Below, one piece after another: positions 1-64,000 of a stretch of 64,000 bases of DNA. Source of the DNA: Anas platyrhynchos (lineage: Eukaryota; Chordata; Aves; Anseriformes; Anatidae); assembly GCF_047663525.1 (NCBI RefSeq), contig NC_092601.1:18313501-18377500 (forward strand). Reading direction: 5' to 3'. The notes beneath the pieces were generated by a model that was given only the letters and a program-made list of their open reading frames with translations, did no database searches and was not told where the DNA came from. Within the stretch, counting starts at the first letter, position 1; every line of letters starts with the position of its first letter. Made by a program: the position numbers and the translations under genes.

Positions 1-3000
1 TATGGATGGCATTGTTTCCAGCGTCAGGTGAAAACCCCTCTCGGTGCCGTGCTATCAGGCGAGGTCCCGCTGCGAAGACCCCGCGCCTGGCCAGCTGCTT
101 TTCCCGTCACTCCTCCTACAGCAGAAACAAAGAGACAGTCGGGGAAGATGAAAAGCCTTCGATCTGGTAATGTTTTCTTCCCTTTGAATGTCTGCGCAGG
201 CAGCAAACAGGCCTCGTGCTCCAAAAAGGAGGCACAGACACATGTCTTCTCTGTGATTTTATATTTTTTTTATTTTTTTCCTTTTTTTTTTTTGCTGCTG
301 GATGCAGGTAGGTAGTGGAGAAGAGCAGGGTACATGGGATGTCCTGGCAGCAGGGGTGGGTGATGCTTCCAGGCAGCCCACAAGCTCACAGCCACCCAGC
401 CCATTTCTGTAGGAGCTCTGTCCCCATCCCTGAGCCCACCCCAAGCTCAAAACCCGAATTTACCCACCGTGGGAGCAGGGAAATGTTCATCCCAACCAGG
501 TTATTTGCCTGAGACCTGTCCCCGTGTACAGCCGGGGGTCTCAGCACCACTGCAGGGTCTCGCTTGTTATTTCAGCATCACTCCCAGCGAGGTGTGAGAG
601 TGATGGATGCCCGGGGACGGGGGAGCCTGACAGGCTGCAAACTGTGTGCAGACTCTGCGAATTGCTGGCCGGTGGCTTTCCAGGCTGCAAATTAGCTTCC
701 TAAATTATAGCTGGAGAACAGGATACTGCTAAAACAACCGATCTGTCGCGAGATGCATCCTGTGTTTGTCAGAGGCCGGTGTAGCTCTGTTGAGAACAAT
801 GAGGGCTGGCTGTCCAAGGTGCGTGTAGATGCCACAGCTTTGACATCACGCTGGCTTTTAGGAAACCTTTAAGTGTTTTGTCCTGGCACGGCAGGTGGCA
901 CACACTCCTAACACACTGCTAACCAGCATCTGCATCGGATCTCGCTGCTGCTGAGACGGGCAGGGCTGAGAGAGCAGAATTGTCCCCAGTCTTGTGAGCA
1001 GAGGAGTCCTGCCCCAGGTGCAGTGCTCTGTGCCAGACCCGCAGGGATACAGCCAGGTATCTCCATCTCTGCCTACTTCAGCTTCCCAGCTGCTCCTCCA
1101 GGTGTCTTGCAGCCCCCTGAGCACCTCACAAGGCACCAGATACCCCTGTGCAGGGGTCCAAACCCCACTCTGGCTTCCCTGAGGGTGTTTTTTTTTGTTT
1201 TTTTTTTTTTTTATCATTTCCACATCAACTTTTATCTTGAATTAAAAGCCAGCTCTTTTTGGCACTTTTTCAGTGTTTTTATGAAGGCGTAACGACCACC
1301 CCTTGCCCACCCCACCCCATGGCCTTCAGCTGATCTAACTCATCCCATCCCACAGCCCCCGACCTCCGGGGAGCGAGGACAGGCCAGGTGGTCCCAGCGA
1401 TGGGAGCAGGATGGGGAGAACGGGGCGAAGGCAGGGTAGAGCTGGTGGAAAGGGCTGGTTTGCTGCCCTGACCCTCTGGGGGTGCTGGTATTGCTGACAC
1501 GGGCACGGGATGGGCACAGTGCAGCTCCTACCTGGCTGCAGAGCGGCCCTGGCCCTTCTGCCAGCCATCAGGGAGCAGGGTGGGAAGGCCTGGCAGGAGG
1601 GCTTTACACTGCTCTGTACTGAAAAGCAATACCTGCTGAGATTAAACCGCTTGGCCTCCTTCCCCCGGTCTCCAAGGCAAACATAGACGGTTCTATTCAT
1701 ACCCACAAGAAATACATATTTCAGCATTTGGTTCTTTTTTTTTTGTGCGTGCGCTTTGTTTTATCTAGCGCCACGGAGCTTGGATGTCTCTTTCAACTCA
1801 TATTGTGCTTTGGATGCGGCCTCTCCTATTCAGCCCTCTTGCTGCCTTCATAAAGCATAACAGCAGCAGTTGTTTTTCCCCTGGAGCAGGGGCTGCTGTA
1901 AACCCACGGGAACCTTCTTGCTGAAAGGGGACAGAGCGGCCAGGATGCTGCCATGGCCATTTCCACAGCTGCCCTATAGCCCGGGCAGTTTGGCTTTCCC
2001 AAATCTGCGTGGAAAGCAACAAATTGTCCTGTAAAAATTATTTTCTTGATTTCTGTTTTTCTAAGGAGACAGGCCCAGCTTGTAAACTTGGGACTGACAT
2101 TTCCTCCTCCTCAAATGGGCAGCCGAGTCCACGACAGAAGCCGTGGCACTGACATCTCACAGGGGTCTTCAGATTCTGCCCCTCTCCCTCCCTAAATACA
2201 CACTTGAAGCCTCTTTTCCTGGCTGTGGGAAGTCCATCCAGGGGGCTTACCTAAACCCCCATCTTGTGCAACCCCTCAGCAGCTGTCAGAAAGCAGAAAA
2301 CCACGCAAGGACATTTCTACTGATCGTCCAGCTGAGAAGGGACAAGAGCTGTGGGCCCAAGTGCCAGCACTGAGTCCTTCCCCCATCGTCCTGCTGCTGT
2401 GGTGGTTTCCAGGGACCATGAGTGATGCTGGGAGCAAGAACACCTTGTGGCAATGTGTTGCCCTTGAACCTTGGGCTGGGAATTACGGGTTTTAAGGCAT
2501 TTGAAATCCGTGTCTGAAATCTGTGACTCGTCTCATGCCCTAACCTTAGAGAAGGGACATTTTGGGGTGGGGTGGCCAAATGAGTGAACAAGAGCAGCTG
2601 TGTGGGACCTGCACCGCTGCCTGGGGACAGCACCTGGGGTCCGTGCCCGAAAATGCCCATCCCGGCTCCAGCTCCCACCAGCTATCAGTGGGGTCAGTTG
2701 ATGCCGATGCACCCATCGTCTGAGACAGCTGAAGGTCTGGTTCTTCATGCCCAGGTGAGCAGCCAAACCTCTTCTTTTTTAAAATACACCCATTTTTATT
2801 TGTCTGGGGCTGCACGTTGCATGAAAGTGCGCCCAAGGCTGCTCTGATTCTTGCCTCCTGCTTGCAGAGGGGCAGCTGAGGGATGGCCGGCAACATCCCC
2901 ACTAACGGGCTGCCAGTCCTGCCCTCCAGGCAGCCAGGGAGGAGGCAGATGAGGCTCCAGCCCCACACGTCTCAGCTGTGCAGAGCACCGAAGACAAATG

Positions 3001-5042
3001 AACTGCAGGAAGCATTTCCTCTGCCGAAGGCTCGCGCTTGGGAGGTTTCTGCTCACAGCGTAGGTCAAGAGTTGAAAACCGAAGAAGAAAGGAAAACAGA
3101 TAGGAAGATCCATCTTCCCTTGTAAAATCCCCAGAGCGGGGGGCACTGGGAAGTAATTTTTCACTGAGCTCAGAGCTGTTTCTGGCCCTTCAGCAGACGT
3201 TATTCTCTGCTCAGACCTCATGTTTTGGGACATCCTCATGGGTGTGGGAAGAGCTGGCTCGGGGGTGAACACGGTGCCGGGAGCAGCTCAGGTCAGGCAA
3301 GGCGGGTCAGGTCCAGCCCCAAAACGGGCCTTATAAAACGTTCCTTGTAGTGCCTTGGGATGAGGGAGGAATTTTCCCTGCAGGAGGATTGTCCTGGGCT
3401 TGCCGGGTGAAATACACTTTGCACCTTCCTCTTTGCACGACGCTGCTTTGGGATTTGGGGCAATGGGGCCACAGCTCCACACACGCTGGCAGCTCAGTTC
3501 CTCAGCATGCAAACATTTTACAACAGCTAGGGCTGAGAGGCAAGGAGAAATGAGGGGCTTGGATTTGCCAGCATTAACGCACAGGTTAAGAGGGACAGCT
3601 TTTAACGGGGAACAACCTCTGCAACAAGAGGAAGGAGAATTTCAGTACGGTTGAAGCACATCTAAATAAAATTCCTTTCTGGAAGGAATTCAAGAAAATT
3701 ATTTTCCTTCTGTGTTTCTGTCTCTCTTCTTCTGGCTTATAAAAACACCTTGGCTTGGATATTACATCAACTCTGCCTTTTATTAAAAACCCCTGCTCCA
3801 GTTGTGCAGATATCATGCTGTTACATGAAAGTAAAATTTTATGACCAGAAGCTGAAATTAGGAAGGAAACTTTTTTTTGTTGTTGTCATGGGCTGGATGC
3901 TGTGGGTAGTCACGGGGGCCTGTTTATTTTTGTTGTTCCTGAAAGGCAGCCAGCCCTGGGGCTCGGCACTCGGGGCTTTTTGGGGTGTTTGCTCCAAGCA
4001 GGTGCTGGCAGGGGGCAGCTGCGCCCTGGGCCGTGCGAGGGGCTGGGTGCTGGCCTCCATCACGGCTCTTGTCACCTTCAAGTGAGCAGGGTTTTGTGTT
4101 TTTTTGCCATTTTTCACCTTAAAGGTGGTACTTCTGGTTGTCCATGAATTCCTCCCTCCCCTGCTAAAAAAGTGATGTGTATATAAGGGCCAAAATAATG
4201 TTTTGAAGGTGAGGCCACCATCCCGGTGGTGGCTCAGAGCTGGGGACCTTTGCGGCACAGCTTCAGCCTCAGCACCCCGGGGATGAGAGGACACCTCGGG
4301 GGACTTCAGGCCTCGAGGACAATCCCTGCACGCAGCCAGCTGGGAACGGGGCTGGGCTGTCCGGAGACACCGTGGCGGGGATGGGGGCTGCAGGTCAGGC
4401 CCAGCGGCCCCTCTGTTTCCTTCCAGCCCCAACGTCTGCGCAGCCGACTGCTGCCCTGGGAAGATTTACGGAGCAGCAGTAAGTATTTCACCAGCTCTTT
4501 ATTAATAACGCGGCAATAAAAAAGGTGCAGCCTTTCTTCCCAAGGACTCGCAGAGCCCCTAATAATCCAAGGAGGGATTTGGCTCCCCCCGGTAGATGGC
4601 TCACCGGTGGGCATGCTTTACGGCCCCTTTGTTGGAGAGGGGCTGTCCCCCAGCATCAAAGTGCGAACTGAGGCTCGGTGATGGGCTACCCCATAAATCT
4701 CTCCTCCCTAATCCTTTCCTTTCTACCATTTGCAAACTGGGGGAGGTGGGGGTGGACTGGACGAGGCAGGCCGGTTTTAACCCTTTGTGCTTTGGGGGAA
4801 TCTCCTCGTCCTGAGCAGAGGAACGGGGTGTGTGAGAGGAGGACTGGTGCGTAGCCACCTCGTAGCAGCAGGTAGTTGTGTTCTGCAATTAAACCCCAAA
4901 TGACAGCTTAAAGAGCTCCTTTGGAAGTTTAATAAGCCCACCACTGTATATAAGAAATAAATCTGGCTGCATTACAATCATTTCCAACTACTTAAGCAAT
5001 AAATGCAGAGCTCTGCTCCTATTCACCCATTACGTGGGTAGG
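1..5042. other. Intergenic DNA, no gene recognised
   Basis: I find no reading frame with a recognisable domain, no exon series and no RNA gene here. The open frames are short, overlap one another on both strands and show no family resemblance. Base composition alternates between GC-rich stretches and short T-runs (for example near 266-291, 1189-1213 and 1734-1743). Several AATAAA-like words (near 3663, 4515 and 4957) are not attached to any exon I can see. By synteny this side could hold distal regulatory DNA of a neighbouring locus, but that is inference. Confidence 0.6.
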
Positions 5043-5108
5043 ATTCATAGAATCATAGAATATCCTGAGTTGGAAGGGACCCTTAAGGATCATCAAGTCC
5101 AACTCTAG
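5043..5108 (-). mobile_element. CR1 LINE 3' tail fragment
   Basis: Read on the minus strand this is the typical last part of an avian CR1 element: a TTGGACTTGATGATC-like segment, a CCTTCCAACTC segment and a terminal repeat of the ATTCTATG type (two copies next to position 5043). Only about 65 bp remain, so this is a strongly 5'-truncated copy, as is usual for CR1. It carries no coding capacity. Confidence 0.9.
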
Positions 5109-8100
5109 GATTGCTTTACTCCTCGCTTGGTTTCCAGGTTTGGGATGCCAGAGGAGGACCCAGCCCCAAATTCGGAGACAAATCAACGCTGCGGAGAATA
5201 CAGGCCTGTTGTAGGGAGGTGGGGCGATTCAGGGCTTTGGTTTGGGGCCACCTTGGATCTGGGGCCAAAACTAAACCCTTGTAGGCTTTGTGGAGGCGAG
5301 GAAACTGTCCGAGTCAAATCCCAAAATCTCCTTTTGCTTTGTGGCTGGTGATGTGTGGGGCTCTGGAAAGATGTGTGGCATCCTGGCTACTCGGCGCTGA
5401 CCCTAGAGGCAGAGGATCTGGGTGAAGAGCAAGATGAAGGATGGTGATTTCGGTCTGCGGGTGTTTGTGCAAATGGTGTCTTCAAGGGCAGGTTTTACAG
5501 GCGGGACTGTCACTGTCATGTTGTGACACCAAACCACTTCTTGGTGGCTTTCTGCCCTCCCCGTGCCCACTGGAGGTGGGATCAGGTACGAGGGCCATCG
5601 TTGGTCACCCAAGCCTCATGCAGAGTCTTCCAGCAGTCCTTGTGCAGCCTTCAAGCTGCCACACCGAGCTTCCCAACCTCTCCTGGCCCCGTTACCCAAA
5701 ATCTGCCCAGCGAGGGGCACCTCCGTGCCCAAGAGAAGTGGGAACCATCCCAGAGCAGGATGGAGCCACAAAGGGCTGCTGCAAGCACCTCATCACCTGC
5801 TCCCTGCAGCTGCCGATGTCTCCATCCTCCAGGCGCTGCGACGGTTGAAAAATGAACTCTGTGTCCGCTTTATCATAAAAGATCCCGGGCTTTTTAAGCC
5901 CAGCTTTATAAACAGTGATGAAAGGTCCTGCAACGGGCAGAGGTCTGCTTTTGAAATTGAACAAATTGTCGTTTTATGGTTCCCGTGTGGTGGGGGGGCT
6001 GTAAATCTCCCAGCATTTAACGCATCTGTTCTTTTCCAACCACGCTACCAGCATCTCGAGGAGGAGAGGGAGAAATATCTGACATTTCCTGACATCGGCT
6101 GCTCTCACGGCCCCCGGGAGCTCCTCGGGAAAGTTTTTAAAGTAATATTTATGGATGATCATGGTGAATCAGGGCCTGAAAGGTACAGAGACAGGACTGG
6201 TGTTCATTAACATTTGGAAACTGTGCACTGAGGATTTCCCTGCGGAGGGGCAAAAGGAATGGAGTGAAAGTGAAATAGCTTTCGAGGTAATCCAGGTCTT
6301 TCTGAAAATTATTGTCGTTGGTAAAAATCAGAACCGTATTTTGGATGAAGGGAAAAAAAATACATTTTGGGGATGGTTTCCCTTAAAATGCTTTTCTTTC
6401 TAAAAGTCCATAATGAGTTCCTTAGCAAAGACATTTGTTCTTACTGATATATGGATACACGGTTGGTTTTGGTCTTTGTTCATACTCATCTCCATATTAA
6501 AACAACAGTATATCTGCTCCAGCTAATTACCTAGGAATAGCTTCCATTTGATATTTTTTGATATCCCTCGTTGCCACAAACCATTTAGTTCCCACTCGAT
6601 AAAAACGTCCTTAAAGCGTTGCTCTCACGCTGGCTTTCACGTGATGTTCTCCGAGGTGAACTTCCACGCCTCAGTAAATAACAGATCTTTGACGGAGACT
6701 TGTAAAATCCCTCGGCGGTTACTCAGCATTAATTACTCGGGTTTTATGAACAGGAAAACTATGCACCGGAGGACGGCCGGTTTGGTAGAGCGCGAGTAGA
6801 ATCAGGTCCGGGGGTTTCGGCTTTCAGTGCGTTTTCCTAAGGGCAACAGCGGTGCCCTTGTAAGTCAGTTAAAAGCCTCCCCACAGCCCTGACTGATAAC
6901 ACGGAGTCCCTAGAGGTAAGCCAACGTTTGTCCTTAATGTATTTATGTAAAGTATCTTTGGAAGGATTTATTCAAATGAATGCAGGGAGGAGATAAGGCC
7001 ACACGTGTCCTTTGAGCTGGCTGTTTCTTTCAGCACAATGCCTTGGGGCTTATCTGGGTGTACCTAACATCAGAATTAGCCAGAGAGGGAGAAAATTAGG
7101 GGATATTGGCAAAACAACATACAGATTGCTCCATAATCCCCAGGGTTTGAATTTCTTGGGGCTCCTGCTGCGTCCCTGCACATCCTGCTCCCAGCAAGGA
7201 CCACATCCCACCTCTGCAGCACACCGAGTGGTGGCATCTCTGGTGGTCCTATGTGGGGATGTGGGGCCATCGGCAGCCCTGCAAGCACAGACCTCCAGCT
7301 AGGAACTGCTCCTGGCTCTCTGCTCAGCTCCATGAGCTTGGCACAAGGTGAGGAGCTCAGCCTGGGGCCCCGGGGAGGCGGCGGGGAAGCAGAGGAGGGA
7401 TGCTGTGCCTGCTGCATGGAGCTGCAGATGCTCTGCCCCATCCCCTGAGAGCAGGGTGGGTTTGGGGCACGAAGCCACGATGAGTTCAGCAGCAGCACGA
7501 TGACTCCCAGCACCCAGCTGACCCTTGAAAAACACCACCGAGCCGCCGCTCATAGCCCAGAGCTGGATTGTTACCACAGGCAGCAAAAAATGGTGGTGGT
7601 TTTTTTGTTGTTTTTTTGCTTTTCAGTGACTTCATGAATCCAAGACACTGCCAATTCTCTATCATCCGCGGCATTTAAAATGTCAACACCTCCCTCCCAA
7701 ATGGAAATGGAGTTAAAGGTCCTGTGCTAGCCTGTGCCCCTTGCTCTGCTCCTCCTGAAGGACTTCATAGCAAGCAGCCAAATCCTGCCCCTCTCTGTCT
7801 CTGCTGAGCTGAATTCTGCTTGCACAGTGCTGGGGCCTTGCCAAACTGCAACCAAGTTCAGGCTGCAGCAAGCTGCCCTCTGCCTGTCCATCCCCAGGGT
7901 ATTTGACCCCATGGTAGGTGCCGCAGCTCATTGCTTCCATGTCTTCTTCCTCCCATGTCTTCCCAGCATCTCCCTCTTAAAAAGAAGCCTCCATCTCTCC
8001 CCCTTGCTTCCTTTTTGCTGAGACTCTGCTTGGAACTTGCGTAAAGCTTGCCCAAAAATAACACTGGCCGCTCTCCCAGCTGTGGGCGTCGTGACTTCTG

Positions 8101-11100
8101 TGCAGGGAAGGCTGCGCTCTCATTCGCTTCGTGGCAGATTTCGGTCAGCTTTGGCCCCCCTCCATCCTCGCTGGTACCAAATTTACAAGGTTCCTCCTTC
8201 CAAGCCTTTCACTCTTCTCCTGGGCTTACCTTTGCCTCGCTGAGGCCTCGTCTCTGGGAAGCCGCAGCGTTTTCTTGGCGCGGCCACCTGCGAAACGTGG
8301 CACAGACAAACCAATAAAACCAGCCAATAAACCCCGCGACGCTTCTTTCCTCTGCTGCAAGTGGCCAAGGCAGCACCGCTTCCTTTGGGATGACATTACA
8401 GCGCAGCAGAGAGGATGAGACTCGGATCCTTTCCTATTTGGTTCCCGGCCATTGGATAATTTTTCCACTGGTGCAAGAAGAGGAATTATTTTAAAGGGAA
8501 AATAGTTACAGAGACAACTGCTGCGGGTGCTGGAGGGTCAGCCTGGGGTCCCTGCTCTGGTACTAGCCTTTTGGGCAGTGGTTGCTCATCAAAACTGGAG
8601 TGAGAGCCACAGGCCTGATGCCCAGCTGATGCTAATTAGTCAAACTCTTATCATTTTAATGAGCTCGACATGCAAAGATCACCTGCGCTGGTAGCTCACT
8701 TACATGCTCCTGGCAAGAAGCACAGTAAAGAGAAGAAGGGTGCTTTGTCCCTCTCAGAAATCCTTCCTCCTTCTCAAAGAGGCCAGCCAGTGCCTTTTGG
8801 GGTGGGGGGAAGCCTGCTGCTGGCCACAGCCCTGCTGGGGACAGGGGACATCCCCCGAGGGATGCAGGCAGAGGCAGCAGGGGACCAGCCCTGTGCCCTG
8901 GTCCAGCCCTTGGCTCTGCCCTGCATTTATTTAAAATGCTGTGAAGTGAGAGGGATGGGGTGGGGAATGCTGTCTAAAACTTGTTCAGAGCCTTTGTTGG
9001 ATAAATCCCCATGGGATTTAACTTAAAGGAGCTGACACCAGTATGAACCATGCCAGCACCACCACTCTTGAACACGTCCTACCAACTGCCCGCAGGGCTC
9101 TTGCTTTCTTATTTAAAGCGAAGACTAAAAGCAGCTACAACTGCTTAAAACCTCTGTGCAAAAAGGACACTTTTTTCATCTTTTCACTGCAGTAGGAAAT
9201 AGCATCTGCTAGAAGAATCTGGGACGGACAGCACACAGAGCCTCGTCTGCCGGCCCCGCAGGCTGCGGAGAGCCAGGGTAGAGGGAGAAGGGAAATAAAG
9301 GAAAGATTTCCAGGAAAGGGAAGAAGACAACCCTGTATTTACAACTGTGTACCTGTGCTTAAGCAAAGTCCCCAAAATGCTACTGGAGCACAACATCAGG
9401 CTGCTTTGTAGTAAAGTGAGCTCCGTGAGGTTGTGCGTCTGCTCGTGAGCCTCAGCTGACGAGTGACAGCTCTGAAGAGGCAGGAAAGTGGTCAGGAGTA
9501 AGCATGAAGCATGTAAGATTGCAGAATTCAAAAGGATAAACATTATTTGATACCTTATTTATAGGGCACCACAGGGGAAAGGTAAAGGTTTCAGAAAAGA
9601 AAGAAGCACTTTAATTTTATCTGGAGATTTTCCAACAATAAAATCTAATCCATCATTCTCTCAGTGTGACTGCTCTTAATGAAAATTTAGAGGCTGTGAC
9701 TGAAATTTAGAATTCACAGGGGATACTATTAGGAAGATGTCTAGCAGCTATGCAAAACCTGTTATATCATAGCCCCTGCCAAAGGCCGGGGGAAGAGTGG
9801 GGTGTGAAGCGGACAGCTTTGAATTCGGCGTGCCGAGGCCGAGCGACGCCGAGCCTTCCTCACCGGGTGGCAGGGGGACTGCCGGGGCTGGCAGGGCTCA
9901 TCCCGGGGCTCAGCACACTGGGGCTCAGCAGCCAGGCCTTGTTTCCTATTTATGACTTGGTCTGAGACCCTCCAGGTTTGTTTTGTGCCGCGCAGCCTGG
10001 CTTGGTGGTGGTTATTTCAGACGTGCACTGCCCGGGAAGCATGAGGACAGAGCATGGAAGGAGCCCGAGGGGAAGGCTGGCCGTCTCTAATCGTTCCCAA
10101 TCCTCTGCACTTTATTTTTAATCAAAGCAGATCACTAGGCTGTTTCCAATAGTTTTTAATGGGCAAAAAGGAGCTTCGATTATAAAGACAATAATGGTAA
10201 ATTATTTAAGGGCCTGGATGTACATCATGAATCAGTTTAATACCAAAGTCACTGCCAATTACCCAACTGATTCAAAATGAGACTCCATCACAAAATGTTA
10301 AATCACAGGATAAATCTGTCCTAGGAAGGGCTTTAGTAATCAAAATTCTCTCAAAGCAGAAAAACCTTTTCTAAAAGCAGGGGGAAAAAAGGGTTACAGC
10401 TTAAGCCAGACATTATATAGTAATGCCAGATGTTAAACAGTTGACTTAAATTATTGGCAGCTATCAAATGCAAGATACTAATACTACTGGTTGCAGAGCT
10501 ATGCCACCAAGTTTGCAATCTGTGGAATGGGCTTAAATATTCCTTTAATTTTCTGCCTATGGATAATAAGCAATTTGGATTAGCTTCCGCAGAATAATAA
10601 CCTCCTAATTCTCAGCAGATGAGTCTAAGCCTTCTGCAACATCAAAAAACCAAGGCTGTGCTTAATATGTAACCTTTAATGGCATATGTTTTTAAATTAT
10701 ATGACTCCACTGGACACGTGTAATTAAGCCCAAGAAATGCCTATAACCACTCTGCTTGCCTTGCAGACAGCAGAAGGCACCTACATTGTCCCAAATGCAG
10801 AACAAAACTAAAAATCTGTTCATGGATTAGTACTCAAAGGAAAATGCTGATCTGCACCCCAAATTGGCCATTAAAACACCCATGTATGCAGTCCCATATG
10901 TCCTGGGCATCCTGCAGCAGCCCCCACCGTGGCGTCCATCCCTAGCTGAAGGGATGGGGTCCTGGGGATGGTCTTGTCCCCAGTGCTGCTCAGGCTCGCA
11001 TCCTTGTCCCGTGTTTTGTTCTCACCCTGCACTGGGCTCCGGGATGCATTACAAATAAATGAAGCAGCCATAGCCAGACCTGTTTTCCAGCCGTTTGCTC

Positions 11101-11577
11101 ATCGATGTGCGTTGTGCAAATTATAAAAGCTCCCCAGCATGGCCGCAAGCCTACACGTCCCGTGAGCTTTTGTTTTGTCTTAATTCATTCTTTTTCTTTC
11201 CTTCCCTGAAAAAGAGCGGCAGGCACTTGTGAGCTGGGCACGCTCCTGGTGCTGCACCACGGGAAGGTCCCCGCGGGGGGCTGGAGGTGGGTGGGACGGC
11301 GGCGAGGAAAGGGTCAAAACATCCTTCTGGCTGTGAGCAAAGGAGGAATGTTGGCAGGGGAAGCCTTGCCACAGGAATAAGAGGTTGTCCTGGCTGTTCG
11401 GATTACTCCACATGGGGTGAGTAAAACTGTCGGTCGGACTGAAGCGTCTGCTATACAAAGGGGAATAAAAACTCATTAAAGGTCTAAAAGGAAACTCTAT
11501 TAAAATACCAAATATAAAACGGAGGAGACTCGATCACCCCAGTGCTAGAGAAGTGTCAGAGCTTGAACGAACCTGGC
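5109..11577. other. Intergenic DNA, no gene recognised
   Basis: No coding exon, RNA gene or mobile element could be supported. The segment moves from GC-rich (7.1-8.3 kb) to AT-rich (6.2-6.8 kb and 10.1-10.8 kb). Reading frames over 100 residues (for example around 5.56-6.2 kb on plus and 7.1-7.5 kb on minus) show no domain, no splice logic and composition typical of random GC-rich sequence. The AT-rich block at 10.08-10.86 kb is listed separately. Confidence 0.6.
10080..10860. promoter_or_regulatory. Candidate conserved non-coding block (AT-rich)
   Basis: This stretch stands out from its GC-rich surroundings. It is non-repetitive, AT-rich and dense in homeodomain-like TAAT/ATTA cores and AT-rich words, with no open frame. 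That texture is common in long-range developmental enhancers of vertebrates. The call rests only on composition and word content; conservation was not measured, so it is a weak inference. Confidence 0.25.
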
Positions 11578-11600
11578 TTTTTTTTTTTTTTTTTTTTTTT
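11578..11600. repeat. Poly(T) tract, 23 bases
   Basis: An uninterrupted run of 23 T. It has no recognisable SINE or retrocopy body next to it, so I treat it as a simple repeat. Confidence 0.95.
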
Positions 11601-13231
11601 CCCTGAAAGCAGAGGAAATGTGTTTTGTGGAAAGCCAGGTGGGATGAGGGGCAGGTAGGGTGTCAAAGAGCACTGATAATATTTCAGGGTCTCGCTAGGA
11701 GCCTGGAATACGAAGGGGATTTATTCAGTTTTCGGCAGGGAAGAGAGTGCTAGCAGATTTTTGAAGGCTTTCCAATGCGGTTCATGTTCATCTGTTTCTT
11801 AAATCGCGAGCTGCTGGCTGCTGTGGAGGGGAGCATCTCCACCTCCTCTGTCCCCACCCCGCTGCTGGCACCGACTCAGCGCCGGTGCGTCCTTGTGGTC
11901 CCCCTGCCCTGGCCCGCTGGGGTCCCCCAAAAAAACAACAAACCAGACCGCTTTTACAGGGCCCGAAATACCCCGGGAGCGGTCCTTCTCACGGCATCTC
12001 ATTTCTGCTTTATTTGATCTTGGGGAAGGGAAGAAATTACGATGGGAAGGAGCTAACCGAACCGTTTTCTTCCAAGCATGAAAACGCCGGGTCAGCCTGT
12101 GAGTGCTGGAAGAAGGGAGCCTGGCTTCCAACACACTCGTTCCTCGTGCCTGATGGGCTTAAAAACCAGTGTTAGGGCTGTCCTCCTTTGTAGGGGACAC
12201 TACTCTGCTGGCTTCTCCTGTGTGGGGAGACCGGTGGTACACAGGCATGAATGCTACCAAGGCTTCTCCACGGATGGGGAATTTTGTCCCACCTCTTCCC
12301 AGATTTGAAGGTTTTGGATCACGGTTGAATTCAGGAAAGGCATAAACAGAGGGTTCCTCTCTCACACACACATAACTCTTATCACAACATTTTTTGGGAC
12401 TTCTACCTGCCATCTATTTGGTTGAAATCGGCACCAGAGTTCAGTAATTACCAGGGCTGCACTCATACATGGGCTGTCACCACACGAATCTTATTTCCTC
12501 ACAAGACCAGGGTTCAAGGAAAAGCTTGGTCTGGTTTAGACAGAGGTACAGAGCAGCTAACGTGTGTTTCCCTTGCTCTGGTACCATTCTTTTTCTCCTG
12601 CACAGTGAGGCTTGTTTTTTTTTCAGCCCTCCCTCTTGGATCTTGGCTTTTGGAGAGCAAGGATGGCTCCCTCCCACCTCGGTGACTTCTGGACACGAAG
12701 AGGGCCCGTCATTCACTCAGGCACACATTATAACCACGTAAGCCTCGTTTCCGTACGAAACCCGAGCAGCGCTGCTGCCACACAACAGACGACACTTCGT
12801 CAGCCCATTGCAATGCGCTCAGAGGCACTTCAAAGATCAAGGGGAGGGGGGACCGCCTTCAAGTCACCGCGGAAAGTTTGCCCGTAACAGAGGTGACGGC
12901 TCTGCCGAGACGCCAAAGGTAGCTGGAAATGACCGCAAGCCTTTTCCCAGCAGCTCCGTTAGGAGAATCTCTTTCACAGCTCTAGCACTGAACATCCTTT
13001 TTGGGGCCAACGAGCGTGAGGCAGGAGTCAGCTGGCGGTGCCGGCACGGATCTGCGGCACCTTGCTCGGGCGCAGCAGGCTGATGGATTAGCACTCGCCC
13101 GAGGGGAATTGTAGGTTTCAATCCTCTGAGCCTTTTCCAGCCGACTGATCTATCCCAAGCCTTTCATCGGATACAAATGGGCCTTTGACTTTCAACAGAA
13201 TGAAGCAGCAGTAAATATAAATGGGACGTGA

Positions 13232-13257
13232 ATATATATATATATATATATATATAT
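13232..13257. repeat. (AT)n microsatellite
   Basis: About 13 uninterrupted AT units, likely polymorphic in length between individuals. Confidence 0.95.
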
Positions 13258-15177
13258 TTGGAATGGATGTTTTAATGGTCTGTTTGCTCTACAGCTCTGC
13301 TGTTGCGGTCAGAGAGGAATTCCACCTCTACTTCAGGAGCCAGTGGTAGAAATCCATTCCCCTAGTCCCAAGCAGCCCACTCCCATTGAGCTGAAGTCTT
13401 CTGCATCTTCAGTTAAACCTTGACCTGGTCCAGACTGCTCCATTCCTCCCTGAAGGTTTCACTTCCCAGCCTGATGCTAATTGTTGCCTATATTCCACTT
13501 CTTTATTTCGAGGCTACCAGTTGTTCCCAAATATACACCTATGTAAATCTTTATTCCCATTCCAGGCACCTGACAAACACAAGCCCATGCTGTGCCAAGC
13601 CCCAGCAAGCAGCAGAACAAGGTTCCTGCTGCCTTTGCACAGAAAGGGCAGGGGCAAGTGCACAGCAAAGCAGTCAGTGCTCTGAAGGGATGGGAAAGCT
13701 GCTTCTCTCATGTGCAACAATAAGAAGAGAATACGGTTGCATTTCCAGGTGTGTTGGAATTGAAATGCACTGAATACCAGCCTAAATCAGGGGTATTATA
13801 CAGTCCTGTCGCTGTGGCCATGGGAGTTCACCAGATGCTTTCTCATTGTTCTGCCTTGGCACAGGATGGAGAGCTGAGTCTGGCTTATGGGCTCAAGGAG
13901 CAGGAGAGCTGTCTCTTCACCCAAAACACAAAAGTCACTGACCTACGAGATGAAGACCATAAAGCCTGTGGTGTCAGTCCCAGACCTCAAGCTTTGCTAG
14001 GTCTGGGCATGAAACGCTGCGTGGCAAAGCAGACTGAGCTGAGGCGATACAAAATTTAACCAACATACTTTACACCCACACCACTAAAAATAGGACGCCG
14101 ACGCCAACTCTTCATCTGGAAAGAGAGGAAACACCAGTGTTGCTGTGTTTTGGATGAAACACAGCGCTGAGTCCTGACCATATTTGGCCATAAGATCATC
14201 TCCCAGGACTTCTGCATGAGAGCGGAGTATTCAGAAAAATTCTGCTGGCCAGGTGCCAGTTCTGCCTTTATTATTTCTCCTTGCTATCTCAATACTTCAT
14301 TTCATCACCTAAATTGCTGTGTTGAGTTACTTTGGGCTGTTAAAACGCTGTCATGCTACAGAGGCAACTATGTGAGGGAAATGATGGCTCCGCAGAAAGT
14401 GCTCCACGCAGCTGAAATCGGGCCACCTATTTAGGTGTCGGGTTTAAATTTTTCATTGTAAGCACAGAAACTTGAAACACTTTGCCCAAATGTGTTGAAA
14501 GCTATGAAGACATTAAAGATTATCCATAGAATAAATATTCATTTGCAGGAAGGCATTTTTAATGCATTAATATTTCAAGCAGCATGTTGAAACGTGTGCA
14601 GCCTCTTACAGAAAAAAGATAATCATATTCCAAGTGTTGTTTCAATAATTTTTATTATTAACAATACCAGAAAAGTACCACATTTTTATGAATTAACAGC
14701 AGTTTCAGCTTAAATTAAAATACTTCCTAGGTTTTCCTTGTACTACTAACTACTAGTAATGAAAAATTTCCATTCCATGGGTATTAGTCCTCAAATGCTC
14801 TCCTAAAAGGTTCTGTAATACCTTCTGTTTGCTGATAATTTTTAACCAACAGTACTGTTATGCTTGTCCTGAAAACATGAAAAGTGTCCTTATTTCATTC
14901 ACAATTACCCTATCTGCTTTTTCCCATAGAAAAGGCGATTATTTTGCCAACAGCTTATGAATATATTGCAGCTTTACATCTTCAGCTTCCTGTGTATCAG
15001 AATTTCCACTTTTGAGGCACTTTTGGTCCCACAGGCTGATGCTTGCCGGGGCCTCAGTGTGGAGCTCTGGTACCATCTAGTGTTCCTGGGAAATCCCAAA
15101 CATCTGCTGGACGTGGGCATCTTGCTCATCACCTGCTGGGTTTGCAGCAGGAGAAATCTGCCCTGGGATTTTTCCAG

Positions 15178-15195
15178 AAAAAAAAAAAAAAAAAA
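15178..15195. repeat. Poly(A) tract
   Basis: A run of 18 A in intergenic DNA about 0.9 kb upstream of the next start codon. No retrocopied gene body precedes it. Confidence 0.9.
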
Positions 15196-15590
15196 TACAT
15201 TTTGGTGATGCCCAAAGCAGCAAAGCTCCGTGAGCAGCTGCCGTGATGGTGGATGCTGGGCCTGGCTGGAAGGGAAGCGACTTTTTCACTGTGTGTGTGG
15301 TGTTTGGGGCCACATCTGTGGGGTTCAGTCACGGAGACCCCCAAAAGGAGACACCACGGGTGTCTTTAAATATAAAGTAAGTAAATTAGATCCAAAAGGA
15401 GGCTGCCATGAGGCGTGAAAGGCGGCCTCCCCCTTCCCTCAGACAGCACCTCGCACACCACAGGGCCCTGCAGGATCACACCCTGCCATGATTCCTGTCC
15501 CCCTCTCCTTGCTGTGAAGGACGAGGGGTTTATTAGGGATTTATTCCACCAGGGGGCCAGCCATGCCCCTAGGCATGAGGGACACCCCCC

Positions 15591-16099
15591 TTGCCCACAA
15601 CAAAGATGGCGGCCCCTCACTGCCCTCCCAGCCATTCCCAACCCGCTGTGAGGGCGGAAGTAGCGCGGACGGCTTCAGGGCGGGCTGCCCTCATGGGGTC
15701 GCCGCCTCGGAAGCGGTTTGGGGTTCAAAGAGTGGCGGGGCCCGGCGGGACGCTGAGGAGCGCGGTGGGGACCTGGGGGGGGGGGTCGTGAGGTGGGGGC
15801 GGCCTGCGGGGCCTGGGGGCGGTGAGTGGCGGTGGTCCCGCCAAAGGGGGGCAGCTCCCGCCCTCCTGTGCCCTTTATTTTGTCCCTCCCTTCCTCCTCG
15901 TTGAGGTTTGGGTGGAAAAGTGGAGGTTTTGGGGGCTGTTGGTTGTGGTAAGGGCTGGGTGGCGCCGTCTCTAGGGCGGTTCTGAGGGGTTGGGGGCTTT
16001 GGGGGAGGCGTTTTGGGGTGTTTCCGAGGGCAGTAGGGGCGAGCTTTGTGTCCTGCTTGCTGCCCAGCAGCGTGGTGCTTCCTTCGAGCTTTGGCAACC
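15591..16099 (+). promoter_or_regulatory. CpG-rich promoter and 5' UTR of the 19-exon gene
   Basis: A sudden CpG-rich island in AT-richer DNA, with no TATA box and an ETS-type GCGGAAGT element at about 15,654. A pyrimidine-rich stretch ending CCCAG at 16,067 could be a 3' splice site joining a non-coding first exon to the exon with the start codon, which lies 33 bp further on in a good Kozak context (CAACCATGG). The exact transcription start is inferred. An upstream ATG at about 15,692 opens a short frame and is not the main start. Confidence 0.7.
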
Positions 16100-19000
16100 A
16101 TGGGGTCCTCAAAGGGGGAGGAGGAGCAGGGTGTGATCCTCATCAGCGATGACGAAGCTGAGAGCACGCTTGGGACTTCGGTTCTGTTGGTAGACCCCTC
16201 AGGTAGGCATTGGGCTCCTGCTCACCTGTGAAAGTTCTCACAAAACAAGTCTGTGAAAGCCTCTCCTACCTGTCTTTGGATAGCATGTGCAAGTCTTTTT
16301 TCCTATTCCTGTGTGCCATTTGCACCATATGCAACCATAAGAAAACTTGCACCTTATTGTTTCAAAGAATAACTCTTAGTAGCTGATGACTTTGTTGTCG
16401 AGTTGTAGTTACCTCTCTACTCATTTAGACTTTTTTCTCGTTTATACAGAAAAGACCGCCGTGGAAGAGGAGAAAACTGAAGAGGTTGTAGACGAGGAAT
16501 GTGACCTCATGGTTACATTCTGTAAACAAGCAAATGTGATGCCCCACGCCAGATACGACTGTACAATACACCCGTTTGAGTATGTTCGCTGATATGGAGG
16601 ATGATATGGGGCTTTCCTTTCCTACATTTAAGCCAACTTGTCAAGTAACCTTGTTAGCATTTGAACAGCTAACAAGCAGAAAGAGTTGGATAAGGGCACA
16701 GCCAGCTCTGTAAGTAATGGTCTGTTTTTTAACTGTGCAGGAGAATGGAATGTGATACGTGCTCGCCCCTTGGAAAAAATGCTGATTTTTGTAGTCAGTG
16801 CTACTGCTACATTTGTGATAAACTGGCTTCTGAGGTAAGGAAGAACTGTAGTAAAAAAAAAAATGCACAACTTTGAGTAAACTGAATTCCTGAAGTCTTT
16901 AAAAGACATCACTCTTATGCACACTAAAACAATAAACAGAACTTAAATTTGATTATTTTAACATTTCCTCTTCTAAATGTTCATCTCAGTCAGCTTCACA
17001 GCGCTAAACACATGGCCAGTGTCTGTATTTATTTCTAGTAGTCCAGTAAGTTGTTGGAGTAGATGTTCATTTGATAAAAAACAAATGTACCTCCTCTTTT
17101 CCTTGGGCACATGGTGTATTTCATGGAATCATTGCACTAAATCAGACTGTTTCTCACTGCCCTAGGCAAAGGTCAAACTTTAGATATTCCTAACCAAAGT
17201 GTAGGGGGCGAAGTAGGGGGGAGCATTGTTTTGTTCTGTTTGTTTGTTTCTCTGGTGTGACTCGTTTTGTTTTAGGGGGAGGGATCTTTTGTGTATCTCT
17301 CCTTTGCTTTGCTTTTGTTTTTTAGAATTCAGCAAACTTTACTTTGTGAGTAAAGTTGGGCTAAACATGCAAAAACAACGTTCTGTTACCAGTTTACAAG
17401 GGGGAGGGTGTGAAGCCTAACTGCCTGTAAGGTGTTCGTTAATGAGGGTAAAACTGTGGGGAGAGGGAGGACCTGTCTTTTTTTTCCTGCTTTTAAAGCC
17501 ACGGTAGCAAGCTATTGCTGCATTGGTCTCTTGCCTCAGCTGTCAGAATACCTCCTTGTGCTTTGACTAGCTCTGTAAAGCATGAAATGAATTCTAGTCC
17601 TTCACTGAGTTGGAGGAACAACTTTTTGTCTGCTTAACTTGGGAGGAGAAAAAAAAAACTTATCCCTGTCTTTCCCTTTTCATGAAATAGTGCCAGAATT
17701 GGACGACCTCTTCCCTCTGTCACTGCAACGCACATAACAAAAGCAAATTCTGGAAGGAACAGCGTGATTTTGCCTTGGCTGGTGTTCTTGTAATGTTCAA
17801 ATTGGAGCTCACAGAAATAGATGCAGACCTTCGGCATGGTGGTAAGCATAGTGCACTTACACTGTCTTGGGAGACCTGTGGCTGGCTGTGTTTGCTCATT
17901 CTGTGGCTCGATGATACTTAAAATCTATGAGGACTGCTTGTCTGGACTATAGCTGTCCTTGCAAAGGCCTGGTGAATTATTTAGGTAGCAACTTTTCTCT
18001 GCTATCCCTTTCCTGGGCCATTTGTGGAACAGACAGATCTGCAGTTCTGTTTTTTTGCTTCCTACTTTTCTCCCCCTGGAAGAAGCACCAAAGCATGCCT
18101 GGCCATTAAGATTGCATGCAGGGGATTTGACAAACACTTCGCACAGGGTACCTATGAATGTCTTGCTGTTTCTTTTAGTTTTGAAGAAAATGGATGCACT
18201 AACAGTTTTACGTCTCTGCCTGCCCTCTTAGGAAATCTTCTAATAAATTTTATCCAGGAACTTTCTGTGGAATATAATAAGTATTTGATTGGAGAAAAAA
18301 TACCTCCCATACAACATGAATGCTTTTGTCTCCCAAAGTTACCTCCTGGCCAATGCAGTATCTGCAGGTCACGCAACCCGGAGGTTGTATACAAGTAAGT
18401 GACACCACAACTAGCAGTACATGTTGGTCAGTGCAAATTTGCTTTCCTTTAATTACATGCTAGTTAGAGTCATGGCACCTGAGATAGCGGGAACTTAACT
18501 GAGGGAACCTAACTGGTCAGCTGGCAATTAAACTACATCCAAGTTCAATTCAAAAACTCCTTTAAGTGTATTTTTAAATATGTCTCTTTCTCTATGAGAA
18601 GACAATTGCTAATATTCCTCATAACAATTTGGGAAAGCATGAAACTAAATTCAATATTTTTACTAATTTGTTAGGATTGGGTTTAGTTCTTACTCAGTGG
18701 TATATGCCTTTAAAATACTGAAAGTAATGCTTTGCAAATGCCATGTCACCGTGTCGTAGATTCTCAAGGAAAGGTAGTTAGTTTGCTTTCCAACAGTAGG
18801 ATGGTCATAATTGCCATTTGTTTACAAAATATATTGTTCCAGACACTCTATCTTATGGACTGCTTAACTTTCTTAGGTATTCTGGAGTTTTTGCACTGGT
18901 AACAAGATTTTTAAATCAGGCAGAAAGAGAGAATCCTAAAGCTACTGCTGTTATGCTTCTGGGAGCAGCTAAAGAGCTAGCCCTTCATAAAGACCCTGCT

Positions 19001-22000
19001 TTGTAAGTATCCGGTTCCATATCTAGTGTGTAATCTTTGTTTGCTCCTCAAAAGGAGGAGATAAAGTGAGAGAGTTCTGGTTTTCCATTTATTAAGGGTA
19101 GGAACAGTGTAAAGGTCATAGCCCTGGTTGCAGCACAGCGAGGGAAAAATGAGTATGCATGAGGAAGAAATGAGCCTGACTGCAGGGAGGGATTCTGGGG
19201 GACAGAGAATGATAAAGGTTGCATGTGGGAGGAAGAAGTTGCATGGGATTGAGCCATGAGGGGAGAGATGATCTCTGATGATGGAATTTGAGATGGGAAC
19301 TGGAAGCAGAGAGGGTAACAGACAGCAGATGGTGGCAGGTGGGAATCAGTTCTAAGGGAGAAGATAAAGGGCAGGGGAGCGTTCCTGAACGGAATGTGTG
19401 CAAGCTGCATTATGTGAAGAAACATCTGCTTCTGAACTGGAAGGGAGGACGTGATGCTTTTCAGGTAGTAAGTCTTAGAGCTGTCCCATAAGTCTGGAAA
19501 TTGACCTGTTTTGCTGGGAGGACTGAACAATAAATAAACAGCACAGTGTTTAAAGTCTGTTTTTTATTTTCATGTTTACAGTATGGCTGGTTCATACTTG
19601 ATTGCTGTCTGGCTCGAGCAAGGTCCCGGAACTTTGCTTAACAGAATCTAAATATTTTGGAGCTAGAATTGAAGGCTTCTTAAAAAGCAGCAGTAAATGT
19701 GGTGTGGATTAGTTCAACAGGCCAGAAACAGCAGCTCCTCTGCAGTTATTTTTGAGGAGTTATCAAGGTTGAAACCATTGTTTGGGTAGGTCTCCCTGTA
19801 CACTTACTGTGGATCCCACAGCGTTCACAGTAGTCACATAGGATGTGGTTTGGCCCTCTTGTGGGCTGATATACAGCCCTGTGCAAGCACAGATGTGCTT
19901 AAAATGATCTAATACAACATGTTAGAAGGATAGGTACCGCTTTCCTGTCCCTGTGACTGGGCCAGAGGGGTTGTGCTTTAGTTGGTTAGGTATTGCTGAA
20001 AACCAGCTCTAGGATGTTTTACACTTCGATCACTTGTTTTATCAATTATTAGTGTGATAGCTCCCAATGCTTTTTAAGAAAAGTGTTGTCTCAAATAGTT
20101 GTGTACAGAGAAAGTAAAAATGCAGGAAAAACAAAAAATTAATGCTTTTCTTTCCCTCCCCTTCTCTGTGCCCCCCTTAGAAGCTGGCAGAACCATGGTC
20201 ATATTGATTCGCTAAAGCTTGCTGTCCCTTATTTGTTGCAAAGGTAAGACTTATCACATAGTGCTGAGATGGCAATAAGATAGTTGCTAGATGCAAGCAT
20301 TCTGCTTGCACTTGAGGTTTGAGTGTGTGCTTTAGCTCTTAAAAGCCTTAAGGAAACTTGGACAGATCCAAAATAAAGGTATGGAGTCTTATGGTTCTGT
20401 AGCACTGGGGAACAGGACCTAAATATACAATGTCAGGCACTGGTTTGTTTGAGCAGGGTGTGGAGAGCGAGCTGCATGTGTGAAGACTGCAGATGTGTAG
20501 GGACAGACAGAAGAGTATGGAAAACTACACGCACCAGTCAGCCTAATAAGCAGGGACCTCAGCATGCTTTCTTATTCTACGATTGTATGCAGCAAATCGG
20601 GGTTTTTAGCATCTCTGCATCTTAGTCCCTTTCTGTGAAGGACAAGAGCAGTATCAGCCTTGCTTAGAGCCTCGTAAGGACTCAACCCTTCTTTGTTGCC
20701 TCAGAGGAGACTACCTTGATAGTGAACTCAAAGCCAAGAAGATGGATTACTTTTAGACTGTAGTCTAGGAGTGTTCTGTAGGGCCAGACCAAAAGATGGT
20801 GTTGGGTAGCTACTTGCGGTTAGTAAGCCGAAGAGTAAATAGCATCTGTTCAGAATCAAAACAGCAGCCTTGTAGTCCTCCACTGGGATGGAGTAGTCGG
20901 GGACGTAACATAGTGAAGTTCCCCCAGAGGTTAACGAATGAGGACATCTCGCTCACTTGGCTTAATTCATTTCTCATTTTAGCTTTTCACCTTTAACCTG
21001 AAATTCACTTGCAACAGAAGGTTAATGAATTAAGAATTAACTTTTTTCTAGGAGCGCTCAAAAACAATTAATATTCTCACCTCTATGACAGGTATAACCT
21101 AAATCCTTTATCAGTTTTCATTTTAAATGACTATTCCTGAATTTATTATTTTTTTACTTTAAAAGAACAGTAAAAGGATTTTCTTTGCCTCCCTCCCCCA
21201 GCTTCAAAAGAATCAAGCTCTTTGTGTCAGTGTGTTATCTTCAGTTTTCAGTTAAGGCAAAAATGGTTTCACAAGCTTTGAAGCTGCCAGGAGCTTAGGT
21301 TGATCAGTTTCCTTATCGAGCTTACAGGACGTTGCTGCAGTGTTTCTTGCACACTCATTGGGGATCTTCTTTAAAGCATAAGCCCACAGAACACATGCTT
21401 GCACTGATGTTTACAATTAATAACATAAGAGCAATATCCATATTCACTGCAACTCTTAAAGCACAAACTTACAGATCCAAACTGTCTGACATTTAACTGA
21501 AGGAATCTATATGTACTCTCTGTAGTTTTCCATGTTGTTTTTTTTTAATTTAAATAGCAATTTTATTTAACGTTAACATTTTCTTTTTGTTTTTTCTATT
21601 TAAAACAGGATCACAACAAAACTTCAGAGGATGCTAGTGTTGTGTGACTTCCCAAAAAATTTATATGAGAAGTTTATTCATTTTTTCCAGTCCATTTCAC
21701 TTCCGTGTCACTGTTTTGGCTTCTCAAATAGGTATGTTCTTTGCTTCTTGTTTACAAAGTATATTTTCATACAGCTGACTTATTTGAAAACAGCTGTACA
21801 GAAATGAACATTTTATTGGAAGGTTTCAGTATTAGCTACTTCCTATCCTGTCCTTACCATAGTAAGAAATTATTTGATGCCATTGCTAAGTGCATATTGA
21901 TAATTTTGTGTTTCTGTCCCTCAAATTGAACTGTAAACTTCAAATGTTTTATTAATAAGTCTTCACATTACTTAAGGGAAATACGTTATGGCGCACTAAA

Positions 22001-25000
22001 AAAAATACACTTAACATTTCTTTTTGTGCTTCTAGCTTGAACGTTGTGCCATGGGATCATGTCTTACTCACCACTGTTCTAAAAGGCCAGAATACCACTG
22101 GACAAAGAACACAGAAAGGAAGAAAAATATTTCTGTGGGAAGCGCTTCCTGTCATACAGGCCCGAGTGGAGAGATTAGTAGACAAAATGAAGTGAGATTG
22201 GTTTAGTCTCGTTTTGTGTTTGTTTGTTTGTTTTTCATTTTATAAATTCAACTTTGTTATTAACTGCAAAAAGTGTGTTCTGCTCTCTGAGTCTTCTGAA
22301 GCTTCTATTCAGAAGAATATAATCCACTTAAAGGCGCTCCTGTTCCCAGCCTCCTGTTCTATTTTCCTAGAGTACAGAGATGATCTGTGGATAGCTCCTT
22401 AATTCAGATATCTGCTGTGTTCCAAAGTGTCTTTATGGAACTTATTTCCAACAGTCTCTCTTTCTGCCAGTTATATTGCAAAAAAAGGTTAGAAATACCT
22501 CTTATGTGGGAGGAACTACTGTTTTGCTTCATGAATTGTAATATTTGACATGTACACAGCTTAATGCTTTCTTTCTTTTCCTACCCACTTGTTTTTTCTC
22601 TACCCAGCTATAAAGAAGTTGTTCGCTACCTGAGAGCTGTGAAATGCAATGATACCAAAGGGTAAATAGCTCTTCTTGTTTCTTTTCCTTAGATTTGTGT
22701 CCCAGTCTGTCCTTTTGTTCAATATCTTAATAAAATGACAGAAAGAAAAGCGGGATTTTGGCAGCTGTTTACCAAGTGAAAATAATACTGTACGACAGCT
22801 AAATTCTGCCTTATTGGATGTAATTTACTAGTTTTCAAACTTAATCAGGTATATACATATGCAGTGTAAAACTTAGAGTGAACAAAAATAAATTATGCAT
22901 TTACTTCTTTCCAGGTTAAGAGACCTTCGAGATAAAATCCCATTCTATTTGTGTAAAACTGGAGACTTCCTTGATGCGGCGCATTCTCTGTTGTTTCCCG
23001 TCAATAGCCTTGCATGCTGCACTGCCTGTCGGCTAACGCCTTTTCAGTTTGAGGTCTACCTGAAGATGTTCAGAACAGGCAGTGTCCCCACTGGAAAGGA
23101 TATTCAAGAACCTGCACCCTGGATTACAACTGGCAAGTGTAACTTCTTGCTTTCAAACGTTTGGAATCTTAATTACAGCTTTTAATGACATTCTGAAGTC
23201 TAAACTTCATTCAGTTTTTTTACAGTTTTCTAGGATAGCATGTAGGTTCTGCATAGAAGAACTACAGCAAAATATTCTTAAAAAAAAATAGCTGTAGATG
23301 CTTTTGTTTTTTTTTTTTTCTTTCAGTTTCTGTAGAAACCTGTCTGCAACTAAACTATTATCTTGGTTTTATCCATACTCTGTAGTTATTCAGGCAATAA
23401 AAAAGAGTCTTGGATTTTTCTTCTTGCAGGGTCTCCATTGAAGGATGCTGTTCTAATTAAGCAGGCACTCAAACTCCTTTACAGCAATCTGTCACTATAT
23501 AGGAATGTGAGTCTGTATTAAAACTCTTTCTATGCCCCATTGAGTGGTTTTGTACATTATCTGTTTTGTCCAGTTACTTCTCCAATGAAAGGATTTACTG
23601 TCAGGACCCTTTTCTCTGAATGGTTCATACCTTTGTGAGACTTTTGCTTTACTTGTGGGGTTTTTGATCATTTAAAAAGTCTTGTTTGGGGGAGGGGAGG
23701 AAACAAACTCTTTTCTCCGATAATAGTTCAGCGCTCTGTCACAAAACGTGTCAAGTTTTGTAAATGGTCCCTTGATTTAGCTGGAACCTTTCTGACAAAA
23801 TTATGACAAATCTTGTATGTATGCAGCTCTTGTAAATTCACTGAGTTTTGCAGTATGCCATAGTAGTGATAATCAAATTTACCATATGTATACGTTCTTA
23901 CAGCCCCACTGTAAATAATCATAGCAGTAATGATCACACCAGCAGCAGGTCTGTTGATGGCTCAAACAATAGAAATAAAACAGGTGAAAAAAGCCTCACT
24001 TTACTACAGGTGAGGCAAAATAGGTGGGCTGTTTTGCAACCTGATAAATGAGATTGGGGAAACCCCAAGCATTAACATGTAGTTTGGGTGTAGTTTTGCC
24101 TGGGTGTTCCATTAGAGAGGAAGAAGAGTGAATGCAAGTCAGCATGTCAAAGGGACTTACTCTGATTGCTAAAGTTTGCTAAACATGGATTTGACTGTAA
24201 AACAAATGCTCTGCTGTGTTTCAGCCTAAATGCTGGAGTTCCCTCATCATGATTTTGGGTAGTAGCCGTTTGCTAGAAAAAAATGGGCACCTACATCCTC
24301 TGTCACTGAAAGAGCCACCGCTTGACTTCCAAGAGGTAACTGAAATAGGGCTTTGAGATGGAAGTACTGTTGTCTCTGCTTTATACAAGACATAATTGGA
24401 TGTGGGCATTGCCTCATCCTTTTAAATACTAAGGTTAATGTTACACTACCTCATCAAATATTTTTATGGTATGTGCCAAACGTAATACTTTGCAAAAATT
24501 GTGAATAGGGAATAGATGAACTCTTTTTGCAGCTCAATGCTGAACACTAATTCTATATTGTTCAATGTTGAGATGAATCAGACAATTGCAAAATGGATAG
24601 GAAAGCCATTTAAGAAAAATGTGTTCAAAGAGTCCTAAGAGTCAGTACCTGGGTGTTTTCTTGACAAGAACAGAAATAAGTGTCTGCTAAGCATAACAGG
24701 TTAAAATGATACGTCTAGTTAATGCTACAGAGCCTCAACTTTCTGTGTGTATGCTGTTGAACAGTCAACTGCATCTGTAAAAATGCTGAAAATAAGTGAA
24801 AGCACTTTAAAGGAGATCATATTGGGCAGTTTGTAAAGTAGGTAGGCATCCTCTTTGACTTGTGATTCGTTACTTCTTTTGCAGGGGGTGCTGGCTGCCA
24901 GTGGCAGTCTCTTGCAGGAACTGAAGGCAAAAGTTAATGTTTCTTTACCACCTGCTATTTTCTCTCCTCAAGTAAGTGTGCATCTGGCAATAAGGAAATT

Positions 25001-28000
25001 GACAACTTGGTTTATAGCTCTCAAAGATACTGCAGTTGTATTATTATGAAAAGCTGTTAAGAGAGGGCTTGAAGATTTTGGGGAAATGGCATAAGACTGT
25101 TGTTCTTCACATAGTCTGAAGGTTAGAGCAGAAATCTTGGATTGTAAGGAAATGATTAGGGCCTGTTTTGGTCTGACTCCAAGAAAATCTTCAATCCAGG
25201 AGAAGTTTAAATTCACTGCTGTCCAAATTTATGCATCTACAAAGTGAGGGCTGGTAATCCCTGATTCTGTATTAATCTCGCACATAGAATAATCTTGTGT
25301 TGTTTGGTTCAAATTAGAAGCTATCCTTTGATACTAACAGTGTGTTTGTCTCAAAACTCAGAATAGCACAGTTTCCCAATTTGCTTTGAACAATGGTTTC
25401 AGGTGTGAAGCATGACTTGAAACGGGTTATTTTATTAAATACAATCAACTATCTAAGGAGCAATCTTACTCTGTTTCACCTCTCTTGAGGAAACTGCATT
25501 TAGGTTATTCTCCAAGTACGTTACTCTTGGGCCAGAGTTTTTCTCCCCTTAATTCTTCCACTTCTGCTACACTGTGATGGTATGAGACTTCATGTTTCTG
25601 TGAGGACTTTGAAAGCCCCAGGCAAAACATGCTATAGAAACAGAAATACTTGTTTTATTCTCCATCTTTCGGTCACTGTAAGATTCTTCTGGATGTCGTG
25701 TCTATCATCTAGCCTGTGTGCTTGGAATGGTAGTGACTTAGTGCTGATTTGATTGGATGTGATATGCGAGTAGTGAGAAAGTGGACTTATAAATACATGT
25801 CTCTTCTTGTGGATATCTCTTCCTGCAGTTACAGCATGAGGCTTGTCTTATTCTCGCAGTGCAAGCAGTACAACAGATGCTTTTCTGTGATCTCCCATAC
25901 TTGACTTCCTTCCTAGAGATAGCCCTGGCTTTTGGGGTGAGTCCTAGATATTGACTTCTATTCTAAGAGATTAAAGCAGATTAAATATAAAATCTGTGTA
26001 ACACCAACCTGGTGTTGTTCCCCTTAAGCTTTTTTGACCTTTAATTTCTTTTGTGTATTTGTGTTTGTTTTTTTTTTAAGAAATGATAGACAATTAAGTT
26101 AAATCAGTGCCCTTATTTTGTCTTTTCCTAGAATAACTTCTGGGCTCTGAGGCTGTTACTGGATCATCTTTCCTATCAGGAGCATGTTCTCCATGGCACT
26201 GTCAATCTGATTTTGAGAGATCTGAGTCGGCAGAAAGTAACAATGCTAAAACTGTGAGTAAACACTTGCTTCCTGAAATCTGTTTATAAAAATCTTAACA
26301 GCAGTCTCGAAGCAGTAGCATTTAGCAAAGACACAATCCTTAGCTCTTTGAAAATAAGATGCTGGGAATCAATGGGAAACAAGAGACAATAGAACACTTA
26401 CATAAATGATGCATCTGTTTTGAATATTGTGCACGATCCTGATTCCTTTTCTCAAGGTATAGAATGACCTCTGTGAGAGAAATTGGTTAACTTGACTCAA
26501 CCATCTGAGCCTGGGGTTATGATAATGGTCTACAAAGCTTTCTATGCTAAAGGTGACCAGGGAATAATTGTTCACAGATCAAGAATCAGGGGGCTTAAAG
26601 GAAATCTGACGTGGCAAAACAAGATGGATTAAGGTTGTATCACTTGGAGGTGTGAATTTGGATGAGGAGAATGCTGTGGAAACAAAGTATATACGGACTG
26701 AAAAGCAATTAAGCAAATTGCTGTAAGACTCAAGTACGACCAGCGTGGAAATAGCACTCCAGACCTAAGGAGGTAGTTCTTGAGCTGTTGACGATACAAG
26801 TGTACTTAGACAACAATTAATTTCCATCAGATCTGTATGAGCTAGCACTATTCCTTATCTGTTCCTTTAAACAAAAGGTATCTAGCGCATCTCCTTCTGT
26901 GTATCTGGTTTGCAGAAGGCCAAAATAAATATTGCGGTTTTTGTGAAGGGAGGATACTGAGCTAGACGGGCCATTGACCTCACCCAGTGCAGCCATTCAC
27001 GTAGCAATAAAGCTTTGTAGTATTTCTTACACAGTAATGCTTATTGGCCAAGTAAAGGTACATCTGGAATAGCTGCAGCAATCTGAAGTCTCTTTCCCTG
27101 ATGGGGACCCCTATCATGGTGAAATAGTTCCAGCTGGAAAAAGAATGCCTGGTCATGGTATTGCTATGCCTACCTAATAGATATATTGTTAATCAGAAGG
27201 TTTTAAGTGGAAATTGTGATTTTTGCATTCCTATAATGAGATGCTACTACTTTTAAAGCAGATTGAAGTATGAGAAAGTAGCACCAAGAGAAAAGCAATG
27301 CAGATATTGCCATTTGTCTTTGTTGTTGAACAAATATGTTCTGTTTCTTGGTCTTACGTTGTTTAGGTGGCAAAACCTTGGTCCCCAGTATGTGGGTGAA
27401 TTCCTTTGCCTGTTCCTGACTTGCAGGCATAAGAAGATGCAATCTATCGGTCTGTTCGCTCTGAATATAGTTACAGAAAACCTGCATATGTAAGTGTTAA
27501 TCTTTATCATAGCCAAACAGCAAATTATTATACATTGCAACAGTGCTGGTAGCTTTCTCTTAATTGAGATTTAACGCAAAATTAATTACTGTTTTATATA
27601 CTTCCTTATTATTAGCAGCAGTAAAGATACTGAAAGTGGTAGTTTGAGTGGATTTGAAATTGTTCTATGTTCCTGTTGAACTAAATGGCCTTCTAACTTG
27701 CCAGTGCCCTATGTTGTGTCTGCTCTGTGCAACCCTAACCAGTCAAGTTCTGTTAGTTTAATGCCATTGTCATCTCACTTCATTCTATTTAGGTTTATAA
27801 AAACAACAACAAAAACCTTAGTTGGAATTTAGACACTGGACTCTAGGGAGGTATAATGCTGCATAAAACTTCATTTAGAGGAAATAGTTCAAATTAGCTC
27901 AAAATGTACATTGTTGTGTATCTGCCAGAGTACAGTGGGTTTACAGATGTCAACGTTTCTTTTAAACTTGTAAAAGATGTTTCACATGGTGGTGAGGGAG

Positions 28001-29157
28001 TAAATCCCTATTAAAAACTAGACTCAGGAACATCTGGGCACTGTAATGCAAACTGATGACAGGATTAAGTTTGTGCTTGTCGGTCTTATCCTGTTTTTTT
28101 GTTTGTTTTTTGGTTTTTTGTTTTTAAAAGAGAAGATTTGATCAGCAGCACAAAGCTGCTGGAGTGGAAAACAGCTCCGTAAATGTCTGAGTACTATGTT
28201 TAGATTACAAATGAGGATAAAACACTGATAAGTCCCTATGGAGACCACTAGATATTCCTAAATATAATCCTTGCTCTCCTGGGTTGTGCAGGAAAGCATT
28301 AACTTCTATCACCTTACATCTTATGTGTTGACATAATGGTTTTAAAAAGAAATGACTCGATGCTTATATACCAGAAGGCAGAATAACTGCCTGCTCTGAC
28401 ACTTTCAATTCACACGTAGCAGATGGCAGCAGAATAACGTTGAGAATTCACTTTTTAGTAGCTTTCAAGTAAAAATCATGAACATGTGAGTTAACTTACC
28501 TTGTAAAATGCTTTTTCCTTCCCCTCTCTCAAGCCTTTGTATGTATCTTAGGAAATAAAATTCCTAACTTCACTCTGTTGTTAAATATAACTTAGCTCAT
28601 ATAAAAACTTGCGGTTCTAATAAATGCCTCTTCTTATCTCAGATTTTGTGAGGTTTTACAGTACGCTCTAGCAGTAATCCAAGAGAATTTGATGAGATCC
28701 TTTTTGTTATGGTCTATCTTTGTCTTTTTTTTTTACTGTACGTCTGATGCGGGAGTCCTCTCTATTTGGAAGTTGAACTGAATTGTTAGTGTGGCTGAAA
28801 CTGGGGGTAGGTCTGTCCCTATGGAAAATGGATTAAGAATTATATATTTGGATCTGTTTTTAGGTGTCCATGGGCAAAGAACCTTTGCAGATTCTTTCAC
28901 AATGTAGTAAGTATCTCTGTACCTTAGAATTAACAATAAAGCATATAAATGACAAATAAATCATTGATATATGGTGTATTTGATATGTGATAATAGATAA
29001 ATATTTGAAATATTTAGTAATGTCATTTATTGTAAAGTTGACAAATTACTGATGTATGTTATCTTCTTTGTCTGCACAGGGATTAAGGTATCTGCCCCTT
29101 GGCACTGCAGCTCATCGTGAAGTCTCAAAGTTCATAAGCATTTTTGAAAAACTATAA
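16100..29157 (+). CDS. Uncharacterised nuclear-type protein, SIM-like motif plus Cys/His-rich module (19 coding exons, 709 aa)
   Basis: I do not recognise a named gene. Coding exons: 16100-16202, 16450-16579, 16741-16834, 17691-17841, 18232-18394, 18877-19002, 20181-20243, 21609-21731, 22036-22191, 22608-22661, 22915-23132, 23430-23506, 24225-24335, 24885-24971, 25829-25936, 26132-26253, 27367-27489, 28864-28906, 29080-29157. All phases agree. The start was chosen for its Kozak context. Residues 12-19 (VILISDDE) look like a SUMO-interaction motif with a CK2-type serine. Residues 72-124 hold ten Cys and three His, centred on CYCYICD at 98-104 and followed by [11 protein letters not shown], resembling a module I recall from plant RPM1-interacting protein 13 (recalled family pattern, not searched). 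Further Cys pairs lie at 190/192, 201/204 and 422-426. Residues from about 240 to 709 look helical and leucine-rich, perhaps a solenoid. No signal peptide or membrane span is seen. Zinc binding and nuclear location are inferred. Confidence 0.88.
26918..27000 (+). mobile_element. Probable old CR1-like LINE 3' fragment in an intron
   Basis: The stretch reading GGATACTGAGCTAGACGGG, CCATTGACC, ACCCAGTGCAGC matches the consensus pattern of an old sauropsid CR1 tail (usually GGATACTGGGCTAGATGGACC followed by a TCTGACCCAGTATGGC-like end). It lies in the intron between coding exons 16 and 17 of the unnamed gene and is diverged, so it is likely older than the other CR1 pieces here. The outer limits are uncertain. 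Confidence 0.6.
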
Positions 29158-30082
29158 TTTGCCAAAACTTTCAAGCGTTTTTCAACTTGTATTCCCTGGA
29201 TATACCTCTTGCTGGGTTCTTTGTTTTCTGTTTTGTCATCTCTTCCTTCACTTAAAAACATTCACCTAAGAACTGAACAGACAAAACCAAAAATTCTAGA
29301 TTTAGGTGGTGAATAGTGGCTGTATTTCAGCAGATATGTTCTGGAAATGTCCTTTTTTTGAGACATGTGTATTAAGCCCTCATTTAAAGAGGCAAGAGCT
29401 GTATGTTGTAGGAAAAGCTGGCCTACAGAGATGCTGATCTGAGGCGGCGGATGCAAGAGGTATGAGGAGAGAAACACGGACGAAACAGCACCAGAAGTTT
29501 TTGCTTTTGAGTTGCACAATTGTGTAGTTGTGTTCTGGGTGAGAAAGCTGCAGCAGAGCAACTGCTAAGAGAACAGTTAGAAAACCTTCTCCAATGGGGA
29601 AAATTGCCTCTCCACTAGTGTACAACAGCGTACGTTAATGCTGTTTGCACTCCTTGGTTTTCTTTAGTGCATAATTATAAAAATAAACCACTCTTCAGTT
29701 AGTGTGGTTCAGCCTGAACCTTTCTTATTTGCTGCAAGAAATCAGAATCAAAAAAGCCATAGCCTGTTTTTTGTACTTAAAAAAATATATAGTTTTAAGG
29801 TTTTCTAATTGGGGGGGCTTTTTTATATTCTACAATAGCTGGCAAACTGGTGCTGATGGCTGTCTTTTTTTTGAAGTCTGACTACAAGTTTTAAGAAAAC
29901 TTCTTTGAACTGTGAAGGTAGAAATGGAAATATTTCTAGCCTTGTTGTACTGTTCTGATACCTGTCTGCATTGCTTTGGCAGTTGGGACGAAGTTGTTAT
30001 ACTGTATTTTGTTATCCAAAGTGAGTTACGTTATTCAAGTCTTCCACAAAAAATTACACGCATCTAAAATTACTTGAGGTTT

Positions 30083-30088
30083 AATAAA
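30083..30088 (+). promoter_or_regulatory. Poly(A) signal of the 19-exon gene
   Basis: A canonical AATAAA about 0.93 kb after the stop codon, followed within 30-50 bp by GT-rich sequence, which makes 30.10-30.12 kb the likely cleavage region. The 3' UTR from 29,158 is AT-rich. Earlier AATAAA-like words in it (for example AAATAAACC near 29,680) could give shorter ends. Confidence 0.65.
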
Positions 30089-30806
30089 ACTTTTTGTAGA
30101 AATTGCATCATGTTGTCATTTCGGTGAGTTTTTGTTTCTTTGTTTTGCTTGTAAGCAGTTGCTGTGCCTTTATCTTGTGCTGTCAGGGGTCAGTGAAGTC
30201 CCCTGCTGCAGGTGAACGTGGTTCTGTTGGATGGTGGCAGGGGTGGCCACGTGGTGTTTTCTGGCCTGGGCCCGTGTGGCATGGTCTTTCATCCTGGTTT
30301 CTAAGAGAGGTGGTTTTTTTTTTGCTTATTCTTAGTGCTGTGATCTTTCTCACCCCATCTACATGAGTAGAAGGCCTCCATTCCTCGTGTAACAGAGGTG
30401 AGGAAGGAGACTGCAATCACTAAGCTTCTTTTTAGTCCTCACACAAGGTGTTTGGGCTCTCTGCAGCACCCTGCTCTACAAGCCTTCCTTTCCAGCCTGC
30501 GGCGGGGCTGGGCAGCCTGCGTGGCGTTGCTCACGCCTTGTTTCACTTCTCTGCAGATGTAAAAAGACAAGGGCAAAGCCAAGTAAGCCATTGCAGCTTG
30601 AAGTGTGTGGGCTCCTCGGTGCCATCCTTTTGGTGCCTGGAGCAGGGCCAGGCAGGGGAGGGAGTGGGAGCAGGTGAGGGCAGCGCTTTCTTACCCTGCA
30701 CAGTCTGCATTTACCATCACAGGGAAGGGCAGGAACTGCTTCCACTGCAGTAAGTAAATAGCATGTCTATTCATTATTTATCTGCAGCTGAATTTTAATG
30801 AATTAG

Positions 30807-30972
30807 AGCAGCAATGAGTAAAGCCCTTATAGCAAGGATTATACTACAGATAATGATATAATCTTTTATGTATGAGAAAATGACTTTCTCTGCAGATTAG
30901 CACTTGACTTTGTAATAACTGTACCTGTCTATCCAAGCCATGCCCAATCAACCACAGTAGAAAACATCTTCC
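30807..30972 (+). repeat. Duplicated non-coding element, copy A
   Basis: This segment aligns, in the same orientation, with 33,655-33,847. Shared landmarks in order are AGCAGCAA, GATAATGATA, TCTTTTA-GTATG-GAAAAT, CTTTCTCTG-AGATT-GCACTT, TAATAACTGT, ATGCCCAATCAACCA and ACATCTTC. Identity over the aligned part is high by eye, with copy B carrying about 35 extra bases in the middle. It matches no repeat family I know. Confidence 0.85.
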
Positions 30973-33346
30973 CAGTACCCTGAGACAGACTAGTGTAACC
31001 TCAAAGGTAAATTGAAGGCTTTTTTTTTCCCTGCTTTGCTCCAGGTATAATTGAGATGAACAGAGCTCATTAAAAATTGAAATCTATACTTCAGAGTAGA
31101 AAATATGCATCTAAAGCTCTCTGATCCAGATATTGTATTTTAGCAAACAGAACTCTGCTGTTTTAGCAAGAGTACGTACAGCTGATACTGCCAAACACTA
31201 AGTAGAACACTTGCAAGTAAGTACATGCATTGAAGATAAAACTTTGTCTGGAACTAATGAAATTGTTTGAGATTCATAATGTCTGGGAAGGGAATGCCAT
31301 CATTCAGCCTGGGATTGTAAGGTGTATGTGTGTGCTTGGTTGTGATCAGCAGAGCTCTGTTGAGTTTGTCAGAGTAAGATTTCTAAAATACAGGGCTAAT
31401 AAACTAATTGTTTAAAAACTTGTCCTCTAGTGTAATATTTAAGGGGAGGAAAAAAAATTATCTTGTGCTAGCCATCCTTGTGTGGCTCTTACTTCTGCTC
31501 TGGGGCAAATCCTAAGCTCCCACAGCATGGTTGGGATATTTCTAGATCTGAACAGAAAATACCACCTGGGACCCCACCACCTCAAGCCTGACATGAATAA
31601 CTTCACACTCAGGGTGGATTTGTATGAGAAAAGGGCAAATAGGCGAGTTCATGGCCAAGGAGACAGTGGAGCAGTGTGGGTGAGGGCACAGGACCACCCC
31701 CACGTGCGTTGCCTTGTCCCCCCTCTGCTTCCCAGCCTTGTCTCTGCTCAGTGGGCTGGGAGAGAGCTGCTGCTGTTTCTGCCAAGGACACTAATTAACC
31801 TGCTAAATGAGTCTATCCCTTCAGAGTGTGTACCGGAGAACTGAGTTATCTAAAATACCGTTCCACTGAGAGCCTTAATTAGCAGCGTGTGCTGAGGGCA
31901 GACCCCTGCTTTCTGGGGGGTGGATGGGGGCCGGTGCCTTGCTGCTGTTGTGGGGTCTCACCCTCAAATGCTGTGCTCAGCATGTGCTGTCCTCCCTTGG
32001 GTGCTCGTGCAGTACCCAGCTCTGTTTGACAGGCACAGCATCTCTTCCCTTCCCTCATCTCCTGGCCTGCACATTTGGGGCTTCAGTCCCAGAAGAAGAC
32101 AAAACCAGCTGGCAGCTAAATCTGGTTGCTGCCACAGTAGTTCCATGTCAAATGTCCTTGCCCACTCTTGCATACCCCACAGCAAGCTGCCTGGCACACC
32201 CCGATGTTCAGAAAGCATCCTGGTGCTGGTCCATCCTAGCACTGACCTCGCGTCTCATGAGATAGATCCCATCCCTGCTGGCTCCTAGCATGAGAGCACA
32301 AAGCTGCCCCTTACCTTCCTGCACCCAAGACACGTTTCTCCAGCCTCCAAACCCTATCTGAGATAAGGGGTTCATGATATTTTCTCCTTTTTTACCCATC
32401 ACCCAGGCTGTGCTGGTGTGGTGTCCTCTGTGTGCAGGCTCCTGCCCACCAGTGCTGGTGCTGCCCACAGATGGCATCCATGACGAAGGGGTGAAGTCAC
32501 TGCTCGGCCACCTCGGGACACCACCGAGGAGTAGCTTTCTCCCAGCTGCCTGCCAGACCAAAAATACTCCATTTTAATAACTGGACTAAGCAAAGTTGTT
32601 TTTTTTTTTTAAAAAAAAAAGCAGCTTGTTGCTGGCTGCCAGATTAACAGATGGCTACAATCATTAATATTGCAAAACTTCAGGAGTTCATAATTCTTTA
32701 ATCTACAAAGCCAGGCAGGGTTGCTAATGCGAGCCCTGCAATCTGCTGCGCGGGGTGGGCACGGCGGGGGCTGCGCAGCTGGGTCCTCAGTGGGTCCTCG
32801 GGGATTTGGCACATGGGGCACTTGTCCTGATCCCAGCCCAAAGCCTACCAAGAAAAGGTACCAGGGTGGCCGTGGCTATAGGAGGGGATGAGCTTCAGGG
32901 CCCCCTCAGCTTTGGGATGGTGTCAATGGCTCCGAAATTCGCTGGGCACTGCCTGTGCCATCCCTGGCAGCTCTGCCCGGCCCCGCTCAGCTGGCACTGC
33001 AGTCAGATTGTGGAAAATCCACAGAAATCCAATAACCCGTCTCCAGTGTCATTTTATCGCTAAACCCCAGCCTTTCCCATAATTGTTTGGAGGCAGCGCT
33101 GGGAGATTACGACTGATGTCAACAGCGAGATAATCTGCGGGCCAGCGCGCCGTATCGCTGACCTCCTTCAGGCGGGTGGTGCCATGTGGAAAAGTCCAGG
33201 CGGTGGCGACCCAAGGAGGCCACCACCACGGAGCTGTTTGCAGACACCCAGTGCTGCTGTCCCAACAAATATGCACGGGCACTGCTGCCCCTGGGCCACC
33301 TCCTCATACTGCTGGCTCCACGTCCCACTGCCAGCCCCTGGTGGCT

Positions 33347-33407
33347 CCATCCATCCATCCATCCATCCATCCATCCATCCATCCATCCATCCATCCACCC
33401 ATCCATC
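33347..33407. repeat. (CCAT)n microsatellite
   Basis: About 15 CCAT units with one CCAC interruption near the end. It creates spurious open frames with Met-Asp-Gly-Trp or Ile-His-Pro-Ser repeats on the two strands. Confidence 0.97.
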
Positions 33408-33654
33408 GCTGGCTGCAGCCCAGCCCCGCTCCCTGCAGCATCCTCTCCTGGGGCAGGGCAGGGGAGCGGTGAGCCCATTAGGAGGCCGGGGGGGCCGTTA
33501 GTGCTATCGATCCTCAGTGGAGGCTGCCCGCAGAGCCTGGGGACGGGCGCCGGCAGCAGCAAAGCTTTTGGGATGGGGCACCCGGGTGGCTGCAGGGGCT
33601 TCTGCGCTGCCAGAGGCATCCGAGGTGCAGCCTTTGTGTAAGAGAGAGAGAGAG

Positions 33655-33847
33655 AGCAGCAAAGAATAAAGTTCTTATCATGAGGATTACGCCATAGATA
33701 ATGATACGGTCTTTTACGTATGGGAAAATTCCTTTCTCTGAAGATTTGCACTTAATTTTATAATAACTGTGCCCAATACTACGTAATAAGTCACTGTCTT
33801 CTAATAGCAGGGATTAGAATCCATGCCCAATCAACCAAACATCTTCT
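33655..33847 (+). repeat. Duplicated non-coding element, copy B
   Basis: Second copy of the element at 30,807-30,972, in direct orientation about 2.85 kb downstream. It begins right after an (AG)n run, shares the ordered landmark words, and contains an extra segment at about 33,781-33,818 that copy A lacks. The region just after it is very AT-rich. Confidence 0.85.
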
Positions 33848-33966
33848 ATAATATATAGTACATGTTAATTATAATATACTTTATGTTTTATTATATTTAT
33901 ATCATTTTATATGCTAAATGGTTTACTATATTTCTAGTGTATATATTTACTTCATATTTTATTATT

Positions 33967-34016
33967 CACAGAATCACAGAAACGTAGGGGTTGGAAGGGA
34001 CTGCAAGAGATCATTG
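33967..34016 (-). mobile_element. CR1 LINE 3' tail fragment
   Basis: On the minus strand it reads as the end of an avian CR1: CAATGATCTCTTGCAG, then CCCTTCCAACCCC, then GTTTCTGTGATTCTGTG. Only about 50 bp remain. It is followed on the plus strand by an (AT)n run at about 34,038-34,054. Confidence 0.85.
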
Positions 34017-34479
34017 TATATATACAAGAGATAATTTTATATATATATATATATGTACGTATTTTTTTATTTTTTTTTTCACCTCCCTTTCCTCAGGCAC
34101 TCAGGCCAATGCAGGGCATTTGCTCCCTGAGCCTCCAGCACACAGGGAACCCCCTCAGTTTGGCAACACCAGGCTCATCGCTTTGGGGTGGAATTGGGCA
34201 GATTTTTTTTTTTTTTTAATGGTTGCTTAATATGGATGGTTTGTTGTTTTGTTTTGCTTTTTGATTTTTTTGATTTTTTTTTTTTTCCTTTGCGGTTTTG
34301 CTTTTACTTCAATTATGGTGATTTTAATCAGTTAACAACACTTAGTGTGGCTTTATCTTTTTCCTCCCTGTAAGTTACACTAATTGCTGCTTTTTAATGC
34401 TCTTGTTGTTCAACGTGTGCATCCCCTGAACTTCACCCTGGCCAAATATTTAGTTTCCAACTGCTCAGCTATTGCAATT

Positions 34480-34583
34480 GTTTTTTTGTTTTTTCTTTTT
34501 TTGTCTTTTTTTTTTTTATTATTATTATTATTTATTTTTTTTCCTTTTTTTTTCCTTTTTTTTTCTTTTTTTTTACTTTTTTA
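34480..34583. repeat. T-rich tract with (TTA)n core
   Basis: About 100 bp of almost pure T with scattered C, G and A, and a short (ATT)n array near 34,516-34,531. It produces a spurious Phe/Tyr-rich open frame. There is no gene evidence. Confidence 0.9.
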
Positions 34584-34784
34584 TAAGCCATTCCCATGTG
34601 CACCCCTGCAAATCCCTGCCCCCTGGCCCCGCCAGCACCAGGAAAGTGGCAAGATAAAGTGGGAAGATGCAAGAAAACCAGGGGCAGCAGCACACAGCCA
34701 CCAGCCAGGAGAAAGCAATGGCGTGGGGCTGGGGTCTGCATTTGGGGGGGGGAAATCCTTGTTGATGGCACCCAGGAAAGCTTT

Positions 34785-34892
34785 GCAAGGATGCAGGCAG
34801 GGATTCAGGCACAGGCATGGGCAGAGGTGCGGGCAGGGATGCAGGCACAGATCCGTGCACAGATAGGAGCAGGGACACGGGCAGGGTTGCAG
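34785..34892. repeat. Degenerate tandem array (GGGCAGGGATGCAGGCACA-like units)
   Basis: Imperfect repeats built from GGCAGGGATGCAGGCAC and CACGGGCAGG-like words, about 10-22 bp each, in GC-rich DNA. The units are too diverged to give a single clear period. Confidence 0.6.
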
Positions 34893-35150
34893 GCACTCCC
34901 TGGGGTGCTGCTATGTCCCAGCACTCATCCCACTCGTGTCCCCCCGGGGCCCATCCAGCCCTTCCAGCACAGCCGAGGCCGGGGTAGCCGCGTTTCAGCA
35001 GCACCGCCGCTGCAGCCCCGGTCCCAGCACGCTGCCTTCGTCCCGGAGCTCACGTTCAGCAGAGCCAAATCCCCCGGGAGCAGCAGGGGGGGAGGACGCT
35101 CTCATTATCCGGCTCTTGCCGTGTCGGAGGCAGCTGGACGGGCCGTGCAT

Positions 35151-35283
35151 TAATAGATTACACAGAGGATTTGGGCTTGCTGACAGCGAGGGCAGCGCTA
35201 GCGGGAGGCGAGGCCAGCGCAGCTTGCCGAGCCGGCGGGGACGGACGCAGCCCCCACTCCTGCTAACACCTTTTCCAGCCGAG
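35151..35283 (+). promoter_or_regulatory. Candidate GNG13 promoter and non-coding first exon
   Basis: A local CpG-rich patch with a clean 5' splice site (CCGAG/GTAGGT) at 35,283-35,284, about 1.15 kb before the GNG13 start codon. A GATTACA-like word at about 35,155-35,161 resembles the GATTA core bound by OTX/CRX homeodomain proteins, which would suit a gene known to act in retinal bipolar and taste cells. Both the exon and its regulation are inferred; no transcript evidence is available. Confidence 0.4.
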
Positions 35284-36434
35284 GTAGGTGGAGAGCTCGG
35301 CCGTGGCCGTGGCACTGGGATGCTGCTGGGATGGCCAGAGTGGGGCTGGGGATGCTTCATCGCCGGGAGAGCTGCCGGAGGGAGCGGGAGCAGCGGGGAG
35401 GCCGGACCGCGGGCGCACAGGGATGCTGGGCGCTGGGTGCTCACCCTCCTCCCGGCCGTGCTGATTATTTTCCCTGTGGATGCTCTGCAGAAGCACGGAG
35501 CTGCTGAGCCCTGCCCTGCACGGGGCTGAGGATGGCTCGGGATGCGGGGTGTCCCCCGTTTGGCCACCCCGGTGCAAAGTGATGCTGCTGGGTGGGCCCG
35601 GTGCTGCTCTGTGCTGGACAGAGCATGGCCCCGGGCTTTGCTGGGGTCACGGGTGGCCACGGGCAGGAGGAGATGTCCCCGTGTGCCACCCATCCCTGGG
35701 ACAGTGTGGGGAGCTGGGGATCACGCGGCTGTGGTCACAGTTTGTGCCCAGTTGGGTGCTGTGCCTCAGTTTCCCCACCATGTCCCCACTATTCGCCGTG
35801 TTGCTGCGGGGTGCTCGGTGCTTTGCTCCCCTCACCCCCACCAGCCCTCCCTGGGGCCACAGGGCCTCCTTCCCTGGTGGATGGTGCCGCTCGGTGCTGC
35901 CCGTGGGGGCTGCTGCAGTTCAGGGGTGAGGCTGGGAGAGGGGGATCTCACCCCAGCCCCAAATATTGGCTTAGGGGCTGCAATACATCCCCACCAAACA
36001 CCCCACTGAGCCTTCACCAGGGTTGTGCAGGGCCAAAATCCCTCCTGCCCCTCTCTCAGGGCCACAGCCAGGCAGGAAAATGCTGCCCCCCACCCCGGAG
36101 AGCCTCTGGTTTGTTATTTACACACACCAACAACCAAATCGCAGTCAAATCCAGCCTGGCTCTCCGGGCAGGCTTTGCATGTGCCCACGGGCTCAGGGTG
36201 GGTACAAGAGCGCGGCACCGGGCACTCACCACCGTGCCCGGCCGTGCCACCGAGGTAAGCAAAACCTCCCAAAATCTCTCGGAGCCACAGGTCCGCAATG
36301 GGTGGGATCGGGAATGTCCCCAGGAGCTCAGGGAGCACGGGGATGGGGCGGGGGGCAGCTGGGGACACAGCACGGACACCCTGCCTTTCAGCCCCCACCG
36401 CCACTGCGCCGAGCCCCCGCCAAGCCCAGGTGCC

Positions 36435-37360
36435 ATGGACGAGTGGGACCTGCCGCAGTGGAAGAAGGAGGTGGAGAGCCTCAAGTACCAGCTGGCCTAC
36501 AAGCGGGAGATGTCCTCCAAGACGATACCCGAGTGAGTGGGCATGGCGGGGAGTGACGGTGGGGCTTCCTCCCTCTACCCCCTCCAAATCTCCTCCCTGA
36601 ACGAGCTCAGAAATCGTCCCCCCGCGGTCACCCAAGCCCCAGCTGCTGAAGGCTCCCCAGACCCCCCCACAGGTGCCTGTAACGCCCCGTGCCTGCTCCT
36701 CTCAAGCTGCCCAAGTGGCCAGGACGTGGTGGCAGCTGAGAGACCTCTGGGACTCCCCAGGAGCCCCCCAGCGCTTTGGGCTCAGCCACCACCTTGTGCC
36801 CTGTCCTGTACCTTTCCTGTAATGGGGCGGTGGGTGTGAGGGTGGACACCCAGAGGCTGTAAAGCAAAGCTGGAAATGAAACGTGTAACGTGGTCATGAA
36901 GAGGTATTTCTTCATGGCTCGCACCTCGCTGCTGCCTGCCATGAAGGGGCTCGGGACATCCCCGCGGCCTCTCTCTTACACAGTGAGGGGGGAGAGGAAA
37001 AGGGTGACCCAAGCACGGTTCACAGGGCAGTGCCGAGGCCGGCAGCACACGTCAGCCACAGACACTGGGGACAGGAGGCAGCTGATGAGGTCTCAGCGAG
37101 CTGGGGGCCCCCAGCATGGTGCTCCCACAGCAAAACTTTGCCCCAGGCCCACCATGTGCAGGCCTCGATTCGGTGCGGAGCAAATCCAGAGGGGTTTGTG
37201 CACTGCAGCCCCAAAAACCCGGGCTGTGTAACATCCCCCTGACCCCTCCCGCAGGTTCGTGAAGTGGATCGAGGACGGCATCCCAGAAGATCCCTTCCTG
37301 AACCCGGAGCTGATGAAGAACAACCCCTGGGTGGAGAAGGGGAAGTGCAGCATCCTCTGA
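36435..37360 (+). CDS. GNG13: G-protein subunit gamma-13
   Basis: Two coding exons, 36435-36532 and 37255-37360, give 67 residues, the usual length of this subunit. The protein opens MDEWDLPQWKKEVESLK, has the short coiled-coil helix used to pair with G-beta, the NPWVEKGKCSIL tail and a CaaX box CSIL whose final Leu predicts geranylgeranylation and membrane attachment. Gamma-13 is known to work with G-beta subunits in taste-cell, olfactory and retinal ON-bipolar signalling (established for the family). The start codon sits in a strong Kozak context (GTGCCATGG). The gene converges on CHTF18, whose stop codon lies about 0.6 kb downstream on the other strand. Confidence 0.97.
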
Positions 37361-37776
37361 GGGCCGCGGGCCGCCAGCAGCTGCCGGGCGCCCGGCCTAC
37401 CGCTGAATGTACACTTTTTTATTAGGTAGCTTCCGAATATGACCAACTGAAAAACCCTACCCTCATCTTGTCTTATTATTTTTAGTAGTAGAAGCGTTTC
37501 TTTTTTATACGGGCTGCCTGGGAAAACAGACACGGGGTGGGCAGGGTGGCCGAGAGGCATGGGGCGAAGCAGAGGAGTGAGGGTGTCTCTGGGGCTGGTA
37601 CAGACTGCCACATACCTCTGCCCCACTTCTGTAAACATGACTGATTTTTCAACTTGTAAAGGAAAAAAAAAAACTTTTATAAAACATTTACAATGATTTT
37701 ACTCTTTTGTATCTTGTAGGCTATGCAGTTTTGCAGCACAACAGGCAAAACATGGCAACTAAGGGTTTATAAATGA

Positions 37777-37782
37777 AATAAA
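37777..37782 (+). promoter_or_regulatory. GNG13: GNG13 poly(A) signal
   Basis: AATAAA about 415 bp after the GNG13 stop, at the end of an AT-rich 3' UTR. It lies only about 20 bp from AATAAA words used in the opposite direction by CHTF18. Confidence 0.75.
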
Positions 37783-37801
37783 CAGAGCAATATTGCAAGA
37801 T

Positions 37802-37825
37802 TTTATTAATTTTTTTATTTTATTA
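37802..37825 (-). promoter_or_regulatory. CHTF18: CHTF18 poly(A) signal cluster
   Basis: On the minus strand several overlapping AATAAA words lie about 140-165 bp after the CHTF18 stop codon. Cleavage would fall 10-30 bp beyond, that is inside or at the GNG13 3' UTR end, so the two transcripts probably overlap slightly. Confidence 0.6.
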
Positions 37826-37965
37826 TTTTTTTTAAACAAAACAACTGGTTATTAAAAAAATATCAGCACCATCTGCACACGCTCCATGCAAGGGTGAGAC
37901 AGCTAAAAGCCAGCTTATCCTTTCGCTCCTCTCTCCGGTAGCTCCTGGGTTCCCTCTGGTCCCTG

Positions 37966-40900
37966 CTAGAGCAGGTCCTTGATGTAGAGGTTCCTCCTGA
38001 CGGCATTTGAAACCCCTTCGTTGAATCGGAACCAGACGTCGCTGTTGCCCACGGCCTTTCCCATCTGTCTCTCAATTGAATCTTGCTCAGAGGGCTGAGC
38101 GGCTGCAGGGCAGGGACGGGGGGGGGGAAGATCAGGGGTAAGGAACGTGGAGGAACTCCCCCCCTTTATTCATGAGCCCCACTGATGCTGAGAGGGGAGC
38201 TCACACCATGCACAGGAGTGGTTGCAGGCACACAAGACTCAGCTCCCACAGACACGTGCAGGACCCCAACCCCCTGCTCCCCAGCTCAGTTCATTTCCCG
38301 ATTTCCCCTTCCCACCCCACCAGCATTCCCCAGGGCTGGGGATAGGGCTTAGGGACAGAACACCCCCTTGGGCACCCGTGTGTGTGGGGTCCAAGCACTG
38401 CAAATACAGGGACCCCCGGCAGCACCTGTGGGCACCCCGTCCCCCTGCCACCTACCCGGGGCTGTGGACACCCTCTGCCGCAGAATCGGCCGCCCGAAGA
38501 AGTCGGTCTCAGGCTGTGGAAAACAAACAAGGTGGGGGTCAGCACAGCCCTGCCCGTGCCTGCTCCAACCCCCGGCGCAGGAGCAGGAAGCCACCGAGCA
38601 GGAGCTGAATGCAAATCCCGCAGAAAAGGGCGAGTGGCCTTGGTAAAATGCAAACAACATTCAAAATCAGTAGGAAAAGACAAATGTTAGGGGTTGCTGT
38701 GCTAAACGGGGCTTTGCTGAGGGCTGAAGTCTGAAGTTCAGCCCAGGACAAGGGGTGGTGGCACGGGACCAGGAGAGCCCCATGGTGCCCAGTTGGTCCC
38801 TGGTGCTGCTCCAGCTGCTCCCCACTGACCTCCCCAGCTGCAGCCAGATGGGGTTTGGGCTGAAGGCACTGCCACATCTCCCGTCCCCACAGCTGGGGCC
38901 TTCAGGGGATGTGCTGCAGGCTCCCCCTCCCCAGGCACTGATGTCCCCAGGTGCAGGGAACAGAGTGGCCGTGGGGGTTTCATGGCCAGATGGCTGCAGC
39001 AGGAACACCCCAGGGACACATCGCAGAGCCCACTGATGGGTAAAGGCCCCTCCGACCTTACTGCTGATAACTGTCCCCCCCCCGCTCACCTTGTCCTCCA
39101 CCGCTGCCCTCCTCACGATGTGCTCCAGGCGCTGCTGGTGGTTTTGGGGCGCTGCCGGCCCCGTGTCCCTGCTCTCTGCCGGCTCATCGGGGCCTCTTGC
39201 TGGCTCCTGTTGGGGAGAATACCCCTGAGCACATCCCCTCGGGGCTGCTCCTGGGTGTCCAGACCAGGGAGAAATCCCCCAGCTGAGGACCTCTGCCTTT
39301 CTCCAACACACAAACACCTGAGTGTTCCCATCTGGGAAACACAGGAGGATTTTGTGGGTTTTGTTACAGATATAGTCATCTTCAGGCTGTAGTCTGGGGT
39401 CTATTTGCTGCCTATTTGGATAACAATACTTTGTTAGACATGTTTTTCACCATGTTGTCTCCCAGCAGCAGCTCCAGATTAGCCCAAGGCAGCGCTTTGG
39501 GCACGCTGTGTGCGCTGCCTCTTTGCCTGGGACTTTGTGGTTGGCACTGCATAAACAAGAAGCCTCCAGAGATGTTTTTACACCATCTCCCTGCCACAAG
39601 TATCCCCTGAGGAACTGCCTCTGCTGCAAGGAGGGGCTCCCAGGGACCAATTATCCCCCTGGCACCACGGCAAGGCAGTCAGCAGTTACACAACCCCCAC
39701 CAGGGCTGTTTCTCAGCCTCCACATTTGCCCACTTCCACCTCCTCCTGCCTTATGCCCACTGCTCCGGGCAGCAGAGGGTTTTGGCAGTGGGCTCTGCTC
39801 CTCCCGGGGTGCTCTGGCATCCTTGGGAGGATCAAAGTGAAGCAACAGGATCATCCAGATAGGAAAGAGCAGGTTGGCTCCTTCACTGATGTGTATAAGT
39901 CACAGCCAGGTCAACTAAAATTCCCATCCCTAGCTAGGTTACGGGTTTAAAGCTCATACTTAGAGTATTTCCAGAATTCATGCAAAAAGATGAGCTGTTT
40001 GGGCTTGGATGTGCTGCCCCGTGCCTGCTGTCAGCCCAAGGCAGATGTGCAGGGGCAGGGGGGGGCAGGCTGTGGGGACCCAGGGGGTTAATCCTGGATT
40101 TCCAGAGGCAGAGCAAAAGCCACCAGCGTGCTCGTGCCTCTGCTGCCATCAGCAGGCAGAGGCGGCTGGTAGGGGCAGGGATGGTGGGCAGGGGCATTTT
40201 GTAACCCCATACACTGGGCAGGGGGACACAGACAAGACGTCCTCCTAGACCCTCTCCAACTGCAGTCGGGCCCCCTAACAGGGTCTGTGCATGCACTGAC
40301 AACCACTTGCTGCTTTGGGAAGACCCCGTCCCCACACCAACCCTAAGGACTTCATTTATCCCCATCGCCCAGCTGCACCCCAGGTGATGGACCCGCCACT
40401 ATGGCCCCCTGAAAGCCCACCCACCCCTGCTCTCCCCCTCCGTACCTCGCTGAGGTTTCGTGCCTGCAGCAGAGCCTCCATCCTCCTCATCTTTTCCAGC
40501 TCGATCTCCCTGGCGATGAGCTGCTTGGCCTGGTAGGTCAGCTGCTTGCGAGCCGGCAGGTCTGGGAACCGGCAGACATCCTCCACGTTCCTTCAGCAGC
40601 AGCAGCCAGGTGCACGGGGGCAAGGAGGAGAGAAAATCAATCCATCACCATGCACGGTGAGACCTGCAGCACTGCCAGCCCTGTCCCCTTTCTGTCCCAC
40701 CCCGGGGCATGTTCCCCACCGCTGCCCTCCCAGCGGGTGCTGGCAGCGTTAGAAGATGCCCAGGTGGTGCTGGATGTACAGCCCCAGGCTGCCCTGGGAC
40801 AGCGCAGCTGAGTGACAATCCCCGGGAGATTACACGCTTCTTAATCTTGGTTTGAGTGCAAGAACAGGAAATTACACAGGTTTGTGAAAAACAGGCTGCC

Positions 40901-43900
40901 CTGAAAAAGCCCAAGCCACAGGGTCGCAGCTGAGGCACAGGCGGCAGCGGGGCCCTTGCCACAAAGCAGGGGGGCCTCAGGGAGCCCCCCCAGGGGATGC
41001 AACCGTGAGCAGGCATTTGGGCAAACCACAGCAGCTGGGCTCTGAACAGGGCTGGCACGCCAGTTAAGGCTTTTTCAGCACAGTTGAAGCCCAGCCCGAG
41101 CACCGAGCAGCCGTCTGGTTTCCTTCGTCTGCCGTTTAGACCGTTCTGTGCTTTATTCACATTCAGTATTGTTTCCCTTCAAATAATGGGAACGCACTCG
41201 CATGTCAGATGGATTTGCAGCTGTTTAGAAGGCAGCTGTCAAATCTACTGTTTAAAAAGTCGTTTTTCTTCCTGTGTTTCCTCACACAGTCCCTCAGCTG
41301 CCTTTAAAGAGCAGCAGCAGTGACAAGGCAGCACCAGAACAGGCTGCTGCAGGAAAAGCAAAGAGTGCAGACACCGAGCTTCCCTGTAACACCCAGCACC
41401 TGTCCTTCCAGGTACTGCCGTCTCCAAAACCACTCTGGCTGTACATTGCAAGAGAAAACAGCTCGTGACGGCTCAGAGAAAACAAAAGGTTTTGCTGTTA
41501 AAACAGCTCTGTTTGCCAGATGCACTGGGATGGTTTTTAGGGGTGCCAGCAGGACACGGCACCTCCCTGCAGCACCAGGCATTGCTGCAGCAGGGGCTGG
41601 GGACAGCTCAGACCTCAGAAGCAGAGCAGAGCACACCAGGTGCTGCTCCACACTGCTCCAGCACCCTGCCGGTGGCTTTTCGGAGCAGCTGGGCTCGGGG
41701 GGCAGGAGAGCGATGCCTCGCCACAACCCGAGCAGGTCCCCCAGGCATTTCCATGGAAAAAAAATAAAATGCTTCGCTGTAATTAGATACAGTGGCTTGA
41801 TTTAACAGAGGCTAATTTCTGTAATTAACTTTGTACCAGGAAGACATTAGCTTTGCTCCTAGCTCTGCTCGGGTCTGTATTATTTCACCAAAGCCTCGGG
41901 AGCATTTACAGCTCAGAAGATCCCTAAAGCACAGCCAAGACTCAGGTCCAGGAATGGCATGCTACTGATACACCAGCTCATCAGATAAAACCGGGACAGT
42001 GCACTCATTTTCTCATCCCGGTACAGCACCCACGAGCTCCTGCCTGGCAGAAAGAGGACCGGGCAGAGGAACAGCAGCCCCTCGAGACTTACGGGTCAAG
42101 CTTGTAGACGTACTGGCCCTCGGGCAGGCGCTCCTGGTGGTAGGTGAGGTTGTAGGCCAGCATGGTGCTGATGAGGTCGGCGAGCTGCTGCTTCTCCTTG
42201 AGGCTGTAGAGCTGCGTGTTCACCTGGGGAGGACAGCGGGGCCCACCGGGGAGGTGAGCAAGGGGAAAGCACAACTTGAGATATCTAGAGCAGCTTCTCA
42301 ACACAAAAATAACCCAAAGCAGGCTTCTTGTCTCAAGATGAGAACAGATCGCAAATGCCCATGAGGATACGACTAGGGAGGAGAAAAGTTTGGTCTCCTA
42401 TTAGGGACACCCTGTGCTTCAGGGCAGGGGAGCCTCCTGCATCAGCCCCAAGGGTGAATGTGCCAAAGGAGCAGGAGAACCAGAACCAGGCCTCCAAAAT
42501 CCTCACTTGTGCCAAGCCCCCAGCCCCAGCTCCAGGAGGTGCACCCACAGCCAGGTGTCTGAGTGCCACCTCCCCTCTGACTTCTGCATCGGGTGCAATT
42601 CCAAACCAACCCTGAACTGGGGACGTAGAGGTCTGGGACATCAGCTCAGCCCACGCCAGGGCAGGGCAGCACAGGGGACATGTCCCAGTCCCCCTGGGAG
42701 CCTCTCAGGGAGGGGACGCAGCACCCAGGACCCTGCCACCAGGACCAGAGCAGCCAGAAGGGAACATTGGGCACTCACCGGCCGGAGCTTCGGGGTGAGG
42801 ATGTCCAGCAGCAGGCAGAGCACCTCCAAGACGAGGGACTGCTGCCCGGTGCGGCTGCGAGCGCTGGGCGTTATCCCCGAGACCATGGACACGATGAGGT
42901 TCTGCATGTGGTTCTGCTTGGCCAGGGCCTGGGGGAAGACAGGGCCAGGACAGTTCAGCCCCAGCCACGAGCGCAGGCGTCCCCAGGAGCAATGGGGCCA
43001 GAGCCCATGGCCACTGTGTCCTCCCAGGGCTTGCCTCGTGCTGGCTGCTGGGATAAGCGAGCCGGGGGATGCTGGTGGCTGCGAAGAGCAGGTGGAAAGC
43101 CACGGGCAGGAAGGGCAGGTAGCGCATCAGCTGGAAGCTCTGCCCGTGCAGCACGGCCCTGCCCAGCATGTCGGAGAAGCCCAGCCACTCCAGGGCCAAG
43201 CACACCGAGCTCAGACTGGAGTCCCGCAGCTTCATGTTCAGGAAGTTGTCGTACAGACCCTGCAGGGTTAAAGACAGGCAGTGGTCCCATCTCAGGATTT
43301 TAAGCACCCCCCCGAGCTCGGCTCCAGCACCGCACTGCAGCCTGGCACTGAAAGGAGCACGGACAGGAGCTCACAGCCCTGGCTCTCCCCTCCCGGCTGC
43401 TCTACCTGGGCGAGCTTCTCCTGCTCCCCCGAGGAGCTGGCGAGGTGCAGGACGCGGTGGAAGCGGTGGGAGGAGGCGTTGAGGCCGGCCTTCACACCAA
43501 GGTGGGACAGGTCGTCCTCGTCCGCCAGCAGCTGGTTTGGCAGCGTGGGGTCCATCCCGATCCTGTGCCTGCGGACAGCAGCAAGGACAGGGCTCGGGGG
43601 GCCTGGGCCACGCACAGAAAGCGCAGTGCTGGGTGGACCAGCAAGGAGGATTTGGACCCTTTTAAACCAGACTGAAGGCAACGCCAACATCAAATTAACG
43701 GGCATTAAAAAGAGCATCTAGAGTACCCAGATTTTCTGAAACTAAGCCCGGTCTCCAGCATGGTTCGGGTTTCTCCACTGCAGGCAGGGCCCACGAAGCA
43801 GCATGTGCCAGACAGACCTACCAAATTCCCCGTTTACCTTTGAACCCGCGGGAGCTGGAAGATCTCTTGCCAGATGGAGAAGAGCCCCTTGTTTTGGTCC

Positions 43901-46900
43901 TTCAAGCCGATCTTCATCGTCTGCACCATCTGCACGTTCAGCTCCTTCTGGCCTCGGCCGTGCAGGAACTGCAACACAAGCAGGGGGCTGCGCAGGGGGG
44001 AGAGGGGCAACGGGAGGAGAAAGGGGGTGCCAGCCACAGCTCTGCGGTGCTGGGAACAGCCCGACACAAAGACACCTCGTTCTCCCTCACACTGTAGCAG
44101 AATCGAGGTTAAAAATAACACCAGGGACAGGACTGACACTTTAGGGACCTGCCTGGAACACAATCTTTCCCTTAATCCCCACCTGAATCCAGAGCAAGGT
44201 CAAGCAAAGCAGCAAGCCTTCACCCCCCCGGGACCTTCCCGGTGCTACAAATACCTGCAAGGTGTTTATGCACGAGCGGATGTCGTTCTCTGTCTTCTCA
44301 CAGAGTGTCAGCAGTGCTCCTGTGTCCGCCCTCATGCCCTGCAGGAGGGCGATCTGCAGGGGAGGGAGGTGAGAGGGGTCCCGGCCACGCAGCCACCGCG
44401 CGGGGACAGGAGCCCGGGGCCGTGCACACCTCGCCGAGCCGCTGGGCCAGCCGGGACGGGGCTGTGCGGGGGAAGCTGAGCAGGAAAGCTTGCTGCCGCA
44501 GCGGTCTGAGGGCAGGGACGAACCTGGAAAAAAGAAGCAGAGGGTGTCCAAGGGTGTCTGAGCCACCCCAGCAGAAGAAATCCAGCCATTAACGTGACCC
44601 CCCGAAGAAACACGGTTTAAAGCGCTGCATGTGGTTGCATGCACCAACCCTACCGTTCTGTTCAGCCTTGAGAAGAGAAGGCTGAGGGGATCACATCAAT
44701 GCTTACAAATATCTTAAGTGTGGGAGGCAGAGGGATTTGGCCAACCTCTTTTCAGTGGTTTGTGGGGACAACGGCCACAAAATGGAGCACGGGAAGTTCC
44801 GCAGCAACATGCGAAAGAATTTCTTCACGGTGAGGGTGATGGAGCGCTGGGACAGGCTGCCCAGGGAGGCTGTGGGGTCTCCTCTGGAGATATTTTAAAG
44901 CCTGTCTGGACGCCTCCCTGGGCAGCCTGCTCTAGGGAACCTGATTTGGCAGGGGGGTTGGACCCGATGATCTCTGGAGATCCCTTCCAACCCCTCCAGT
45001 TCTGTGATTCTGTGCACATCCACACCCAGCCGAAACTCACACCAGCACCCATCACCTCGTTCACGGCAGGGGTTTCAGTTCCCCAACCGTCCCCTTTCCC
45101 ACCCCGAGGACGAGCAGCACTCACTGGTCGTTGCAGATGCAGACGATGGGCCTCAGCAGCAGACCGCCCTCGCGCCGCCTCCGCCGGCCCGGCGCCGCCT
45201 CGCCCTCTGCCTCCTTGCTGTTGATGATGTTCAGCAGCACGCTGATGGATGCCTTGGGGAAAATTAAGGCACAAAAGGGAACGAAAGCTTGCCGTTTACA
45301 GCAAGAAACAGGTAATAAAATAGAGCAGAGGCTAAGAATTAAGCAAAAAGTGGCCAGATCCAGGTTGGGCAGCGGCGAGGGCTTACGGTGGGCGCGCCGT
45401 CTATCTCATCGATGATCAGGCAGTTGGGCTTCTCGTCGGCGCCCAGCACTGACTTCATCTGGGTGGCAGCTTCAATGCGGGTCTTGAAAACCTCCGGGCT
45501 GCGGTCGTCACTGCAGGAGAAGGCCATGGGAGGAGGCTCAGTGCGGCACCACCACCAGCGGCTTTTGGGGCCGGGCAGAGGCGAGGCTCACCTGGCGTTC
45601 ATCTCCACCACGTTGTACCCCGCGTGCTTCGCGATGACGTGGGCCAGCGTGGTCTTCCCCAGGCCGGGTGGGCCACAAAGCAGGGCCACCTGTGGCACAG
45701 AGGGGACATTCAGCCCCTGCAAGCCCCTGTGCTGGCACCTGGAGGGGCACTGGGAGCAGGGAAAGTCACTGGGGAAGGGGAATGTAACAGGAGCTCCTGG
45801 AGACAACAGTCACCCATGGTTAGCAACTGGACCTCTCATGCATTTTGTAAATTTATAGGATGATAGAAAATGGAGAATAAAACCCCTTTCAGAATCACAC
45901 TCCCAAAAAACAGCTTTTACACTTTTAGCATCTAATTTTTGTTTCCCTACTTTTTACATCCTTTCACTGGATATGTTGAAGCTGGTAAAACAGCCTGGGT
46001 AGTTATCTCCGTTCCTTTTACTGTTTCAGCACCATTGCTCTCTTCCAGAGGCAGAAACTTGCTCAAAGACATGACACGTTAGCCCCCCACGAATGAAGTC
46101 CAGACCAACCTCTGATAAAAAGGGCACTTCTTTCCCCAACCAGCCCATTTAATTTGGCTGGAGAAAGTCTCTTCAAACCTGCTCCCCTCTACTTGTTATC
46201 ACATTACTTAAGCTGAAACAGCACAAGAAATTAGAAAAATATATATTTCTAAATGAGTAACAAGGAATCCATTTTTTTCCCAGATCTGCACTGGAAAAGA
46301 AGAGAAAATGAAGACCCTGCTGCTCACCAGGGTGGTGGGGTTAGGAAAGGAGGCTCACCACAGCCACGTCCTGTCCTGCTCACCTTGTATTTGGGTCTCT
46401 TGTGCTGGTCCAACTCAGCCTCCAGAATCTCCTCCGTGAGCTGGGCTTTCGTCTTCCACTTATTCTGCTGCTCCTTGGACTGTCGGAACGGGGGATGAGC
46501 CTCAGCGCTGGGCTTTGCCTTCTTCATGGGTTTCTCCCTCCCGAACACCACCGTGTCCCAGAGCTTGAGCCACTTCAGGAGGCACCGATTTGTGTACTGG
46601 TGGCAGACAAGAGCAAGCAGTCAGAGTGGGATCTGAGGAGCGCCCAGTAAGGACAGACACAGGGCTCCCCTTCATGGCTTAACACCTGTGTTGTGAGCTT
46701 CTTGTGAAGCAAACCCAACAACCCACAGCATTAAAGAAGAGCTATGAGTGATAACCCCCCGGAACCCCACTTATCCTAGGAGCTCACATCATCACTGAGC
46801 AGCTCCATGTAGCGCCGGGGAGTGAACTTGTCCACCCAGAGGCAGTGCAGTGAGGACTCCTCCTTATCCGCTGCCTCCGCTGCCTCCTGAGGCTCCGTGG

Positions 46901-48671
46901 TGTTGGTGTCATCACAGGTCTCAAGGCAACTGCGAGGAAGGATTAACACATCCCAGACCACGCAGGGAGCCAGGACAGGGCTGGGAACTAAACCCAGACT
47001 TCCCAGGCTGAGGATGCTGGGGGCAGGCTCATCTCCCCCACACACCCAAACCCACCAGAGCCTCGAAGGAGCCACGTCTGAGCGCAGCAGGCCAGGAGCT
47101 GCCCACACCTCACCTGTTTATTATCTCTGTTAAATGCTGCGACATCTCCAGAGCGCGCCTGCGACGCTTGGGGACAAACGGGGCGAGAGGTGGGGGTCAG
47201 AGACAGGCTGCTAACGGGGCAGCAGGGGGCAAAGGCTGGCAGGGCAGGAAGGTGAGGTACCTCTTCGTTCACTTGTTCCTTCAGGTAGGAGAAGGGGACC
47301 CCCAGCAAGTGGAGCGGCCGGCGTGCGTTCCAGCCCAAGGAGTCGGGGAGCTGTGAGAAGCAGAGGGCACGGTGATGCTCACGGTGATGCTCACGGTGAT
47401 GCTCACAGTGATGCTCAGCACGGGTGCTTTGTGCTTCATCAAAGCTCTGCTCCTGAGCCAAACGGAGGTCGCAGAAAGCAGCTGAGCTGAGGACGCCCGG
47501 CCTCCAGACCCCCCTCACCTCCACTCCTGTCCTGGAGGGATCTTCCCTCACAGCCATGAAGACCCTGGTGCCTTCGCTGGACGTCACGTTGATGTAGTCC
47601 TCCAGGATGGGCGGCCGCCTGAGGACCCGCTTTGGGTTCTTGTGGGAGGGCGGCGTGGTCTGCAGGGGGGCCATGCCGCTCACCTCCAGGCGCTCCGAGC
47701 TGGACAAGAGGCTCCGTTAGTGAGGGGTGAGACAAGGAGCGCTCAGAGCCCACCCAAGGGCAGGTCTGAAAGGCTCTCTGAGCAAAACACGGTGACAGAG
47801 GGGCAGCGATGAAGCTTCCAGGGGACCCAGCCAACCTGGCAGCCTGGGGAGCTCCCGGCACCTCCAGGCCAGGCATGAACGCGGCAGCGTCCTGCAGGAC
47901 ATCGGGAGCCCACTCATCGTCCGTGCCGAAGTTCAGCTTCTTCACGGCTTCCAGCCGCTGCCGCTTCGGCTTAGGAGCTGGGTGAGATGGAGGCAGGAGA
48001 AAGCTGAGAGATGTGGCATGGACTAAAGCCCACCAGAGCAGGCTCGGGTGCAGCGGAGCCCCGCAGAGCCCCCAGCACACCCCAAAAACCAGCACGGGCT
48101 CAGTGAAACCTACTGAGGGTCACGGGAGGCTCCGGGGCTGGGGAGAGCTGCGGGGACCCACGCAGGGCGCACTCCTGGCTTCTTTTCCTGGGGTTCCCCC
48201 CCCCGGCTGGCTCCGTCTCCTCCAGCGGCTGCCTCCTGCTCCGGAACTGGGAGATTTTGGGGCCGGCAGGCGGGGACGGGTAATCTGCGGGGCAGCGCGG
48301 AACGGGGCGGCTGGGGGCTGGCGGCCACCAGCGGGGCCACCCGGAGCTGGGGGCCCAGCCCCACGTCTGGGAGGCTCCGGGGATGGCAGCACATCTCCGG
48401 CACGGCCAGAAGGAGCCTCCCGGGCTCCGGTTCGTGCCCGCTGCCCCCTGACCCCGCCGCCAGGAGCCCGGCCCCGCAGCCGCAGCCCCCCGGAGCCGCT
48501 CCCCGCTCCCCGCCGCTCTCCACCCGGGCACCGCGCGGCCCCGGCGCCGGCACCTTCCAGCTCGGCCAGCACCTCCAGCTCGGCGGAGAAGCGCTCGTAG
48601 AAATCGTCCCCGGATCCGTCCCCGGGGCTGTCCCCGAGCCCCTCCATGGGGTCCTCCAAGGGGCCCTCCAT
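37966..48671 (-). CDS. CHTF18: Chromosome transmission fidelity factor 18 (CTF18-RFC clamp-loader large subunit)
   Basis: Twenty-two coding exons in minus-strand order: 48671-48554, 48284-48114, 47977-47836, 47699-47519, 47350-47261, 47166-47114, 46929-46788, 46596-46384, 45689-45592, 45510-45387, 45252-45125, 44523-44430, 44353-44255, 43968-43838, 43568-43406, 43259-43035, 42928-42779, 42223-42093, 40590-40446, 39206-39090, 38513-38456, 38102-37966. They encode 969 residues; the human protein is about 975. The AAA+ core has Walker [10 protein letters not shown] (376-384), Walker B LIIDE (434-438) and a sensor-1 segment CICNDQ. The N-terminus [18 protein letters not shown] and the C-terminus [18 protein letters not shown] match the family; that C-terminal part binds CTF8/DCC1 in the known complex. 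Role (family knowledge): with RFC2-5 it loads PCNA for leading-strand synthesis, cohesion and checkpoint signalling in the nucleus. One intron uses a GC donor (43,034-43,033). Confidence 0.98.
44658..45015 (+). mobile_element. CR1 LINE 3' end in a CHTF18 intron, antisense to the gene
   Basis: It starts with the typical CTGTTCAGCC-TGAGAAGAGAAGG motif and runs through the AATTTCTTCAC, GGCTGCCCAGGGAGGC and GGTTGGACCCGATGATC blocks to a terminal GATTCTGTG repeat. It is a 5'-truncated, non-coding 3' segment of about 360 bp inside the intron between CHTF18 exons at 45,125 and 44,523, transcribed opposite to the host gene. The well-preserved consensus words suggest a moderately young copy. Confidence 0.92.
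47371..47418. repeat. 12-bp tandem repeat, four units
   Basis: Units of GGTGATGCTCAC, three perfect and one with two changes, in the CHTF18 intron ending 20 bp before the 3' splice site at 47,351. It may vary in copy number. Confidence 0.95.
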
Positions 48672-49057
48672 GGCCCCACCGCGCTGCCCGCCCCGAGCTT
48701 CCTCCCGCCGCGCCGCTCACCGGCACGGCCGCTGATTGGCTGCGCCGCGCCCCTCGGCCACAGGAGGAAGCTCTGATTGGCTGCGCCCCGCGGTGAGGCT
48801 GGAGGAGGAGGCGCTGATTGGTCCCGGCGCGATCCGCGCTCGGCGCCGAGGTGACGCGCTGCGGCCGCTCCGCCCGGCCGGGCCGGGCCGCGCCGCAGGT
48901 GGGCCGGGAGGGGGCCGCGAGCGGGGCCGGGGCCGCGGGGAGCCGCGGGACCCCCGGGACCCCCCTCCCCGGGCCGGGCGTGCGTGCGGGGCTGCGGCGG
49001 GTGAACGGCCTCGGGGCCGGCTCCCTGCCCCGCTGCTGTCCCCGCAGGGCGCTCGCC
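48672..49057. promoter_or_regulatory. Divergent CpG-island promoter of CHTF18 and RPUSD1
   Basis: The two start codons face away from each other across 386 bp of very CpG-rich, TATA-less DNA. Three inverted CCAAT boxes (ATTGG at 48,735, 48,776 and 48,817) lie exactly 41 bp apart; the first two share the longer word CTGATTGGCTGCGCC. Such boxes bind NF-Y in many housekeeping divergent promoters (established). Bidirectional use is inferred from the arrangement, which matches the head-to-head pair in mammals. Confidence 0.85.
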
Positions 49058-50511
49058 ATGGAGCCGGGCACCATCGACAACCTGTGCATCCTGTACCAGA
49101 GCCCCGACTTCATCGTGGTCAACAAGCACTGGGACGTGCGCATCGACAGCAAGATGTGGTACGAGACCCTCACCCTGCAGGGCCAGCTCAAACGCCGCTT
49201 CCCCGAGCTGGCCGACCCCGACACCTATTACGGCTTCAGGTGAGCGCCGGGCCCCGCGGGGGGCTTCGTGCGGCGGTGGCGGAGCCGCCGGGTGCTGCCC
49301 CCCCCCTGCCCTCTGCCCCCAGGTTCTGCCACCAGCTCGACTTCTCCACCAGCGGGGCTCTCTGCGTGGCGCTCAACAAGGCGGCGGCGGGGAGCGCCTA
49401 CAAGTGCTTTAAGGACCGGCTGGTGACCAAAGCCTATCTCGCCCTGGTAAGTGCCTCCTGCTGGCTCCTGCTCCTGGGTTTCTCACCATGCTCGCTGCTC
49501 GCTCGTCCCGGTGCTGCTGAGGAGCGAGTGTCGGTGCTGGGCACACCCCGTGGGCTGCCTCGTCCCCTGTCCCTGCAGGTGAGGGGCCACGTCGCCCAGA
49601 GCCGCATGACGATCCGTTACGCCATCGGGAAGAACACCACCGAGGGCATGACCCACATGATGTGCATCGACGGCACCCAGGGTGAGCGCCCTGCCCGCGC
49701 TGCCCCCGCTGCCCTCACCCCTGTGGCTGCGCGGAGCTGACCCCTGCGGATCTCGTTGCAGGTTGTGAAAATCCCAAGCCCTGCCAGTCGGAGCTGATCG
49801 TGCTGGAGCATGGGTCGTACAGCGGAGACCCCGTGACCAAAGTGCTGCTGCAGCCGCTGACAGGTGGGAGCTGTGGGGCGGCTGCAGAGGTGGGGGCTCC
49901 GTGGGGGCTCACACTGCCTTAGGGCAGGGTGCTGAGGCCGGACGGGTCCTGCGGTGGGACCTGCGCTTGCAGCCACATGGTGCATGGCTAAGGCTAGAAA
50001 GGTCTAAGCAGAGCTGAGAGCTCATGGAGGAATTGAATTCTCTGGCTGGGGGGCATTAATGCCATTTGGGAACTGGGTGATAACCTGTTCCTGCTCCTGT
50101 TTCCCCCCAGGGCGCACCCATCAGCTCCGCGTTCACTGCAGCGCCATCGGCCACCCCATCGTGGGGGACTTCACCTACAGCCACAAGAAGGACAGCAGCC
50201 CCTACAGGATGATGCTCCACGCCTACTACCTGCGCATCCCCACCGGCAAGGAGCTCATCGAGGTCTGCGCGCCCGACCCCTTTGTCACCGAGATGGACAG
50301 CAATTGGGTGCCCCACCACGTCACCCACCGGCTGGACGACACCATCCAGGAGCTGAAGGACCAGGCGATGCAGAAGGGGGAAGCGGAGGAGAGCCAGAAA
50401 GCCGTGCTTGAGGACAGGGGAGAGGAGGTGCTGAGCGAAGCCAAGAGCCCGGAGACAGAGGAGCAGCGAGCCCGGTGCGAGCAGTGGCTGGCCGAGTGGG
50501 CTCTGGAGTGA
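49058..50511 (+). CDS. RPUSD1: RNA pseudouridine synthase domain-containing protein 1
   Basis: Five coding exons (49058-49239, 49323-49446, 49579-49681, 49762-49863, 50111-50511) encode 303 residues; the human protein is about 312. It belongs to the RluA-type pseudouridine synthases: the conserved [11 protein letters not shown] motif (64-74) contains the catalytic Asp67, and GRTHQLRVH (171-179) is the second signature. These enzymes isomerise uridine to pseudouridine in RNA; the physiological target of RPUSD1 is not evident from sequence. The N-terminus ([26 protein letters not shown]) lacks an obvious mitochondrial presequence. The last ~60 residues are Glu/Lys-rich and acidic. The start codon directly follows a possible splice site (CCCGCAG at 49,047) after the shared promoter. 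Confidence 0.98.
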
Positions 50512-53500
50512 GCACCAGCCCCGTTCCTGCATTTCCAACCCACTGCTCCATTTCTGTCCCGATGGGTCCCAGAGCCCAGCGCTGACTCCGCATCCGCACT
50601 TTCCGTATGCCGTGGCATCCCTCACTTCTGGGGCTGGGCTTAGGCAGGTTTTAGCAGCAATTAGGATCGGTTTATTTTTTTAACATACCCATCACCCATC
50701 TGGCCACCGGACGCCCCTTTCCTAATTGTGTGCCTCGCAGCCATCACTGCGTCACGCGCCAGCTTAGAGTGACCCCGGAGCATCACGGCCCTGTGCCGGG
50801 GCTGGGGCACGGCCGCTGGCTTTGTTGGGAAGGTGGGGGGCAGCTCCAGAGCCCACCCGTGCTGGGATCTGAAAGGCAGCCCACCAGGATGTGCTGGCTG
50901 CAGCTGCCGGATCCGTGAGGTCTGCGCCCCCCGTTCCAGCCTCCTGCGGTCAGCGGCAGGGCCCCCAGTGCAGGGGACGAGCTGCCCGCCCCTTCCCCAC
51001 CCCCTCGCTGTGTTTTTTTAAAGGCTTATTGAAGATGGATGAGTTGATACTAAGAGATTTTAAACTTTTTTCAGGTTTTTATGAGAAGAATCTAGTCTTT
51101 TAGCAGTTCTGAATACCGATGGTCCCAGAGATGCGCATATTTTTAGTACTTCCCTTGTATTAAATTAGCCAGCATCCCTCAGCTTTTTCTAGCAGATCCC
51201 ACTATTCTTTCTACTAGCGTTTCCTTTCCTTAGCGCCCACCTTTTTCCTGGGTGTGGAGGTAACTCCTGGTGAGACATAAGAAGACAGAAGCTTCTTTCT
51301 GCTTCATCCTAACCAAGGGGAGCAGTTACCACATTTTGGTCCTACTGCTCGACCGCCTGGCTGGCGGGTCGCTGCGGGGCTGTTGGCACTAGATGGTGCC
51401 GGAGGCAGGCCCTTTGCTTAGGCTGTTTGTTAGGGCTCTGGAGCAGGGAGAGGAGCGGACGAGGTGGCTGAAGCGAAAATAAAAGCTGCAGGCAGCAGGA
51501 AGGAGCTCGTCTCTCACCTTGGCGCTCAGGTTTGCAGCATGCCAAGATTCATTTCTGCACAAATGCCCTTGCTTCGCCGGCCAGCTTCTTCCTGCTTTGC
51601 TCTCCAGTTTCCGCCCCACTTCTCTGCAGCCCTTGGAGAAAACGAAGAGAGCAGATCAGCGTCAGTGGGATGAGGAGAGACAGCGCGTGGGCCACGGTGC
51701 CCGAAGGGACCGGAGCCACTGAAACGTGTTCCTGTGCACCGAGTGCCAGAGCCCCGGGCACCAAGCTGTGCGTGCCGCAGGTCCCACCAGCCCACGAGAA
51801 GCCCTGGTCTGTGTGCAATGCACCGTGTAAAATCTCCTGCGATGCACCTACCCAGCGGGTGAGCAGAGCAGCCTAAAAACCCGTGTGGGGTCTTGCATTG
51901 TGCTTGGCTCTCGCCCTGCTCGGTGTGAAGCTGCTGGGGGTCAGGATGGGCGCACGGCTCCGGCACTGAGTGGGCACCAGGGGCTCAGGAGTTGCTGCTG
52001 CGGTGGCAGAGGGCTCGCTGGAGCCATCTCCGCCCTGCCAGGTACCATCCCCACCTCCAGGTGTGGCTGGGGAGGCAGCTGCAGGCGGGTCGGAAGGCTG
52101 CGGATTGATGACTTGAACTGTTTGCCAAAGAATTAGCGTCAGCGATGTGCCCAGCAGGGCCCAAAAGGTTCCGGGTGAGGTTTGCTGCCTCGGAGCCGGG
52201 ATGCGCCCGTCACACAGGTCCTGCGTGGGGACGTCCCCGCTGCCACTGGTGGCTGCAGGGACAGGGGCTGCCCTCGGCTGCGTGGGGACACGCTGTGCCA
52301 ACGCACACGGGGACGGTCACACAGACCATCACGGCCAGGGGCTGGCCTCAAACCCTCACCTGGGAGCACCGGAGGAGCCCCTGCGTCCCACGCCGTCTGT
52401 CGCGTGTTGCACTTCTACTCGATGTTGCAGGAACCAGAGAAATCTGTAGTTTCTTTCCCCAAAGATGGGGTCACTGGAGCCCTGCCCCTGCTCTCCCTCG
52501 TGCACCGGTGGGCAGTGCTGTCCGCACTCGCTCCCACGGGGCATTTGCTGCATCGTGCGTGAACCCACTCGTGCATGTGCGGTGTGGGGAGGGGTTGTGG
52601 TCGGGTGTGCGTGTTTCGTGACATTCTGTACCTCTGGGAGTAACCCTTATTTATTGTGTGTTTGTGGACATCACCATAGTAAAGCGTCACCTGCAGGCAC
52701 CGCAGTTCCCCCGTGGTCTCCTCCTTCACCCCGCGCTGCCAGGCGAGCCCAGGGGCTCTCAGGAATGAGCACGGACCGGCACAGCGGGGCCAGCCCCAGG
52801 GCTGCAACCCGGCCAACCTGTCCTGCGAGCAGCACCCACTTTAGCGCGGGCACCGGCTTTCATCCTCACCCTGGTGAACCCCCCCCTGGCCGAAACCAGC
52901 AGGATTATCCGTCCGAAAGCCCTCCTGGGAGGGCAGAGGGGCTCGGAGCAGCTCCACCACCGCAGGGGATTCGGTAGCTCCCATGCCGGTGGTGAGGACA
53001 CATGGGGAGGTTGGGGCAGGTGCTGCCTGACCCTTCCCCAGCCCAAACCTCGGGCCCCCTGTGCCACCCCACAGTGTTATCCCCAGGGATGGAGGCCCTG
53101 GGGATGGGAGCAGGGAGGGTTGGTTGTCCTCGCTTGCACAATTCTTCCCCGGGGACCTTTTCCATCTCAAATACCCGAGGTCCCACCCCATTTCATGCTG
53201 CGGGTCCCGGCCCTGGCACTGGCCTTGGCACTGGTTGAGCCCCCCATGTCCCTGGGGGTATGGAGAGGTTTGGGGCCCCGGGGGCCACCTGGGGCTCTGT
53301 CCTCTCCTGCACACACACCCCGGGGTGGGCTCAGCCCCCTCCGGCTCCTCTCCCCCCGCAGCCTCTGGCGGTGTTGTGCCAGAACCAGAACTCTGTCACC
53401 CAACAAAAAGCACCTGACCGACAACACCGGCGGCCGGGGCTGTCCCAAACCAAACAGAGGTGGAAGGAAAGTTTCTCCTAACTGCCAGGAGTGCAGACCT

Positions 53501-54650
53501 CTGGCAAGGACGGGCGGGAGCAGCGCAGCCCCACGCTGCTGGGCTCCGTAGGGGCCGTGGGGAGCGCTGCCTGCAGGCGTCGGTTTTCGGTGCCACTTTT
53601 ACATCAGTTCATTCCTCAGCTTGGCGCAGCTGGAGAAACAAAAGATCCAAAGAGATTACGTGCAGCCTTCAGGTTGTGAGGCTTTAGTGTTGGAGATCTG
53701 GCCACAGCGGGGAAGCAGCCGCCAGGAGCGGGGGCTCTCCTGCTGCCTCCCGACGCGGGAGGCTGGGGATGCAGCGACCCCGTCTCGCTACCAAAAATAC
53801 AAAGGCTCCCAGCACATGAGGGTCCGTGGCCACCTCCCGTGATGGGTTCTGCACAGCCCCTGAGGTTTTTTAAGGGCTGGGTTTGATCCCCGAGCAGATC
53901 CTGTGTCCATGGTGCCCCACAGGTGCCCACGGTGCCCTCGCCCCTGTTCCCCACCACCGCCTGCCAGGAAGGCTGGGGTGGTGGCCGCATCCTGCCAGCA
54001 GCCCCACACAAGCGAGTTTCTGTAATTGCACCATTCCAGCAGCAGCTATTTTTATCACGGATCCTTTTGAAACAGAAACCAGAAACCTCTGCCAGCAGCT
54101 GCCCGAGCCCCTGTGCTGCGGGACCGGTTCACCAGCTCGGGGACGGGGGGACACGGGGGGCAGCGGGCACTGAACGGCCCCGCAACGAGCAGCCCCCAGC
54201 CCCGACAGCACCAGGGCAGGACCCCCACATCCCTCGAACAGGAGCCACAGGGAGGGGAGTGCAGCCCCTCTGCGAAGGCTGACGTTCCCCAAAATGCACC
54301 CAGGGGCAGGGGGAGCTCCCACCTCGCTGGGACACACATCTGGACCCCTCACTGCCCAGCTGCCGTCTCCTCCCGGGGCTCAGAGGTCACAGGCACTGCA
54401 TTCACAGTCTTGCGTCATCATTTCCCTCTGGCTTTTCATTGCATCTCCTTGGAAAGGCTTCGCTTCCTCTTTTTCTGCGTCTTTTTTCATGGCACGTGCT
54501 GGCTGGCATCATGAAGCGTGACCAGAAATTCCGGGGAGAAAACTGTGAGAAAGGAAACAGAGATTGCCCACCGCCAGGGCAAGAGGAAAACAGTGAGGAA
54601 AAGGAGTTCTGAGCCTTCAGCTGAGGACTGCTGTGTTCCGAACCCCAGCT
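50512..54650. other. Intergenic DNA between RPUSD1 and the mesothelin gene
   Basis: The first part is RPUSD1 3' UTR, with poly(A) signal candidates at 51,159-51,164 (ATTAAA) and 51,478-51,483 (AATAAA). The rest is GC-rich with no exon or RNA gene that I can support. In particular I saw no second mesothelin-like gene, although mammals have two members in this interval. Overlapping open frames of 100-225 residues (for example 52,874-53,551) have no domain. Confidence 0.55.
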
Positions 54651-54654
54651 GCCC

Positions 54655-54661
54655 TATAAAA
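54655..54661 (+). promoter_or_regulatory. MSLN: Candidate TATA box of the mesothelin gene
   Basis: A TATAAAA word in GC-rich surroundings, about 0.8 kb upstream of the mesothelin start codon, which would place transcription start near 54,685. A 5' splice site AAG/GTAATT at 55,027-55,028 and a 3' splice site CCTGCAG at 55,438-55,444 would fit a non-coding first exon. This is inferred from motifs only. Confidence 0.4.
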
Positions 54662-55466
54662 TATATCCCCAAGTGGCTCAGGGGTTGTGGCTAACCCGGA
54701 GGACCTTTGTCTCCGTGAGGAGCACAGGAGCTGCTGGCCCAGAGGCATTAATTCGTTAGCCCCAAAGTTCAAAGTGACCCTTTACATAAATGAAAAAAAA
54801 AAAAAAAAAGGGAAAAGGAAAGGAAAGAAAGCAACTTTACAAAACACTGTTGAGAAACTGCCTCCGTCACACCCCGTTTTTCAGAGCACCATCCCCACCC
54901 CGCAGGAGATAAGGGCTGCACCGCTCCCCGGCGCTGCTCATCCCTGGCGGCTGGCGCGGGGCAGGCGGGCTCCCGGTGCAGGTGGGGGCCTGAAACCCAC
55001 GGCAGAGCAAAGCTCCAAGGCCAGGAAGGTAATTCTCACATCTGCTGATCCAGCTTTTGGAGCAGGGACTTATTTTCTGTAGGGGGGGCTCTCGGGGTCG
55101 GGATGCAGGGGGTGCAGCACCCGCTTGTGGGGCTTCGTGCGGGGTGGCTGCCGCCTTGTGCTGGATTTCTCCCCACCTGCACTGCTGTGGCCCCACGAGG
55201 AGCCAAGGGATCGAGGGAACCCCAGCTCGGGGTGCCAGCAAGGACATCTCCTTACGGAGTTCATTTCAATACCAGGCAGAGCAGGGGATCTGCCACCCAC
55301 CATACGGGATTCAGAAACCTCCTGTGGCTGCGCGAGGACCTGTGCGGGCAGCACCGGGGCTCAGCTCCAGCCCCAGCTCCAGACGGAGGCAACCAGCACC
55401 AGGACCCCCCCCGACTGCAGCCCCCGCTCGGTGCCCACCTGCAGACGAAGCCCCGGAGCAGGCAGG

Positions 55467-58400
55467 ATGCTGCTGGCGGCCCCCGCCCTGGCCACCCTCG
55501 TCCTCAGCCTCCGTGAGTCACCGCCTGCCTCCAGGCTGCGCTCCCCGGGCTCTGCCATCAGCAGCCGTGGCTCTGCTCGGGGAGTTTTGGCCAGCCCGCA
55601 GCAGGCTCCACATCAGGGCCCGGAGTTTACTAAACCTTGCTAAAATGAGAAAGGAAATCGTCCCGGCCTTTAAAGCTGGAGCTGCTGCAGAACAGCCCCC
55701 TATCACCTCTGCATGTGCTTCTGCCCGTTTTATAACACCGTCTCGCTTTGTTGCAGGATTTTCCACAGGCCTGGCACGAGCCGCACTGGTAAGTCCCTGC
55801 GGGTTGTCTCAGGGGCTCCAAAGGCACGGCAGTGGCCCAAAAACAGCAGAGCTGTCACCATGCCCTGGCCCCATCCCCATCCTGGCCATGCCACGGCCCC
55901 ACTGTGCTTGCTCGCAGCTGCCCCACAACCTCCCCATACTGCTCCCAGTCCAAGGGAGGGGGTCCCAGGGGAGGCAGGGGGAGCCCCACTGCTGAAGGGT
56001 TTGTCCCCAACCTTGGCACGGGCTCTGGTGGCTTTTGCACCTGCGTGTGACCTGGAGCATCCCCAGGGCTGCAGCCTGCGGGCACAGCAGCCAGGCTGGG
56101 AGCGCTGCCCAGCCCCAGCAGATTTTGGGCTCGCTGCAGCTGATGTCTGCCTGTCCCCCCCCCAGGCTGCCCTGCTCTTCGGCACCGTCCTGTCCACCAC
56201 CGAGCCCTTTGCTGGGTAAGTACCAGCCCCTGGCAGGGCTCAGCGAGCGCGGGGGGCTCAGGGTGCGGCCGGGGGCTCCTGGCTGGGGCGGCCGTCGCAT
56301 TTCTCCCCGCGTGCGTCACCGCCGCCGTGACAGGGAACTTGGGCTGGAGAAGATTTAAAACCTGGTGCAGCCGGTTCTGGTACTGGGCTAGGATTTCAGC
56401 CCCATCGGCTTGTGTTGTAGCACAAACAGACAAAAAAAATGCCCTTCCCTTTACTGGGCTGGTACAGGCACAACAGGAGCCTCCTCCCCTGGGCCAAAAT
56501 TCCGGGCTCTGCTGGTTTCTGCCTCACCCACAGCCCTGGGCACCCTGCTGCAGCTGGAGCCTGGCACTGCCCCGGGCTGCAGGGGACACTGCCTGTGGCT
56601 CTAGGGCATCTCCTTTGTCACGGCATCCCTTTTGTCAGGGCATCTCTTTTGTCACCGCATCTCCTTTGTCATGGCACCTCTGCCCCTTTGCCCCACGCAG
56701 CCCCAGACAAGGCACAGGGGAATTTCCTGAAGGGTAGGGCAGGTTCACCCTTGCCAGGGGGAGAAGGAAGGGAGGGACCCAAAATAGGGATGCGATGCAG
56801 CCATACCTGCCCCCTGCAGCCTTCCAACCTCGGTCCTGCAAGAATTCCAGTGCTCCCAGGCCCACCACCTGCCCTCTGCCACCGTCCTGGCACTCGCCCA
56901 GGAGATGCGGAACAAAAGCGTGGAGCTGAGCAGCACCCAGGTGGGCAGGGGGGGCTGTTGGGGCGGAGGGGGGCTCGCACGTCCTCGGCGTGGTTAATAA
57001 AAGCTTTTCTTTGCCCAGCTGTCCTGCCTGGCCCAGCTGCTCGCTGCCAACAACCTGACGGCCGACTTCAGCAGCTACCCGCCTGACCTGCTGCTCTTCT
57101 TCGAGTGAGTACCGAGGGTGTCCTGGTGCCCCTCGGGAGCTCCACACGGAGCAGGATGTGATGAAAATCACCTGCTGCTGGTGGCACCCTCAGACCAACA
57201 CAGGGCACTCCCAGCCCCGCAGCCCCCCAGCCCCTTCCTCACCCTCTCCAAGGCCAGCTAAAGCAGCATGGGCTGTGTGGGGCTGGGAATGAGACCCCCA
57301 GCACGGGCCAACGCACGAACTCACCCCTTTCCACTCATTGCTCAGAAGGGAGGGATGCCTTAAAACAACTCTCCAAAAAGGGGCAGCCTCTGTGCCCCCG
57401 TTTCCAGCCCCCCCCTCCCCACACCGCTGACTCTTGCTCCCCGCAGTGTGGCCGAGGTGCGCGGCGAGACCTGCGAGGAGTTTTATTCCTTGGCTGCCCA
57501 CGGGAACCTGGAGCTGCTGCCCCGGGGCTCAGCACAGCGCAGGGCAATCCTGCACGGGGCTCTGGCCTGTGTGGTGAGTGCGGCCGTGCCACGGGATCTG
57601 TGCTGGGGATGGTGAGGGTCCCCCTGTGCCGGGCATGGGATGAGCACCACGTCCCTCTCCCAGGGCGCAAGCGGCTCCCGCCTGAGCCTCAAGCAGCTGG
57701 GCAGCCTCGGGGCGCTGGTGTGTGACATGGAGCCGGACACCATCACGGCCTCGGATCCTGGCATCTTGGAGAATCTGAAGCTCTGCTCAGCGCTGACGGG
57801 GGCCCAGCGGGGTGCTGTTAATGCCGCCCTCCTCGGGGGTGGCACGGTGTATGGGTGAGGAGCCCCTGCTTGCTGGGAAGTGAGCAGGAGGGGGGGCGGT
57901 GTACCTGTGAGGATGCTGGACCGTGCCTTCTGTCGGTTGCAGGGATCCTTCGGGCTGGGATTTACACACTCTGCAAAGTTTGGGGCCACTCGTGCTGGCT
58001 TTGAACCAGACCACGCTGAGCCTGGTGGCCAAGGTAAGCCGACCCCAAAGCGCCCATCCATCCATCGGGGCCAAGCCACGGCCGCGGGACCCAGCACCCT
58101 CTGCCCTCCCCTGGCAGGCAACGAGGGAGGCGTTTGCCAGGAGCATCGCAGCCACCTACAGCAGCCAGGGGTGGTCCCAGAGGGAGAAGTCCCTGACCCT
58201 CCTGAGCACCTTCACAGCAGCCTCAGCAGCTTCTCACCCCCGGCTGAAGCGGAGCGCAGACCGTGAGCCTTTCCCTTCCCTCTGGATCCTTTCTGTTGCT
58301 CAAAGCTCGTGGGGTGAAAAAAGCCCCCAGGGAGGGGGAGAGGATAGGCAGAAAGTGGAGAGTGCCCATAAAGGAACCGGGGAGGTGGGGGAAATGTGGG

Positions 58401-61400
58401 AAATGTTCCTTCTGCGTGCTGGGGGCTGCAGGGGGGGGCAGCACTGTGGGACCCGTGCAGCTCATGTGGCTGTGCTGGACCAGAGAGCTTTTAATTGACA
58501 AAGCAAATCGCATATGGCCTGCAGAAACATAAGCACGTTCTCCAGGAATAAGTTTAAAACTGACGAATGAAAGTGAATAAGCCACAAGAGTGAGAGGGAG
58601 AACTGGGGGCGGGAAGCTGACCGCAGCCCTGCCCTACGAGGTGTTCAAGCAGCATTACTGCCATAACCTGCCCCTTCCACAGGGCTTTTCTGGGGGCTGT
58701 AAGGTCCCATGATGAGATCAGGGCCAGGTGTAGGGGGAAAACGCTGACCCCTGAATTGTCCTCTCCACCTGCAGGCTGCACGTCCAAACCCATCACCCCC
58801 AGCACCCTCTCTGACAGCCTCCTGCTCATCGACTACGAAACCCCCGAGCAGTTCTACCTCTGCCTGAGCGATCTGGTCCTGCAAAAGAGCCTGGCACGTG
58901 TGCTGGATCAGGGGCTCTCCACGGAATACCTCCAGATGGTGAAGAAAAAGCTGCTGGAGGTGATGGATGAAGCAGGGCAGGGGCTGCTGCTCGGTCCCCC
59001 GGTTGGCACGGGTGGGACCGGGGTCTGGGCGCTGCCGGGAGCAGGAGGTGCTCAGCGGTGGGCTGGTGCTTGGGGTGATGCCCCTTGGTGCCCTGCAAAG
59101 CACCAAGGAGTTTGGGGGCTGGGGACGGCGTGGGCAAGGCAGAGAGGCAGCAGGGTGGGGAAATAGGTGGGGAAATGAGCTGGGTGAAAAATGCGTGGCA
59201 GAGAGCAGAAGGGTGGTGGTGTGGTGGAAACAGGGGTTTCTCAGTGCTCCTTAGGCTGCTGGAATTTGCCTCGGGATATGGAGAGCACCTCCTGTCTTAA
59301 TAAAGACAATGAGAGAAGCATCCCCCCTTCCCGACCCTCTTCTCTGACCCTCTGGCCATACAGATATACCCCGCGGGGATCCCGGAGGAGCAGCTGAGGC
59401 TGCTGGGGCCGCTGTCCCGGCAGTTCTCGGCTCAGGAGATCAGGCAGTGGCAGGTGACCTCCAGCGACACGCTCTACGCCCTGCTCATGAACGGCATCTG
59501 GAGCACTGCCCAGGTACCCGCGCTGCTGGGGGACATGGGGGGACAGCTGGTGGCAGCAAAGGCAGTGCCCGAGCAAGGCATGGGAGGGGGTTTGCAGCTC
59601 GCACGCCTTCCCCCCAGGAGCGTTTTCCTGCCCCAGACACACACAACCCTTGGATTGTGTTTTCCAGAAGGAGCAGCTCATCGCAAGGTACCTGGAGCTG
59701 GGGGGCAAATTAACCGGCCCCTTGCTTCGGAGAATCGGTGGGAGCTGCCTGTGCAGCCTGAGCGAGGAGCAGATCAAGGGAGTAACCCCAGAAGCAATCG
59801 GGTAAAGAACTCTGTAGGGGTATTTGCTGGCCCTGTGTTGTGCCTGGGATGGTGGGGGAGGAGGGCAGAGGGGCAGTGAGTTCCCACCTCCGTCCTGGCC
59901 CTGCCATGTCCCCCTGTCAGCTCCTGCCTGAGCCAAACCACTTCTTCCCCCCAGCCACCCAAAGGGCTTTTGAAGTGGCTTGGGTGTTGCCCCGTGCCCT
60001 GCCCTGTGACCCTCCCTTTCCCCAGGAGCGCCGGAGAACTGGACATTTCCTCTTGCTCTCAGAGCAAAAAGGACCAGCTGTACAGAACAGCCCGGGAGGC
60101 CTTTGATGGCCAGGCCTGCACCCAAGCCTATTACGACCAGATCCGGCCCTACCTGGGTAGGTGCTGGGTGCTCCAGCCTGCGCCTTCCTCCCCATGGCAA
60201 AGAGGCACGGGGATGCATGGATTTAGGCCCCCACGTGCTTTCTTCAAGGTGGAGCTCCAGTAAAGGACCTGAAGGACTTGGCTAACGCTGGCATCACCAT
60301 CAGCATGGACACTTTTCTTGCCCTAAATCCCAACGAACTGCAGGTAACTGAAGGGAAGGGCCAGTCGAGGGCTGCGCTGTGGGGCTCCAGGCCGCAGGCC
60401 CATCGAATCACCAAGGCTCTATTTTTCACCTTTTTGTTCTTTTGTAAGCTATTACGTGCTCTGCAGCCCCGTTAGATAAGCACCTTGTGGCAGTGCCAGC
60501 TGTGGGGCTGACCAAAGGTGCCGCGTACGTATTGCAGAAACTCAGTGTCATGGACGTCAAAAACCTGCTCGGGACGGAAGTTGAAGAACTGAAGAAAGCC
60601 GAAAACCAGACCGCCGTGCTTAGCTGGATCAAGAAACAGTGCCAGGAGGAGCTGGACCGGATCCTGGGAATCTGCCTGCATGGGGGGATGGAGGAACCCT
60701 GCCCCATAGGGACCACCCCCCCGCCTCACCCCGCCACCTCGGCCAGTAGCACCCCCACGACCGCCGCCCCCACCACCACCACCGCCCTCCTCACTTCCCC
60801 CAGCCCCATTGCCACGAGCAGCCGCCCTCCTACTACGCCAAACACCAGCCCCAAGACCCCCACCCCAAAGGCTGTCAGCCCGACCCTCCCTACCAGCACT
60901 GCCCCACACGCTTCCACCCCCCGGCCCAGCACCACCGTGGGTCCCGCTGCCACCCCCACAGCCCGGCCCACCCCGGCCCCCAGCTCCATCACCCCGTGCC
61001 TCATCCACCAGTCGGCCACCCCAAACAAGACCACCACCACCCCGGCTGTCACCCTCCTCGCCACCATCCTTGCTGCCACCAACCCCAGCGCCACCTCTCC
61101 CAGCTCCGTCCCCCCCCCAGGTGCCACAGGCAGTGCCCCCCCCAGCACTGGTGTCACCAACCCGGCTGTTACCCGTGGCACCAGCACCCTGCTGGTGCCC
61201 AGTAACACCCCAGCACCCGGGGGCACCACCAGCCCAGTTCCTGCCACCCATTCCACCACCAGCCTGAGCACCCCCGGTGCTTCCAGTGCCCTTGTCCCAA
61301 AGTCGACCGCTGCACCCGCTGCCATCACAGCCACAGAAATGAACCTTCCCCACAAGCCCACCCCAGTTCCCAACACCACTGTCTCCACCCAGAAGGGTGG

Positions 61401-62413
61401 CAGCTCCTCAACGGTCAAGACCACAACGTTTGCTTGCAAGACTGGTGCCCCTCCGGCACTTCCCGGACCCTCTTCCACCACCTCCAGGAGTGAGAACACC
61501 AAGAAGACACCCACAGGTGTGCCAGAGACACCGAAACCAAACTCTGGTGGATACATCAATCTGCAACCCGTACCTGGTAAGGCATGTTAAGAGTCAGGAA
61601 AGGCTTAGGAATCAACACCAAGGCAGAAATCTTCACTGACCAGAGCAGCCGATCTGCCTTTTTCCTTGCCAGGTTCAATCCTGGCATGCTGTTATCCACA
61701 AGAAACCCCAGATAGCTGCTGGCACGCCAGGTAGCAATGTCTCCACAGGGCCTTACAGCCCCTGGGTCTGCAGCATTCTGCCTTCAGATCCTGCAAGTCC
61801 AGCAAGGTTGCCTCTTAGGATGTCTTGTAATGTTCTGAGTGCACAGCAGCCCCCAGCCACTCTGCAGAAAGCTGGAGAAATTGCAGTAATGCCAGTGCTC
61901 TGCTTTATTTTTCACAGGGCAAGGATACAGGCCTTCCATATTTTAGCTGCACGTGGTCTTCTTGAATAGGCATCACTGCAGAAGCCCTAAAATCTGAAGT
62001 CCTGTATCCTGATAGAGCTACTTCAGTAGTTTTATTGACTCAAACAGATTTACTCCTGTTTTACACTAACAAAATTAAGAGAAGACTCAGTCCTCCTGAC
62101 TGCTCATGGCAAGGTGGTGATTGCAGCTGGGGTGCAGGTCCAAGCCTGAAGGTGCAGGGTATGGCCAATGTGACAAAAGGCAGAAAACTGTTGTCCTACA
62201 CATGCAGTCCCTCAGGGTACCTGAACCCCAAAGCAATTCTACAGCCCTAACAGCTCACACGTGGTATCGATATGGATAATCCAGTTATTTCTCATCTGTG
62301 TTCTCTCTCCAGGATCAGGATCCTCTCCAGGATCAGGATCCAGGCTCTCCTCCTGCTTGGTGCACATACTGACCATAGCCGTGGGCTTAGCACTGCTGCA
62401 AGGGCTTCTCTGA
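55467..62413 (+). CDS. MSLN: Mesothelin-family GPI-anchored glycoprotein with mucin-like stalk
   Basis: Sixteen coding exons: 55467-55512, 55757-55788, 56166-56215, 56820-56940, 57019-57104, 57447-57573, 57664-57854, 57943-58033, 58118-58262, 58775-58959, 59364-59513, 59668-59801, 60026-60156, 60249-60343, 60538-61576, 62313-62413; 907 residues. A signal peptide (MLLAAPALATLVLSL) is followed by the helical repeats of the family and a furin-type site PRLKR (289-293), matching the split of mammalian precursor into MPF and mesothelin. The C-terminal half keeps landmarks such as CSLSEEQI, YLGGAPVKDLK and LLGTEVEELK. Residues ~587-865 are a Thr/Ser/Pro-rich stalk. The last exon encodes a small-residue omega region (GSGSSPGSG) and a hydrophobic tail ending ALLQGLL, a typical GPI signal. 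Family role: cell-surface adhesion. Position and orientation match human MSLNL, so orthology to MSLN or MSLNL is open. Confidence 0.93.
56604..56671. repeat. 17-bp minisatellite, four units
   Basis: Four imperfect copies of GGGCATCTCCTTTGTCA in the third intron of the mesothelin gene. It has no coding role. Confidence 0.95.
62305..62340 (+). repeat. Perfect 18-bp tandem duplication across a 3' splice site
   Basis: Two identical units of CTCTCCAGGATCAGGATC. Each ends its pyrimidine run with CCAG, so the duplication creates two 3' splice sites 18 bp apart (after 62,312 and after 62,330). Both keep the reading frame of the last mesothelin exon and differ by six residues (GSGSSP). Confidence 0.95.
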
Positions 62414-63014
62414 CACCACACCACCACCTCTAGCACCATACTCACTAGATCCCTCCTTTAGTTTTTCACCATTCTGCAAAATAATGGTGCTGGCGAGCTC
62501 CCTGCTGAAACGCAGAAACTCAGGAAAGTAAAAGAGTTGGTCTGTTTGCTTCCAGCAAGGAATTTGCTCATTATTTTTGAAGCTGGGAAGTGAAAGGAGG
62601 ACAGATGATTTTCCATCCCAAAGCAGCCCAACAGATAATTACTACCTAGTTGCTCTGTGTAGTACCAGTATCAGTAACATTGACTGAGCTGGCAATGCAT
62701 TAATGCTGACAGCGGGTACGGTTCTGACAGCTTCACTCACACTGGGTGGTGTTTTACTTCTATGCAGTCCCACTGGGATCTGCTGAAAGCAGTGGGAAAA
62801 CTCAGGGATTCAAGCTACTGGCCACTGCAAGATAGGTAAAATATGGCCCAGGAACGCTGCCAGAAAGCTCGGCCAGAAATCCACTAAACTGCATTTAACT
62901 TGCTTCATGAATGTTTGAGACTTTTGATCAGCGTTTGTTCAAACTATGCCAGGCCTAATTAGAGGGAAGATTAAATGAAGATAGTTTGTCTTGATTACTG
63001 TTGCAATACTATGT

Positions 63015-63048
63015 AATAAAGTATCAATCAACTTTTTCCCCTAATAAA
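63015..63048 (+). promoter_or_regulatory. MSLN: Mesothelin gene poly(A) signals
   Basis: Two AATAAA words (63,015-63,020 and 63,043-63,048) about 600 bp after the GPI-exon stop codon, followed by a strongly GT-rich stretch at 63,049-63,110 that suits a downstream cleavage element. Confidence 0.75.
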
Positions 63049-63110
63049 ATGTGTTCTTTGATGTGTTTAGTGCTTTGTGGTTTTTGGTGTTTTTTGTTTG
63101 TTTGTTTTCC

Positions 63111-63668
63111 AGCTAACAAACCTGAACAGTTTCCACTTCTTTTGCTCTGACTTCCTTCTATCTTCTCCTCTCACAGCTCTTCTGCAAGCAAGCATTTCTC
63201 CCTCCAGCTTGCAGAGTTTCCTCCTCACTAATTCAATTCTTCACGGGCTGAGGAGACTCTCTCATGTCATTTATTGAGTGAGTCAAGGCACGAGGAAACA
63301 ACTCAAGATTTCTATTTAAGGAATCATGATTTGGGGAAATACTGTTAAAAATGTAGGCTGCCTTTCTTGGAATCCCACGCCCTTCCCTCCCAGCCTAGGT
63401 AGTGCCCCAGCACCACTGGATGCAGGCAATGAGGAAATGTCTCTTGCCACCCAGAGATCTGCAATGATGGACAGACCAGTCTCTCACATTCCTTTTCTGT
63501 AAACCGCAGACAATAAATATTTATAATGCCTTTGCAGGAAAGCAAAACGGATTTCAAGGGCTAGATGCTGACAAAGTACAGTTCGCACTAGGGCTTTTTC
63601 AGACAGAAATCCCCCATGAGTGGAAAAAATATGCTGAAAGCCTTATACAAAGTTCTTACGCCTGTTTT
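63111..63668. other. Intergenic DNA
   Basis: No exon, RNA gene or repeat recognised between the mesothelin 3' end and the CR1 fragment. Open frames are short and without domains. Confidence 0.6.
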
Positions 63669-64000
63669 TTTATAAACGATCTGGATGTAGGAATAGAAGG
63701 CATTTTGAGCAAGTTTGCTGATGACACCAAACTTGGAGGAGTTGTGGACTCGAATGAGGGTGGAAAGGCCTTGCAGAGGGATCTGGATAGGTTGGAGAGC
63801 TGGGCGATCGCCAACCGCATGAAGTTCAATAAGAGCAAGTGCCGGGTCCTGCACCTGGGACGGGGAAACCCTGGCTGCACGTACAGACTGGGCGATGAGA
63901 CGCTGGAGAGCAGCCTAGAAGAGAGGGATCTGGGGGTCGTGGTAGACAGCAAGTTGAATATGAGCCAGCAGTGTGCCCTGGCAGCCAGGAGGGCCAACCG
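63669..64000 (+). mobile_element. CR1 LINE, reverse-transcriptase part, cut by the window edge
   Basis: A single open frame of about 110 codons without a stop. It carries the reverse-transcriptase block FADDTKLGG (the catalytic Asp pair), then [24 protein letters not shown], the [20 protein letters not shown] block and AARRAN, which is the CR1 ORF2 pattern. The left edge is abrupt at a T-run, consistent with 5' truncation. The element continues beyond the window, so its 3' end and full state are unknown. Confidence 0.95.

Follow-up and report, generated by a model that had tools for sequence, protein, structure and literature searches.

A 19-exon gene next to GNG13 in a bird-like genome encodes a possible SUMO-reading adaptor with an unusual Cys/His cluster

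RIN13 (RPM1-interacting protein 13) supports immunity in plants. Together with the zebrafish protein zgc:112980 it presumably forms the PANTHER family PTHR33443 ("ZGC:112980"), which, on the same assumption, would include the protein described here. We take the module of plant RIN13 and zgc:112980 to consist of HAR..C..H.F, then C..CYCY.CD, then HC.A......W...R, in the order in which these elements follow one another in the present protein. According to a review (PMC8831314), RIN13 can direct PAD4 to the nucleus. Oberon-type proteins are described as carrying a signature in which a Cys4-His-Cys3 PHD finger comes after a four-Cys finger (PMC9640981). SIMC1 is described as combining tandem SUMO-interacting motifs (SIMs) with a 17-helix solenoid-like region and provides a precedent for a SIM followed by an alpha-solenoid (PMC9708086).

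In the 64,000-nucleotide stretch of DNA analysed here (the window, to which all positions refer unless a contig is named), a coding gene of 19 exons was rebuilt on the plus strand at 16100-29157, and its splice sites and phases were checked. The coding sequence comprises 2130 nt and specifies 709 amino acids plus a stop. Exons 1-7 are located at 16100-16202, 16450-16579, 16741-16834, 17691-17841, 18232-18394, 18877-19002, and 20181-20243, exons 8-13 at 21609-21731, 22036-22191, 22608-22661, 22915-23132, 23430-23506, and 24225-24335, and exons 14-19 at 24885-24971, 25829-25936, 26132-26253, 27367-27489, 28864-28906, and 29080-29157 (all +). Seventeen of the 18 introns are bounded by GT-AG; intron 11, which begins at 23133, is of the GC-AG type. 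After joining of the exons, the coding frame contained the terminal stop only, compared with 46 and 45 stops per 709 codons in the other two frames, and stop codons accounted for 5.8-6.9% of intron codons. A previous inspection of the DNA (the sequence-only reading) had proposed a real gene of 709 codons with perfect phases, and the intact frame and matching phases found here bear out that proposal.

The region was further evaluated with a crude gene finder that uses splice consensus and phase only, with 20 Markov shuffles and the reverse strand serving as controls. The real strand scored 18.8, whereas the best shuffle reached 5.6 (shuffle mean 1.7) and the reverse strand 1.2. Adding a length term raised these values to 85.3, 53.5 (shuffle mean 20.1), and 44.9, respectively. 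Six of the 19 exons were recovered exactly without the length term and nine with it, and the best chain obtained with the length term included exons at 23904-24009 and 28643-28781, neither of which belongs to the model. Given these extra exons and the partial recovery, the gene finder supports a gene at this position without proving every exon. When all GT or AG sites of the region were ranked, 32 of the 36 splice sites fell within the top 10%; the GC donor of intron 11 was scored from its flanks alone. The weaker sites were donors 2 and 6 (76th and 89th percentile) and the acceptors of exons 4 and 18 (68th and 87th percentile). The start codon, in the context ACCATGG, lies beside a G+C-rich stretch just upstream (15601-16000, no strand assigned; GC 0.69, CpG observed/expected 0.63) that is a possible promoter. 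A candidate poly(A) signal AATAAA was found 3' of the stop codon at 30083-30088 (+), and another at 29682. The model almost certainly represents a real gene.

The softest part of the gene model is its 3' end, where an alternative terminal exon at 28643-28781 (+) competes with exons 18-19. This exon is in frame with exon 17 and has its own stop, with AATAAA at 28935 and 28955. Its acceptor scored 6.9 bits, that of exon 18 scored 0.6 bits, and that of exon 19 scored 7.0 bits. In the first model, exons 18 and 19 stay open, keep the phase, and lead to the 709-residue product; they are nevertheless less certain than the others because the alternative terminal exon exists. Both 3' ends may be used.

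The genome from which the 709-residue protein comes (1.26 Gb in 42 contigs) was searched for further copies, with scoring restricted to the best candidates. Among these, 19 matches were obtained, all of them at one locus (C15:18329600-18342654). The gene is very probably a single-copy gene of this bird-like genome.

Searches of the protein against Pfam-A, NCBIfam, and the PDB by sequence identified no family or match above the accepted cut-offs; NCBIfam is built for bacteria and archaea, and a null result there says little. At gathering scores, Rfam gave no match in the 64-kb window. None of the named families searched includes the protein, in line with the earlier claim that no family could be named for it. 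The suspected resemblance to RIN13, also put forward in the sequence-only reading, is a lead; on this view the protein would probably belong to a family that is already catalogued but unstudied. In the main texts of the papers searched, the strings CYCYVCD, CYCYICD, QCYCYVC, and CYCYVC were absent. Literature searches for RIN13, with or without animal terms, and for LMF1/GNG13 together with loss in mammals yielded no description of an animal family member among the matches listed, and searches for PTHR33443 and zgc 112980 returned nothing. In PMC10410763, RIN13 occurs in the reference list only.

The N-terminal tail carries a SUMO-interaction-type motif in exon 1 (16133-16162, +; residues 12-21), in which VILISDDE starts at residue 12. 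This segment has the hydrophobic core with an acidic flank by which SUMO-interacting proteins are recognized, and it is the only such motif in the protein. The first 60 residues are acidic, with a net charge of -14. Shuffling the whole protein 20000 times produced a SIM-type pattern 34 times, and 20000 shuffles confined to the first 60 residues produced it 52 times. The SUMO-interaction-like motif that had been noticed from the letters was recovered as VILISDD at residue 12, a pattern rarely produced by shuffling. Motifs of this type may be non-functional when they occur in acidic tails.

Downstream of the acidic tail, a Cys/His module at 16545-17735 (+; residues 67-124) is split across exons 2-4 and probably represents a zinc site. 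It is made up of H67, C72, H75, C82, C85, C95, C98, C100, C103, C110, C119, H120, C121, and H124. The sequence CYCYICD occupies residues 98-104, the very position given in the sequence-only reading, and the unusual Cys/His cluster pointed out there was confirmed by its density of 14 such residues per 60, which was reached by 16 of 5000 shuffles. The potential ligands would suffice for two or three zinc ions. A second Cys cluster in exon 5, C190-x-C192-x8-C201-x2-C204 (18321-18365, +), is a possible zinc knuckle. When a back-translated version of the module was used to scan viral contigs, no match was obtained, and the pattern QCYCYxCD was found 0 times in these contigs. Four matches to QCYCYxCD in bacterial genome contigs were assigned to chance, since each of the four frames was interrupted by stops less than 100 codons away and none showed the remainder of the module. 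A match of the module to an asialoglycoprotein receptor (E 0.49) was likewise rejected as chance.

The remaining C-terminal part, from approximately residue 214 onward (exons 6-19; 18877-29157, +), has no accepted sequence match and is perhaps alpha-helical. Hydrophobic periodicity was sampled in 20-degree steps between 60 and 180 degrees. The peak lay at 100 degrees, the value typical of helices, and z was 2.3 for residues 216-709 and 2.4 for residues 160-709, the latter reached by 7 of 300 shuffles. For the two halves, z values at 100 degrees of 2.0 (residues 215-470) and 1.2 (residues 470-709) were determined. Mean Chou-Fasman values were 102 for helix versus 105 for strand. Of the helical C-terminus proposed earlier, the periodicity across residues 160-709 stood, whereas the low value for residues 470-709 and the Chou-Fasman means, which do not favour helix, spoke against it; a helical body thus has modest support. 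No Pfam match was found for three fragments covering residues 153-709. A PDB search by sequence with residues 214-709 gave an NLRC4 chain (E 1.1) and a glycerol dehydrogenase (E 1.5) as best matches, both of which were rejected as being at chance level.

Taken in order, the parts (an acidic tail bearing a SIM, then the Cys/His module, then a long body that is perhaps helical) suggest an adaptor recruited to complexes marked by SUMO. We tentatively propose that the protein is an uncharacterised nuclear SUMO-reading adaptor and the presumed bird member of a eukaryotic RIN13/zgc:112980 family; this is the likeliest of the readings considered, though less likely than not. The weak match of the module to a profile of plant zinc/PHD proteins, described below, also speaks for it. 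The acidic N-terminal tail would read SUMO on other proteins via VILISDDE, and the Cys/His module would fold round two or three zinc ions and bind a partner, either a protein or a nucleic acid. The long C-terminal body may act as a helical scaffold holding further partners, and the adaptor, once brought to SUMO-marked complexes, would keep more partners there. Zinc binding, SUMO binding, nuclear location, and the scaffold role are all predicted from sequence.

A different identity of the module has to be considered in view of its Cys spacing. It could be a zinc finger of the Oberon/VIN3 type whose PHD finger is reduced, in which case the protein would be a chromatin reader and not a RIN13-type member; we consider this unlikely. 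The sole Pfam-A match was indeed PHD_Oberon (PF07227), with E 0.12 (12.7 bits) for the whole protein and E 0.0071 (16.7 bits) for residues 55-160, where the match spans residues 75-125. It was found in 0 of 10 module shuffles in which Cys and His were kept fixed, one of these shuffles matching another family (E 0.3). However, 16.7 bits is below the curated cut-off of 28.8. Palm VIN3 (7QCE) has the spacing C-x4-C-x9-C-x2-C-x-C-x2-C, and the present protein has C-x2-C-x9-C-x2-C-x-C-x2-C; apart from the first gap (x4 versus x2) the two are equal, and the common C-x9-C-x2-C-x-C-x2-C core is followed by a Trp after 10 residues in this protein and after 12 in VIN3. The pairwise score against VIN3 was nevertheless at chance level: of 2000 shuffles each, 807 equalled or exceeded it with Cys and His fixed, 766 with Cys alone fixed, and 277 with no residue fixed. 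The first six Cys of the module fit the four-Cys plus PHD signature, but there is no Cys between residues 122 and 189; the last Cys pair of the PHD finger is missing, and the Cys4-His-Cys3 signature is incomplete. In a genome-wide search with the PHD_Oberon profile this locus was not listed, although such a search reads exons singly and the module spans three of them. The likeness to PHD_Oberon and VIN3 appears to be a resemblance of zinc-site layout, not membership.

Two further explanations concern the C-terminal body and the state of the gene itself. As in SIMC1, a SIM-type motif in the N-terminal tail precedes a long region, here of ~490 residues and perhaps helical. If this body were an Nse5-like alpha-solenoid, the protein would recruit SMC5/6 to sites marked by SUMO, as SIMC1 does. 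This is judged very improbable: the present protein has one SIM-type motif and extra Cys clusters, no sequence similarity to SIMC1 was listed, and PDB searches by sequence up to E 10 listed no SIMC1 or SLF chain, the presence of such chains there being unconfirmed. The description of SIMC1 drawn on here (PMC9708086) mentions no Cys module. Nop16, tried as a marker for locating SIMC1 in this genome, gave no signal anywhere, the 14 controls included, and was dropped. That the gene is instead a decaying or lineage-restricted relic, its 3' end already damaged and exons 18-19 therefore in doubt, would agree with the competing terminal exon and with the weakness of two splice sites, the exon 4 acceptor and the exon 2 donor. 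Against such decay, 2127 coding nt are free of internal stops and frameshifts at a locus where ~6% of intron codons are stops, and we hold a relic to be scarcely probable at all.

The preferred reading, that of a nuclear SUMO-reading adaptor, can be extended to an ancient eukaryotic protein shared by plants and birds. Its zinc fold would be undescribed and its scaffold helical; it would have been dropped from mammals and would perhaps act in animal nuclear defence as well. In this extended form the proposal is quite unlikely to hold. If the plant link is true, a family that the papers listed in these searches describe from plants only gains an animal branch that is unstudied and has a tail reading SUMO, and the lineage concerned allows knock-out in cultured cells. 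If it is false, the locus adds one more uncharacterised bird gene with clear testable parts. The value of the finding lies in a testable plant-animal link rather than in anything demonstrated.

The gene sits between LMF1 and GNG13. LMF1-family exons were found upstream (C15:18154596-18261033), and the remaining LMF1-family matches were on contig C1. Downstream, two exons on the plus strand (36435-36533 and 37259-37357), spotted by their motifs, are taken to be those of GNG13. They align with successive segments of the G-gamma profile, the first below the cut-off (E 0.079) and the second above it (E 1.6e-7), in support of the claim that GNG13 is the neighbour. A genome-wide search with the G-gamma profile gave 11 matches elsewhere, and the GNG13 exons of this locus were absent from its listing. 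CHTF18 follows GNG13 and is encoded on the minus strand, where PDB entry 8umt was matched at E 3.7e-9. Stretches of the mesothelin family (PF06060) are present at 59313-61587 (+), one above the cut-off (E 2.6e-9) and one just under it (E 1.3e-5). Between CHTF18 and these stretches lies what we take, from a motif, to be an RPUSD1-type sequence. The succession of GNG13, CHTF18, the RPUSD1-type motif, and mesothelin is presumably the gene order of human 16p13.3, and the human interval between LMF1 and GNG13 is assumed to hold PRR25 in place of the 19-exon gene. At 63468-63998 (+), a weak match to RVT_1 (E 0.0011, below the cut-off) probably marks part of a retroelement.
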